Origin: Schizochytrium sp. TIO01 | Lineage: Eukaryota > Sar > Bigyra > Thraustochytrida > Thraustochytriidae | Length of the DNA: 64,000 nt | Assembly (NCBI GenBank): GCA_004764695.1 | Contig: SMSO01000032.1 | Location: 6,220,668 to 6,284,667, forward strand | Direction of reading: 5' to 3' | In this document: positions 1-64,000 of the stretch, one piece after another | How the letters are laid out: each line of letters opens with the position of its first letter | Position numbering within the stretch: the first letter of the stretch is position 1 | Translations under genes and position numbers: made by a program | Notes under the pieces: model-generated | The model's database searches: none | Seen by the model: only the letters and a program-made list of their open reading frames with translations | What the model was told of the DNA's origin: nothing

Positions 1-309
1 CATGTTGTTAGTTTCGCATTGCTCTTCTGAGAGCACCTCTTCGTCACAAATCTTGGCCATATTAATACAAACGCATTCATCTTCATCTCCATTACTATTG
101 TCATCTTCATTGCTTTGATTGCTGTTTAAAGTTTCTACATGTGGCAGTATGACTCCAGTACTAACTATGGATGAAGTGCTCAGTGTCACCAGATTTTCGT
201 TATAATCATCATATCTGTTTTGGTTCTGGTTAACATCCGTCGATGCGTAGTGGAGCTCAATGTTCCCCGGTACAACTTCGTTGCCTGATAGCGAATGCCG
301 GCGCCCCAT
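1..309 (-). CDS. Unrecognised acidic, Asn/Ser-rich protein, N-terminal part (continues off left edge)
   Basis: Reading the minus strand from an ATG at 309, the frame stays open for 103 codons to the first base of the window, so the C-terminus lies outside. An in-frame TGA at 316-318, just upstream, supports this ATG as the start. The protein begins MGRRHSLSGNEV; the RRHS stretch would suit a basophilic kinase site. It then becomes polar and acidic, with an Asn-Gln run (NQNQNR) and an Asp/Glu/Asn stretch around residues 63-78, followed by a Cys-containing acidic segment (CVCINMAKICDEE). Codon choice and composition look coding, and no repeat explains the open frame. I see no domain and do not recognise the family. 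The 250 bases upstream (310-560) are GC-richer and could be the 5' leader. It could also be an exon of a longer spliced gene. Confidence 0.6.
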   Translation of the reverse strand, partial: MGRRHSLSGNEVVPGNIELHYASTDVNQNQNRYDDYNENLVTLSTSSIVSTGVILPHVETLNSNQSNEDDNSNGDEDECVCINMAKICDEEVLSEEQCETNNM

Positions 310-2561
310 GCCGCCTCAGCGCGCTGTCTTTCCTAGTACAGGCGGCTCTAATGTGCAGTGCCCTAAAGAGAGCGCCTTTAGAAAGTGCCTCAGAAAGCTT
401 GAACCGACGAAAAAGGGAGCGAAGAAAACACCTCTCCAAGATGAAGGATGCTCAGGAAAGAGACGCCTCTCTCCCTGGAACCGGCCTTTCTCAGCAAGGT
501 CTCTGCGCGAGTACCGACGCCTCCCCCGGCTAGCTTGGCGTTGCGAACTCAATGCAGAGATGCTGGTCTATGTCCAGCTTGATGTTCTTTCCGAGCATGT
601 GCATTGTCTCTGGAAATTGGGTAAATCATATTCTTCCCAATTCTATTCCACAACTACGATGACATAATATATCCTATATATGACGTAGTATGTCCTATTG
701 CCAAGGCGAAAGCTCTAAAAGAGAGTCTCTTACATAGACCCTATAATAAACCTTATATACTTAACATGGTTGCGCACGTGCTCTTTCTTTCCTTTCATTT
801 GTCATTACTTTTCTCTTTTCTATTTCTTTCTGCTTTAGTGTTAGAAAAGTGATTAAGACTGTTAGTAGTCTCAATCAGCTCTTGAGGACAGAAAACTTGG
901 CAACGAACTAGCTCCATTCTCTTGGATTGCATCTCCAAGACTTGCGAGTCATAAGCGCTGAAGCTTTAGACATGCCGAGGAAGTTGGTATTTGCGTATAT
1001 GCAAGTGGCGTTTAGTTATTCGTGGTTTGTTTGGCGCAGAGGGCTGGGGCGCTTCTAGGGTTGGTGGGCACTTTGGCAAATAAAAGAAGGGCATACAGGC
1101 GCGTGCGGGTACAGAGTGACCAGGAAACTCGTAGGGTATTTTCTATGTATATGTATAGCAGGTAGCATGTACCTGTAAGCCTTCCGTGATGAGGATGCAT
1201 GAGGGGTTTCCATAAGCTAACATGTTCTGTGTCAAAGGAGATGTTGACATTGGTGAGTGCATATATAGTTTAAGAGATGTCACAAAGTCCTGCTTTCAGA
1301 CGACAAGGAGGCGAGAATTTCACTTTTGAACTAGTTTCAATACAGTATTTTCTGGTGTTTAGGACAGAATAGAAGTTGTTCGTGGGCGTTTCAGGCAAAT
1401 GGTCACATTGCAAAAGTAGAATAATCAGTTCAATGAAAATAAGGGGGTGTCATAAAATAGAGTACGTATGTGCTGGCTTGGATATTTGCTAGCTGGCCGG
1501 CAGGCGAGCTGATCATGAATAGGTAACAAACCCAGGCTGAGGCTGAGGGAGTGCGAGAGGCAGATTACTCTCGCTTTGTCGAGGTGGTCCGTTATAGTTT
1601 AATGGTTTGATTTGATTGATAATTTTTTCTTCCTTCTCTCAAAGTTGGGAGGGAGGCGCATTGTTGATGGATGAATAGATTGATTGAATAAATGATTCGA
1701 TAATGGAATCTGTCGGTAAGAAGTTATAAGATCTCCAGAAGCATACACAGCCTTTGAGGATCTTGATGTTTCATAATTTGCCAGCATCCTTATGCTCCGT
1801 GGGTTAGGACCATTTGCTTATGATCTTTGAGGAACTTTACTGCAGAATTTGTAAAGACCGAGGAATCAGATCCTTTTGTCAAGGTTGTGTTTCCTACGCT
1901 TTCGCATTGCTGTTGGATTGAGTTCCTTTAGCAATCTCAAAATAAGCCAGGCAGGTCGTGTTTGTAATCTATTGACGCATACAGGTTGCAAGAGTTGCAA
2001 AGCCCCACTGAACAACCCATTCCCGTATCAAAAGGAGGTCAAATATATATAGATTCGGCGGTCTAGATTTGATGATTTATTGTCGAATCTGTTTTCGCGC
2101 CTGTAGTCAGAAACAGAGAACTAGTTCAGATGCTTGAGTACATCAGCCAGAATGTAATTTCGAACTCTTAGAAGAAACCTATGCAGTGAATTTGATAAAA
2201 ACGATCTTCGTAGCGATGGTCATAAAGGGTGATGAATGTTCACTCATCATCCTAATATGTTTTGCTTTGCTTTTATTGTCTGGTTCTAGACGGCGAGGCC
2301 CCTGTGGCACCTGCTGCAACATGTCCCATTCTATTATGCACGTGTGCAGGAAGAAAACGCTATCAATTTCATGCTCCACGCGAATGGGGAGGGAAGAAGT
2401 CCCCCACCAACCAGCAGTGCTTTGCTTTTTTTTGTTTTTTTGTGGGGGGGAGGAGCCCAAGCATCGTGTACCTTAATTCAGTCATTTACGAATCATTTGC
2501 CTGGATGATATGTGATTCGAGATACATGAAAGCGCGCAAGTTTTGATCTTAATCAGATCTC
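310..2561. other. Intergenic, no supported gene
   Basis: Only short, poorly coding ORFs are present. The first 250 bases are GC-richer and adjoin the start of the left-edge gene. The rest is AT-rich with scattered homopolymers (T-rich then G-run near 2424-2450). I see no tRNA, no mobile element and no convincing exon. The last 100 bases adjoin the 3' end of the Zn2Cys6 gene. Confidence 0.5.
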
Positions 2562-4046
2562 TCATGGCTGGTCGTGAGAGTCCTTGGTGTGTGGGAACGT
2601 AATATCTTCGGTGAGGTGGCCAAAGGAATTAAGGACTTGGTCAGCATCAAAATCAAAGAGCTGGTCAGGCCAGGGCGAGTTCGACTGGTTGTGGCTACCA
2701 GCATTGCTGTTGTAGTTGATTCGGGTATCAGGGATGTCCTGCTGTTGTACGTGTTGTTGAGTGTGCTGCTGTTCATGCTCCTGGTGGTGAGGTGGAAGGG
2801 GCGGGGAGTCCTGGGGTCCATGAGGCGGGGGTGGTGGCGCATGGGCAAGAGAACGTGAAAGGTCAGATGTAGGGTCACGAAGAACAAGGCTCGGACCTTC
2901 TGACTTAAGAAGTCTGAAGTTTCTGAATTGAACGTTATGCAAGTAGCGAAGAGGCGCAACAATACCAACGTCGTGCTGCACAACGTCTGCAAGCCACTGG
3001 CGGCCGTAGCGGTCACGCACGAGGATATCACCCAGGCTAAAGTGTGAATGCCACATTTCCTCGCGGCCTTGGGCATCAATAACCATCTGTGTGACCATTG
3101 TAGACCGCATACAGCTGGTTGTGAATCGGATACGGTCATGGACACGCTCAACGATGACAGGGTACAGTTTGTAGTTGCCTTCGTTGGACAGTGGGGCAGC
3201 GGCCTCTGCTTCGGACATGAAGAATTTCGCAAAACTAGCTCCGAGCGCTGGCAGTCTACGACCTTCACGGATCTCCACGCGGTAGCACACAGGTCCGAAT
3301 TCGCCTGGGTGGTCTCCTGCTCGAACGTCAACTGAAGAAAGTCCTGTTGCTGACTGGAATACGGCTCTGGCGTTTGGGGAGAATTCTCTATGGGGATCTC
3401 TCTTGGGTGACTCAAAGTTCATCTTTCGGAATCCCTGTGAGATCGCCAAGGTTGTTGCAGCATGGATTACGCTCACTGAGTGATCTGCGCGGGCCATGGC
3501 AATTTGAGTACGAATGAACCAATAGAGCGGCCTTGGGTGGCCCTTGTCAAAACCTAATTCTCTACAGATGTTCAAGAGAGCTGCTGCTGCTTGATACTGC
3601 TCTGCCGAGTTTGCACGTGGCTGGAAGGCGTGGCAGCAGGTCCACGCCTCCAAATTGCGGAGTTCTGTAAGGCTGTGTTTGCTGGCACCAAGCTGAAGTT
3701 CGAGATCCTTACCACTGCCACGAAGTCCTCCCGAGCCATCGTCAGATCGGCGCATTTTAAGGCGCTCCGAGTGTTCTGCGAGAGGACGTCCACGCTTACC
3801 AGGCACTCGGGGCACACACAAGAGCCCCAATCGAACGCACCGAGCGCAGGCTTCGCCACTCGCAGGTGCGCGACATTTCACATGAGACCTGAAGCACGCA
3901 GCACATGCGGCACCCGTAGCTCCAGACGTTCCTGAGCTGTTGTTGGCATTCGCAGAATTACTGGAGTTGGCATTGCTGGAATTGACATTCGAGCTGTTCG
4001 AATTCGCAGGGCTTGATTGCGACGATGGAGAGGCCGTCTGGGCCAT
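2562..4046 (-). CDS. Zn2Cys6 binuclear-cluster transcription factor
   Basis: A single-exon 494-residue protein with an ATG at 4046. Residues 6-42 are a Ser/Asn/Ala low-complexity leader. Residues 48-77 hold six cysteines (C48, C51, C58, C67, C70, C77) spaced C-x2-C-x6-C-x8-C-x2-C-x6-C, the classic Zn2Cys6 (Gal4-type) DNA-binding cluster, followed by the basic patch GKRGRP. In this family the cluster binds two zinc ions and contacts CGG-type half sites, so a nuclear transcription factor is the expected role. Residues of about 130-390 are folded-looking, with no family I can name; a PAS-like fold, as in fungal ERT1/AcuK-type regulators, is a guess. Residues of about 400-445 are Pro/His/Gln rich. 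The C-terminus has an acidic-hydrophobic patch (DQLFDFDADQVLNSF) that could be an activation region. Its targets cannot be read from sequence. Confidence 0.85.
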   Translation of the reverse strand: MAQTASPSSQSSPANSNSSNVNSSNANSSNSANANNSSGTSGATGAACAACFRSHVKCRAPASGEACARCVRLGLLCVPRVPGKRGRPLAEHSERLKMRRSDDGSGGLRGSGKDLELQLGASKHSLTELRNLEAWTCCHAFQPRANSAEQYQAAAALLNICRELGFDKGHPRPLYWFIRTQIAMARADHSVSVIHAATTLAISQGFRKMNFESPKRDPHREFSPNARAVFQSATGLSSVDVRAGDHPGEFGPVCYRVEIREGRRLPALGASFAKFFMSEAEAAAPLSNEGNYKLYPVIVERVHDRIRFTTSCMRSTMVTQMVIDAQGREEMWHSHFSLGDILVRDRYGRQWLADVVQHDVGIVAPLRYLHNVQFRNFRLLKSEGPSLVLRDPTSDLSRSLAHAPPPPPHGPQDSPPLPPHHQEHEQQHTQQHVQQQDIPDTRINYNSNAGSHNQSNSPWPDQLFDFDADQVLNSFGHLTEDITFPHTKDSHDQP

Positions 4047-5979
4047 TTTAAATGGGTTCTGTACGATCCAAGACTTAGACAGACGAAATGCAACAGTGGG
4101 CTATCGTCGGGATTTGTTGATTGCTTCTAGCAGATAAGCTTGGGGTTTTCGATGTAGCTTTTCGATGGGTTCTGATGTGTAATCTGGTTTAATCTTGAAG
4201 CGGTCTTTGTTTTGTTTGTCTGTACTTTCTTGACCAACCTTCTGTCTGAGCTCTTCGACCGATAAGTGAAACTCAATTATGGCTCTTCAGGGTGACTGCA
4301 AGGCGTACACGATTGTGTCTTGCCTTGTCGGGGTGTTGACGAGAACACGAGAAACTCTAAAGGTATGTGCAAGCACGCCACTCGATGAAGCCACGATAAG
4401 TGAGGGATTGGACTGGGATGCTCAAGCGATGTGACAAGGCGATCCTAGGCGCACGACGGACTACGTCGAGTATATTCCTGGTCCGGGGTCTCACGAAGAG
4501 GCCTATGAAAGGCACAGCGGTCGGTGCCGCGGTTGCGGAAGACGCGGCAGGAGAGGACCGGGCGAGCGCGGGGAAGGCTGGAAAAATGTTTCTGTTCTGG
4601 TGTCTTTTGGGTTGTTGGCTGTCTGACTCAGAGTGAGTGAACGAGAATGAATGAACAAATAAAACTTTATACATCTACCAGAAACTTTAAAAACAAATTG
4701 GTTTTCATTTTTTAATAGCTTTAAAAGTTATCTTTAAAAGGTAAAAAAGCATCTTCCCTTTCTTTTTCGCTTCGCGTGAAAGAGAGATATTGCAAAAGAG
4801 CGGGGTCAAATAAACTCCCTTTTGATTTTCAATTAAAAAATAGATAAAGTAGAATGACAACATTATTAAAAAAAAAAAAAAAAAACTTATTTAAAAAAAA
4901 ACTGTCTACTTATTATAACTTCCACTCAACTTTCGGCTCAATATAGTGAAGTTTAGTTTGAAGAAGAATTATGGAATCAGTGCGCAAAAGAGCAGCCTGA
5001 GACGTACCCAACCTTCTACCCGACTAAATCAAGCATCAAGCACACAGTAGAGGAGGCAGTGACGAAACATCGACCGGCTGACGATGTGGCTGAAGCTTTC
5101 TGTAGTATAGTTGTATAGATAGGCAGGTCATAGACAGATCGATAGACCCGGAGTCTTTTCCGTAGGAGGTACTTTATTCTTACTTTCGTTTCCAAAGAGC
5201 GAAAATCATCATTCTTGTCTTAAATTAAAAATTGAATCCGTCTATAACAGTGCCGAGCGTCTTAAGCGTGTTTTTTATTTGTTTATTTGTTTATTGATAA
5301 AAATAAAAAGTATAGCCTGTGCTACTACAGAAAAACGAGAGAAGGCGTGCTTGCGTGCCTGTCAAGGGGAAATGAAATGGTTTCTGAAAAGGAAACTACT
5401 GCTGAGCAAAGTGGGGTAGTTCCCTTTTCGCTTTGAGACCAAGGCGGATTCAGATTCGCTTGCTTTCGTTGTGTTATCATAACAAGGTACCTACTACGGC
5501 AGCGCCATGCTTTGTGTGGTAGGTACCTACTACACGTTCTGAAGTCTTTGCGCTGGTTGTCGTTTTGACGATGATGGTTTATCATCTTTTTTAGTTAAAT
5601 CATTTAAATTAATATAAATAATATAAATAAATAAATAAGAATTATTATCATAGTGAACATGATGAAACTTTTTAGGAGAAAAAAATACATGTTCTTTAAC
5701 TAAAATACACTCAGGGAGTTGATCATCTGAAATTAATAGGTTTCTCACTGCTCCGCTACCTATGGGAGCTTGCACTCTTTCCCACGTCTAGGACCTAAGT
5801 GGAACCTTGGTTGCTATTTAATAGCTTCTGTTGGTATGAGTTATGTTCGTGGAGCGATTAAGTCATCTTTCACGTACGCACCTACTTACTTTTGTTTTTA
5901 TTTTTGTTTAAATCAAAGCTTTTAATGTAAATGGCAGAAACCTAAACAAATAAATTAAAAAAGACTGGAAAACTTCTAC
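4047..5979. other. Intergenic, AT-rich; short poly-A and a repeated 12-mer
   Basis: No ORF here is convincing. A poly-A run lies near 4868-4886. The 12-mer GGTACCTACTAC occurs twice in direct orientation (5486-5497 and 5522-5533); the second copy sits in a palindrome GTAGGTACCTAC. Related TACCTAC/GTAGGTA motifs recur near 13690, 29720, 35110, 40370 and 52490. The 4047-4350 part would be the promoter of the Zn2Cys6 gene. Confidence 0.4.
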
Positions 5980-6222
5980 CTAGCCACCTATCGCAGAGTT
6001 AATGATTATTATATGGTCATGGCTCCTCTTGGCGACTATTTCTGAGAGATAGATCGTAGACAGCCGCCGTACTACGAGTATGATCATAAGTTCAACTCTG
6101 CTTCTTTCCCCATCTCTCAAAACGCGACCCATGAGCATTTTGAGAACCTCCTCTTCCGCTCCTTCGACTGCTTCTAACTTATTCTTTCCATAGACAGGTC
6201 GGAAACCTTCCACGAGTAGAAA
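5980..6222 (-). CDS. Candidate terminal exon of an unrecognised gene
   Basis: On the minus strand an acceptor-like GTTGTTAG is followed immediately by 81 in-frame codons (243 bases, ending in TAG at 5980). The translation is charged and non-repetitive (for example VEGFRPVYGKNKLEAVEGAE, later RVLRDGERSRVE and a C-terminal HDHIIIINSAIGG) and looks like real protein. I do not recognise it. No matching upstream exon was fixed, and the region just upstream (6258-6426) is a simple repeat, so a large intron or a pseudogene fragment are both possible. Only composition and the splice-like boundary support it. Confidence 0.25.
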   Translation of the reverse strand, partial: FLLVEGFRPVYGKNKLEAVEGAEEEVLKMLMGRVLRDGERSRVELMIILVVRRLSTIYLSEIVAKRSHDHIIIINSAIGG

Positions 6223-6257
6223 CTAACAACACACTGAATGAACAAACAGTATACAAA

Positions 6258-6426
6258 CAATCAATCGATCAATGAATGAATCAATCAATGAATCAATCAA
6301 TCAATGAATCAATCAATCAATGAATCAATGAATCAATCAATAATCAATGGACCAATCGATCAATAGTTCAATGGTTCAATCGATCAATTGATCAATTGAT
6401 CAATCAATCAAAATCAATCAATCAGT
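6258..6426. repeat. Imperfect (AATC)n tract
   Basis: About 170 bases of interspersed AATC/AATG/ATCG tetramers with many GAATCAATCAATC units. It decays towards both ends and is not coding. Confidence 0.85.
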
Positions 6427-6463
6427 CATCCATGAAGCAGGTCTGGAACTCTCTTCTTCCTAG

Positions 6464-7401
6464 TTACCAGAGCTAGCAAAACAGAGCGAACAGAGCAAGC
6501 AAAAGCAAACACAAAGTGCATCTAGCAACCAAAAGGCGGAAGCGGCAGCACCCACGAGAACACATGGTAAAGAACGAAACGTGCACACTACAATAAATAC
6601 AAGTATCGTGACGGGGCTACGCTTCGGGGACCTGAACTTGAGTCCGATAATTCTTTTCCGCTTTGCAGCTCTGCTCTCACAAGCAAGCAAACTAAATGAG
6701 AACCATTGCAGGTGCAGCACCTAGACATGCCGGAGACAACCAAAGCTGCTATCACCAATACTCGGCAGCCCCAGTACGAGGAGCTTCAACTCAAGAATGG
6801 TGAGCCTTCAGAATCCAGGCTGTTAGTTGCCTCAGGTCTCCAACCTGTAGAGGTCAGGGCTCTTGCAAAACTTGTATGTGGCCTTTCGAGGGCCGACAGA
6901 GAGATGAGAGGATTGGCCCCATTAAGGGTAGTACGCACTCATTCACTCATTCATCAGTTTGTGTATTGTGTTGATTCACCCGCTCACTAGTAGCTTGCTT
7001 GATTGATGGGATAATGAACCAACCCGTTTGAGATCTGATGTGACAGCTGTCAATTCAAGGTACTGACTTCTCGATGGTTATCTTTGCGATGCAGACGAAG
7101 TAGGAGAGATGCGTGAACGCAGATTTTCATAGCTCGTTCTACTCAACCTTCAAATGATCTTGAAATCTGAAAAGAGCGCATCTTCTAGCGAAAGCTTTAA
7201 ATAGGCCACTTTAGTCAGCCTGCTGTAAAGATGAGTGCGCTTGATCTTGAGTTTCTAGTGCCTAGCTTCTTCTTCACTTACGAGTTGCCAATACAGGTCA
7301 ACAGAGTGAAGATGCTCTTCATTTTGTTTGAGAGCGAGCATATGAATTTCAATAGATTGCAATGGACGCAGTGGATGTTGTCCGAATTGATTGGAACTCC
7401 C
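6464..7401 (+). CDS. Candidate exons of an intron-rich gene, product unknown
   Basis: Three open blocks with good splice signals suggest a spliced plus-strand gene. Block 1 starts after a strong pyrimidine-rich acceptor (CTCTTCTTCCTAG, ending 6463) and stays open for about 85 codons (start LPELAKQSEQSKQKQ, later TGLRFGDLNLSPIILFRFAA). Block 2 follows ATTGCAG at 6711 and runs to a GTATGT donor at 6874 (162 bases) or GTAGTA at 6928 (216 bases); both are multiples of three, and it includes SGLQPVEVRALAKL. Block 3 (7297-7401, 105 bases) lies between AATACAG and GTCAGT and encodes NRVKMLFILFESEHM...LQWTQWM. Blocks 2 and 3 faintly resemble helices of degenerate EF-hand (calcineurin B/CBL-type) proteins; this is a guess. 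Blocks 1 and 2 are in different frames, so the joins are not resolved and no start codon was fixed. Further exons may lie downstream. Confidence 0.3.
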
Positions 7402-10400
7402 GTCAGTGATCTATTTCTCTATTAAACCCGTTTCTAAGTTCAATCTGTTCGAAGGTGTTCGACGGTGATCTCCTCAGGTTTTTCCCAGTTCGTTAATCAA
7501 TCGTGGTACCTGCCTACCTAGTTTTTATTCTTACGTTCTTCTAATCATAGATCCACAATATACAAACACTTAGATTCTTTTTTTTTTTTTTTTTTTTTTC
7601 AATTTATGAAGAAGAATTTTTTAAAGAAGCTTTTCTTCTTTAAAAGTTGATTTTCCGATTTATTTTATTTTATTTGTTGGTGAATGAAAAGAAAGAATAA
7701 TTTATTTCTAAATAAAATACACGATTATAGAGTGCGTATGCCGCCAGCAGCCTAAGTGTGGTTGGTCACTAACAATCACAAGCGAAGCAAAGTACGTTGA
7801 GAGAAAGGCAGGTGAGCACGCAAGTTTCGCACGAAATCATGCGAGCTCTGCACAATAGACTGCCACCGCTGTGCAGCGCTGACGATGACGACTGGTGAAT
7901 TGGATGTGCGAACGACGCCGTCCAACTTCATCGAGAAGTCTCGTAGCTCACTCACCTCTTTCCACTTTCATCTCTCTCCAACTGATACTGCCTAGGAAGT
8001 AATAATGTTTATCCTAATTTTCACTTTTAAAACTCTGTCGTTCTGCTCGTCCCATGTTTGTCACATGAGAGTTAGTTAGTTGTTACACGTTCGATTGATT
8101 GAACAGTTGATCGCTGAGAAACCTGTGTCTCTTATGCCCACGGTCGAATGCTATTGTAATTCTATCTTCGATTTTGCCGCTAAGGAATTAGGAATAAGTC
8201 GCACTTAGCACCTACAAGGTAATTGCTTGTTTGTCAATCACAGCATCATCGATTCGCCTCAGTGGAGAAAGTTGAGCATCAGTGCGGCTAAGCAGGTGCT
8301 AATTCTATTTCGACTTGGAATTATGATTGCAGAAGCAGTAGCCTACAGCAGCAGTAAGTTTCGGAACTATTGTGATCGTATACTATGCTTTCTACCTCTA
8401 CTACTTTGGGTTGGAGCGAATTAATGGACCGCTCATTAGCACTGCAACTAGGTACAAGTGTCTTGGTGCGGCGCTTTCACACATCCGTCACTTAGGTTTT
8501 GACTTGAAAAGCTTGGTTCTCACTTGAGCATTTGCTCCCAAGCGCACTCCCCCTTCAGGCTGCGAGGCCATGTGAACAGTCCAGGCGGGGTGAATTGTTT
8601 GAAGGTACGATTATGGCAGTGGTATAGGTTTGCTGCAAACGCAAGTGATGAATCATCTTCTTACTAGCTTGGAATCCCGTGCAAACCTTTGCGAATGTCA
8701 GATCTCCTCACCGACAAACGAAGACTCAAGGGTATCATCTAGGGCTGCGGAAGGCTTATCTTTCAGCTGAAGCAGTTGCATTGCTTTAATCAACATTTAG
8801 CACATCCAAGTGAGCATAAAATGGTTAGAATATTGCTGACGAATACGGCGGGTGCTGATTCTGTTAAATTTAGATTCTTTGTCGAGTTGCATTCTAAAAC
8901 ATGTACTGTGCAACCAGATCAGTTCAACATATGCACATCTGCTACAGCTTCAGCATAAAGTAATCCTTTTAATAATAGAAAGACCCTTGGATCTTGGGAA
9001 GGACGCCTAACTTTCAATCATATTGCCACCACTAGCAAACCGAACTCAGTCGGTTTGGGTGCGACATTGGCACTCCTTGTTAAAAATTGAGGCCTGGTAG
9101 GGTTAGTGCTGCTAGATTTTAGTGTTATTTGTGAAGAGGCTCAAAGTAAACACTGGCTCCATTTGTATGTAAATGTCCTAACTTACCTATCTCTTATATA
9201 GAGCTGGCGTCATAGCCGAAACAATTATTTCAACCTTCATCTTTACGTTTTATGAAATGCCCTACCAATAGGCAATGGTTAGCTGGCTAAGTAGAATATG
9301 CTTAGCTTTTCTAGCTGAATAGATTTTGCTTGTGTAACCAGACTTCCTGTGAAGAGAGATTTTATCCTGTACAACACAACACTCCTCATAGAAAATGTGC
9401 CAAATAATTAAAACCATACATCATATGGTTTTTGTGTAGAAGGAGAGGGAAATTAAGATGGTAGTCTTCTTGGTTCATATTCAGGCCCTCAAGTCCTCTC
9501 AAAATAAGTCAATAATGGATTGTATAGCCTGCAACATAGTAGATTTCAACCTTTTAAACAACAAACATTAGAAAACTTTCCATGAGAGGAGACGTCTTGT
9601 GGAAAATATGCTAGACAGAAAGGCAAGTATAAGAGGCGATATTTACTAATTTTCATATCCTATATCGACACTGCGAGATTGCAGTGCAAATTCATGCATC
9701 CAATCATTCAGTCGTCGCCACCATATGATGGCGAACATAGCAAGCTCCATTGGCAACAATGCATGCGCCTCAACGTTCGCCCTAATAGAATAGAGTATAT
9801 CCCCTTATGAATTGGGTGTGAGTTGCAAGAGTTTGGCCAGCAGACATTGGAGTGAATTGTGTTAAGCTTAGTTTGCACAGTTTCGATGTAAACAGTGTTG
9901 CTACTCTACGAGAACGTCTCCGACGTGTCTTGAAGCTGGCCAATTATTTATTAGCGCTGCACTTTTCCATGAGAAAACTGGATTTTGAACAGTAGTAAAG
10001 TTTTATCGTTCTTCAAAACGTTTTGAAGACGCGAATTGTTCAAAACGTTTTTTAGGTTTAAAATATTCAATCACTCTTAGGTTTTCTGATATTACAGCAT
10101 TATTAATTTATTAAGAAATAAAGAAATAAAGAAATAAACTTTTAAAAATGAAAAAACTCCGCAAAGTTAATCATGCTCCTTATATCATGAAAATATGGAA
10201 TAAAATACGCCCGCTTAAAAAGAAAAAGAAAACAACAAGAAAAGAAAACAACATAAAAGAATACATGAGATACACCTACACAGAAAAGTTTTAAAAAATT
10301 AATATTCGGAAGGATGCGAGTTTTCGCCAGTTTCGCGCTGGAAGAAGAAGGAAAGCAAAACCGATGGTGAACGAACCAGACCCACCCAGAAGAACGCCTT

Positions 10401-10904
10401 CCACGCCTTCCCCTTCGCTTCTGAACCCCTATAATAGAATAACTCCGCCTTGTAGCCTTCTGCAGCCAGTGTCTGCTCCTCGCCAGCACCCTGGCTATCT
10501 CCATCTATTCGTCTCTGGAGTGTAATCTCGAAAGCCAAGAGTGTTTTGCGCCTCCAAGGCCCGTGCTGAGGCGCCCTTGCTCGCATTTTAAAAGGCTGGC
10601 TACTGCGGGGAAGTGGGCACCAATATGGGGGAACCCGTAACAGCGCGCGGCACCCCGACAAACGACCCATCATAGGTGCTTTGCACCACAAAGATCTGAA
10701 GGCGCCATTCGTGCGAACCACAGAACAGCAGATCTTGCCACACCCTAAGCTTCGTCGGTAGAAGGTTTGGTTTATCTGCAGCTAGCTATCTCCATGAGAG
10801 AGGCGATTCAGTACTTCGCAGGTACTCTGTGGATTGTTTGCGGCGGGGTTCTTGAAATGACAGAATGTGGGTATATTTGGATTTGGACGAGCTTTGAATG
10901 GGCG
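7402..10904. other. Gene-poor AT-rich stretch, possible further exons
   Basis: No long ORF is present. A poly-T run lies near 7578-7600. A pyrimidine-rich acceptor (CTTATCTTTCAG, ending 8766) opens a 64-codon frame to a stop at 8958 (begins LKQLHCFNQHLAHPSEHK), possibly a terminal exon. A GTAAGT donor-like site lies near 8351. From 10300 to 10740 the DNA is GC-richer, with overlapping minus-strand ORFs that look non-coding. Nothing else is supported. Confidence 0.35.
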
Positions 10905-10912
10905 TATAAATA
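10905..10912 (+). promoter_or_regulatory. TATA box (TATAAATA)
   Basis: A perfect TATAAATA lies in a locally GC-richer stretch, about 134 bases upstream of the ATG of the small spliced candidate gene at 11039 and 46 bases before an earlier short ORF at 10951. Spacing suits a start of transcription near 10935. Supported by motif and position only. Confidence 0.4.
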
Positions 10913-11038
10913 CTACGCGCGAGTACTTTTATATTAAACAAGTACAAAAGATGACGATGGGCTTCTTCCGCGAGCTCGCAAGCACATCATCCGCGAGCAA
11001 TCGAATTATTTGCAAACTGCCTCTGTGAACAACTCAAA

Positions 11039-11414
11039 ATGAGAAATCTCCGTTCCGAGGTGACCAGTTTCCAAGAAGAAGCCACAGAAACGCAGCTATG
11101 GAAACAAACCAAAGTCTCGCTATTAAGTTATCAATGCATCCAAGTGGCATATGCCGTCATCTAAATCTTGCAATGATGATCAACGGGTTTGCTGTAAGTC
11201 TGAACACTATGTAGCTCTAAATGTATTACATTATCTCATTCTACCTGCTACGCAGGCAACCATCACAATTTCTAGCAGTTCCACTCCCAAATCATCATGG
11301 TCTCGAACTTCCGAGACGCTTCAGATGCAGCTGTGCTTTCCTTACTCACTGGTTCTTGTGTTGCTGGTCCTGTTTTCAACTGTCTTTCCTATTTCTAAAA
11401 TCCAATGGGGATAA
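11039..11414 (+). CDS. Candidate small spliced gene, single-pass membrane protein
   Basis: An ATG at 11039 opens 35 codons rich in Glu, Gln and Thr. A GTGGCA donor at 11144, or a stronger GTAAGT at 11194, pairs with the acceptor CTACGCAG ending at 11255. Exon 2 (11256-11414) is open in the matching phase and ends in TAA. Using 11144-11255 as the intron gives 87 residues: a polar N-terminal half, a Ser/Thr segment and one hydrophobic segment (SLVLVLLVLFSTVFPI) before a short tail. With the GTAAGT donor, a short protein from the ATG at 11173 (MMINGFA) would join the same exon 2, giving 59 residues. The TATA box at 10905 suits either. The family is not recognised, and an earlier ATG at 10951 in another frame counts against it. 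Confidence 0.25.
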
Positions 11415-13463
11415 GGCCTAACAATGTTCTTAATACTGTTATAGTATGTTTACACACCTCGTGCTATCTAGTTTTTGGAGTTGTGGCAGATCCAAAGGCT
11501 GTCCCATCCTTATCATAGAATATACCCACTGGCGTCTTAACCATGATACTGATCTGTTTATGGTCTCCAGCCCCCACGCATGCCGTTTAAAAGAAAAATG
11601 TAATGAGGGAAATGAAGATATTTTTAACTTTCAAGCGCTGGTTCGTGGCAGAGTATTTCTGCCAAACATCTTGAAATGATCAAATAAGCAAGCCTGTTTA
11701 GAAGAATAAAAAATATTAGTTGGTTGGTATGCGAATCGTTTCATCCTACCTGCGGTGAAGAGATGGCTTGCTGAAGACCAGCACAGTACCATTTCATCAT
11801 TATATTCATAATATTTACGTCTCGCGCTTCACGTAATCGGCAAAGCCACGGTATATCATGGAATTTCACATGCTCGTTGCCGTGCCTCAGATGATGCTGA
11901 TGAACAGTTCAAGTTCTTACACCTCCGAAGCCCAATGGCCTTTTAAAAATGGATCTGTTCCCGAGCAACCATATCTAAAGTTGCGTCATCACACATGCAC
12001 GTTCACAATGTCTCTGGCATCGAGCTGATCCTGCAATTCTATCGTGCTCCTGCGTAAAACCAGCCTGCCATAAAAGCCATCAAAGTACCCAGGCGTGATC
12101 TTCTCCAGCCCTTTTGAGGGGCTTTTCAAGCTCCTCAATTTATAGACAGCCACCTTGCAAGAATCCCGTCTCCAATTCTGCTATCTCGTCGCATTCTTCT
12201 GCATCAACCATATTGGCCATGACCGAACCTTTGCCAAGCCACCTCTACCATCGCTAAGAGAACCACTAGCCTAAGCGCCCTTTTGTTATGACCATCTCCC
12301 AGAGCTCTAGGACCTCCTACCGGCTGATAGCAGCCCCTAACAGGTAGCCGTAGTTGGCGGGAAGAGAACAATATGCCCGACATTACCCCGCTCGGGGTTC
12401 TTCTCGTCCCCGACGCCGCCGGCGACGTCAGCAATCAGTGGCGGAGCTTTATAAGTCGAGGATGCGGCAGAAGGCTCTTTGGAGCTGACTTTGGCCAGGT
12501 TTGAAGCGATATTGCCTCAGTTTATAGAAGTTGGATCTTGACACTCCCGCCTTTGGTCACTCAACTTGAAGGTTCAAAGTTCTTCTTAGATGCTCCCTGG
12601 AATTCAAAATTGTTTTCTACCTACCTTTATTGCTACGAGTTTGCTACTACTTTATTAATCCAAGTTGGTTTTTACTTTTACTTGTTTACCTTTTTATTAA
12701 TTAAAAACTATTTTTTTAAATATAAATAAATAATGTTGTATAAATAATGATTTTTTTTATTTTATTTTTTATGAGCGGGAGAAAAAAGGGAGTAATGGTG
12801 ATCAATATGCGAAGCTGAAAAGCTTTAGTACTTTTTATTTTCTTTCATTTCAAAATTTAAATGATCGATCATTCTTTTTTTTTTTTTTTTCTTTTTTTCT
12901 TTTTTAAATAGCCGCATAGAGATGTTTGCACTTCGTTTCTAATTTAAATAGGGAGGAGGCTATCATAGCGAAAACATGTATGACATGGGGAATCAATGAC
13001 TAAGTAAATAGGCCATATGCCGTGAACGAGGTATTTTATTCGATTTAAAAAAAAAAACTCTTTTTTCTCTAAGTTCAGAAGGCAGAGCCATTCAGCGGCT
13101 GTGCAAGAAATGATTATATTAACAGCTCAATATATAACACTTTGATGTTTAAGAAATTGGTCCCTGAGAGCTCGCTCCGGCTATGCCTAGGTACTCCTAG
13201 CACTGCTTTATCCTGGTCATGGTATTAGACTGACATACAATGTATGATGATAAACCACAGACTATTGGTGATTTATTTATTTTATAGAAGAAAAAGAGTA
13301 AAAATAGAGCTACACAGACAAGTATCTTTAATAAAATTATAAAAAGAAGGCAAATATATATATATGCTGCTTCTCGTTTTCGTGACCCAGCAATTAAAAC
13401 CGACTTGTATCTTCTTCATGTTCTTTGTAAACATGATGTACGTAAATATTACAAAAAATACAG
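11415..13463. other. Intergenic or intronic, nothing firm
   Basis: AT-rich, with T-runs near 12750-12900 and only short ORFs. No exon with both convincing splice sites was found and no RNA gene was seen. Confidence 0.4.
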
Positions 13464-13628
13464 GCAATGGCCCAATTCGGTCCCATGGCATTTGCTGTTC
13501 CAGTCAAATGTTTGATCGACCACACAAAACGATTGCGAAGATCAAGCGCAAGTATGACAAAATCAAAACTGCCTATAGCTCGCTCATTCTTGAAGCTTAT
13601 ATTGTTAATTCAACTCGAACGTATTCAG
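13464..13628 (+). CDS. Candidate internal exon, product unknown
   Basis: A 165-base block (55 codons, phase 0 at both ends) lies between ACAAAAAATACAG and an excellent CAG|GTATGT donor. In that phase it encodes a basic, hydrophobic stretch (start AMAQFGPMAFAVPVKCLIDH, end LILLIQLERIQ). A second frame is also open and looks coding, so the reading frame is unsure. It may belong to the same intron-rich gene as the blocks at 6464-7401 or to another one. No domain was recognised. Confidence 0.3.
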
Positions 13629-16150
13629 GTATGTAGAAGAGCAGTATTATTTCGCTCCTTCCTTGAGATGCTGAAGGGTTCTCAACTACCTAGTAGTACC
13701 TACTACTACCTTTATAATTTTCCCCCGCTTCATCTTCTTTCTTGAAATAATGTTTTTCTAAAACAGTTTTCTAAATTTAAATCTGTATATTATTTCTAAA
13801 TTAGGTTAGGAGTTGTTTATGTCTAAAGAAACCAATATAATAATTTATTTCTTCATTTTAGAAAAAAATAAAATAAAAAAAAATATATATATAATCGTGG
13901 CAGAGGAAGAAGATGGGTTTTGCACCTTTTTACCTCCCTTCGAACATTCAATGAGAGTAAACTTGAGGTAACATACGGCGTCGTTGCAGAATCCCACGTA
14001 CGTATGAGAGAAAGCACACTCTCAGTCACAGGGTTCAAGTCGCAGCAAAGGCAACCATCGCTTTGATTGAGGCCGCTCCTTGCTGCTTCGCTCTGCTTCG
14101 GCTTGGCCAGGAGGCGACCGTGCTAATGCTGGTGAGTAAGAAGCGAAGTTCTCTATGCAACAGCTTAAAGAACATTAATTTTGAGAACAACAGTGCCTTG
14201 AACGAAAGTCTAGTCTGAGCAATCTACATCTGTAACGAGCTAGCTCTTAAAGAAGCTCAGCACCTTCTTTGCTAGGACTAACCTGGCGCCGGCACGTTTG
14301 CAATCAATACCTAGAATCTGACACTCGTGCAAAGCTCTTTAAAGAGGTAACTTGTCCTTGTTCTTGAACAAATCAGGCAAGACAAAGGCCACGTGATCTG
14401 TTTTAGAATTGGGCAATAACGGAATACAGAGAGCTAGCCACCCAGAGGTCTTGCTTGGGTTTAATCTGCTGCGTTGGAGTCTTTACAGCTGATCATTTAC
14501 TTATACCTGGCATACGACGAGAACCAATGAATGGGCGAGCTCAAGTTATCATCATTGTTTACCAGCAACCCTGTTGCATCTTTCGTAGAGTAATCTTTGC
14601 AATCAACAGTTGAACAGTCAATTATGTCTGTCTACAAACGATTGGTCTCCTTCTGTATTTTGAAGATTGTGCGCAAAAGCATATTAGAAAGAATAAAAGA
14701 GTCTACAAGAAGACAAAATCGACGTTTCAGGCACCACGATGTCGTCGAGCGCAGTCGCTGCCACTTTCTGTTTGCCTTCTATCAATCCTTGTACTTTCGT
14801 AAAAAATCCAGTCAAGCCAATCTTATTAGTAGAAGCCGATCGAGACACCGCGCTTCTTTGTCCTTAACTTATGGTACTCATTCATAGAATTCATAAGTTC
14901 AAAGCTGGAATATACGGGGTTCAAGAAAATCACGAAGTTTATCCTTCATTCGCGCCATCACATTCCTTCCACGGGTTCGACTGGCGACGGAAGGTTATCG
15001 CCGACTTGTCGTGTATTTGTCGGGCGAAACGCGTGGCGGCCATCCATCGCTAAAACTCCATGCCGCCTAGGACCCCGCTATCTTTATGTACAAGAAACTG
15101 TTATATTACCTACATATGAGAAACTATAGGACCACAGAAATCGCCAGATTCCTGCAAATGCCCACAGTCTACATGGCGAATTTTTACAGATGGCAAGAGC
15201 CTAGTGCAATTGTTATGAAAGAAAGCTCTGGCTACTGTCAGATTAAATTGGGATAGGCCTAAGTGCAAAATTAAATTACTAGGTTGTTAATTTAATTATG
15301 TTTTTTGATAATCTTGAACTTTACAAACACCGATTCCATTGAACCTCCTGGAACCTAGTGAAACACGTGCGAGACACTATCGTAGGACTTGACTAACCAA
15401 GTTTGCGCATATGAAATGCACCCTGACTAGTTGGGGAGCAACCATTCCTTTACGTGTGTAGAAACTCAACTCACCGCAAGCAATTAATTCTCAACCTATT
15501 CGCTATAATGTCAATACTTTCTACATTCATTTTGACGCTCTAGTATCCTGTTATATCGAAATCCGCTGTTATGCAGCAAAAGACTAAAATGTGTAGGAGC
15601 TAATGATTGGCGCAATCTAGAATGACTAGATGATTTTCTCTACGGTTTAAATAGCACTAGATTATGTCATATCAAGCTCTTGAATTCTCAGCCAGTTAGA
15701 ATTGCATATTACGTAGTAAAAATGACATAGGGTATTTGTTTTTTTATCATTTCTCCAACCAAGCTCCCTTCTCCATGCATCCACGCTTCCTTTCCTATGG
15801 CTGTTATTAATCATAACACATTAGTGCCAGACCAATTTAGCATACTTCTACATAGTATGCAGTAAAAGCAAATCATGATCGATAGCTTTAAGTTCTGCCG
15901 CAAATAAAAAACACAAAAAGTTACACTATAAGATATGGGCCTAAAAGACTGGTCAGCCACCTAAAATTTATAGGGTTCCAAATTGCTTCTCAGAAATTAT
16001 AGCTAAATGGCCACGCTTCCTGATGTTGTGATGTAAAAAAAAACAAAAACAAAAAAACACTCTATGATAATCCTTTTGACTTACATTATGCAGCAAATTA
16101 CATATCTATCTTATTGAAAGGAACTAACGTGGATATTCAAAATAACATTT
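13629..16150. other. Intergenic, nothing firm
   Basis: AT-rich. A basic 96-codon frame from 14597 (a TTG, not an ATG) has no clear splice sites. The right end adjoins the 3' end of the first TmcB-like gene. No RNA or mobile element was seen. Confidence 0.4.
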
Positions 16151-19100
16151 TTACGATGAAGGTGACACTTGGCGGAGTTTGATCTTAGGATGCTTGCTCA
16201 GCTTCGGTAAATCTTCAATCAAAAACCGCTGAACATGCGGAAGGTCTGGAATAACATCCTCTGGCACGAACAATATAAGTTGCCGTGCCCGTGACATTTC
16301 AATTTTTAGAGCTCTAATAGAAGGGCCTACTACGAAGAGATAGCTCAACAAATCGAACACGAAAAACACCAAGCAAAGGATAAGTACAATTCTTTTGTAC
16401 CAGGCAATTTTAGCGATTTGTGCTGCGAACTGAACATCCGTTGCCACTTGCAACAAAACTTGTAGGTAGTCGTCTTCAAATTCGAAGGTTTCTTTGATGT
16501 TTGACTGTTCTAACAATGCCACAATCCGAGTAGGATCTTCCCATACAGATTCGTCATAAAGGGATTCATCGCTCTCAAGATCCAAGCACATATCCAAGTA
16601 GCTTTCGATAGCACTATGAAATCCCGTTGTTATGACGCCATTACGAAAGGTTTCACACTCCTCTTTTGTGCGTTCTGCATCAGATGGCCATGATGTGCAG
16701 CCGTTTGTTGTGTAAAAACTTAAAAGTTCGTTTGTTGTACTTGTATCTCCAATAATGCCCTTTAAACCGTACGCTGAGTTACCGTATATCATGTCCTCGT
16801 GCGCAGTTTGAAGTTCCTCAGTTGTTTTGATAATTTCCTCAAGGTTCATTACAAAATCCACCTCCTCTCCTGTGCTAGGAAGAAGCCGAGAGTTTCGAGG
16901 CATATCTGAAAATGCGCCAGTAAGACGTAATCGAAGTTCATAATGCAATTTCCTTGACTTTACCTGACGGTACGTCCCAAAAAAGGCATCGTAAGGATAC
17001 GAGTTAAATTGCGTTTTCATGTGGGATACTAGCTGAATCATACCCAAAGAAAAGGACGAAGTGAAAACAAGTAACACACACATTCGCATAATACGTAGCA
17101 GTCGCTTGGGGTTCCTCCGACGCTTTATTTCTAGCTCCCCTCGAAGGCGCTCAATATGAGTTGTCATTGCACGTTTAATTACCGGAGTGTCTGCTGGAAG
17201 ACGTGTTATACGAGATGACTCCCCCATTCCAGCAATCCCACCAATCCCGACGCTTTTCTGGCGTCCGCTTGATTCAAAAAGTGACCTTTTCCGGAATGAT
17301 ATTGCATCGCCTTTGTTTTCTTCTGACTCATCAATACCCGCAAGGGAGGGAGACCCTCCGTCATCAGAACCCACTCCATCGTCGCTTCTACCATCTCCAA
17401 CACCGTCGTTTGAGTGAATTGGCTGAATACCACCATGAATCTCAGTCATTCGTGACGAATACCGCTCTGTAAGCTCTCGAGCGGAGTTACGAGGCATTTG
17501 CAAGAACACTTTGAGAACTCCAAGCTTTGTACGCTCTACTCTCTCATCGTTGCCGAGAAGAGGGTAAAGGCTTACAACGAGCAGAAGAAAACCAAGCGCA
17601 CCGAGAACGATAGCCTCAATTGTAAGTTGATGCTCGACCTTTCCCATGCTTATTCTCGCGTATTCTGTGTATTCCTCACTGGTCGTAGCAAGTCCCCATA
17701 ATGGTGAGTTGGAAACATAGTTTAAGTTTGCAACTAGTGGGAAAACTGTGCTCTCAGATACACTGAAGTCTGATAGAGGATACTCCACCGCTTTGATTGC
17801 CAAGCTAGACAACTTGAGAATAGCATCAAACAGTGTATAGTTGGTCTCTTGCAATTCATCGTTCTGTAATTCCAAATAACGAATTGAATTCTCGTCCTCG
17901 TATAACGTTTGAAGAGTCCCACCAACGTCTCCGCGTAACGCGAACATTTGAGCATCAAGATCCTTGAGCTCTGTTGCAGCTTCCGAGAGCATATCACGAT
18001 AATTCTGCTCATATGTACTGTTTGTAATATTCATACGGATCAAATCAAGACTTCGAGTGCAAAAGGCAATCGTAACGAGATAGAACTTTCGAAACCCGAG
18101 TTCATGTATAAAATCTAGGTCTGTTTGAAAGTCGTCCAAAACATTTGTAGTGTGGAAGTATTGGTACAATGCCACTGCAGCGACAAAAAGTGATGTCGCG
18201 ATGTAAAACTTTCTTACACGCTCTATCGAGGGGTCATCATCAACTTTAGATTCCTTTATTAGCTCCCGACGAACCTTATGGGCCTTTGCGCGAACCGAGT
18301 CGGAGCGGTTTGAGTAAACACTACTTGCACCATCTCCCTTCCCACCTCCCGTTGGTACAGCGCTAGCGGCTAATGATCGACTCTGTAAGTCCATAGCTCG
18401 ACGAAGCAATGCCTCAAGATTTGAATCTGTATCATTAGATTGGTAGTTGAGAGCTTGATCGGCCATGCCAGCATGAAGCTTTTCATCGTAACCATAATCA
18501 CTTGACTCCTGGCGCTGAATTTCTATTAAGCGCTGGGAGTTAGAAACACAAACTTTTACAAAGTCCCTACCTAAACAGTGAACTCGCTCAACCACGACTT
18601 TCACCTGTGAATTAAGTATACGTTCAATGTCCTCGTCTTCAAGATCATTTTGGGCAATCAAGTCATCCGAGACCATGACCAAGCAACCAACCGATCCATC
18701 AGATGTCTCATCAAGAATTGCGTCTAGTTTAATCTTGACAGCATCAGCATGGAGTCTATGATCATTCCTATTTTGGAATTTTCGCTTTAGTCGTTTTTTC
18801 TTCCCGATCATACTGGGCTGAGAAGACAGGTCGTCGAGAGTTGGTACGCGATTCTCTTCAATAGACTTTACTGAAGCTCGACACTCAATAATAGCTTCCT
18901 CAAGAATGCTACTGTTCAAAACCAACTCCTTTAGATTACAACCTCGGTCGCCAGAAACTCCGACTGGAGAGCGCCAATATAGCAAAGAGCTTGCTGGATG
19001 TCCGCTTAACCACGAGTGCACCTGTCCTGCAAGACCAAGTACTATCATGGTTTTGGGATCTACCAAAATAAATGATGAAGCTATATTTTCGTGCAAGGTG

Positions 19101-21280
19101 TGAATTTCGTCACCAGTTGATCCTATGTCAGATTTGGGACGACGTACGGGAGTAAAAAGAGCATAAATTTCAAAGTGAAGCCCATCTGAAGCAAAAGGCT
19201 TTAGTTTCATGTTCACTTCTAATACTTCCCCTGTTGGCGTTCGTAAAAAAGTGTGAATTTTTCTATCAAACCAGGAATCATCACCAAATTCAATAAATCT
19301 CTGGACAATGCCATCCAATCCATTTTTCACAGGATTAAAGCAAAACTCCTGGAAGTGACTCCCAAGCATTGTTTGCGAGGGAGTGTTTAAAAGTTGGCAC
19401 GCCATCGGGTTTGTTGATATAATAGCCCCAGTGCCATCTTGGCCATGACGATCAACTGCGCTCATGACAATAATGCCGATCGAGTCTGAGTTAATGTCGT
19501 CAAGATTTTCCTCTGCGTCTTTGGCAGCTTTTCCACGTGTCAAGCGAGCTGCACGGTTCAGAACGGCTAAGCCATTTTGATAGTCGCTACAAACCTCGAT
19601 CAAAAAGCTCCCAAACTTCTCAAGAAATTCTGGGTTTTTTGGAGATAGATGAAGCAGCTTTAAATAAGATTCTCGAGCTCCTGATGAAAGCCGTGCAACA
19701 TTGAGCGCGAGATTTCGTACTTTGTAGACATCAGGATTAGCCTGGTGAAGTTCATCCCAAAATTTGACTAGCTCAGCTGTGCATTGTTCATCTAATGCCA
19801 CGGCCTCCTTCATGTACATAGCGCTTTTAACATAGCCTAAGAGGTCCGACGAAGCAGTGAGATTTTCTTCTAGCAACCGTTTAGTTTTATAGATTGCAAA
19901 GTGAAGATCGATGTCTAGACCACGTCTTTCAGCAATGAGAATTGCTCGTCGTACAAGAGGCGTACGATCACAAAGAAAGTCGAGAAGCACGTGTGCATGA
20001 AAAACACACAAGGCACTCGATGAAGGAAACACCGAAGCTGCATCAATATACCACTTATGAACCCGCATAGCACGGTCGTGTAGTTCATTCGGATCAGCCT
20101 TAGAGAGAACCTTAAAATGTCTATTTTTCCCTACCCCCTGAATCTCTAGCCTACATTTCAACTCGAGTTCAAAGACATTAACGCATTCTTTTGGCCCTTT
20201 GTTTACAAGGGATTGCCTGCGGTATTGTACAATCGCGTGCATCAAAGGAACAACAAGAATGAGCCCTCCATAAAGCGTTGTGGCAGATGTAAGCTCGAAT
20301 CGTGTATCGTGCTCGGCACATTCACTTGTGCCGAGGTCTGCCGCATTATCCCCGTAAAACAATCGAACGTGGAGAAATGTGCACGATGCTGTCCATGCAA
20401 GAATTCCTGAGAGCACAGCACGAACAACTCCTACATCCTGATCAAAGTAAGGCTGGTACCAACAGAATAGGTATGCCAAGACTCCTGAAAATGACATCAC
20501 GAGGAAAGCCCAGCCAGTTTTTAGACCCACACTAGGGGATGGCGTTTGCACAATGGAAAAGACCAATGTGAACACAGTTTTAGCCATCAAATGTAACGTT
20601 GTGATTCGAGCATGTGGTCTTGCTGAAGGGGCTAAAGACATTGGTCTTGGATCAAACAAGGTGACTGAAACTAAAAGGGAGATAGAAATGAACACTACCA
20701 GAGCAAGCAGCGTGATTGGTTGTAATGCTGTGCAAGTCTCTTCACTGTCGATACCTCGGCAAGTGAGAACATTTGCCATCACACCAACAAAGGGGATGAA
20801 CAAAATGCCCACACAACTTGACATCGTATGCCGAAGGACTTGAATTGTCCACAAATATTTGAAGTTTTTACTGGTCCACATGTAACCAACATAAAACAAG
20901 TTGAGAAGCTCTAGCACCACAACAATAAGGCAAACGAACAGAACTGGAACGACAGTAAATAGTTTGGTTGCTTGGTAGCCAATTTGCATGTGAACGATTG
21001 CACGAGCTAGAGCTCGTACGGAAGAAGGATATGAGAAATCCATAATTTCTGGAGGAGGAAGTACAAATGAAAGCATTTGAAGAAAGTCAACAAACATGAA
21101 GAATAAAAAAGAAACTCTTGAACGCGATCCTTTTTTGGACATGGCAAAAAGTACACCATTTAGACCTTCTTGCGCTTGTTTGATACCTCGATTGATGACT
21201 TCAAGAAGGTTTTCATCTTTCAATTGGCGGCCGTCAATGTTTTCAAGCTCGTCAAAGTCTTGGCGCTTTGATTTTTTCAT
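16151..21280 (-). CDS. TmcB-like multi-pass membrane protein with PAS domain (paralogue A)
   Basis: One uninterrupted 1,709-residue ORF from an ATG at 21280. Residues of about 55-355 hold roughly eight membrane segments. Residues 370-600 are helical and TPR-like (the region annotated as TmcB/TmcC TPR repeats in relatives). Residues of about 605-712 form a PAS domain (GAIISTNPMACQLLN, then the TFLRTPTGEVLEVNMKL strands). A long polar Ser/Asp/Gly-rich cytoplasmic stretch follows. The C-terminal third has about four more membrane segments flanking two large, Asn-x-Ser/Thr-containing, probably non-cytoplasmic domains. It ends with the family-conserved VPEDVIPDLPHVQRFL. Dictyostelium TmcB (tiny macrocysts) is the namesake; such proteins are thought to be membrane sensors, but no ligand is known. 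It is paralogous along its whole length to the gene at 24263-29470, which is divergent to it. Codons are AT-rich, unlike the metabolic genes. Confidence 0.88.
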   Translation of the reverse strand: MKKSKRQDFDELENIDGRQLKDENLLEVINRGIKQAQEGLNGVLFAMSKKGSRSRVSFLFFMFVDFLQMLSFVLPPPEIMDFSYPSSVRALARAIVHMQIGYQATKLFTVVPVLFVCLIVVVLELLNLFYVGYMWTSKNFKYLWTIQVLRHTMSSCVGILFIPFVGVMANVLTCRGIDSEETCTALQPITLLALVVFISISLLVSVTLFDPRPMSLAPSARPHARITTLHLMAKTVFTLVFSIVQTPSPSVGLKTGWAFLVMSFSGVLAYLFCWYQPYFDQDVGVVRAVLSGILAWTASCTFLHVRLFYGDNAADLGTSECAEHDTRFELTSATTLYGGLILVVPLMHAIVQYRRQSLVNKGPKECVNVFELELKCRLEIQGVGKNRHFKVLSKADPNELHDRAMRVHKWYIDAASVFPSSSALCVFHAHVLLDFLCDRTPLVRRAILIAERRGLDIDLHFAIYKTKRLLEENLTASSDLLGYVKSAMYMKEAVALDEQCTAELVKFWDELHQANPDVYKVRNLALNVARLSSGARESYLKLLHLSPKNPEFLEKFGSFLIEVCSDYQNGLAVLNRAARLTRGKAAKDAEENLDDINSDSIGIIVMSAVDRHGQDGTGAIISTNPMACQLLNTPSQTMLGSHFQEFCFNPVKNGLDGIVQRFIEFGDDSWFDRKIHTFLRTPTGEVLEVNMKLKPFASDGLHFEIYALFTPVRRPKSDIGSTGDEIHTLHENIASSFILVDPKTMIVLGLAGQVHSWLSGHPASSLLYWRSPVGVSGDRGCNLKELVLNSSILEEAIIECRASVKSIEENRVPTLDDLSSQPSMIGKKKRLKRKFQNRNDHRLHADAVKIKLDAILDETSDGSVGCLVMVSDDLIAQNDLEDEDIERILNSQVKVVVERVHCLGRDFVKVCVSNSQRLIEIQRQESSDYGYDEKLHAGMADQALNYQSNDTDSNLEALLRRAMDLQSRSLAASAVPTGGGKGDGASSVYSNRSDSVRAKAHKVRRELIKESKVDDDPSIERVRKFYIATSLFVAAVALYQYFHTTNVLDDFQTDLDFIHELGFRKFYLVTIAFCTRSLDLIRMNITNSTYEQNYRDMLSEAATELKDLDAQMFALRGDVGGTLQTLYEDENSIRYLELQNDELQETNYTLFDAILKLSSLAIKAVEYPLSDFSVSESTVFPLVANLNYVSNSPLWGLATTSEEYTEYARISMGKVEHQLTIEAIVLGALGFLLLVVSLYPLLGNDERVERTKLGVLKVFLQMPRNSARELTERYSSRMTEIHGGIQPIHSNDGVGDGRSDDGVGSDDGGSPSLAGIDESEENKGDAISFRKRSLFESSGRQKSVGIGGIAGMGESSRITRLPADTPVIKRAMTTHIERLRGELEIKRRRNPKRLLRIMRMCVLLVFTSSFSLGMIQLVSHMKTQFNSYPYDAFFGTYRQVKSRKLHYELRLRLTGAFSDMPRNSRLLPSTGEEVDFVMNLEEIIKTTEELQTAHEDMIYGNSAYGLKGIIGDTSTTNELLSFYTTNGCTSWPSDAERTKEECETFRNGVITTGFHSAIESYLDMCLDLESDESLYDESVWEDPTRIVALLEQSNIKETFEFEDDYLQVLLQVATDVQFAAQIAKIAWYKRIVLILCLVFFVFDLLSYLFVVGPSIRALKIEMSRARQLILFVPEDVIPDLPHVQRFLIEDLPKLSKHPKIKLRQVSPSS

Positions 21281-21347
21281 GTTGATCTCTCTAATAGTAT
21301 GTTATGACGAACCGTGATGGTGCTATGCGATTTACAGTTCTAAAATC

Positions 21348-21393
21348 AGGCAAAGCAGGCAAAGCAGGCAAAGCAGGCAAAGCAGGCAAAGCA
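21348..21393. repeat. Tandem 9-mer GGCAAAGCA, about 5 copies
   Basis: Perfect tandem copies of GGCAAAGCA begin 68 bases upstream of the start codon of TmcB-like gene A, so they are probably in its leader or promoter. Confidence 0.9.
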
Positions 21394-21509
21394 ACAGCAC
21401 CAGCCGCCGCTTGGAACGCTGCCTCCACCCCTCTGTCTATGCAATTAGTTCACCCCCTTGACAATTCTCCCCGTTGGTCGATAAAACCCACTTCTGCAGA
21501 TGGAAGGCG

Positions 21510-21541
21510 GCGCTTGCGCTAGCTCGCTAGCTCGCAAGCGC
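21510..21541. repeat. Perfect 9-bp inverted repeat upstream of TmcB-like gene A
   Basis: GCGCTTGCG (21510-21518) and its exact reverse complement CGCAAGCGC (21533-21541) flank a 14-base spacer made of CTAGCT repeats. It could be a hairpin or a dimeric factor site. It lies 230 bases upstream of gene A's ATG. Confidence 0.7.
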
Positions 21542-21741
21542 AACAATCTTTGTAAGTTGGCGAGCGCCAAGCTTTTGCTTTACCTGATTACATACACTCT
21601 TTTCTTATATCAATATTTTGAAAGGCGTGAGCCATTAGCCGTCGTGACGAGTATTTTCACTCCTTGGTTTTAGTCTATATTTTCTGATTGTGTACAGCCG
21701 TCCAGATACACCATACAATTCGTCTGCAGTAAACGAATCAA

Positions 21742-22059
21742 ATGAGCATTCAGCCTTTGAAAGAGAAGAAGGAAACAACAGAAAGCCTTTCTCAAATTGT
21801 TATCTTATGTTCTAGTTGGCTGCAAATCAAAATAAAAGAGCGGAGTCTCCGCTACCTGTATTCCGCATGTACATTCATCCTTTATCTAACACTATTAAAT
21901 CTGGTTCATGGTCTGTTTCTTAACGGTACTTTACCCTTTTTCATTTTTGTCTTCATTCTGATTTTCATTTCCACTGCCCAACTTGAAGTGCCTACAAACG
22001 CTACAAAGACACGTAAGGGTATCGATTGTAGGGGAAAACAAGCAAACCATCTCCATTAA
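21742..22059 (+). CDS. Weak small ORF, possible membrane protein
   Basis: A 105-codon ORF with an ATG and two hydrophobic stretches (LYSACTFILYLTLLNLVHGL; FFIFVFILIFIS). AT-rich DNA easily yields such segments, and no family is recognised. It lies in the spacer between the two TmcB-like genes. Treat as doubtful. Confidence 0.12.
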   Translation: MSIQPLKEKKETTESLSQIVILCSSWLQIKIKERSLRYLYSACTFILYLTLLNLVHGLFLNGTLPFFIFVFILIFISTAQLEVPTNATKTRKGIDCRGKQANHLH

Positions 22060-22220
22060 ACTGCTGCAAGTGACAAATAGCGACCTCTTCACTACTAGCT
22101 TTGCTGCGAGAATTGAAGTTTCAGAATATGTTTTCAATTGAATAACACATTTTACTTATTTATTTTTTAATAACATTGAGACTAGTATAAAAGTTGTCCA
22201 GTAAAGAGTATTTAGAATGG

Positions 22221-22505
22221 CTAGGACATAAGAGTTTCTACTTCTATATGGATAACCAATTTGATATCTACACTGTAAGCTATGATTAATAAACTACTAG
22301 ACATCAATCCTTTTACAGATTGAAACGCTTTATTTCCCATTAGATTGAGCCTGGTCTGACCTCCTTGTTTAACAAAGTGAAACCCACCTCCGCATCCGTA
22401 TCCTTGTCTCCGTCCCAACTGATCACTGATACTGCCTGCGCCAGCGCTGACCCTTTTACCATGTTCTTGGGACCGTAGCATTTGCTCTGATGTCAACTCG
22501 TCCAT
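22221..22505 (-). CDS. Weak small ORF, 94 residues
   Basis: An ATG at 22505 opens a 94-codon frame with a charged, Gly/Ser-rich N-terminal half (MDELTSEQMLRSQEHGKR, then GSISDQLGRRQGYGCGGG) and a hydrophobic second half. Composition of the first 60 residues looks coding; the rest may be read-through into an intron. No family recognised. Confidence 0.25.
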   Translation of the reverse strand: MDELTSEQMLRSQEHGKRVSAGAGSISDQLGRRQGYGCGGGFHFVKQGGQTRLNLMGNKAFQSVKGLMSSSLLIIAYSVDIKLVIHIEVETLMS

Positions 22506-24262
22506 AAGCTTGTTAGTAATAGTTCTCTTTTATAATGTTATGTTTTATTAGTATTATTTAATTTTTAAAAATTAAAGTACTTTTATGGAGATATAATGTA
22601 TTTCAAGTTATTTTGTACGAATTAATGAAAATTAAAATTTAAAACAAAAAAGAAAAAACAGGGGGCTAGTTTTAAAGCAAGAAAATAGAAATGTGCCGAT
22701 AAGCTTTAAGCATTCATGTGGAGCCGTTTAGTTAATTCGACATCGTAACCGTAACTAGTCTACGAAATAGTATCAAATCACTATACCTTACCTTGCATGT
22801 AAGTCGCTATGTATATACACTATGAGTGAAAATTTCCTAACATGTATGCAGAGGAACTATGATAAATTACCTGGACAGAATTATTTTTTATTTTTTTAAA
22901 AATTAAAAATGCCTCATAGCCGTTGGAACGCCATGTCACAGGAAAAACTTAAAATCGTGACTTCGGATTTAAAGAACAGATCTAAACCCTTCATCTCTAC
23001 TTACCACCTTAGACATGTGGGGAGATGTATTCACCCTCCTCAGATCATATTATGAAAGAAACCATGCCTCAGGCGACTTCGATCAAATAATATAGATTCA
23101 TTACAACTTTGCAAAAGCTATTTTATACTCAAAACCTTTGATTCAAAGAGCTCAAGTTATCGAGCGAAGAAATTATCTATTCTGCCTGGAGCCTTCATGT
23201 AGTAACCGTGTTGAGGCTTGAGAAATTTATAGTGGTGTAGGTTTGTCTTGTAGTAGAGTAAGAAGCAGGAAACGAAGAAACCGTTTGGTTGCTATTAAAA
23301 TGTAGAATGTATCCGTGGATCCTCTGCAGGTATGCTCGAAGAGTGCAGAGGCAATTGGGTTTTATGTAGGCTATTAATAAGAAATAATACTTGTTGGCTT
23401 TTAAAAATTATCTCTGTTAGGATTTTTAGTCTATTGAATAATTTGGAAGAAAAAAAGAACTTCCACTTTTCCTCTTATAATGGGTATCGTGATAGTATTT
23501 ATGTTACCAAACATCTTGTTTTAATCTGGCATGATTGCATCTCAAATAGCTTCTATGATGTTCATACATTTAATTCTGATAACATTCGATTAGGGTTAAT
23601 TTGAAACCTTTCTCTCAATGCTGGTGAGGGGGGTTGCGATGCAATTATAAGAAGAAAAAGAGTTTTTATAAAAGGGCATGCAACCATTTTTTCTTTCTGT
23701 CAAAGTTACCGTTGCAATATAGTTTTATTTTTTAAAAATATTTTTAATGCATTTATTTATATTGACAAAGTGTGCCACTAGATAACGTACACGACTCCAG
23801 ACTGGACAGCATGTGAAAGGCACATAGCTTCGAACAACGGTCTTTTGTTTAGCATTAAAGGTAATGGTCAATTCACCTTCCTCGATTTGATTCCTAAAAT
23901 GCGATGAGGGTGTTAATATTGAACTCTTAAATTGCAGTATAAAACATTTGGCCAACTCAAGACGAGTTCAGGTCATCAAAGTACAAACAGGGCGAGTCTT
24001 TGCACTGCCCCTGTGGAGAGGTGCCCCCTTGTGGAGAGGTGGCTCCATTGGCGTGCTGTCAGACGTCACGCCTGGTTGCTCAGGCGCCTCTTTAACACGC
24101 AGCCCAGCCTGTGGTACTGCAACAGGTCTTTGAAATTCACCTTCGCTGCATTTTCCATCTTGAAGCCCTTCGCTCGCTAGTGAGTGCCCTGTTTACCTTT
24201 GATCTATCAATTGAACAACAAGACGAACTAGGTTGCTGAGACGGGTTGAGACTTTCTTCAAA

Positions 24263-27200
24263 ATGGCGGCGACGGTAATTTCTCGAGCACAGAGTCACAT
24301 GAGTGGTGCTACTGGCGTAAGCGGTGGTGTTGATGCAGATATGGACCGGGCTTTTCGGCAGCTTCGGTCACAATCTGGAAGCGCTTCGAGCATTTTCATG
24401 GACCTTGAAGCTTTCATCGAGAAAACAAAGATAGGCATGAACAATCTCCTGCACAGCATGACAAGAAACTCCAAAGAGACTTACACGGTCTTCGTAATAG
24501 GAGCAATTATTGAAGCAGGGCAACTTGCAGCACTTGCTTTACCTGACGAAAACACTTTAGATATGGGATACCCTACCCCAGTGGCAAAGTTTGCGGAGAT
24601 ACTTTCTTATACTCGATTTGGGGAGCTTCTCTGGGAACATTTCAACCACTTCACTGTCGCAATTGTCATTCTATGCATTCTTTTGATTGAACTTTTAGCA
24701 CTTCCTTACGTAGCGTATACATGGTCAGCAAAGGAGACGAAATCACTTCAAACCAAAGTTGTTCAGTCTCAGATGTCTATTTTTGGTGGAATCTTCTTCA
24801 TCCCTGTTATTTCATGTCTCGCTGAGGGTGCATTTTGCTCAAAATTTAGTACAGCCGAGTGTTCCTTTTTCATGCCAATCGCAATTGTTGAACTTGTCAT
24901 ATTCGTAGTCCTCGTTCTTCTAGTATCTGTCATGTATTTCGATTCACGTCCAAAGTCAAAGTCAATGACAGCACGCCCGCATGCGAGAATTCACGTGCTT
25001 AGCGTTTTCACCCGTGGCCTGCTTGCGCTTGTATTTACTAGCATTCAAAATGTTGGCTCATCGAATACATCTGTTCTAAAGTTCTGGTCATGTCTGTGTG
25101 CAATTATGTTAACTCTACTTTGCGCATCTTACACGTGGTATCAACCATATTTTCACCAACGAGCAAACTTCATTCGAGCCTTGAGTACTGCTGTTGCAGC
25201 ATGGCTGGCAATTTGCAGCGCTGTCCATGTGCTTAAAACAGGTGGAGTAAGTGCTACTACGACTGAGGAATGCGTTTACAGTACTGATAGTACAATTACG
25301 GTTACTATCTTTGGTGGCCTGTCATTAGTTCTTCCTTTGATTTGGGTAGGGATCCATTACCGTCGTTACTCTCTACAAATGAAACCGGCCAATCAATGTT
25401 CAAATGTGTATGAGTTGGAGTTAAAAGGCCGTCTTGAAATTCAAGGTCTTGGAATTCATCATATCAGCGATTTAAATAAGGCCGATAAAGAAGAGATTCA
25501 AAATCGAGCTAGTCGGGTAAATCAATGGTATATGGATGCTGCAACCCTGTTTCCTCTTTCTGGTGCTTTGTGTATGTTTCATGCAATCTACCTTCTCTCG
25601 TTTCTACCTAATAAGACTCCAATGGTGCGTCGCGCTATCGTGATTGGTATTAAGCGAGGCTTGAGCCCTGATTTTCACGTCATCGCATACAAGGTTAGGC
25701 GAACGCTTGAAGAGACAATTCAAGGATCATCAGACGTACTCAGTATTGTTCGCTCAGAGGAGTTCACTGCTGAAGCTTTGAAGTACGACAAGCGGTGCTC
25801 ATCTCAGCTTGTGGAGTTTTGGAGTGAACTATCAGAAAAACGTCCAGATATCAACAAGGTGCGTCGTCTGGCCTTAAAAATCGCAGTTTCCTCGTCCAGC
25901 GCGCACAAAGCATATCTAAAACTCTTGAAGAACTCTCCAAAATCTGCACTCGTGTATGATATGATATCTTCTTTCCTCTTGGAAATCATGCATGATACTC
26001 GTCTTGCCGCCATGATGCGCCTTAAAGGAGCTCGGATTGCTCGGGAGGTAGGTGCACGAAATAGCACAAATCTGAATGACGTCGAGTCAGATGCTCTCGG
26101 AGTAATTGTTGCTCGTGCATCAACTGAAAATCGCCACGAACTTGGGGACGTGATATTTGCCAACATTAATGCAAGCCAGATCTTGAACCAAGTGAATCAA
26201 ATGATTGTTGGCCAGAAAATTGATAGTATTCTCACCACTCCCTTAGCAGAAACATTCGAGGACATTGTTGATGGGTTCTTTGAAGAAGGAAAAGACGCAC
26301 CATTTGAAGACACCATTCAAACTTTTTTGAGAACCCCAAATGGTAATGTAGTTGCTGTGAATCTCAAATTACAGCCTTACTCTCCAGATGATGTTACTTT
26401 TAACATGTATCTCATCTTCCAGGCTGACACCTCTCACAGCGGAGAGAACTACCTTGTGGTTGACGAAACTAGTGGTATTATTCACGGAATGGGTAGTTCC
26501 TGCCATGCTGCATTTCATGGCCACCTTCTTGCAGCAAACCAACGTCAGTACAGTGGAATGAACATCCCAACTGGAAATCAACAAAGTATTGGTGAAGGTG
26601 ATGAGTTACGTTTGCACATCTCAACGATTATTCCTAACTTTGCTGCAATTGATATTAAGAGGTTTCCAGAAGGTCAACCTATCCCTGTATCGCTCGAGGA
26701 AGAAGATACTGGAGCTCACATTCTGAAGCGTTTCAGAGTATCGTTCCACCCCCCTGCGCATGCTGAGACTAGCGTTGATCAGATAACTTCCTCTGCTCAT
26801 TTGTCTAAACAGTCGCGTCGACCAAGCATAGCTTCGTTAATTATCAACGACGAGGCTGAGCAGGCGGCTCGTGCTTCTATGACATCCTCAAGTCTTGATG
26901 ACAGTGGCGGTGCCCATGGCTCTGCGTCTCCTAATGGTGGTGATACCGGCTATGTTATGCGGCGCGCGGATACAGTCACTGGAACGATTCGAAGAGTGTC
27001 TTCTATGGCACAGCAAGCTACTCATGTGAAGGGCAGAGTGTGGTTCAAGCGCAAGCGTGTGCTAGGCAAAGATTTGCTTCAAGTTTTCCTGCACGACCCT
27101 GATGTTCCAGAGTTCAACACAATGGACGATCGATTGGAAGAACGCATGAGAGCCACCATTGATGGAGACGCCGGTAGCGACCTGGATTCGATGGGCAATG

Positions 27201-29470
27201 ATAATGACTCCACTGCAGGAGAAAGTATCGAGCCAAAAGCTCGCACTGGCCTTGTGCGACGTACATTCACAGACAAATCAGAGCATATGCGTCGATTCAT
27301 CGACGAGATGGGCTCCGAAGCTAAAATCACTGTCACCCCAAAGAGGGCAGGGTCTCGAGCAGGATCTAAGGCTGGTTCAAAGGCAGGTTCCCTAGCTTCT
27401 GGTGAGGTTCTTCGTTTGAAAGCGCAAGCTGTTCGAAAAATGCTTCAAGATAGCCAAAACGCAGCAATGGATGCTACGCTTGCAAAACTTCGCCGGATGT
27501 ATCTCCGTGCTTCCGTTTTGGTATGTATTTGTGCGATCATTCAATACGTAACTAGTACTGACACTTTGCAACAGTACAAAAGTGACGTTCAATTCGTTGG
27601 CAGCATGGGCTTCCGACGCTACTGTCTCTTACTTATCGCGTATTCAGCACATGGGCTTTCACTTATTCGACGCGGTATTCTTGACTCAAGCCTAGAAGAT
27701 ACGCTCCGAGGAAGTCTGAACACGGCTGCTACAAATCTGAAAACCATCGACTTCACTGTTTTCCAACGCCGAGGCAGCATTGGAGGAGATCTACAAGCAA
27801 TATATGAAGACCGAGATCTGCAGTACTATTTTATGAGAAATGGTTTTGTTTCCTATGAAAATATGAGTCTCTTCGACACAACCATGAAAATCTCAAGCCT
27901 GGCATTGCAAGCTGAGCAAGCAAACCTAACGGATTTCTATCCAGGTTCGCCACTGACCTTGCCTCTAATGGAAAATTTGGATTTCTACAACAGAAGTGCT
28001 CTATATGGTCTTGAGGCAACAACTGAGGACTTTCAAGAATATTGTCTAGAACATGCCGCAGAAGTACTGCACCAACTTTACATTGTTGCATGCGTGATGG
28101 GTGTCTTTACACTTGGGCTCGTCCTTCTAACAATTTATCCTTTAGTCGGAAATGGAGGAAAGATTGAAAAGGTCAAAGGAGAGATTCTCCAAGTTTTTTC
28201 TGATATTCCCAAAAAGACTACTCAAGATGTAGGACTTAGGTTCGTCGAGCGTCTCCGGTGCGTCCATGAAGAGGATGTCGATGCGTCCAGACTTAATGGA
28301 GAGCACCCTGCGACGCGCAGCGTTGCCTTAGATGGGGATCATGACACGCACAAGCCGCTACCAGGAGTAAGTGCCGGTGGTGGCGGAGGCGGAGGCATGT
28401 TAGGCCATCTTACAGATGCCGCAGACAATTCAACAGGGCAAACCAGGGAGCCAAGGAAGGTTGCCAAGGTAGCTCCTGATGTTCCAGCCGACAGAAAGAG
28501 TGCACCTAAACCCAAAAAGAGTTCCGACAAAGTTGACAAGAAACCCTCTCCATGGTGCACAGTACGGAAGGTCGTCATCACCGCAAAAATGAGTACATTA
28601 CTGTTTCTCTCTATCATATACTTCTCGTCGACTGTCCTGTTGTCTGCTAAATTAGAATGGGACACGCACAGTGCTCCAGTTACAACAAACCTGGCTGGGT
28701 ATCGGCGAATGAAAATTTTGTATACCATGCATGAATTTCGGCTCTGGCTCACTGGCGCCTATGAAGGCATCGAGATTGAGACCGAGGAAAATCTTGACAC
28801 AGATTACATCAGTAGTGCAGAACGAGTTCGCGAGCGCCTTTCTGACTTCAAGGAGCTCCATGACATTCTGTTGTATGGATCTACAGAGTATGGCGTGACA
28901 GGAAGTTTCCGAGATTCAGATACTCCAGAAACACTTATGACTTTGTACACCACCAATGGATGTCTTAACTTCGTTGAGAGCGGTAATGTGACGCAAGAGG
29001 TCTGCGAGGAGTTCGACAATGGCCTTATGATGACCGGATTGCAAAGCGCCATCACAAACTACCTTGACGCCGTTGACGAGTTGACCTTTGACACCGATAT
29101 TGAGGATGCTGTATTGTCCCAAGACGACGCTACTATTCGTGATGTTTTTCTGCGGGATGATGTTCAGCGAGTAATATACCTCGAGGAGAAACTCTTGCAA
29201 CCGCAGCTCAACTATGTCGTTCAAATCAATAATGCAGCACTCGTAGCACGTGTGAAGAACGTCGAGGTGTCTATGCTGATTCTCCTTGTTGGCCTCATTG
29301 TTTTAGCTCTCTTCGCCTATGCATTCATTGTGCGGGCTATGCTTTCACGGCTTGATACAGAGGTCAAGCGTACACGTAGTCTCTTGTTGGTTATTCCAGA
29401 GGACGTCTTGGATTCCTTACGGCATATCCAGGTCTTCCTTGTAGACTCCTTCTCAAATCAAAACAAGTAA
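24263..29470 (+). CDS. TmcB-like multi-pass membrane protein with PAS domain (paralogue B)
   Basis: One 1,735-residue ORF. I start it at the ATG at 24263 (CTTCAAAATGGCG, good eukaryotic context); upstream in-frame codons are not ATG. The order matches paralogue A: about eight N-terminal membrane segments (residues of about 70-370), a TPR-like helical region, a PAS domain near residues 610-715 (VIFANINASQILNQVNQMIVG), a disordered linker with an AGSRAGSKAGSKAGS run near 27344-27392, then about four more membrane segments around two extracytoplasmic domains, a Gly/Lys-rich linker, and the conserved end VIPEDVLDSLRHIQVFL. Shared signatures with A include SARPHARI versus TARPHARI, CSNVYELELKGRLEIQG versus CVNVFELELKCRLEIQG, and FYTTNGC versus LYTTNGC. 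Likely a plasma-membrane or endomembrane sensor, with unknown ligand and output. Confidence 0.88.
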   Translation: MAATVISRAQSHMSGATGVSGGVDADMDRAFRQLRSQSGSASSIFMDLEAFIEKTKIGMNNLLHSMTRNSKETYTVFVIGAIIEAGQLAALALPDENTLDMGYPTPVAKFAEILSYTRFGELLWEHFNHFTVAIVILCILLIELLALPYVAYTWSAKETKSLQTKVVQSQMSIFGGIFFIPVISCLAEGAFCSKFSTAECSFFMPIAIVELVIFVVLVLLVSVMYFDSRPKSKSMTARPHARIHVLSVFTRGLLALVFTSIQNVGSSNTSVLKFWSCLCAIMLTLLCASYTWYQPYFHQRANFIRALSTAVAAWLAICSAVHVLKTGGVSATTTEECVYSTDSTITVTIFGGLSLVLPLIWVGIHYRRYSLQMKPANQCSNVYELELKGRLEIQGLGIHHISDLNKADKEEIQNRASRVNQWYMDAATLFPLSGALCMFHAIYLLSFLPNKTPMVRRAIVIGIKRGLSPDFHVIAYKVRRTLEETIQGSSDVLSIVRSEEFTAEALKYDKRCSSQLVEFWSELSEKRPDINKVRRLALKIAVSSSSAHKAYLKLLKNSPKSALVYDMISSFLLEIMHDTRLAAMMRLKGARIAREVGARNSTNLNDVESDALGVIVARASTENRHELGDVIFANINASQILNQVNQMIVGQKIDSILTTPLAETFEDIVDGFFEEGKDAPFEDTIQTFLRTPNGNVVAVNLKLQPYSPDDVTFNMYLIFQADTSHSGENYLVVDETSGIIHGMGSSCHAAFHGHLLAANQRQYSGMNIPTGNQQSIGEGDELRLHISTIIPNFAAIDIKRFPEGQPIPVSLEEEDTGAHILKRFRVSFHPPAHAETSVDQITSSAHLSKQSRRPSIASLIINDEAEQAARASMTSSSLDDSGGAHGSASPNGGDTGYVMRRADTVTGTIRRVSSMAQQATHVKGRVWFKRKRVLGKDLLQVFLHDPDVPEFNTMDDRLEERMRATIDGDAGSDLDSMGNDNDSTAGESIEPKARTGLVRRTFTDKSEHMRRFIDEMGSEAKITVTPKRAGSRAGSKAGSKAGSLASGEVLRLKAQAVRKMLQDSQNAAMDATLAKLRRMYLRASVLVCICAIIQYVTSTDTLQQYKSDVQFVGSMGFRRYCLLLIAYSAHGLSLIRRGILDSSLEDTLRGSLNTAATNLKTIDFTVFQRRGSIGGDLQAIYEDRDLQYYFMRNGFVSYENMSLFDTTMKISSLALQAEQANLTDFYPGSPLTLPLMENLDFYNRSALYGLEATTEDFQEYCLEHAAEVLHQLYIVACVMGVFTLGLVLLTIYPLVGNGGKIEKVKGEILQVFSDIPKKTTQDVGLRFVERLRCVHEEDVDASRLNGEHPATRSVALDGDHDTHKPLPGVSAGGGGGGGMLGHLTDAADNSTGQTREPRKVAKVAPDVPADRKSAPKPKKSSDKVDKKPSPWCTVRKVVITAKMSTLLFLSIIYFSSTVLLSAKLEWDTHSAPVTTNLAGYRRMKILYTMHEFRLWLTGAYEGIEIETEENLDTDYISSAERVRERLSDFKELHDILLYGSTEYGVTGSFRDSDTPETLMTLYTTNGCLNFVESGNVTQEVCEEFDNGLMMTGLQSAITNYLDAVDELTFDTDIEDAVLSQDDATIRDVFLRDDVQRVIYLEEKLLQPQLNYVVQINNAALVARVKNVEVSMLILLVGLIVLALFAYAFIVRAMLSRLDTEVKRTRSLLLVIPEDVLDSLRHIQVFLVDSFSNQNK

Positions 29471-30355
29471 AGTAAGATATTTTAGTATTTGTTCGTTTTT
29501 ATCAAAATATGAATTGGTCGTCAGATCATAAAACGATAAGTCAAATGTCAGTGTTTCTGGCTCCCAATAACCACTTCAGAAAGGCGTAAGTCTTCCTCTC
29601 TGCAACACAAACTCGAATAATCAATGCAGACGACTTATAGTCCAAGCTAGAAAATTAATTAGTTGGCACAAGAGAACGGTCAAAGTGACTGACATGGTCG
29701 TAAGGGAAGTCTAGTGATACCTCCTCCTACTACAAGTAGTACTACTTTCTAGCTAGAGTTCTGTACTCTATACCATTACCACTAGTCAGAGGTATTTTTA
29801 AAAGTAAAAAATCTTCAAGCTAAAGACAATCACTCTTTATTACACTGATTATATACAATTAGTACTTAATAATAGTTACTGATAGTAGGTAGAACTTTCC
29901 TTCGATGATAGCAGAGAAGTAGTAGGAATTCCCTGCGTTCCCGCTTTACTTGAATCCATTCATTCATTCATTTATTTGTTTTATTTATTTATTGCTTGCT
30001 TGCTTGCTTGCTTGATAGAGATGCGAATCAATTCGTTCTGACTCGTTTATGAGGAGTTGCATCATGAATGATGACGGCCTGCCTGCCTGATTGTATGCTT
30101 TAATGGTTGTATTTTGAGGTCTTGACATGAGATGGTTGTTCAGTTGTTGCTGTTTTTGTTGCTGCTGCTGTTCAAGTTGTTGGTTGCAGTCATTTCCTGC
30201 ATGATTCATAATTCTTGCTTGAGCTATCAACACAACCTCCTGGAATTCCAAACCCGTGTCTCATTTCTGGCTTACTTCAAGCTCTAGTGTCTACCAACCC
30301 AGTCCTAGTTGGTGCCTTCCTTTGGAGTCGAGGTGCGCTGCGTTGTATTTGTTCT

Positions 30356-30393
30356 GCATTGCATTGCATTGCGTTGCATTGCATTGCATTGCA
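30356..30393. repeat. (GCATT)n pentamer array, about 7-8 copies
   Basis: Tandem GCATT with one GCGTT variant. Frames through it read as His/Cys/Ile/Ala runs and are not coding. Confidence 0.85.
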
Positions 30394-30913
30394 TCGAATG
30401 AATCACTTACAGCAGCTATAGTTCACTTTGTCTCTCTATACTGAATAGTATACGCCACTTCCCACTATACAGTTTACTGCACACAAGTGAAGATTACTCT
30501 CTCTATATTCAAGTATGGTTTCCCTGCATCGCTCTCCCTCTCTATCCCTGTGTCTGTTACTATTGTGCCACTGAGATGTCAAGTCTATCGCAGGTACCAT
30601 CCATCAACGAAGTCATTACCAGACCCGTGTATTTATACATTGCATGCGCTCTGTTGGTATTCCTGCCTTTCTTTTCTCAATACCTGCACATTCCATCCTT
30701 CAGGACAGAACTATCGAGTGTTCTCTTGCTGCCTTCACTGTCTGTGCATCGTGGGTTTGCTTCCCTCCCTGTCTTCGGCCCCTTTCTAGTCGCTGAGTCC
30801 TGTTGTCTGGAGGTGGTCTCTCCATCACAAATTAATTTAGAAGAGTGAATGAATGAATGATTGTTGAATAAATAAGTGAGTAATATGGACTTGTTATTAT
30901 TATGAGTTGCTTA

Positions 30914-30988
30914 GAGAAATGGAGAAAAAGAGAGAAAGAGAGAAAGAAAGAAAGAAAGAAAGAAAAGCGGAGAAAGAGAGAAAGAAAG
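30914..30988. repeat. Purine tract (GAAA/GAGA)
   Basis: Pure A/G sequence, mostly GAAA and GAGA. It lies 80 bases before the Tom22-like start codon, so it may be in the leader. Confidence 0.8.
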
Positions 30989-31068
30989 CACAGGCCGCGC
31001 AGATCGCTAGCAGCTCGCGCCAAGTCCACTCTCGCGCCAAGCAGCAGAAACAGCACTCGCAGATCAAG

Positions 31069-32058
31069 ATGTTCGCCATGCAGCAGCAGCAGGCGGTCGC
31101 CGCCGCCCCCGCCGACGCCCCCGGCGGCCTCAAGGTAAGTGCTTTCTCGGCTCATCATGACGATGGAGCTCATTCATGACGAACGAATGGCAGCGCAAGG
31201 CGCCGCAGGCCACCGCCAGGAAACAGCGTAGTACAACTACAGAGCACAGGCATACCGAATCGTAAGATAGACGATGGATTACGGGACGAAGGAGACTGCC
31301 CTTGCCGAGCTCCGAACTTCGGGACGACGCAGAAACAGGGCTCATCACGCCGCAATCTTGCAATAGTGGTTCTTTGCGCTTGAAGCCGAAGGTCTCCAAG
31401 AGCGACAAAGGTCGCCTCAATGTTTGTGATATAGATACCACTCCTCTTGACATCCTCGATTTATCTTAGCATGGACTGCGTGGCCTGTGGTGGTGTTTGT
31501 TGTTGTATTTTTGTTGTAATGAATGCGTAATAGTAGCTGGAAAAATAGCTGAAACACCTGGCTCAATTCATCATCGTGGATAAAATCAAGCACCTGTGGT
31601 TGTGGTTGTGGTCATGATTGGAGCGAATGAGATAAAGAGGGTGGATGATGACTGACATGTTTTTACTATTTGTTGTATTGCCTATCTTGCTGGGGTGTTT
31701 GGTCTCTTAACTTTTTTTACATTTCAATTGTGATTATACTTTTGGTCATTTTCACGATGGCGTGTGCTTCTGTGGTGGCGATTGACGAATCAAATGGGGT
31801 AATGATGTACAGGGTCTTGCCAACACCGAGATTGTCAAGAGCATTCGCAGCTGGGCATGGTGGGCCTTCAAGAAGGGTGGTGACGTCACCTGGGTTCTCA
31901 CCACAACCGGCATCGTTGTGATCTTCCCCCTGTACTTTCAGGTCGCTCGCGACATGGCCCTCGCCGAGGCTGAGGCCCAGCAGATTCAGCAGCTCCGTGC
32001 CCAGGGCTACAACCAGGCTCAGATCAACCAGATGATGGGCGGCCCGGTTCACCAGTAA
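31069..32058 (+). CDS. TOM22: Tom22-like mitochondrial outer-membrane import subunit (two exons)
   Basis: Exon 1 is 31069-31134 (22 codons, ATG in AAGATGTTC context) and exon 2 is 31813-32058; the intron 31135-31812 has a perfect GTAAGT donor and TACAG acceptor in phase 0. The joined protein has 103 residues. Residues 29-45 (EIVKSIRSWAWWAFKKG) and the membrane segment of about 47-67 (VTWVLTTTGIVVIFPLYFQVA) follow the Tom22 tail-anchor pattern: a SI..WAW motif, basic residues before the membrane, and a proline inside the segment. A short, Gln/Ala-rich intermembrane-space tail follows. Tom22 organises the TOM complex and, in fungi and animals, binds presequences with an acidic cytosolic domain. 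Here only about 28 residues precede the core and they are hardly acidic, as in plant Tom9. Codons are strongly C-ending, suggesting high expression. Confidence 0.75.
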
Positions 32059-33234
32059 ACAATACTTTTTCTTCTCCATTCACTTTCCTCCTCCCCTCCC
32101 TGGTCTAACGCCATGGCCTTTCCTCAGTAGATTTGATGAGGCCTGGTTTTTCCTCTCAACCAGGAAACATATCATCAACATCAGCAGCAACAACAACGAA
32201 GATATGGGAAGGGTATCATTTTAATTTTTCCTTTCTTTATCCTCAACCTCACTGAAAAAAGTCTGTAGCGAGTGCTTAGTTCGGTTTTTGATGGTAAATT
32301 TGGTTACCATCTAGTTGATTTCTGAGTTTCCTCGCAACATAACACTTCGAACCAACATTTATTCCGCTCATGATTGAGCATGGTAAATTCTGGACTACCA
32401 CTATTCCTTTTATCCTTGCGTTGTCTTCTCACTTATGTCTCCTGCTCTGTTAGTATTACTCGGCCCTTCTCATGTGTTCTTTCTTCATAGAACCGGCTTA
32501 CACGATTGTGATGTAGGTACAGAACCAGGCACAAAATGAAAAGGAAAGCACCGAAGTTGGCCTTAAGAAGGTAAATGTTTCTTTTTTTCTTGCTGGGTCT
32601 TATTCTTCAGAATCCCTTTCGCTCAAAGCACCCATTTACGAGCATCACAGAGGGAGAATAAAAACTTGATTTGTTAAGCAGAGCAATAAACTTGTAGAGG
32701 AGAAATGAGGTTTCCACGTCCCGGTTTTCAATTCTTGAACGAGCCTTTTCCTGTCAGAGAATTCCAGGAGTGGTATCCTCGTGAGAACGAGAGGAAAGGC
32801 AGAGATATTGCAAAGATGCACATCACCTTGAAACAACAAATAATGAAAACAAGATCAAAGGTGTTTGAGAAGCAAGTATTGAAGGTTGGTTTGTAATTAG
32901 GTGCATGCGAGTTTAGTAGTTTGTGTGAACAATCTTAAACTCTTATTGTTGTTGTTATTGTGTAGCACGACTGCAGAATTCAGTAATCACAAGTGTGAAA
33001 TCCTTGTAGTTGCTATGATCACTCACATCACTAATTAATCTGTTCGTTCGTTTGAGTTAAATGTGATTATATGGAGTAGATGAAGACTGAAAAGGAAAGA
33101 AATAAACAACAGACATTGAAGCAAGTCCCCAAAGGAACGCGCTCCTGATAGCGTTGGTACTAGTGTAGATTGCTGCGTGCTCATGACATTGTAACATCGG
33201 TAGAGAGGGCTTGACATAAGGTTCCGCAATTTGC
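32059..33234. other. 3' region of the Tom22-like gene; possible small exons
   Basis: The first few hundred bases are a CT-rich probable 3' UTR. A splice-flanked block at about 32518-32571 (before a GTAAAT donor) and an acceptor near 32681 could encode a short Lys/Glu-rich tail (QNQAQNEKESTEVGLKK), but no start was found. A 63-codon ATG frame at 32705 is charged and coding-like but unrecognised. Convergent ends of neighbouring genes lie here. Confidence 0.3.
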
Positions 33235-34296
33235 TCATAGTGCCATCTCGTCTGAAAGAGGCCCAATAGTACACCGTCCAGAGCGCAAAAATTTGATAAG
33301 CACCCGGGTTTGTGATCCGTCCAGAAGCTTTACAATGACTTCTGAAGAGTTGATTGATTGAATTGCGCCCTGGATTTGCTCCTTGGAGATCTCCGTATAG
33401 CACACGACATCTTGGTCCTTTTCAAGAATATGCTCGTTATAGTAGAGAACACCATCCTCTACACGAACGCTCTGCTTCGCAATCTCGTCCTGTGAGAGAA
33501 ACTTCTCTGCACGTGACTTCCAATCACTTTGGATTGCGCGCAGATCGTCGTAAATATTGTCTTCTGTCATGAAAAAGTTCACGCCAAGGCTCTCCGATCC
33601 GTAGCCGCCAGGAGCGCTGACACGGGCAGGTGCAGCCTCCGAGGCTGAGTTCGCAGTTAAGATTGCGCCCTCATCAAGCTCCATACCCGTGGTCTCATCA
33701 GCGGTATCTTCTCCATCATGGTTGCCGCCTGCTTTTTTACCACGAAGTTTCCTTGAACTTGACCGTACCTCTTCTCCATGGCCTTCACGCAATACCTCCA
33801 GTCGCTTGATGGTGTCCTCAAGCTCACCTGCAACCTTTGCCTGGGCATCCTTGTAAGAATTTGCAAATGCATCATTGGCGGCTTTCATGTCAAATGAATA
33901 GAGCGCTTCTGCCTCCCTGATTCGCAAATCTCGCATGCGCTGGGCCTCATCGATGCTTTGCAGTTTACGGTGCTGAAGCATCTTCTCCTGCTCTTTCACA
34001 CGTTCGTGCGTCCCTGCACGCACTTGCTTGAGCTCTACGCGGAGATCCTCAATCTTACTTTGATAGAAGGCTTCGCTGTCCTGTGCTGCTTTATCTTCAT
34101 CATCCTCCTTGCCAGACGCGCTACCTTCGTCCTTGGACTCTTCGCTCTTGGAGCTAATGGCCTTGGTCTCGTCTTTTCCCTGCTCTTGATCTTGCTCCTT
34201 TTGCTCTTCAGGTTGCTTTTTTGATTCCTCTTCTACATTTTTCTTGCCATCTTCACCACCAGCCGTGGCATCCTTGGTGTTCTTCTCTTCCTCCAT
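33235..34296 (-). CDS. Sds3/SUDS3/BRMS1-like subunit of a Sin3 histone deacetylase complex
   Basis: Single exon, 353 residues, ATG at 34296. Residues 1-75 are highly charged Lys/Glu/Asp and probably disordered. Residues of about 78-175 form the Sds3-type coiled coil, with the telltale short link GTHERV after the first helix and a long heptad region (IREAEALYSFDMKAANDAF). After a basic stretch (about 181-190) and an acidic, Ala-rich linker, residues 240-343 match the C-terminal capping region of SUDS3/BRMS1: VEDGVLYYNEHI, then QSINSSEVIVKLLDGSQTRV. In yeast and animals this protein bridges Sin3 and the class I deacetylase to repress transcription, so a nuclear co-repressor role is expected. 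The family is recognised from pattern only; SUDS3 versus BRMS1 orthology cannot be decided here. Confidence 0.75.
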   Translation of the reverse strand: MEEEKNTKDATAGGEDGKKNVEEESKKQPEEQKEQDQEQGKDETKAISSKSEESKDEGSASGKEDDEDKAAQDSEAFYQSKIEDLRVELKQVRAGTHERVKEQEKMLQHRKLQSIDEAQRMRDLRIREAEALYSFDMKAANDAFANSYKDAQAKVAGELEDTIKRLEVLREGHGEEVRSSSRKLRGKKAGGNHDGEDTADETTGMELDEGAILTANSASEAAPARVSAPGGYGSESLGVNFFMTEDNIYDDLRAIQSDWKSRAEKFLSQDEIAKQSVRVEDGVLYYNEHILEKDQDVVCYTEISKEQIQGAIQSINSSEVIVKLLDGSQTRVLIKFLRSGRCTIGPLSDEMAL

Positions 34297-36351
34297 CTTA
34301 CAACCTTAGAACCTAGCAAGTCCTGCTAAGCCTACTTTACTTCTATTACACCTCCGTCACAAGAAGAGTTCGTACAATGGGCAGGCAACTATGGGCTCTA
34401 TAGTTATCAGGCTCAAAACCTACTTCAAGCTGCGGAAGAGTCCTTGGATGCTGTTTGTCTCTCTCTCTCCCTCTCTGTTACAGGTGTATTTGATAAGGAA
34501 CAAAGAGAAAGACACTATTAAAGTTATATGACGATATGGCGCTCACAGAAAGCCAAACGAGAGCTGAGATGATCTTGTGCGAAGCCTGTCTCTAAATTGG
34601 CAGCTCTTTATAGAGCTCCTGGTCGAGCTATCGCCAAACGCAATCTGCGTTCGATATGACTCAGTGCTGCGGCACGGGCTGTGCTTCGACCGAGAGGTAG
34701 TCCAAACAAACGAAGTGACAGGCAGAAGGTCAGCAACTGGCGTCAGATCTGCGGATGCGAAGCCAATTGCTCCCTGGTGACACTAAAAACGTACACCTGC
34801 GACTGTCTAAAGCCAGCAGGATCTGCCACGCCTCTCACCGCCCCGATTCCCACTGCTGCCTCTCGATGCTCGCAGAAGACCCAATCCTCGGTATGGTGTC
34901 TCGCTCGCTCGCTTTCAAGCCAAAGTCTCTGTGCTTTATTCTCTGCTTACCTACTTCTACGTACTGCTATCTACGTATAACTACGCTTCTAGCCCTTGTG
35001 TTAACCTGCCATAGCTAAGTCCTATGTAGGCTTATAAGTGGCTTATATGAGAAAGGGTCTATCGTTTGCGTGCACGATAAGTTTTTCCCGCCAATGCTGC
35101 TACGTGTAGTGGGAACTACCTACCTTCCTACTTTGCTAGCTAGACTATCATGGGCCGAGCAATCGCTCAGATTGAGCATATGCGCTCTGATCAGCCAGTC
35201 AGATGCTGGTCCTATATATCTTTAACTTTGGGTAAAAATCCGAGTTGCAACATTTATATATCTACAAATGTTGGCATGCTCGAGGGATAATTGTAAGCTA
35301 AAAGGAAGTTCCACACGAACCCTTGGCGGGCGGGGGAGGCCATGACACGTTCAAGATCAGTTTTAGATAGGAACTGCGTGAAGGTTTCTTTTACATTCGT
35401 CATTGCAGAATTAACATCATTTGAGGTGCATGATACTTGCAGCAGAGTGATTTGCTGAAATATGCAGTGCTGACACGAATAAGGGATTCCGTTCATAGTT
35501 TGAGTGGCATTAATAATGTAGACCATTTTAAAAGCAGGGCACTGGTATGTATTGAAAGGATAGGTTGGCAAGATTTCCAAGATTTTATTAGCGAAGATTG
35601 AGATGTAATGACAACTTCAAATGATGGACATACATAAAAAAAAGAGACAACATGTTGAGGTACGGCTCCGCTTTTCAATAAAAAGTACTACGTAATCATT
35701 TGTCAACGTGTCGACGTAAATAGAAGTCGAAAGTATACCAAATTCCAACTTGAGTACAGATAATCCTCATTACCATCGCAGGATCGGTCATGTACGTTTT
35801 CACCTCGAAAGTGTCTACTTCTACTATTTTGCGTAAGGCGCTTGATGTCTTTTAACGACATCCTCTGGGAAGGTACCGAGTCACTATTCTAGATAATGTT
35901 TCTATTTTTTTCAATCCCTGATGAGCAGCTACTCATGAAAGGCCTATGCATTATGGTCCGCCATTGTTTCAATTTCTCATCGTAGTACTTCCCACCTCCA
36001 TGGCTTTGAAGCCTTGGTTTCCAGCCCAATCTTGCTCTTCCTCACATTCCAGCTTTGCCACGCTCATTTCCATCGTCAACACGGTCTTCACAGCTCCCAC
36101 CAAGGAGGTCTCTATGGTCCAGTCTTGCTTCTCAGCGTGACATACTTGTTTGGACATGCTTCTGCTGGTGGCATACTTTGCACCATCGTTATTCACATCT
36201 CTCCACAATTAGGTCCAAACTGGGATCGCCTGAACTTCCCTACTTCAAGTCGTGTCTTCACGAGCCCTTCTCCTCCTCCTCACAGTCGCTTGGCCCCAAC
36301 GCGTCATCATCACTCCTGACCTACTCGCACTACAACTACAATCTGCAATGC
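34297..36351. other. Intergenic, no supported gene
   Basis: A CT-rich leader area upstream of the Sds3-like gene (34297-34500), then mixed sequence with short ORFs only. TACCTAC motifs occur near 35110. No RNA gene or mobile element was seen. Confidence 0.45.
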
Positions 36352-36514
36352 ATGTATGTATGTATGTATGTATGTATGTATGTATGTATGTATGTATGTA
36401 TGTATGTATGTATGTATGTATGTATGTATGTATGTATGTATGTATGTATGTATGTATGTATGTATGTATGTATGTATGTATGTATGTATGTATGTATGTA
36501 TGTATGTATGTATG

Positions 36515-36545
<31 letters not shown>

Positions 36546-36555
36546 GTATGTATGT
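36352..36555. repeat. (ATGT)n microsatellite, about 51 copies
   Basis: About 204 bases of almost perfect ATGT, with a single interruption (TGTAAGTATG) near its right end. Both strands are open across it in several frames (MYVC or HTYI repeats), which makes artificial ORFs. Confidence 0.97.
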
Positions 36556-39419
36556 TCCAACCTACCCGCAAAATCCAGCAAAATCCAGGTTCGCAGCTTC
36601 TCCACCTTTGCTCAATTCTTTTCAAAGTCCCAAAATAAGCTCCAAGCTCGTCTACCTTAGTCTCAAGCTTCCGTGCACGAGTCTTTTCCAGTCGTTCCTT
36701 CACTCCCGCCATCTCCTCATTCCACGCTACCTTGAAATTCCGTCTGTCTTGCTGCCAAAGCAAAGTGCCCTATTCTTCGCTCGTCGCCCTCCTTCGTCCC
36801 AAACCTGTCCGTTACGACCTTCTCTTGCCCCGCAGTCCAAAACCCCTCCCTCACGCAAACACTGCAACTCATCAGTGGCAGTGGGGATCGCCGGCCCCCT
36901 CACTGACCCTCGCCCCTCAAATCTGGCCAGAATCAGGTGCGGGGGGACACTAATGGCTAGTCTCAGTGTGGACTACTCCATGGTGTCCTTTGGCCCTCTC
37001 GTTCCTGCTGTGCATCTTGGTTCCCAGAGGTGCATTGTAGACCTCTGAGTGCCTCTGGGGTAAAACTTTCTGAATGCCGCCTTGTCTGGGGACGAGTTCT
37101 TACGCGGTTTAAGAAAGAATGAGGGTATCAGGGAACTCGTTAATAATCTGTGGCTGGCGGCGGACTGCAAAAAGAAGAAGAGAAAAGAAAGAAGAAGAAG
37201 GAGAGGCCTACGAGGCCTCGGCTTGAGAAACCACGATAGAAAGCGGAGCTCTGGCTGGTCAGGGAGGCAAGAAGCCGCGAAGATAAGCTATGGAAGACAG
37301 AGCTTGGGCCAGGCCTGCAGGCCCAGAGACCGTAGCGATCGCTTGTGAAGCTGGGTGCTTCAACGTGAACTTGGCGGCTTGTGAAAGTCTGTAATCCCAG
37401 AGACGCTCGCGGGACCGCTTAGATGCGTCTCCACTAAAATTTACCAATAGCGGAGTCTTTTATTGAAAGGACTATAACAACTTTTTCTCATCCTCTTTCT
37501 TTTAAGTGTAAAAGTAATTATTTATATAGCCTATGTCATCGATATTATTTTGGTTTAAAATATTTTGTTGTTTAATTTAAAGAGTTCTTGGGATTATTAT
37601 TTCCTCCGTAGCCATATCCCTATATTGTTGGAATGTTTCTTCTAACGCATGTTCAGTTTTTCATCATCAAAGCTGCCTTTTTTAAAATTAAAACCAAACT
37701 AATAAAATTAACATTAATTATCGTAAACAAACAAAAAACCAAAATCAGCGCTAATCTCCATCCTCATCGACCCTGCTGCAGCCAGGATGCGGCTTCTCTT
37801 GCAGAGGGCGTCGAAGCTGAAGACTTCTAATCGACTTCCTCTGCTTCTTCTTTCCTCAAGCCTTTTCTTTCTCTCCTATCGCTGGAGACCCCAAAGAGCA
37901 TGCAATCGAAGCCAATTCATAACTCTTCGACTGACTGACTGACTGCCCTTTTCTTTTCGTTCTTTGGCGTCTCTTTCTTCTTCTTCTTCTTCCTCTTTAT
38001 CGCTATCCGGTCCTATCCTTTCTTTCTCGGTGGCGGCAGCGCTGTTCTTGGCTAATTAAGCTTTCAGGGGGAGGACTGACTTGCTGAGTGCGTGAGTGAG
38101 TGAGTGAGTGAATGACTGCGTGGGAGGTTTTAAGACAGCGACAACGACGAAGAAGAAGAGCAGCAAAGAGAGGGAAGCGATTCCATCAAAGGTCACGAAT
38201 ATGGTGCTGTGTGTTGCCTGATCTGATCGTTTGTAACTCTGCTCTGCCCAGCTTGGTTTCCTTTGCGTGCTATGCTATGCAATGCTATATATGTTCTTTC
38301 TTTCTTATTATTTTGATCGCAAAGATTTCCTATAGTGCTTAGGAATAATGCCTTTAGTTTTATTTCTTTCATACTATGTAGTAAGAAATTAAAAATAGAG
38401 ACCCTCTCAAAGCAAGGCCGGGATCGCAGTTTTGCGCAAAGTGCGGAATTCTCAGCCCAACCCCCGCGAGATTGCCGCTGTTTCTGGCCTGCCGCTGTTC
38501 GATCTTTTTGCCCGCCGCATGCACGCACTCCAAGGCAACCAAAGAATCAATCATCACCAGTCCTCAACATCGCTGCTGTGTTCACCACGCAAAAAGCCCC
38601 AAGCTGGGAACCGGGCACGTATGTATTCGTTTTCGGTGCTTCAGGTGCAATTGCAATTGTGTTTCGAAAACCCGATGATATTATAGGCCTCTCTCTAATT
38701 GGCGCCCCATTTTGTATAGACAAAGGCTTTATACGCTGTTCTCATAGGCATATCATATCACGCTCGTGAGAATTCGTCGTCCTACATTGATCTGATTTGA
38801 TTGCGACTTATTACACGCAGACTTCAGATTGTCGGCAGATTATATCAACCCTTCTCCCTGTTATGCGTGCAAGTCGAATCCTGCTTCAGGCTGGAGAACC
38901 CGGACGAAGATGACGCAGAAGAGGAGGGTGGCGCAGCTTAAACTCAAGTCGGTCGTGCTTCGCCAAAGCAACAGTCATTCTGCCCAAAACCACTCTCGTG
39001 TTTTCCTGATAAAGTCAGGGCGTTTTCATAATGTTGTAATCTAATGTGAAGAGCTTCTTCTTCACGGCTTCCAAAGTTCAAAGCAATTGAAAAGCATTGC
39101 AGATAGATCGATACATAGATACCCCGGATCATTTCGGAGTTATTCATGCTGTGACATCATTTCAGTAATTTGTTTAGCCCAAATAAAACCAACAAATACC
39201 ATAAACGACTTTCTTATCGAAGCAGCAACAAAATCGGAAAAAGCGACTTGGAAAGAAAGAATGCCCAAAAAGACGCCTCTTGATTGCTTTTCCATTTCCA
39301 TCTTTTAATCCATATTCTCAAAACCAAAAAGAAAAGAAAAAGAAAATGAAAAAGAAAAAGAAAAAAGAAAAGAAAGATTTGAAAAAAGAAGTCAATAAAC
39401 AAAAGATTAATAAATAAAT
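36556..39419. other. Intergenic, no supported gene
   Basis: CT-rich after the microsatellite, then mixed. TTC-rich (about 37976-38000) and GTGA (about 38089-38112) tracts, AG-rich DNA at 39314-39395, and a locally GC-rich patch at 38400-38530. ORFs on both strands overlap each other and look non-coding. Confidence 0.45.
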
Positions 39420-40500
39420 TCAGAACCTCTTCTTCTTTGGGCCATTCATCGAACAATGCACAGAAGGTCCTTGCGCAGAGGAAGCGAGGCCTCCTCCGAC
39501 GCCCTGCGGACACGCCATGCCGCTGATCAGCTGGCGATCAGGCCCGGACCCGTCGCCGCCCCCCCTCGTCCATCGCCTCTCGCGTGTGGCGCCCGCCCTT
39601 CGAGGTTTCCTTCGCAGGCCTTCGTTCTTCTTCTTCTTTAGTAGTACTGTAATACGAGGATTCAAACCTTCGCCAATATGGCCAAACGAAGCGAGATAGG
39701 TCCATCCACCGGCACGCCGGAGCCAAGCGCAGGCGCGGCGCCCTGGCCACGGCGGCGGGACTCCACGACGCCCCCAGCAAGCAAGAGCCGCGTCTGCGGC
39801 GCGAGCCTTCGCTCGGCCTCAGTCGATTTCCTGATCGATCGGTATCATCAAATTTCAAATTACCAGCGCCGCTCGTGGGACGCTCTGCCCGCGTCCCTAG
39901 CCTTCGTATAGCACAAAGACTAGGACTCGTGGGCGAGGAGCAGGCTGCCAAAACGAGGACGAGTTTCCGCGAACCTGGCCGACAATTGGGCCCTCGAGAC
40001 CTCGCGCAGGAGGGCGCGGAGAGGGCGAGGGCGCGGAGAGGGGCCCGGAAGCACGCCTTGCCCTTCGCCAGCTCGCGCTCGCTGCGGCGGGTACCGCGGT
40101 TTGCGGCGGGGCCGAAAGTCTCGCCTGCGAGATGCAGGGATGCATGTGGGATGCCGTGCGGCTAGGTGGTCTCCGCGAGCAGCCCGTCGAAGGAAGCGAA
40201 GGATGCGGTGAGCGGTGGAGGAGGAGGGGTTCAAGGTGCGGAGCGAGGCAGTTCCAGAGCTCACCTCCAGCCTTGGCTTCAGCATCGGCGGCGTTGGGGC
40301 AAGCAAGATCTTGGAATTCGACCCAAGAAATCGGTCCCATGGATGCGTATAAATGTAGGTACAAATCATGCGCAGGTACCTACCCACCTACAAAACTGGC
40401 TGGTGTCTGTTTATTCATTCCAAGCTGCTGTCGTGAGTCGCGATCTTCTCAAGGCCGAGCCGAGCTGAGTTGAGCTGAGCCAAGCCGAGCCGTTCCGCTC
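39420..40500. other. GC-rich island with mutually overlapping ORFs
   Basis: About 1.1 kb, much richer in G/C and CpG than its surroundings. Several ORFs of 110-155 codons are open on both strands, as expected from GC-rich DNA with few stops; none shows a domain or consistent coding composition. It could be a promoter/leader island or an exon of an unidentified gene. It contains the short AATTTCAAAT element at 39850-39865. Confidence 0.35.
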
Positions 40501-42940
40501 TTCGATGCTTCTCGTGATCTCCGTGGACAACCTCGAGCTGACGAAGCTGGCCTTTGGATTGGTCCATTCATCCATTCTGTTTGTTTGCTTGCTTGCTAGC
40601 TCTTCAATCGCATTGCTCTTCAATCGAAGTCTGCGGACTTGCGTTCATTCGTGCGCAGTTTCACCATATTCAATCTCGCTCGGAGTGCTTGAGTTCGCCC
40701 TACATTCTAAAGCCAAAGGCGGCGCCTGCGATGCAGTGTTTGTGTGCACGATTATGACCGTGGGCATGGCCGTCGTCATCGGAGTCTCCTTCTCTCTCTC
40801 TCAACCCACGGAGTTCTTGGGTCCCAAGAATCATTTCGAATCCCAAGAATGAATGATTCAAAAACAGCCTTTTCTTTTAAAACATGGAAGAAACTTGAAA
40901 GAAAACAAACAGGCAAACAAACAAATAAATAAATATACAAACAAAATGATAAATAAGAGAGAAAGAAAGTGCTGCAGCAGAGCTAACTAGGGCGAGTAGT
41001 AGGCCCTAGCTAGCTACTTTGTTAATGAAAGGGTAGCAGAATTAAGGCGTAGGAATGACCGAGACAAGATCGTCTTGTGTTTCTTTGTTTACAGCTCTTG
41101 TTTGCCTGTTTACCTGTTCACCAAGCAGAGGTTTATGAACGAATGGACCCTCCATACGCGATGACGGCGAGACGAAATGAGATCAGCTCCGACGAACAGC
41201 GCATCGTTTCAGTCAAAGGCCGCGTCATGGGAGCCATAACAGCGAGAGCCGCAGGAAATTCAAGGTAGTCAGGAGGTTGGCTATTATGATCGATTGCAAA
41301 TTCGTTTCGGTTCGAGTGGAAACTCAATTGTTCCTGATCGACACTTCTTTTCTCTTAAAATCACTCTATATTCTAAGACAGACGGCCGCTTAAAAAGGAG
41401 CAACAGAAACAGGTTGTGGCGGCGCTCTCGGATTTCTGTTACTCTGGCCAGGCTGCTCTTGCTGCTTCTGATGAAGTAACTCCCTCGTTGGCTCTCTTTG
41501 CACTGCCTTGGCTTTGCTGTTGCCTTGGCTTTGTACAGAGAGCGGCGGGTTTTGTATCGTGCGTGTGGCGCCGCAGCTCGACTCATGAGTGATCCTGCTA
41601 GATCGTCCTGATCGTTCAGATGCAGGCAGTGAGATCATCCATGGCTTGAAAGTCTGGGATCATGAATTCTTAGCCATCTAAGAATTACATACCAAGAGCT
41701 AGCTTGAAACAAAAGGATACGGTGGACCAGAGAAGAAGTTCTTGAAACTAGCAATAAATGCTGTAGTAGACCCACTCACTTTTATAAAACCTTGTTCGTC
41801 TGACTTTTTGCTTCTGTTTTTGCTTTCCACCCATTCACCTTCTGCCGCCGTGATTATGATAACCACGGTGTAAAACGAGATGCTGACACTATTGATAAAG
41901 CAAACTATAATTTATATGTATGCTAATTATGAAAATGCATGTATCAAGATGTGCGTCATGATGCCCAAAATAAATCCCTGGGCCCCTTCGAAGCCACAAT
42001 TGAAGCTAGTCTGCCCGAGTGCACAGGATACATGATCTGAGTTTTGCAGCTGCTCCTGCTTCGCATCAAATCTTCGATTCGACCACGGTCATCAACAATC
42101 ATGATGAGTGGAATCATGATCCGTGGCTGGCCTCCGCCGTTCCTGGCGCAACGTTCCCAAAGCAATTGCAATCATTCCCTGTCTTGGGCTGGCCACATCT
42201 CGATGGGTCACTGTAGAAACCAGGCGCCTGTGACCTCATCGACGTCGCTGTGACGCTCCACTCACGTTCGAGGGAGAACTTCCTTTCGTACCCTCTGCAA
42301 CTCTCACAGTACCCCCATTTTACATTGCGATGGGCCTCGTTTCCGCCTCTTCCTTTCCCTGCTGTCTTCTTCCTCTTATCTCCGTCTTGGAGCTCTGTTC
42401 GCTTCCATGATCATTCCAATTCATTAAAAACGCAGACTTATTTCCTAAAAAGAAAACGAAGAAGTTTGCATTTTTCATTAGTCGAGAATTCCAACACAAA
42501 GATTGTTTGTCGTCCTTGTTAAACGATAGGAAGGGTGGCCACGAATGATATGGCATGATATCATATCACATGACATGATATATGATATCATATCCTGAGG
42601 ATGATATCCAGCGGCTGCGTGAGTATCCAAGCTCGCGTCTAATCCAAATCAACAAGAAACCAAGCAACTCTAGCTGCATGTCTGTTATTCCTCTCTCTCC
42701 GTGCAGCTCCAGAGGGAATACATTCGTCTTTTTTATATCGACGCTTCAAGCCAGGACGGCGAGGGAGAAAGAAGCTCGTTAAGCAAGCACGGCTGAAGTC
42801 AAGTTTCTTTCCTATAGTATAGTATAGATGCTACCTATTATATACCTGGCTCGCTAGCTATGACTATCATCGGAAAATCAACGCGATCTTTTGAGTCCGC
42901 TTTGGAACACGCAAATAGAACGAAGAGAACAGAGCCCAGG

Positions 42941-43002
42941 GGAAGAGGAGAGAGGGAGAGAGGGAGAGAGAGGGAGAGAGAGGGAGAGAGAGGGAGAGAG
43001 GG
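42941..43002. repeat. Tandem 10-mer AGGGAGAGAG
   Basis: About five near-perfect copies of AGGGAGAGAG inside a longer purine tract. Confidence 0.9.
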
Positions 43003-43990
43003 TGTGTACCGGACCTGTGAGGGGACGAACAGAGTGAGTCCAACGCCGCAAACTCGTTCAATAAAAACTCGAGCATACCCCCCTGCTGGTCCGACCCAAT
43101 CAGTTTTCCTTCGATGTATCTATCTATGTATCTATGTATCTGTCTCTCTTGTTTTTGGCTTCTAGTTTGACTTGGCTCTTGCTGCCTCGCCTACGAGAAA
43201 GAAGGAGGCCGTGATATGCAGGCTCTGGACAGGCGTCTAGAGGAGAAGGAGGCCTTCGGAGCACGGCCCGCAGCGGCCTCTTGCGGAGTACTGACTGCGT
43301 TTAAATGGTTTCTTCTTTTCTTTGGGCGTTTTTTATTCTTTCTCTTAATTTATTCTTTTCTTTTCTTTATTTTAAAGATAAAAAGTAATTCGTCATGTGT
43401 TTTCTCTTCAATTCGTTTCCCCTCCTCCTGTGTAGTGAAGAAGAAGAAGAAGAGACGGCATGTCTATTTTATTTATGTCTCATTATTATAAAATTAAAAA
43501 TTGATTTTAAAAATTGATTTTAAAAGAAGAGGCTTTTCTTTTCTCTTATAATCAAGTTGGAATGCGTATCGGGTCAATAGGAAAACTAAGATACAGATTA
43601 AAGATCGCCTTGTTCAAGACCATCACAGTCTCACAATCAAACTATCACAGTAACGACAGCAAGCTTATTAGATTCCAGTGTCCTTTTCGTCAAGTAAACC
43701 ACAGCAGCATCTTCGCTCACGATCATCATCACCTCTAAAAGTTCTGGCGCAGTCTTGTGCCCGTGCGGTCATGTCCACCATGCGAGTTTGTTTCTCTTGG
43801 TTGGGACTCCTCGCTTGCATCCTCGAATTTCACATCTCGGCTCCAGCCCTCGATGGTGTTTTCTCGATGACGCATCTTCGCTCAAGTCCCCGCCGGCGAG
43901 CGCCTCTATAGATAGCCTCAAGGCGTCCAGAGCAAAGCCCACCACCATTGCTACTGCTGATGACCACGAAAGAAGTTCATCTATGTATGT

Positions 43991-44086
<96 letters not shown>
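43991..44086. repeat. (AGC)32 trinucleotide tract
   Basis: 96 bases of uninterrupted AGC/CAG/GCA. Both strands have an open frame reading poly-alanine across it (plus 43755-44159 and minus 43769-44152), but neither flank looks coding. Confidence 0.97.
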
Positions 44087-44087
<1 letters not shown>

Positions 44088-44744
44088 CAAGTATCCATAG
44101 CTGTCTCGCGCTTGGATTTCAGGATGAACTTCAAGACTCGACGACCGACCATGTGTTAGATTAAAGATGACCCAGGGAGATGCAAAGAGCGGCGCTCTCG
44201 AGTCTCGACTTCGAGGGGACCCTTCTGATCCGGCACTTGCCGCCTACCTACCGCTCACACACAGCCTTCGCAGAGCAGAGCGAGCTCCGTTGGCTCCATC
44301 TTCAGCCTCAGACGACAGCGACTTGGTTTCTTCCACGCCCCGCGCTGCTGTCAACGATTGATGCTCTGTATCCGCGCTTTCCCTGTCCCTTTCAGCCTCT
44401 CCTTCACTTCACTTTTAACAATTAACGTAAGAATCGCCAAGAAAAGAGGGTTTTGAAATTTGAAATTTGAAATTCGCAAAACGTGGAGAAACAGGGATCG
44501 CAGCCGATTCGAACAGCTTGGCGGCGCGGGAGAAGCCGGCTGGCGGCCAGGAAAGCAAGGCGCGCCTGCCCGGCCTCTCGCTGTCCGTCCTCCTTCGCCC
44601 GGCTCTGCTTCGAACGGTACGGCGATCAGCACGTACACACACATAAAACCAAAACCAGCCCTTTCAAGAGACTAAGAAGAAGTTAGCGGTATCCTGGAGC
44701 GCCATCTTTTCGCAGACGAAGCGATCACATCCTTCGCGCTCGCG

Positions 44745-45257
44745 ATGGGCTGCTGCGGAGAGCGCGGCAGAGCTAGCTGTAGCCCGCCCTCGGAGCCGCT
44801 CCCGGGCTGCCTCGAGGCAGAGGAGTCGCTGGAGAAGGTGCTCAAAGATCGAGGGGTCGAGGGAGTGAGGAGGGTTGAGGAACGAGTGACAAATCCTCCT
44901 CTGGTTTGTGCCGCCGCTCAGCTAGGCCCCAAATTCCGCGCAAATTTGCAGACCCGCCGCCGTCAGCCGCGCACCGCGCGAAGAGGCAGCCTGCCGAGCC
45001 TCGCCGAGCCAAGCCTAGCCGCGCCTGGCCGCGATGCCACCGCGCTTGCCATCGATCGCGGTTCTGTCGAGCGGTCCTCTTCGATCGAAGGCGCCACGAA
45101 TTTCAAATCGAAATTCGCCTTTCTCTGTTTGCTCTTTCTTCTTATTAGTCCTATGCCTTTTATCAATGCTATCAATGCCATCGAAGCACAAAAGCGCCTC
45201 TCTGCGAGTGCTAGCGGCCTCTTATCCATTCGCCTAGGGGTCAGTCCCTACTGCTGA
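44745..45257 (+). CDS. Doubtful ORF beginning MGCC (possible acylated N-terminus)
   Basis: An ATG at 44745 opens 170 codons in GC-rich DNA. The start MGCCGERG fits an N-myristoylation glycine with adjacent palmitoylatable cysteines, and residues 24-50 (GCLEAEESLEKVLKDRGVEG) look helical and coding-like. A GTGAGG donor-like site near 44861 could end the exon there. The rest is Arg/Ala/Pro-rich and then hydrophobic, more like random GC-rich then AT-rich DNA. No family recognised; if real, only the first 40 or so residues are likely to be coding here. Confidence 0.22.
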   Translation: MGCCGERGRASCSPPSEPLPGCLEAEESLEKVLKDRGVEGVRRVEERVTNPPLVCAAAQLGPKFRANLQTRRRQPRTARRGSLPSLAEPSLAAPGRDATALAIDRGSVERSSSIEGATNFKSKFAFLCLLFLLISPMPFINAINAIEAQKRLSASASGLLSIRLGVSPYC

Positions 45258-45281
45258 TCCGCTTTCTATCTATCTTTCAAG

Positions 45282-45282
45282 T

Positions 45283-45313
<31 letters not shown>
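45282..45313. repeat. (TTTC)n microsatellite
   Basis: About seven to eight perfect TTTC units. Confidence 0.9.
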
Positions 45314-47221
45314 GACTCTCGGTACCATATAAGACATGCGTACATACTAAGTAGTCCATAATATTATTCACAGTTCATACCTGTTTGGCCCTTATTTGTG
45401 CTGGGACCGACGGCCATGGCAAAACACGATCGAATCATTTTATTTGGTTAAAAAAACAAACGAAACAACGAATCGTTCTAAAGTCTGAAAGCGGCCTTCG
45501 TATTCGCTGCCTATCATGCGACTGATCGAAGGAAACGCTCACTCAGCTCAAGTTCAAAAAAGTACGTAGGTGCGGCGTGGTATCATTTTTTGCTCTATCG
45601 TCATCATTTCTAAACCATTAAAAGCTAAAGAAAAAGGAGAAAAGAACAGGTAAGAAGCAAGATTTAAAAAACTAAAAAAACAAAACACAAAAACTGTTTG
45701 CTCTTACCTGAAGCCTGAACGATGCAATATTCTGCCTGCAGTGAAGACATATTCGCTCTGTCTAACTCCAGTCCCGACGATCATAATGAGGGAAGGGACA
45801 CCGAAAGCGGACTCTTATGGAATTCGATAGGAGGGGATCTAATTTGGTTTATTTGTTTATTTGTATTTATATTTGTATTTGTTATTTTTATTTTTTATTT
45901 TTTTTTGTTTGGAGTTGTTTATTGTTAAGTAACCAACTGTACTCCGTCTCAGCGGAGCATGAAACTGCACAAATCCGCGCAAAGACAGATCTTCTTGAAT
46001 TCCCAAGCTGCGGCGGCAACAAATATAGCGGCGACGGCGGCGGCGACGTAAGAGGCGGCTCGAAGCTGCGGAGGGGAGGAGCTCCAATGTCACGCTCGGC
46101 TTTATGCATTTATGGTCGCTCGCGGCGGCGCGAAACGAGGCGAATTCGAGGCCTTGGCCTCGAAATTCGAGGCGCCAGCTGTCCATTTCTTTCTTTCTTT
46201 CTTTCTCCTTTCTTTCTCTATTAATGAATTTTATTAAATTATTTACGGGTGGTTTTTATTTTGTAAAGATAAACACAATCAGAAAACAAACCAAAAGCAT
46301 CCAAGCTCTGGAACACAAAAAACGAAGGCGAAGACAAATCCGCTTGAGCCGATCGCATGATCATGGTAAACAAAGGGGGCGGGGCGACAGGAAGCGCACG
46401 AGGCCGCCCAGAGCACATGTGAAAAGATCCTAGCAACGGATCGCGATTGGCGGCTTATTTGCTCATTTTGCTCCGCTGTCTGAGCCTTTTCGTTCGACGA
46501 TGGTTTGGAGAGCCGCCTATTACTTCTTCGGCTTTTTGAACACATTTATTTTTCTTCTTCTTCTGTAGAACCACCAGAAACTGATAGTATTATTCATTCT
46601 TCTTTCGTTCCTAACGTTTCAAGCTCTTTAAAAATAAAAAAAATTAAACGAAAAAAGTGCTTTATGAATGGGAATCTGTCTATGCGCCTGACTGACTGAC
46701 TGACGAACTAACTATCCAGAAATAATAAAGCGCTCATGATGGATCCAAAAGTCGAGGCGCCTCATAATACTTAGGCAGGTAGTTGAAAGTATATACTTCT
46801 ACACAGCACTACCTTAATCTGTTTTTCCTGCCTCTGTTTCGTGCGAGGTAGTACAGCATCAGTTCGATAGCGGGCATATGCAGGAAACTGTACCAGTGCT
46901 GCTGCAGAGGAGGCACATACGTAGTTAACCCACTCTTGAGGGGATTTCACTTTCGATGAATGAGTGAATAAAGGAATGAATGACGAAATACAAAAAAATG
47001 TTCCCAGCAGGGTACCAGTGTGTTTCTGTCCCCTCTGGCCATAGCCTTCCTGCGTCTCGCACTTTTTTTCTTTTTTTTTTTTTTTCTGCTACTCCAGTCA
47101 TCTTATCTTGGGAAGGTAGATAAGCAGGCAACTAACTACTTGCCAGGTTCAAAGATGAATGCACACATTACACGCATTGATAGATGCATGCGTACGAGGA
47201 AGCTCTTGTTAATTCAACAAT

Positions 47222-47537
47222 CCACATTCCACATTCCGCATTCAGTATTCAATATTCAATATTCAATATTCAATATTCAATATTGAATATTCAATATTCA
47301 ATATTCAATATTCAACATTCAACATTCAACATTCAACATTCAACATTCAACATTCCACATTCAACATTCAACATTCAACATTCAACATTCCACATTCCGC
47401 ATTCCGCATTCAGTATTCAATATTCAACATCCAATATTCAATATCTAATATTCAACATTCAACATTCAACATTCAACATTCAACATTCAACATTCAACAT
47501 TCAACAGTCAACATTCAACATTCAACATTCCACATTC
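47222..47537. repeat. Heptanucleotide minisatellite (ATTCAAC / ATTCAAT), about 45 units
   Basis: 316 bases of tandem 7-mers. Two unit types, ATTCAAT and ATTCAAC, occur in blocks, with ATTCCAC/ATTCCGC variants at block edges. A plus-strand frame reads it as repeated FNIQHST, an artefact of the 21-base period. Confidence 0.95.
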
Positions 47538-47629
47538 GTGAGCCTATTCATTCAACCGTCTGTCTGCCTATCATAGCGCGCTCTTGATCGCTCTTCCTGG
47601 CCTCTGTGCGCCGACTCCGAGGATGCGCG

Positions 47630-47675
47630 AGAGAAAGAAAGAAAGAAAGAAAGAACTTGAAAGAAAGAGAAAGCG
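47630..47675. repeat. (GAAA)n tract
   Basis: GAAA units interrupted by GAACTT. Confidence 0.8.
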
Positions 47676-48074
47676 AGGAGGAGAGAGGGAAAGAGAGCGT
47701 TCTCTTCGGCGGGACGCCATAAAGCTGCGTCCCTGAGAGGCAGAGTCCCTGTTTCCTAAAAGCAGAAGTAGTAGTTTTATCAGCACTTAAAAATAAGTTT
47801 TAAAATTAAAATAAAGAACATGAATAGTATGTACGGACGTAGTAACAGGAATGTTCGAAGTTTGGGCAGAAAGGCTTAATTCGCGAACTGCGATTGAGAT
47901 GGATGATGAGCGTAGGCGGGAAATGCAGAGGCGTATTGAATTCCTCGCTCATTCGAACTGCCTCAACGCATGCGTGGACAGGTGGAGGCCCTTAAGAAGG
48001 TCTCTCGAACCCATGCATGCTCTGCGATCCCGTCGGTTTGATAATTTGTTTTGTTTTGTTTTCAAGAAGCGAAT

Positions 48075-48076
<2 letters not shown>

Positions 48077-48106
<30 letters not shown>

Positions 48107-48158
48107 GATAGACAGATAGATAGATAGATAGATAGATAGGGAGTAAATAGATAGATAG
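48077..48158. repeat. (GATA)n microsatellite
   Basis: About 18 GATA units with GACA and GAGATA interruptions. Confidence 0.92.
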
Positions 48159-48288
48159 TTAGTATCTCGATACAAAGAAGGAATGCGGAAAGAAGGAAAG
48201 AATGGAAGAAATCCACAAAGAGAAGCAGAGAAAGAGGATCTCATAGTCGTGAGAAGAGAGAAAGAAATCGATCGATGGATTGAACGAA

Positions 48289-48369
48289 CAGACAGATAGA
48301 CAGACAGACTGACTGACTGACTGACTGATAGATGGATGGATAGACAGATAGATAGATGGATAGATAAGA
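48289..48369. repeat. (GACA)/(GACT)/(GATG)/(GATA) compound microsatellite
   Basis: A run of related tetramers that change type in blocks, showing slippage plus point mutation. Confidence 0.9.
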
Positions 48370-48756
48370 TAATAATACGTGGACAGGGAAAGCAGAGGAA
48401 CGCGGTGCTTACGCGCCATCCATCTGCTCTTAGACAGGGAGGAAGACAGGCGGAAAGAAGGAGAAGGATCCCTTTCAAAGGAGACCCTTCGACAATTCGA
48501 CTTGTTCGAAGAAAGAAAGAAAGAAAGAAACTAACGAACGAACGAACGAATGAAGAAAGGAACTAACAAACAGAAACTACTAACAAAGCTTTCGAGAAAT
48601 CCTTTCGATTTCATTCACTTTGGAAAAACTGGGTTTAGTCATAATTGTCATGAGAGGTAAGAAAGAAAGAGAAACAAAAATGAAGGTGCACTATAATAAG
48701 ATACTGTATACATAGATACATAGATACATAGATACGTCTTTTTCTTTCTCCTCCTT

Positions 48757-48811
48757 CAAAAACAAAAACAAAAACAAAAACAAAAACAAAAACAAAAACA
48801 AAAACAAAAAA
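48757..48811. repeat. (AAAAAC)n hexamer array, about 9 copies
   Basis: Perfect AAAAAC units, preceded by a short ATAC/ATAG tract at 48714-48736. Confidence 0.93.
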
Positions 48812-49240
48812 ATCTTTTATAATTTGATAATTTAAAATTTTAAAGTAGACACATGTTTTTTGTTTCAAATAATACTAACAGGTCCCTAACAAGAGTAAGT
48901 AAAAGGCACATTCAAAAGAAAGGGACTCGATAGCACTGAGCGCAAAGAGGGGTATGATGGAAAGATGAGTTTGATTGAGGGTCAGTCCTCCTCAGAGAAA
49001 GTCGAAAGCTAAAAACGTTTTTAAAAGAAGGGCACAAGAGAGAGAGAGAGAGAGAGAAAGCGAAGAAGCATGAGAGAAAGCGAAGAGACAGAGAGAGAAG
49101 AAAGGCAGAACCCCAACTGGGCGCGAGCAAACCCCTAACTGAGCAAACAGGTCGCTGAGTGAGAGAGCGATTGACCAGGTCCGCAGCAGGATCTTGCGAA
49201 GGAGCAGGAGCAGTAGGGGAAAGGATTGCAAAGCAAGAGG

Positions 49241-50833
49241 ATGTTTGCGGTGCGTGGAACGAAGGCAGCAGCGACCCTCGGCAAGGCGAGGCAGCCTGCG
49301 GGCGGCCTGCGCGGCGTGGTCGCGTTTGCCGATCGCTGGAATGACATCAAGGCCAAGGCACTCTTGGGCGGCGGCGAGGAGCGTATCAAGAAGCAGCACG
49401 CCAAGGGAAAGCTCACTGCTCGCGAGCGCATTGCGCTCCTTGTTGATGCAGGATCCTTCTCCGAATACGACGCACTCAAGCTCCACCGATGCACGGACTT
49501 TGGCATGGAGAAGGAGCAGTACTACGGCGACGGTGTTGTCACCGGCCACGGCTACATCAACGGCCGCCCTGTCTTCGTCTTCTCCCAGGACTTTACCGTC
49601 TTTGGTGGATCCCTTTCTGAGACCCATGCCGAGAAGATCTGCAAGATCATGGACAAGGCCCTCAAAGTCGGCGCACCCGTCATCGGCATCAACGACTCCG
49701 GTGGTGCCCGTATCCAGGAGGGTGTTGCCTCCCTCGGTGGCTACGCTGAAGTCTTTCAGCGCAACGTTGAAGCCTCTGGTGTCATCCCGCAGATCAGTCT
49801 TATCTGCGGACCTTGCGCTGGTGGCGCCGTCTACAGTCCCGCCATCACTGACTTCACCATGATGGTACGCGACACGTCTTACTGCTTTATTACCGGCCCG
49901 GAGGTCGTCAAGACCGTCCTCAACGAGACCGTCACCCAGGAGGACCTCGGTGGCGCCAAGGCCCACATGACCAAGTCCGGTGTTGCTCACCTTGCCTACG
50001 ACAACGACGTTGAGGCCATCCGCATGGCCCGCGAGCTCTTTGACTACCTTCCCTCAAGCTTCGATGCCAAGGCCCCGCGCCGCACCACTCTTGACTCACG
50101 CACTCGCGCTGACCCTACCCTCGACATGATCATTCCTGAGGACCCCAACATGCCCTACGACATGAAGATCATCATCAAGAAGATAGTTGACGAGGGCGAG
50201 TTTCTGGAGATCCAGCCCGAGTTCGCCAAAAACATCATTGTCGGTTTCGGTCGCCTTGACGGACGCACCGTCGGTGTCGTTGGTAACCAGCCTCTCGAGC
50301 TTGCCGGCTGCCTTGACATTAACTCCTCTGTCAAGGCTGCCCGCTTCGTGCGCTTCTGTGATGCCTTCAACATCCCCCTCGTCACCTTTGTCGATGTACC
50401 CGGATTCCTTCCCGGAACCACCCAGGAGCACAACGGTATCATTCGCCACGGTGCCAAGCTTCTCTACGCCTATGCTGAGGCCACTGTGCCCAAGCTCACT
50501 GTCATCACCCGAAAGGCATATGGTGGTGCTTACGATGTGATGGCCTCCAAGCACCTCAAGTCTGACTGCAACGTCGCCTGGCCTACCGCCGAGATTGCCG
50601 TCATGGGTGCCAAGGGTGCCGTCGAGATTATCTTCCGTGGCAAGAACGTTGAGCAGGAGACTGAGAACTACAAGGAGCGCTTTGCCAACCCGCTTATCGC
50701 CGCTGCCCGTGGTTTCGTCGATGAAATTATCGTCCCCTCTACCACCCGCCAGCACCTCTGTGAAGAGCTCGAGCTCCTCGCTGACAAGAAGGAGGTCCGC
50801 CCCAAGCGTAAGCACGGCAACATCCCTCTCTAA
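49241..50833 (+). CDS. PCCB: Propionyl-CoA carboxylase beta chain, mitochondrial
   Basis: Single exon; I start at the ATG at 49241, giving 530 residues (the usual PCCB length is about 510-540). The first 25-30 residues ([20 protein letters not shown]) are basic and free of acidic residues, as in mitochondrial presequences. The rest is the two-lobed carboxyltransferase fold: N-lobe signatures [20 protein letters not shown] and [18 protein letters not shown]-lobe signatures [19 protein letters not shown] and [13 protein letters not shown]. The enzyme transfers carboxyl from biotin (on the alpha chain) to propionyl-CoA, giving methylmalonyl-CoA, in breakdown of odd-chain fatty acids and of Val, Ile, Met and Thr. 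The family also includes methylcrotonyl-CoA carboxylase beta, but the motifs fit PCCB. The alpha chain is not in this window. Codons are strongly C/G-ending. Confidence 0.95.
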
Positions 50834-52707
50834 GCAGCATTTTGTTGTCTACGCCCCGTTTTTTTAAAATTATACTCCCCCATCCTTCTATATACCCACA
50901 CAATACCATATGTCAAGACAAAAGGATTGTAAACTTCCTTGCGGCTTGGATTTCGTGCGCGTTCCTACTGCTCCTAGAAACGGTAGTTCGACACGCCCCG
51001 TTATTGTACTGCTGCTAGCTCCTCGGATGAGCGTGCTGCTGGTCACTCGGTCGTGAAACTTCTCTTTCTTTTTTCTCTTTTTTTTTTTTTTTTTTTAAAC
51101 CATCCTCACACCTTAGACACCATCTATTGCCCCTTCCCTACCATTCACCAACCCGCTTGACATTGTCATGAACACTGTGCAGTCAAGTTAAGCCTCTGCT
51201 TTGGCTTGGATATTCAACATAATTTACACAATGCCTCTGTCGTCAACCATAATATTGCGTTTTGCATTTCTTTTCATTTTACCTCTATCTACTATTACTT
51301 TTACATTTTTTCGTGGTATTCATTTCTTCTGTAATTACCTTTTCTGATCTTTACACACCTACTTGCCCTTCACACAAGTGCATCGTTGCAAGTCTAATTC
51401 TTGTGTTGCGTGTTGATCACACATCTGAAACACTGCATGTTAGCATTTGCCCCTACTTCTCGTTATCCATTTTCTTATTCAGGAGCAAGAGCAAGACAAG
51501 AGACACTGTTTTCCTTGTCCTCGAATCATTAATTCTCGTATTCACATTCGAACCAGCCGGTATGGAAACAGCCTACGCTTCCGTGTAAGCCCACCCACCT
51601 CTGGCAATCATCAACCATAGGCTCCCTCACAGCTGGATCGAACAACACGCTCCTCATGCTTACAATCCACGACCAACCAACAACTGCACTAACCAAGCAG
51701 AGGCCGCCGACGTTCTTTCGTCTTGATCCACGGCCCTCGCGCATGAGCCGTCCACCATCGTAAACAAAACCTACATTTACTCCGCGCTCCTCCTTATAGG
51801 TACCTAATGATGACGCAAAACAATAACAACAACGTAGTCACTTAATTGATCCATATATCTATCTTTCTTTAGCTAATGCAATAGATACTAAGAAAAGATA
51901 CAAGCAAGCGTCCCACAGGATCTACCCAACTTCCGTGGTGCCCCCCTCTGCATCCAAAGAGCCTCTCTCTTCCCCGGCCTTTCTGCCCATAGGGGGGTCT
52001 TCCTACGAGTGTGGATGTCCCTGCTTCCCGCCCTAATGAGGCCCAGGATCTTTCTCAATATTTCAAAGACGGCGCGAAGCACTACACATCCACGAGACAT
52101 AGATCACTCCTGCTCTTCTTCTGCCTTCGGGCCTCGCTCTCGCAGCCGCGGCCGCCGACCCGCGAGCTGGCGGGCCTCGAGGGGGGCGGCGGCCAGGCCC
52201 GGAGCCTCAGAGCGCGGGGCGGCGGCCGCGGAGCTGAAGAATCGACGATGGTTTGTTTCAAAGCTCAAGTTCAACTTCGAGATGGTCGATGTTCTTTTCC
52301 TCTGTTCTTGTTGGTCAGATTAGGAGAACACCCTATTACTACAATCACGCACTTTCACTAGCATCACCCTGGCGTTGATATCGTGGAGGTGGCAGGGTGA
52401 AAGAATGTGCTACGTTCTTCAGTAATGGCGATTATGGGACATGAAAATGATAATTTGAAATCGCTCATTACACTACATTAGAGTAGCAGGTAGTAGGTAG
52501 TAGGTAGAAAGATAGAACAGAGTTTGGAACAGAGAATTGGCGTAGGCCACGCTTAGAGTAAACGGTAGGGGTCGCGAAGGAAGGATACGACGGAAGGGAT
52601 TTGAAAGTGATTTGAATCAGAGCCTCGAGTGAAGAAAAGCTTCGGCAAACACGAAACTATATCTATCGCGAAGGGATTCGTTCGAGTGGACCTGCAAGCC
52701 TGGCAAG
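50834..52707. other. 3' region of PCCB and 5' region of PGK
   Basis: CT-rich 3' UTR-like DNA with a long T-run (about 51069-51097), then AT-rich DNA and a GC-rich patch at 52110-52240 with purely compositional ORFs. TAGTAGG-type motifs repeat at 52488-52510. The PGK leader is GA-rich. No further gene is supported. Confidence 0.5.
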
Positions 52708-54198
52708 ATGAGCCTTCTCTCCAAAGCGAGCCTCGAGGATGTCGAGCTTGAGGGCAAGCGCGTGCTCATGCGCGTGGACTTCAACGTCCCGTTTGACAAG
52801 GCGACTGGCGAGATTAGCAACGACCAGCGCATCGTCGCCGCCCTGCCGAGCATCAAGTACGCTCTGGACAAGGGTGCCAAGTCCGTCGTGCTCATGTCTC
52901 ACCTCGGACGCCCTGACGGAAGCCCCAACCCGAAGTACTCCCTCAAGCCTGTCGCATCTCGTCTCGAGAAGCTTCTCGAGCGCCCCGTGAAATTCCTTGA
53001 GGACTGCGTGGGACCCGAGGTCGAGCAGGCCTGTGCCGACCCTGAAGCTGGCTCCGTGATCCTTCTTGAGAACTTGAGATTCCACATCGAGGAGGAGGGC
53101 AAGGGCAAGGATGCCGAGGGCAACAAGGTGAAAGCCGATGCCGCCAAGGTCGAGGAGTTCCGCAGCTCACTCACCAAGCTTGGAGACATCTACGTCAACG
53201 ACGCCTTTGGAACTGCTCACAGAGCTCACTCATCCATGGTTGGCGTTCAGTTGGAGCCGCGTGTCGGAGGATTCCTTGTCAAGAAGGAACTCGACTACTT
53301 TGGAGCTGCTCTTCAGAACCCGGCACGCCCGTTTGTGAGCATTCTTGGTGGCGCCAAGGTTGAGGATAAGCTTCAGCTCATCATGAACATGCTCGATATT
53401 GTCAATGTCATGGTCATTGGAGGAGGCATGGCCTTCACCTTCAAGAAGGTCGCCGGTATGGAGATTGGAAGCAGTCTCTTTGACGAGCCTGGATCACAGC
53501 TTGTGCCCAAGATCCTTGAGAAGGCTAAGGAAAAGGGCGTCGAAATCTATCTCCCCAACGACTTCATTGCTGCTTCCAAGTTTGACAAGGATGCCGAGTT
53601 CAAGGTCGTCACTGAAGAGGAGGGCGTCCCTGAGGGATGGCTGGGCCTCGACATTGGCCCTGATTCATCCAAGCGCTTCGCCGAGGTCATCGCCAAGGCC
53701 AAGCTCATCGTCTGGAACGGACCCATGGGTGTCTTTGAGTTCCCCAACTTTGCCAAGGGAACCAAGGCCGTCATGGATGCCGTTGTTGACGTCACCAAGG
53801 CTGGCGCTACCACCATCATTGGTGGTGGCGACACCGCCACCTGCTGCACCAAGGAGTACTTTGATACTGAGGACAAGGTCTCCCACGTCTCTACTGGTGG
53901 TGGCGCCTCTCTTGCTCTCCTCGAGGGCCAGGAGCTCCCGGGTGTCGCTGCTCTCAGCGAGAAAAAGGTACGAAACAACAACTCTGCAACCCCATCTTCG
54001 AAAAGCACCAAGGCTACTGCCTCTGCTACTGCTGAAAAGTCTCCCACCAGCAGCGGCAGTGGCAGCAGCAGCAGCAACACCAATGATAAAAAGCAGTCTG
54101 GCATTATGCGTCACCTTGAGGAATACCCCTTGGCTGTCGCTGGAGCTGTTGCTTTGGGTCTTTTGCTTGTAACTACCGCTCTCAAGCGCAAAAACTGA
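52708..54198 (+). CDS. PGK: Phosphoglycerate kinase with C-terminal membrane anchor
   Basis: Single exon, 496 residues, ATG at 52708. Residues 1-420 are a complete PGK: the signature [67 protein letters not shown], the nucleotide loop IIGGGDTA, and the closing [20 protein letters not shown]. It makes ATP and 3-phosphoglycerate from 1,3-bisphosphoglycerate in glycolysis, reversibly. Ordinary PGKs end at about residue 415-420. This one continues in frame for 76 residues: a Ser/Thr/Asn-rich linker (421-464) and then one hydrophobic segment of about 20 residues (473-492, [19 protein letters not shown]) followed by KRKN. This is the layout of a tail-anchored protein, with the enzyme facing the cytosol. 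No N-terminal presequence is seen. A GTACGA at the exact junction (53968) could be a splice donor, so an untailed isoform is conceivable. Confidence 0.95.
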
Positions 54199-57100
54199 CG
54201 ACTTTTTTTCTTCATTTCTTTTCCCTAAAAACCTGGGGTGTACCTATACTCTCTTACTACGCTTTTTTCTCTTTTTTCCTTTGTACGCTTCTTCATCAAC
54301 AAACACAAATTCACTACATTCATTCACACAGGCTGAGTAAATTGACAACGCAATCACATCATAACACATCATCTCGCTCTGGCCCATGCTAGTATTGCCT
54401 GAAATTCGGTCTTCTAGTTCACTGGGTCGCCACTATTCCTTTAAAAGACAGCAATGGGTGCGAAAGGGCTCTAGTCACATGGCGATGATAAAGTGACAAC
54501 AACTTACGCCCCAATTGCAATTGTTTATCAGACGACCTTTTGGCATAATCTTGAGGGTTTCTTTTCTTAGGGATGCGTAGAGGTAACGATTTATTTGGTA
54601 TTTTTCATTTGTGAATTTGGACTTGTAGCTTTTTTTTCTTCTTTTTTCTTAACTCCTTTCCTGATAATAAAAATTATCAAGTTAGAACTAAGTTAGACCG
54701 CTTGAGGCTTGCAACTATCAACTTGTCTGCTCACTTCTATATCATCTAATTTCCTTACCCAACGGAAGTCGTCATGCTAACTCTGCTTTTCAATTGTATC
54801 ATAACCTAATTTTATGGACGTGACCAAAAGTTCACAACAGCTTGCACCGTGGTGAAATCTATTCGCAATTTGTTTCATCAATGACGGCCAAATTTATTCT
54901 TTACCACTTGTCGCACGAATGCATTTGCATGATTTATGGCTCTTTCTGCTATTTTCTTTCAGATTATATTAAATTTTCAATAGCGACACGAAATCAGCTT
55001 GATCTTGACACTAAACTTTATGTGTTGCTTATCGATGAAGGTAGAAGTCTAGAATTATTGCATGACGCTACCATTTAGAGTTTTATATCATAAATTTATT
55101 GTTCTCATAAGTACAGTAGTTTCATTATCTTCCAAAAGCATATAATGCTATTATAAACTCTCTTCAAAAGTAGAGTACCTATGAGTTATACTTTTGTCAT
55201 ATCTATCATGACTAGGATTATTTAGAAGTAGTGAACACAGGAACTTATGATAGTAAACCATATAAGTCAATTGAAAAAAAAAAAATGAAAAAAAAAAAGC
55301 ATTGAAGATTATAAATGCTTTCAAGGAATCTGCATTCTAAAGCCTCGTGTTGGATTTCGTCTTATATTTGCTTTCACTGCTTTCACTTTTGCTTAAGCTT
55401 GCCTTTTTTTATATGCCAGAGCTAGGCCACCCTGTGTTACCATTACGTGTTCTTTGCCACAGCTGAACGCTGGCATCATGGGGTCGGAGTCCGTATGAGT
55501 AAGGTAAGCAAGGTTGCCAAGAACCCAGATCCCACCTGGTCTGGGTTCAAAAGTTGCTTAACTTCATCATTAAGATGGTTCTGGTCATTCCAAACACTCT
55601 GAAATACTTGATTCAAAGGGCATATACACTGTTCAAACCAGGTATATGTACAGTGAGCGAGGAGAAGAATGTTTGGAGTATTGGTGATGTTGATGGTGGT
55701 ATCGGTGGTGATATTGGTTCGACGCTTCAGAGTTGACTTATTCTTCCTCTTATTCCTCCTTGCAATCTCACTTGAATCGGGGAGGCATTGAGGCAAAGAG
55801 AATGATGTTTCCAGCTCCCGAGAAATCTTGGTCAGTGCCTAAAGGCAAACCCTGAGGCTACTATTGTTTTTCTTTGCCGAAATTAAGGATCACTGAGAAT
55901 CTTTCCAGCACTGTAAAGAGACACGATGGGGTTGCTTTCATTATCAAAGAGATCCACAACAGCCGGGGCTTTACAGTGGTTGATTTCATTTACAGCTCTT
56001 GGGTCAACTCATACCGGTGCCCTGCCATCTTGTGCTTGACAATACTCGCCTTATGCCTGATACCGACTATCACGAGTGTCATCAGAGCAAACTTAAGGCT
56101 AAAACTATCCGAAAACTTATTGGCAAGGCTCCTTGAGCTCAACATAGCAGTGGACAGTGTTTCTCTCCATAACTGCTGCAAGTTAAATGCTTGTATCTAA
56201 TGTTTTCTTCTTTAGTTTTCTTCCTTTTTGATTGAATTAAATATACTTGCTTCTCCTACACACTCGCACATCAGAAAAGGGATCCAGAGCCGTGAGGAAA
56301 TAGTAAAATTATAAATTCTATCCATCTCCAATATCTTGATCCTTGTTTCTCTTGTAAGAGTCACCATTGTAGCGGTCGGCAGAACTTTGACGATTCTCTC
56401 GTTTTCATTCGTTAGAATTTCCAGTCTTCAACAAGCTCTTTTGCATGAAGACCTTCCGAGTGTGTGGGGCAAAAAGCTAGAGCCGATCCAGACTACCTTT
56501 CTGCTTCGCCGTAGTCATTATAATGAATGTTGCTACCCTCAGAATCACCCTAGCCGGCTTTCACGTTTCATGACTACCGGACGCATCTGCAAATGTAAGT
56601 GAACTCTTACGATCGTGCACAGCCGTTGCTGAAAGAAGCCATATAGAAAATGTTGACCTTGTTCCCCCCTCAGAGCTACATGTCCCTTTTTCTCCTCATC
56701 TTTGGAACTTGCATGTGATCCTCCTCTATGTTTGTCTGCTAATGATAGTGAAGCATGAGCCGAGTCTAAGTCGAGGTTCTTTGCATGGCAGCATGGCAAA
56801 TTCGAGCACTGCGTCAAGTTGATATCCAGCAACCTCTGGAAAAAGAGGCCCTTTGTGGAGCAGATCGCCTGACTACCGGCAAACTTGCTCTTTTTCGTCA
56901 CTTTCACATGGCAGTTGTGGCCCTTTCCAGTCGTAGGAGCTTCCGCTACTCGCTGATAGCAACTGCAGCTCCTCGCGACATTCTTGGATTCTACTCTTTA
57001 GTTCAACCGCATTTGCCAACGCCTTCTGCATTGCTTCTATCAAAACTCTCTATTCAGAATTATCCTTCTGCATTCTACTTGTATACTTCTTATGCTCTTA

Positions 57101-57499
57101 TATGGCATCAAACGTCTGTTGGCGTCAATTGGGGGAACGAAAGTTTACTCGTTTCCTCTCTCGTCCTGTAGTGTCCCCGGACGTTCTGGGGTCAGCTCGT
57201 CTAAGTCGCTTTAAAGTAAGAAATTAGTTTTCATGGTAGTGGTCTTTAGAGTCTCTGGAGCGCACATGGAGTTGCAGAGAGCCAACAAATATTCGATTTC
57301 GACGGTGTCGATGTGGTGAAAGATCAGGGAAACTCAAACTCAGAAAAATCAGATCCGGAAAAATCAGAAAATTGCTTGAATAGATTTTGTGCGATAACAC
57401 TAAAAGAATTATTTTAGTCTTGCGACCGGTGAGGATATTTCTTCCCCAGCTATAACTGTCGAGGGCCAACCAAGTGAGTTTTCTTACCGGCATGCACGT
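54199..57499. other. Intergenic with coding-like but unresolved blocks
   Basis: 54199-55450 is AT-rich with T-runs and no gene. From 55480 to 57470, open blocks change frame and strand: minus 55476-55796, plus 55874-56200 (starts at TTG), and plus 56785-57171 (true ATG, 128 codons, basic/hydrophobic). None is recognised. Blocks at 57250-57410 and 57419-57500 lie just upstream of the RING-kinase gene and may be its 5' exons. Confidence 0.35.
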
Positions 57500-60400
57500 A
57501 TGTCTAAGCCAGTACCCTGCGGGCGTCAACATTCCTGTATAGCTGATTTTCCCATGGAGCAACATCAGCAAATCCAAAATAGCCAGACACAGGGAGGGAC
57601 CCAGTCATGGAAGTGGATCGTGTAATTGAAGGGCATCCCAAAGGCCTACAATGGTGGGTATAAAAGACAAGCACTGACGAGTGGAATCCATGTTGAATTT
57701 ATAAACTGACGGGCCGAGATATCTAGGGATCGCACGCCAGAGGCGGTGGAGAGATTAAAGGCGTGCTATGACGCAGCACAACAGGTGACAATTGCGCGAA
57801 GAAGTCCAAAAGCAAAGCGTCTGCAGAAGCTCTTATACCAAAAGCTGCCGAAAATCCGTCAATTAGACGAAGAGCTTAGGTACGATCTTGCCAAGCTAGA
57901 CCACTATGAAGAGGAGGTTCAATCTATAATCAGAACTTATGAAAAGTTCAATCAGCTATACCGCGAAAACAGCTCTGTTTTAGTTGAGTCAAGCCTCGAG
58001 GACAGAGATGGCGACGAAGATGATGAAGATAATGAAGATGCCAATCAAAGCAACGTTGGCAGTGGTTGCAAAATGAAATTAGCAAACGAAGCGAAAGAGC
58101 GCATGATAGAAATATGTGAACTACGTAGTGAGCTCACAAAAAGACTTCTTGACAGAGCAAAACCAGAGAAACAAGCTGAAAGGAATAGTCTTTGCATCCG
58201 TCTTCGACAAAAATCTAATGAAGCGAAACAAAGCTTCCCAAATGTTTCCGATGAGGTGACCTTAGCTGAGGTTGAGCACATTATTCAGGTCACTGTAGAC
58301 GCTGTTACCTCTTGCGAAAAAATCAAGCAGCGACTTGGAGATAACTCCGAAGAAGCCTTGCGGGACTTATCAACATTGGCAGAAAATCTTAACAATAGCT
58401 ATCCCAATACACTGTTCTGGGACTTGCGTAATCCTGATCAGATATACGGTCTTTCCGAGAAGCTTTTGATACTTCAAGAAGCCTTTCAAGCACACCTCAA
58501 AGCTTTATCCAACTCTGAAAAGCTTGAGGTTAGGTTCAAAACGATTCAAAAGATGATCAAAGCCTCGGACACAAGGGTTAATGCATTTCTTATCAATGGA
58601 ATACCTGCGCGTCTCAAGCATTGGAAAAAAGTTTCAAAACATCTGAAACACATCTTTCGAGCTTTAGACTTGCACAAGGTACCAAGTCAGACATTTGCAA
58701 TCGAGAGACTGCTTGCCAACTTCTGCAAAAGCAACCAGAGACGAGACATTCTTGATGTCAAACTTGCATGGTCCTTGCAGAAATTGAAGGTTGCAAAGGA
58801 TCCTGAGGAACATGCTTCAATTCATGAAAAACGCTGCGCAATACAGGAAGAGCGAGATAACATTTACTTGTGTGGAATTTTTGAGATGCTACGCGAATTT
58901 CGCACAAATGCTCTCGCAGAGGCAGCCACTCAGTTCCAACATGTTCTTGTGGACGAGAGGTGGCAACGTAAAATTGGAATTACAAATGGGGCCATGTATG
59001 ACTTGGGGCGTATTGACTTGTGGCTTGAAAACACCAGAATCTCAGATTTCACTTTCGTGCGACCTCTCTCGTCGAGGTCAAACTCGCACGTGTCACTTGT
59101 AAATGATGCCGAAAATAACCCTTTGGTGCTGAAACAATTTTTACTTACTGACGATGATTCAAGCCAACAATTTACTTACCAAGTCTCGGCACTTGCTCAT
59201 CTAGCCTCCCCACACATCTGTAGCATACATGGACTTTTTGTGGAGAATATGCGAATTGCATGCATACTGATGCCTTTCCATCCACGAAGTGATTTGAGTG
59301 TGTGGATCCCAAACAATATCTACGCCAAGGAAGACGTCCGCAAGCAGATTGCAGTTGGTATTTTATCGGGAGTGCAACAGCTTCACAAACATGGTCTGGT
59401 TCATTGCAATTTAACACCTTCGAATATTTTTCTTACGCAAAGTCTTGTCCCTGTTATTGGCGACTTTGACCATCTTCAACATATCAACGCATTCATGCAC
59501 CGCTCTTTTCCTGAGACTGACGCAAGGTATCAAGCACCAGAAGTACTCGAACGCACTTCGAGCGACCTCAACATTTCTCCTGCGATTGACATGTTTGCAA
59601 TAGGGGCTATTTTAGAAGACCTTTTTCCTATTCAGAAAGGTTCTATGCAAGAACTGATAAGACAGTTAAAGCTTCAAGACCCTTGTGGCCGCTTGACTGT
59701 TGATGCTGCTATAGCACATCCAGCATTAGATTGCTTGAACATAGATACACTCAAACCGTGTCTCATCTGTTTGGACACAGTGAGTGCGGACTTTGGTGCA
59801 TCCTGTAACAACCTTGAACACTTCTTTTGTTCCCTTTGCTTATCTCAATGTATTGCTCAGGCATCTTCTCAGACTACCAATATAGCGGTAGGAGCTGACG
59901 GCAGCATGTGTTGCGCAATTCCGAATTGCAATGGGAAGTTGTCCTGCCCTGCAATCGCAGCACAAGTTCCCGAGGAAGATTTCGAGACAATAGTCCGTCT
60001 TATTAAAAGCCATGTCTTGCGTGAGCAGTTGCCAATCGTGGAGCAAGAGGTTCAACGCCGCTTACAAGAAGCCCTTGCAAGCAATGAGAATGAGCGTATA
60101 ATCCTTCAGCACTACCAATTTATTCAAAACAACATTCTTTGTATGTCTTGTCCCCGATGCAAGACAGTATTTGCTGATTTTGATGGATGTACTGCTCTCA
60201 AGTGCCTCAATCAAGCATGCCAGGGTTTTTTCTGTGCTTGGTGTTTGACTTTTGCAGGAAACACGAACGAAGATGCACATCGTCACGTTGCAACATGCCC
60301 TGCAAATCTCAACCTCAGAAGTGATGTTGAAAATGGAGATCCATTCTTCCCGCAAAATCTAGATCTTGTGAAGCGTGCTTGGGCCTTAGTACGACGAACC

Positions 60401-60556
60401 AGACTCATAGAATATACCGAAGCCCACCTTGCCTCAGACTTCGATATGCGTAAAAGTGTGTTTCAAAAGCTAGCTCCTTTCATTACCATAGAAATGGTTG
60501 GCGAAAGGTTGACAATTCTCAACATGCGTTTCGCAGCAACCTGGCCAGCACAATAA
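57500..60556 (+). CDS. RING1-RING2 (RBR-like) ubiquitin ligase fused to a pseudokinase
   Basis: The main exon (57743-60556) is open for 937 residues but has no in-frame ATG until residue 111, so a 5' exon is needed. My model: exon 1 57500-57619 (40 codons from ATG), intron GTGTAA...AG, exon 2 from 57743, total 977 residues; the donor is weak. Domains in this numbering: coiled coil of about 41-120 and a long helical region; protein kinase fold of about 490-700 with HCN in place of HRD (594-596; catalytic Asp lost) and DFD in place of DFG (614-616), so probably a pseudokinase; RING1 from C713 (CLICLD); a charged helical linker; and RING2 from about 843 with spacing C-x2-C-x9-C-x4-C-x4-C-x4-C-x2-C, the third Cys (in FDGC, about 856) fitting the catalytic cysteine of RBR ligases. 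No clear IBR domain. Predicted to transfer ubiquitin in the cytosol; substrate unknown. Confidence 0.72.
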
Positions 60557-60914
60557 TCAGAAAAAGACTCCAACAAATTAAAATATTTTAATACAAGAAA
60601 GCTCTTCTTTGGTGCGTGCCTGTTGGCTGTGGTCCCAGAAGTATCATTCGTCACTGTCGCTTTCACGGTTTCAGTAACGGGACTGGCAATACCAACCCCC
60701 AAGTGCGCCAGGATGACAACTCTACACATAATTGGGCTAATCGCGTGTCTACCAAATTGGGACAGTACATGCCAAGATGCGTAGTCCGGACGGGCGAACA
60801 AGCAATTAGATTGTAGGCACCACGAATTCAGCTTTTTTTGTTCTTTCATCGAGCTCAGTAATGTACTGTGAGATCTGCAATTTTTGCTTCAAGCTTCTGC
60901 ATGTCAACATCATA

Positions 60915-61148
60915 TTAGAATGCTGGATATTGGTCCGTTTGCTTAGGGGTGTTAATGGCAAATCCAAAGCCAGTGAGGTAGAGGCGAACGTGGTCGTCCA
61001 CAAAAGCATCGAAACATAAATTCTTGCGTGTGAAGTCTTACGCATCCCCTCATGAATAAATACTTGCTTCAACGCAGCTTGTGAAATGTCTATCTCAGCA
61101 AGGCGTAAAGATTGGGTACTACTTCCATTTTTTTCCTGTTCTGCTGCC
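60915..61148 (-). CDS. Candidate last two exons of an unrecognised gene
   Basis: On minus, an acceptor (TTTCATTTCAAG) ends at 61149 and opens a frame reading AAEQEKNGSSTQSLRLAEID...AALKQ to 61064. A 41-base intron (GTATTT...CGCAAG, 61023-61063) would join it in phase 0 to 61022-60915, which reads CFDAFVDDHVRLYLTGFGFA...QYPAF and ends with TAA. Third positions in the second block are mostly C/T, as in real coding DNA. I do not recognise the protein. The intron is very short, and further coding-like sequence continues past the stop, so a pseudogene or a wrong join is possible. Confidence 0.3.
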
Positions 61149-61295
61149 CTTGAAATGAAACCTCGTGTTTGTCATTCTACTACCTTCCGTCCTCATTTTT
61201 TCTTTTTCTCTCTTCGCAAAGCTTAATAAAAAATAGAAAGGTGTTTAAAAAAAATTAAAGTTCAATAAAAATTTCATTAGATACATATAATTTAT

Positions 61296-61366
61296 ATCTA
61301 TATATATATATATATCCCTTTTTAGCACTTGAGTGGCCATGGTTGTAAACAACACACACACACACT
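61296..61366. repeat. (TA)n and (CA)n dinucleotide tracts
   Basis: A TA run at 61296-61315 and a CA run at 61351-61366, 35 bases apart. Confidence 0.85.
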
Positions 61367-62155
61367 TATCCAAAAATGCAATAGTACTGCTACATAACAA
61401 ACAAATGCTCCGCCTGACGAACCTCTGTAGTACAAGCTGGGGCTCACAATATATAAAGAAGGACCATTGTCCTTTAAACCCACAGAGGAATGCCGTGAAC
61501 TCATAATACCAAACGTTTGAGAGTGCTATTGTAGATCCTAACAACAGGAGTAAGATAACCTCTCCCAAGTTCCCATAAATCAAGATTCTTACGTCATCAA
61601 TTGTGAAGGATGCCTGTCCATAATTTTACTTATCCCAATGTGTCCTTGTGAAGCTATTACGGCGTTACATCCACAAAGGAGATTGACGGCCATAGCAAAC
61701 AAAACGTAATCTTCGCTGATGCTCACCTGTAAGACCCGAAGACACATAATACGGATCAGAAGAAAATATGTAGGCTTTGTTTGACGAGAAGAGCTATTTT
61801 TAGTTTGAATTTGAAAAAAAATGCATAGTTTTACGCCAAACAAATCTTCTAATAACAAACAAATGTCTAAACAAAGTTAAGAGCAGAAGACAAAATTCAA
61901 AGAAGAACTTCGCCAAGAAGCAAGCAAAACTAAAGTGGATAAGTAGTAAAGTAAATTGTAAACGTTACGTAGTAAATTATAAAGAATTAGTTGAAATGGG
62001 TAGCGTAGTAGTCCTTCGGCTATGGAACTTGGCTTGTTAAAAAGATAAATACCTGGCAAACCATAGTTCCTTCGAGTCAGATACTACCTACATGCTCTGA
62101 GAGTCGAGCGCACGTGCCAAATGTCAATGTACGCTGTACACTAGAATCAATCATG

Positions 62156-62193
62156 TGCAGCAGCAGCAGGCAAAAGACAGCAGCAGCAGCAGC
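62156..62193. repeat. Interrupted (CAG)n tract
   Basis: Two CAG blocks separated by GCAAAAGACAG, upstream of neither neighbouring ATG in a coding frame. Confidence 0.85.
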
Positions 62194-62304
62194 GCGACTC
62201 AAAGAACTCGTCAGAGACGTTGGTGGAGTAACACTTTCTCAAACGCACTTGTAATTGAAGGCGCGAGGATCTCACATGAGCCGGGCAGAAGAAGAGTTTA
62301 CTGC

Positions 62305-64000
62305 TTAGGCGAGGATCTCATCCTTGACGTTGCCGAGAATGTCGTCGAAGTTGGCCTTGAGGACGTTCTGGGAGCCGTTGCCGAGGATGCGGATGATCTG
62401 GTGGTCGGTGAAGGACATCTGGAGGAAGGCCTCGAGACCCTCCTTGAACTCAGAGCGGGAGATCTCCTCCTTGCCCTTGGAAATCTCAGCCCACATCTGG
62501 TCGTTGGAGAGGAGGCTCATGTCCTGGACGGTGCTCTGGCGAGCGAAGGCCTTGCCACCGAGACGGCGGAGGGAGAGGAGGTACTTGTCGCCGGTCTCCT
62601 TGAGGAGGGCGTTAAGCTTGACGGAGAGCTCAGGGAGGATGTCGCTGCGCTCGTAGGTGGAAACACAGTGGATCTTGTTCTTGCCGCCCTCGGTGATGCG
62701 GTCGAAGTTCTGGTGAACCTCCTCGCAGAGCTGCTTGAGGGTCTTCTCGTCACGGACGCAGATGCCGGAAAGGTCAAGGAAGCAGGTGTTGGTCTCCTTC
62801 TTGTAGCTGAAGCGGGTGGAGAAGGCGCTCATGTCACGGAAGAAGTCATCAACCATCTTCATGTCCTCATCGACGAAGATACGGGGGTCCATGATCTTGA
62901 GGGTCTCGCGGTTGACGATGGGCTTGGGGTCCATGAAGGGAAGAATGTCCTTGTCGATGTCGATACCGGGGGCAACCTCGGTAAGCTCAACACCATCCGG
63001 GGAGAGCTCGAAGACGGCACGCTCAGTAATGTAGGTGACGTTCTGGGCGTGGGAGAGGGCCTGGGAACCGGAGAAGGTGACCTCACGGACCGGCTGGAAC
63101 ATGTTGATCTTACCCTCGTTGTCAATGTTGAGCTTGCCGTCCTTGGTGGAGACCTTGAGGCCCTTCTTGGTGAAGGTACCGAGGAAGAGCACACGGTGGG
63201 TAGACTGGGTGATGTCAATGAAGCCACCAGGTCCAATGTAGCGCTCACCGAGCTTGGAGACGTTCACGTCACCAGTGGAGGCGTTGATCTCAGCGGCACC
63301 GAGGTAGCAGATGTTAAGACCACCACCGTTGTAGATATCGAACTGCTGGGAGGTGTCGATACGGGCCTCAGGGTTGTAGGCAGGGCCGAAGTTGTGGCCA
63401 GAGGCACCAAGACCACCGAAGAGACCAGCCTCAGTGGTGAGGGTCACGTGCTTGAGGATGGACTCCTCGGCAGCGATGTTGGCGACGTACTCGGGAGCAC
63501 CGATACCAAGGTTGACCATGTCGTAGGGGCGGAGCTCCATGGCGGCACGGCGACCCATGATCTTCTTGGCAGACATGGGAAGACGGGGGACGCTGTCAAG
63601 GGGCTTCTTGATGCGGCCGTTGAGAGAGGGGTCGTATCCAGTGGTGTAGTAGCTCTGGTTGCGGTGCTCAGGGTCGGTGAGGACGATGGCATCAACGAGA
63701 GGAGAGGGGACCTTGACGTCGGTCATGGGGAGAGTGCCGGCAGCAGCGATGCGGTCGACCTGGGCAATGACGATACCACCACTGGCGCGGGCAGCGGTGG
63801 CAAGGAGGAGAAGATCCGGGGAGACGGACTCGTTCTCGATGGTGATGTTACCGTCAGTGTCGGCGGTGGTACCCTTGATGATGGTGACATCAATGTTGAT
63901 GGGCTTGTAGCGGAGGTACTCCTGGCCGTCCATCTCCATGACCTCAACGAGGTCGTGCTTGGTGAACTCGTTGAGCTTGCCACCAGCGTGGCGGGGGTCG
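62305..64000 (-). CDS. Acyl-CoA:acetate/propionate CoA-transferase (YdiF/PCT family), 5' end off the right edge
   Basis: The frame is open from the right edge (64000) to TAA at 62305; codons upstream of the ATG at 63939 also match the family (reading PRHAGGKLNEFTKHDLVEVM), so the true start lies outside and about 130 residues are missing. Numbered from that ATG, residues 1-360 are the class I CoA-transferase core. The catalytic Glu is E170 in TTEAGLFGG, followed by the IYNGGGLNICYLGAAEI strand region and GERYIGPGGFIDI. Such enzymes move CoA between acyl-CoAs and acetate or propionate by a glutamyl-CoA intermediate. Residues 365-470 match the extra C-terminal domain of longer bacterial relatives. 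Residues of about 475-544 are a further tail with two EF-hand-like helix-loop-helix segments (see findings). Almost every codon ends in C or G. Mitochondrial location is likely, but the presequence is not visible. Confidence 0.88.
   Translation of the reverse strand, partial: DPRHAGGKLNEFTKHDLVEVMEMDGQEYLRYKPINIDVTIIKGTTADTDGNITIENESVSPDLLLLATAARASGGIVIAQVDRIAAAGTLPMTDVKVPSPLVDAIVLTDPEHRNQSYYTTGYDPSLNGRIKKPLDSVPRLPMSAKKIMGRRAAMELRPYDMVNLGIGAPEYVANIAAEESILKHVTLTTEAGLFGGLGASGHNFGPAYNPEARIDTSQQFDIYNGGGLNICYLGAAEINASTGDVNVSKLGERYIGPGGFIDITQSTHRVLFLGTFTKKGLKVSTKDGKLNIDNEGKINMFQPVREVTFSGSQALSHAQNVTYITERAVFELSPDGVELTEVAPGIDIDKDILPFMDPKPIVNRETLKIMDPRIFVDEDMKMVDDFFRDMSAFSTRFSYKKETNTCFLDLSGICVRDEKTLKQLCEEVHQNFDRITEGGKNKIHCVSTYERSDILPELSVKLNALLKETGDKYLLSLRRLGGKAFARQSTVQDMSLLSNDQMWAEISKGKEEISRSEFKEGLEAFLQMSFTDHQIIRILGNGSQNVLKANFDDILGNVKDEILA

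Follow-up and report, generated by a model that had tools for sequence, protein, structure and literature searches.

We identified a phosphoglycerate kinase (PGK) with a C-terminal tail in a 64-kb stretch of contig C31 of Schizochytrium sp. TIO01 (hereafter, the window); the assembly examined comprised 64.06 Mb in 37 contigs. The gene was located in an uninterrupted stop-to-stop frame of 521 codons (52633-54198, + strand) and, from the first ATG at 52708 to the TGA at 54196-54198, encoded a protein of 496 residues. Its catalytic domain (residues 1-420, 52708..53967, +) matched the full length of Pfam model PF00162 (residues 9-408 of 496, model positions 1-379 of 379, 502.6 bits), and phmmer searches against PDB gave up to 608.8 bits with PGK1-type chains. 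At an E cut-off of 1e-50, the PDB search listed 46 sequences, whose alignments with the tailed PGK ended at residue 416-422; those of the yeast enzymes 1qpg and 3pgk extended to residue 420. Multiple alignment of 17 sequences showed that D24, N26, R41, H65, R68, R124, R172, K217, K221, E344 and G373-D375 are invariant, and these positions presumably correspond to the substrate, nucleotide and hinge residues of PGK. Because these core residues are conserved, the tailed PGK should be an active enzyme. Its N-terminus aligned with the canonical PGK start in the PDB searches and contained 5 acidic residues among the first 25. The mitochondrial presequence expected of a matrix PGK was absent from the frame, although an upstream exon may provide one.

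Additional genes were observed in the window. A carboxyl transferase domain protein, presumably of the propionyl- or methylcrotonyl-CoA carboxylase beta type, was encoded upstream of the PGK gene (49217-50833, +). Two very long, oppositely oriented ORFs (16151-21301, -, 1716 codons; 24215-29470, +, 1751 codons) each had a TmcB-type TPR match and are possibly a diverged inverted pair.

The PGK domain was followed by 76 in-frame codons (53968-54195, +) that encode a Ser/Thr/Asn linker, a hydrophobic segment of 19-20 residues and a terminal KRKN. The linker (residues 421-460, 53968..54087, +) was rich in Ser, Thr, Asn and Gly, had an in-frame codon signal and was predicted to be disordered (pLDDT < 50). 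A juxtamembrane stretch of 13 residues (461-473, 54088..54126, +) included three residues (468-470) that were helical, with low confidence, in the structural model. The predicted transmembrane segment (residues 474-492, 54127..54183, +) corresponded to the best 19-mer of the tail, P474-L492, which had a Kyte-Doolittle mean of 2.14, contained no charged residues and was bounded by EEY and KRKN. The basic KRKN, with a net charge of +3, and the TGA stop occupied 54184..54198 (+). Within residues 1-420, the most hydrophobic segment (224-242, mean 1.65) was inside the PGK fold of the model. AlphaFold2, run with a 17-row alignment, gave a confident PGK up to approximately residue 421, pLDDT below 50 for residues 422-496 and a low-confidence helix at 477-494; because this alignment contained no tailed relative, the low pLDDT of the tail is expected and the helix lends weak support to the anchor. 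As judged by simple hydropathy and not by a tail-anchor predictor, the protein had a single hydrophobic segment near the C-terminus, none elsewhere and no N-terminal signal, which are sequence features of tail-anchored proteins.

These observations agree with most of the initial annotation of this locus. It had described a complete PGK to residue 420 with 76 additional in-frame codons, which is borne out by the open frame, Pfam and PDB alignments, and had correctly placed the extension at 53968..54198, from the first extra codon to the end of the TGA. The proposed Ser/Thr/Asn linker and single 20-residue hydrophobic segment ending in KRKN were also confirmed (19-20 residues), and the suggested tail-anchor architecture is supported by the lack of an in-frame presequence, one hydrophobic segment 4 residues from the end, the basic tail and an in-frame coding signal. 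On these sequence features, the PGK is probably anchored in a membrane by its tail.

The coding character of the tail was examined in three ways, by codon usage, by simulation and by comparison with relatives (below). Its synonymous-codon score in frame was 0.17 log2 per codon over 76 codons (0.19 for residues 421-466, 53968-54105; 0.145 for residues 467-496), compared to -0.02 for the 76 triplets after the stop. This score was reached by none of 424 wrong-frame stretches and by 0.28% of 5000 random stretches of the window outside ORFs of at least 220 aa. Among 213 coding stretches of 76 codons, 76% scored at or below the tail; they came from a training set of 40 ORFs, assembled automatically by taking the longest frame at each locus of the genome, and a few wrong frames may be among them, which would probably weaken the codon test. 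In 60,000 Markov sequences with the dinucleotides of the tail, 7.0% were open and one had a tail-anchor-like end; when the dinucleotides were those of the DNA downstream, the same number of sequences gave 1.8% open frames and five such ends. The two properties did not occur together in any of the 120,000 simulated sequences. A shift of frame or an overlooked stop beyond residue 420 was rejected, since the coding signal and the anchor would both have to be due to chance. From codon usage and open frame, the tail is very likely translated. A search of the genome with the tail peptide recovered the tail itself (E 4.9e-47) and no second copy, the one further match being at chance level (E 2.35); this counts against the anchored-PGK model described below.

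Three PF00162 matches were present in the genome: the window gene, a second PGK (L002) and a partial match in L003. The second PGK was 67% identical to the tailed one, ended with ALSDK at the usual place without a tail and had a presequence-like start (MLSSVASRSRASAFGLPMAVSRAFSSSS). L003 (G000:C31:3046787-3050014) was a 1775-codon ORF that contained a MYCBPAP match, a diverged PGK stretch and long acidic repeats; the symbols for protist PGK-related proteins in a table of a PGK review, as far as that source was available, include an MYCBP-associated domain (PMC7729029). In prokaryotic genomes, 462 relatives of the tailed PGK were found, and the best 80, all prokaryotic and 57-65% identical, were kept. 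None of these best 80 of 462 bacterial relatives was tailed, and the stop was seen in all 80. The distance from the STGG[GA][AS] motif to the stop was 18-28 residues in this set versus 96 in the tailed PGK, with lengths of 18 (4 sequences), 19 (67), 20 (3), 23 (1), 26 (1) and 28 (4). In viral contigs, four stretches matched a pattern, none of which encoded a relative.

Other glycolytic enzymes of the genome were analyzed for presequence-like starts, a term that here refers to a reading of the first 25 residues by charge and extra length and not to predictor output. Three Enolase_N and three Enolase_C matches were detected, with only one full-length enolase (L006). Its start (MFAPQVVSRRAMTAAANSARQAST) was presequence-like; a cytosolic form could arise from the second Met. 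Two other loci, L007 (G000:C3:1910862) and L008 (G000:C36:981145), encoded diverged partial enolase-like proteins, the former with long acidic inserts and the latter with a presequence-like N-terminus. The single iPGM_N match (L019) also had a presequence-like start (MLRGFSRKSTFAAAARLSPAQRR). For pyruvate kinase (PK), we detected three full matches and a fourth, fragmentary one that contained a stop; the start of L015 was presequence-like and those of L013 and L014 were not. GAPDH (four Gp_dh_C matches, L009-L012) and TPI (two TIM matches) had no added presequence-like N-terminal stretch, and no TPI-GAPDH fusion was seen among these six matches.

Acidic residues were absent from the first 25 positions of the second PGK, enolase, iPGM and PK L015, and in the first three of these the enzyme match started only after the acidic-free stretch. 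GAPDH L010 was also acidic-free in this region, but these residues were already part of the enzyme. The maximal hydrophobic moment failed to separate the groups (0.26-0.50 for the four presequence-like starts, 0.40 for the tailed PGK and 0.35-0.75 for two GAPDHs and two TPIs). We infer from charge and extra length that the presequence-like starts act as presequences, and upstream exons may add or remove such sequences in these enzymes.

The PF00300 family, which includes cofactor-dependent phosphoglycerate mutase (PGM), had 26 matches, distributed over 23 open frames. When each of these frames was compared with NCBIfam (L108, L104 and L110 in part), only L112 passed the TIGR01258 model for this PGM (121.4 bits versus a cut-off of 81.7), whereas L116 scored 79.5 on a fragment lacking the first exon. 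A mitochondria-only PGM was considered and abandoned, as the start of the PGM-type L112 (MVDGSTHVGNGVQVDADG) had no presequence character. Because of this start, 2-phosphoglycerate could also be a cytosolic product.

Lacking a presequence, the tailed PGK is the predicted cytosolic PGK of this organism. We infer its insertion, topology, target membrane and benefit as follows. The 496-residue, cytosolic-type and catalytically complete enzyme would be inserted post-translationally via its C-terminal hydrophobic segment and would face the cytosol on a flexible linker of approximately 40-50 residues, with KRKN alone on the far side of the membrane. The likeliest membrane would be the mitochondrial outer membrane. 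There, the anchored PGK would convert cytosolic 1,3-bisphosphoglycerate to 3-phosphoglycerate on the outside of the organelle in which the sole full-length enolase detected would reside, and 3-phosphoglycerate (or its product) would be freed beside its import route. If enolase is mitochondrial only, carbon would have to enter mitochondria at or before 2-phosphoglycerate. The initial annotation had linked the tail to the mitochondrial glycolysis of stramenopiles, and the genome sharpened this link, as its one full enolase begins with a presequence-like stretch. In stramenopiles, a carrier that transports 3-phosphoglycerate is known from Blastocystis (GIC-2), according to the available part of its description (PMC11115451). 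If located in mitochondria, the second PGK (L002) would lack a mitochondrial GAPDH, its usual partner, which speaks against this model.

The target membrane was considered from charge and hydropathy. In the available part of a study of tail anchors in mammalian cells, ACBD5 anchors with tail charges of +4.9, +2.9 and +0.9 were directed to peroxisomes, mitochondria and mainly ER, respectively (PMC5450235). The charge of +3 in the tailed PGK is near the mitochondrial value and favors the outer mitochondrial membrane; however, its hydropathy of 2.14 weakens this assignment since it is above 1.75, the mark of ER anchors in yeast (PMC5450235). Thus, the targeting rules given there conflict for this protein. 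Among anchors of the same genome, hydropathy was 2.47 for Sec61-beta, 2.14 for the tailed PGK, 1.88 for a Fis1-like and 1.42 for a Miro-like protein, with one protein each, too few to settle the target, and with identities that each rest on a single Pfam match. If the PGK is anchored, the outer mitochondrial membrane has about an even chance of being its location. We tentatively favor, at somewhat below an even chance for the whole, a PGK that is tail-anchored with its enzyme domain toward the cytosol, most probably in the outer membrane of mitochondria, and that makes 3-phosphoglycerate near its entry point.

It is possible, if rather doubtful, that the PGK is instead tail-anchored on the surface of the ER, a peroxisome, or a lipid droplet or vacuole. 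Besides the hydropathy above the yeast ER mark, a strongly basic tail favors peroxisomes in mammals, but the +3 here falls short of +4.9, the charge of the ACBD5 anchor that went to peroxisomes (PMC5450235). Leishmania PGKC resides in glycosomes, which are of peroxisome type (PMC7729029), and a diatom glucokinase was assigned by its authors to cytosolic membranes such as the vacuole (PMC2173943; both sources as far as available). The lower glycolytic enzymes encoded by this genome, however, point to mitochondria.

Splicing could produce a different outcome. A donor-like site, AAG/GTACGA (53965..53973, +), matched the general consensus MAG/GTRAGT at 7 of 9 positions and coincided exactly with the boundary between PGK domain and tail; it was one of two sites with at least 7/9 in the gene of approximately 1.5 kb. 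Downstream, CACAG/GCTGAGTAA (GCT GAG TAA; AG at 54330-54331, +) is a possible acceptor, and its use with the donor at 53968 would yield ...SEKK-AE-stop. Two further genes of the genome contained introns with GTAAGT donors that were recognizable on visual inspection. Alternative splicing, in which the donor is used in part of the transcripts to give a soluble PGK (SEKK-AE or similar) along with the tailed one, nevertheless appears unlikely: the evidence is agreement with a consensus, from which the donor departs at +4 (no A) and +6 (no T), and with six candidate acceptors in the 710 bases of 53991-54700, one that fits is unsurprising and is weak evidence. A more elaborate version, which we consider very improbable, is that splicing precisely where the catalytic domain ends supplies both a soluble and an outer-mitochondrial-membrane PGK from one gene, the anchored form serving as the hand-over where glycolysis leaves the cytosol, with enolase being mitochondria-only.

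It is quite unlikely that the tail is always spliced out or untranslated, leaving an ordinary soluble PGK. The donor-like site would allow this, and 76 open codons alone occurred by chance in 2-7% of trials, but the codon usage of the tail is coding-like, at a level that wrong-frame stretches did not reach (0/424), and unlike that of the 3' sequence beyond, and in the Markov simulation a tail-anchor-like end was very rare by chance. Finally, a translated tail whose hydrophobic helix binds a protein partner or oligomerises without spanning a membrane is very unlikely, since 19 uncharged residues between EEY and KRKN fit a bilayer span, although protein-protein interaction is one proposal for the Leishmania PGKC extension in the available part of the review (PMC7729029).

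In stramenopiles, glycolysis is divided between the cytosol and the mitochondria, and the passage of intermediates from one to the other is largely open outside Blastocystis. If the model of a mitochondria-anchored PGK is correct, the last cytosolic ATP-making step would be placed at the site of 3-phosphoglycerate import. A soluble glycolytic enzyme would have been turned into a tail-anchored one, possibly fixing a sugar-breakdown step that is usually free in the cytosol to the surface of an organelle. Tails in thraustochytrid or labyrinthulid PGKs were not mentioned in the titles and abstract openings of the papers listed by our literature search, and the terms thraustochytri-, labyrinthul-, Schizochytrium and Aurantiochytrium did not occur in the main text of selected papers on stramenopile glycolysis.

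If Leishmania PGKC has approximately 479 residues, its predicted helix would likewise be near the end. In the available part of the PGK review, this enzyme is extended at the C-terminus by 63 residues, which include a transmembrane helix predicted at 451-472 that ends in Arg-Arg (PMC7729029). The claim of the initial annotation that known PGK extensions are different was wrong as written; its interpretation of tail-anchor architecture is supported, its link to mitochondrial glycolysis is sharpened, and its suggestion of a new way to place this step is conjectural. Compared by published description, PGKC of Leishmania/Leptomonas resembles the tailed PGK in having a C-terminal extension (63 versus 76 residues), one predicted helix and a basic end, and in both systems a tail-less isoenzyme is present, PGKB in Leishmania and L002 here (PMC7729029). 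However, the glycosomal PGKC has a cytosolic tail-less partner that is 99.5% identical (PMC7729029), whereas the partner here shares 67% identity and begins with a presequence-like stretch. A 455-residue PGK, described in the Angomonas/Strigomonas section, also combines a PGK domain with a transmembrane segment and is predicted for membranes, but a glycosomal membrane was hypothesised, unlike our preferred reading; trypanosomatid PGKL (PGK-CNB-HTH-TMD) likewise joins a PGK domain to a transmembrane segment and is predicted for membranes, but is multidomain and mostly predicted to be inactive (PMC7729029). As far as these descriptions were available, a PGK with a C-terminal membrane helix has precedent in PGKC, the 455-residue PGK and PGKL (PMC7729029).

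Among stramenopiles, a transmembrane helix at the C-terminus is also predicted for a glycolytic enzyme of diatoms, glucokinase, but it is a different enzyme at a different step of the pathway, and its authors proposed vacuolar-type membranes (PMC2173943, available part). The mitochondrial payoff-phase enzymes share with the tailed PGK the same half of the pathway and a mitochondrial link; in the available parts of the sources they carry N-terminal presequences (PMC5715807, PMC6198282), whereas the tailed PGK has none in frame, and L002 fits this class. What is new is the setting: a predicted anchor on a cytosolic-type PGK, in a genome where presequence-like starts occur on the tail-less PGK, on the sole full enolase and the sole iPGM detected, and on one PK among the three full ones.
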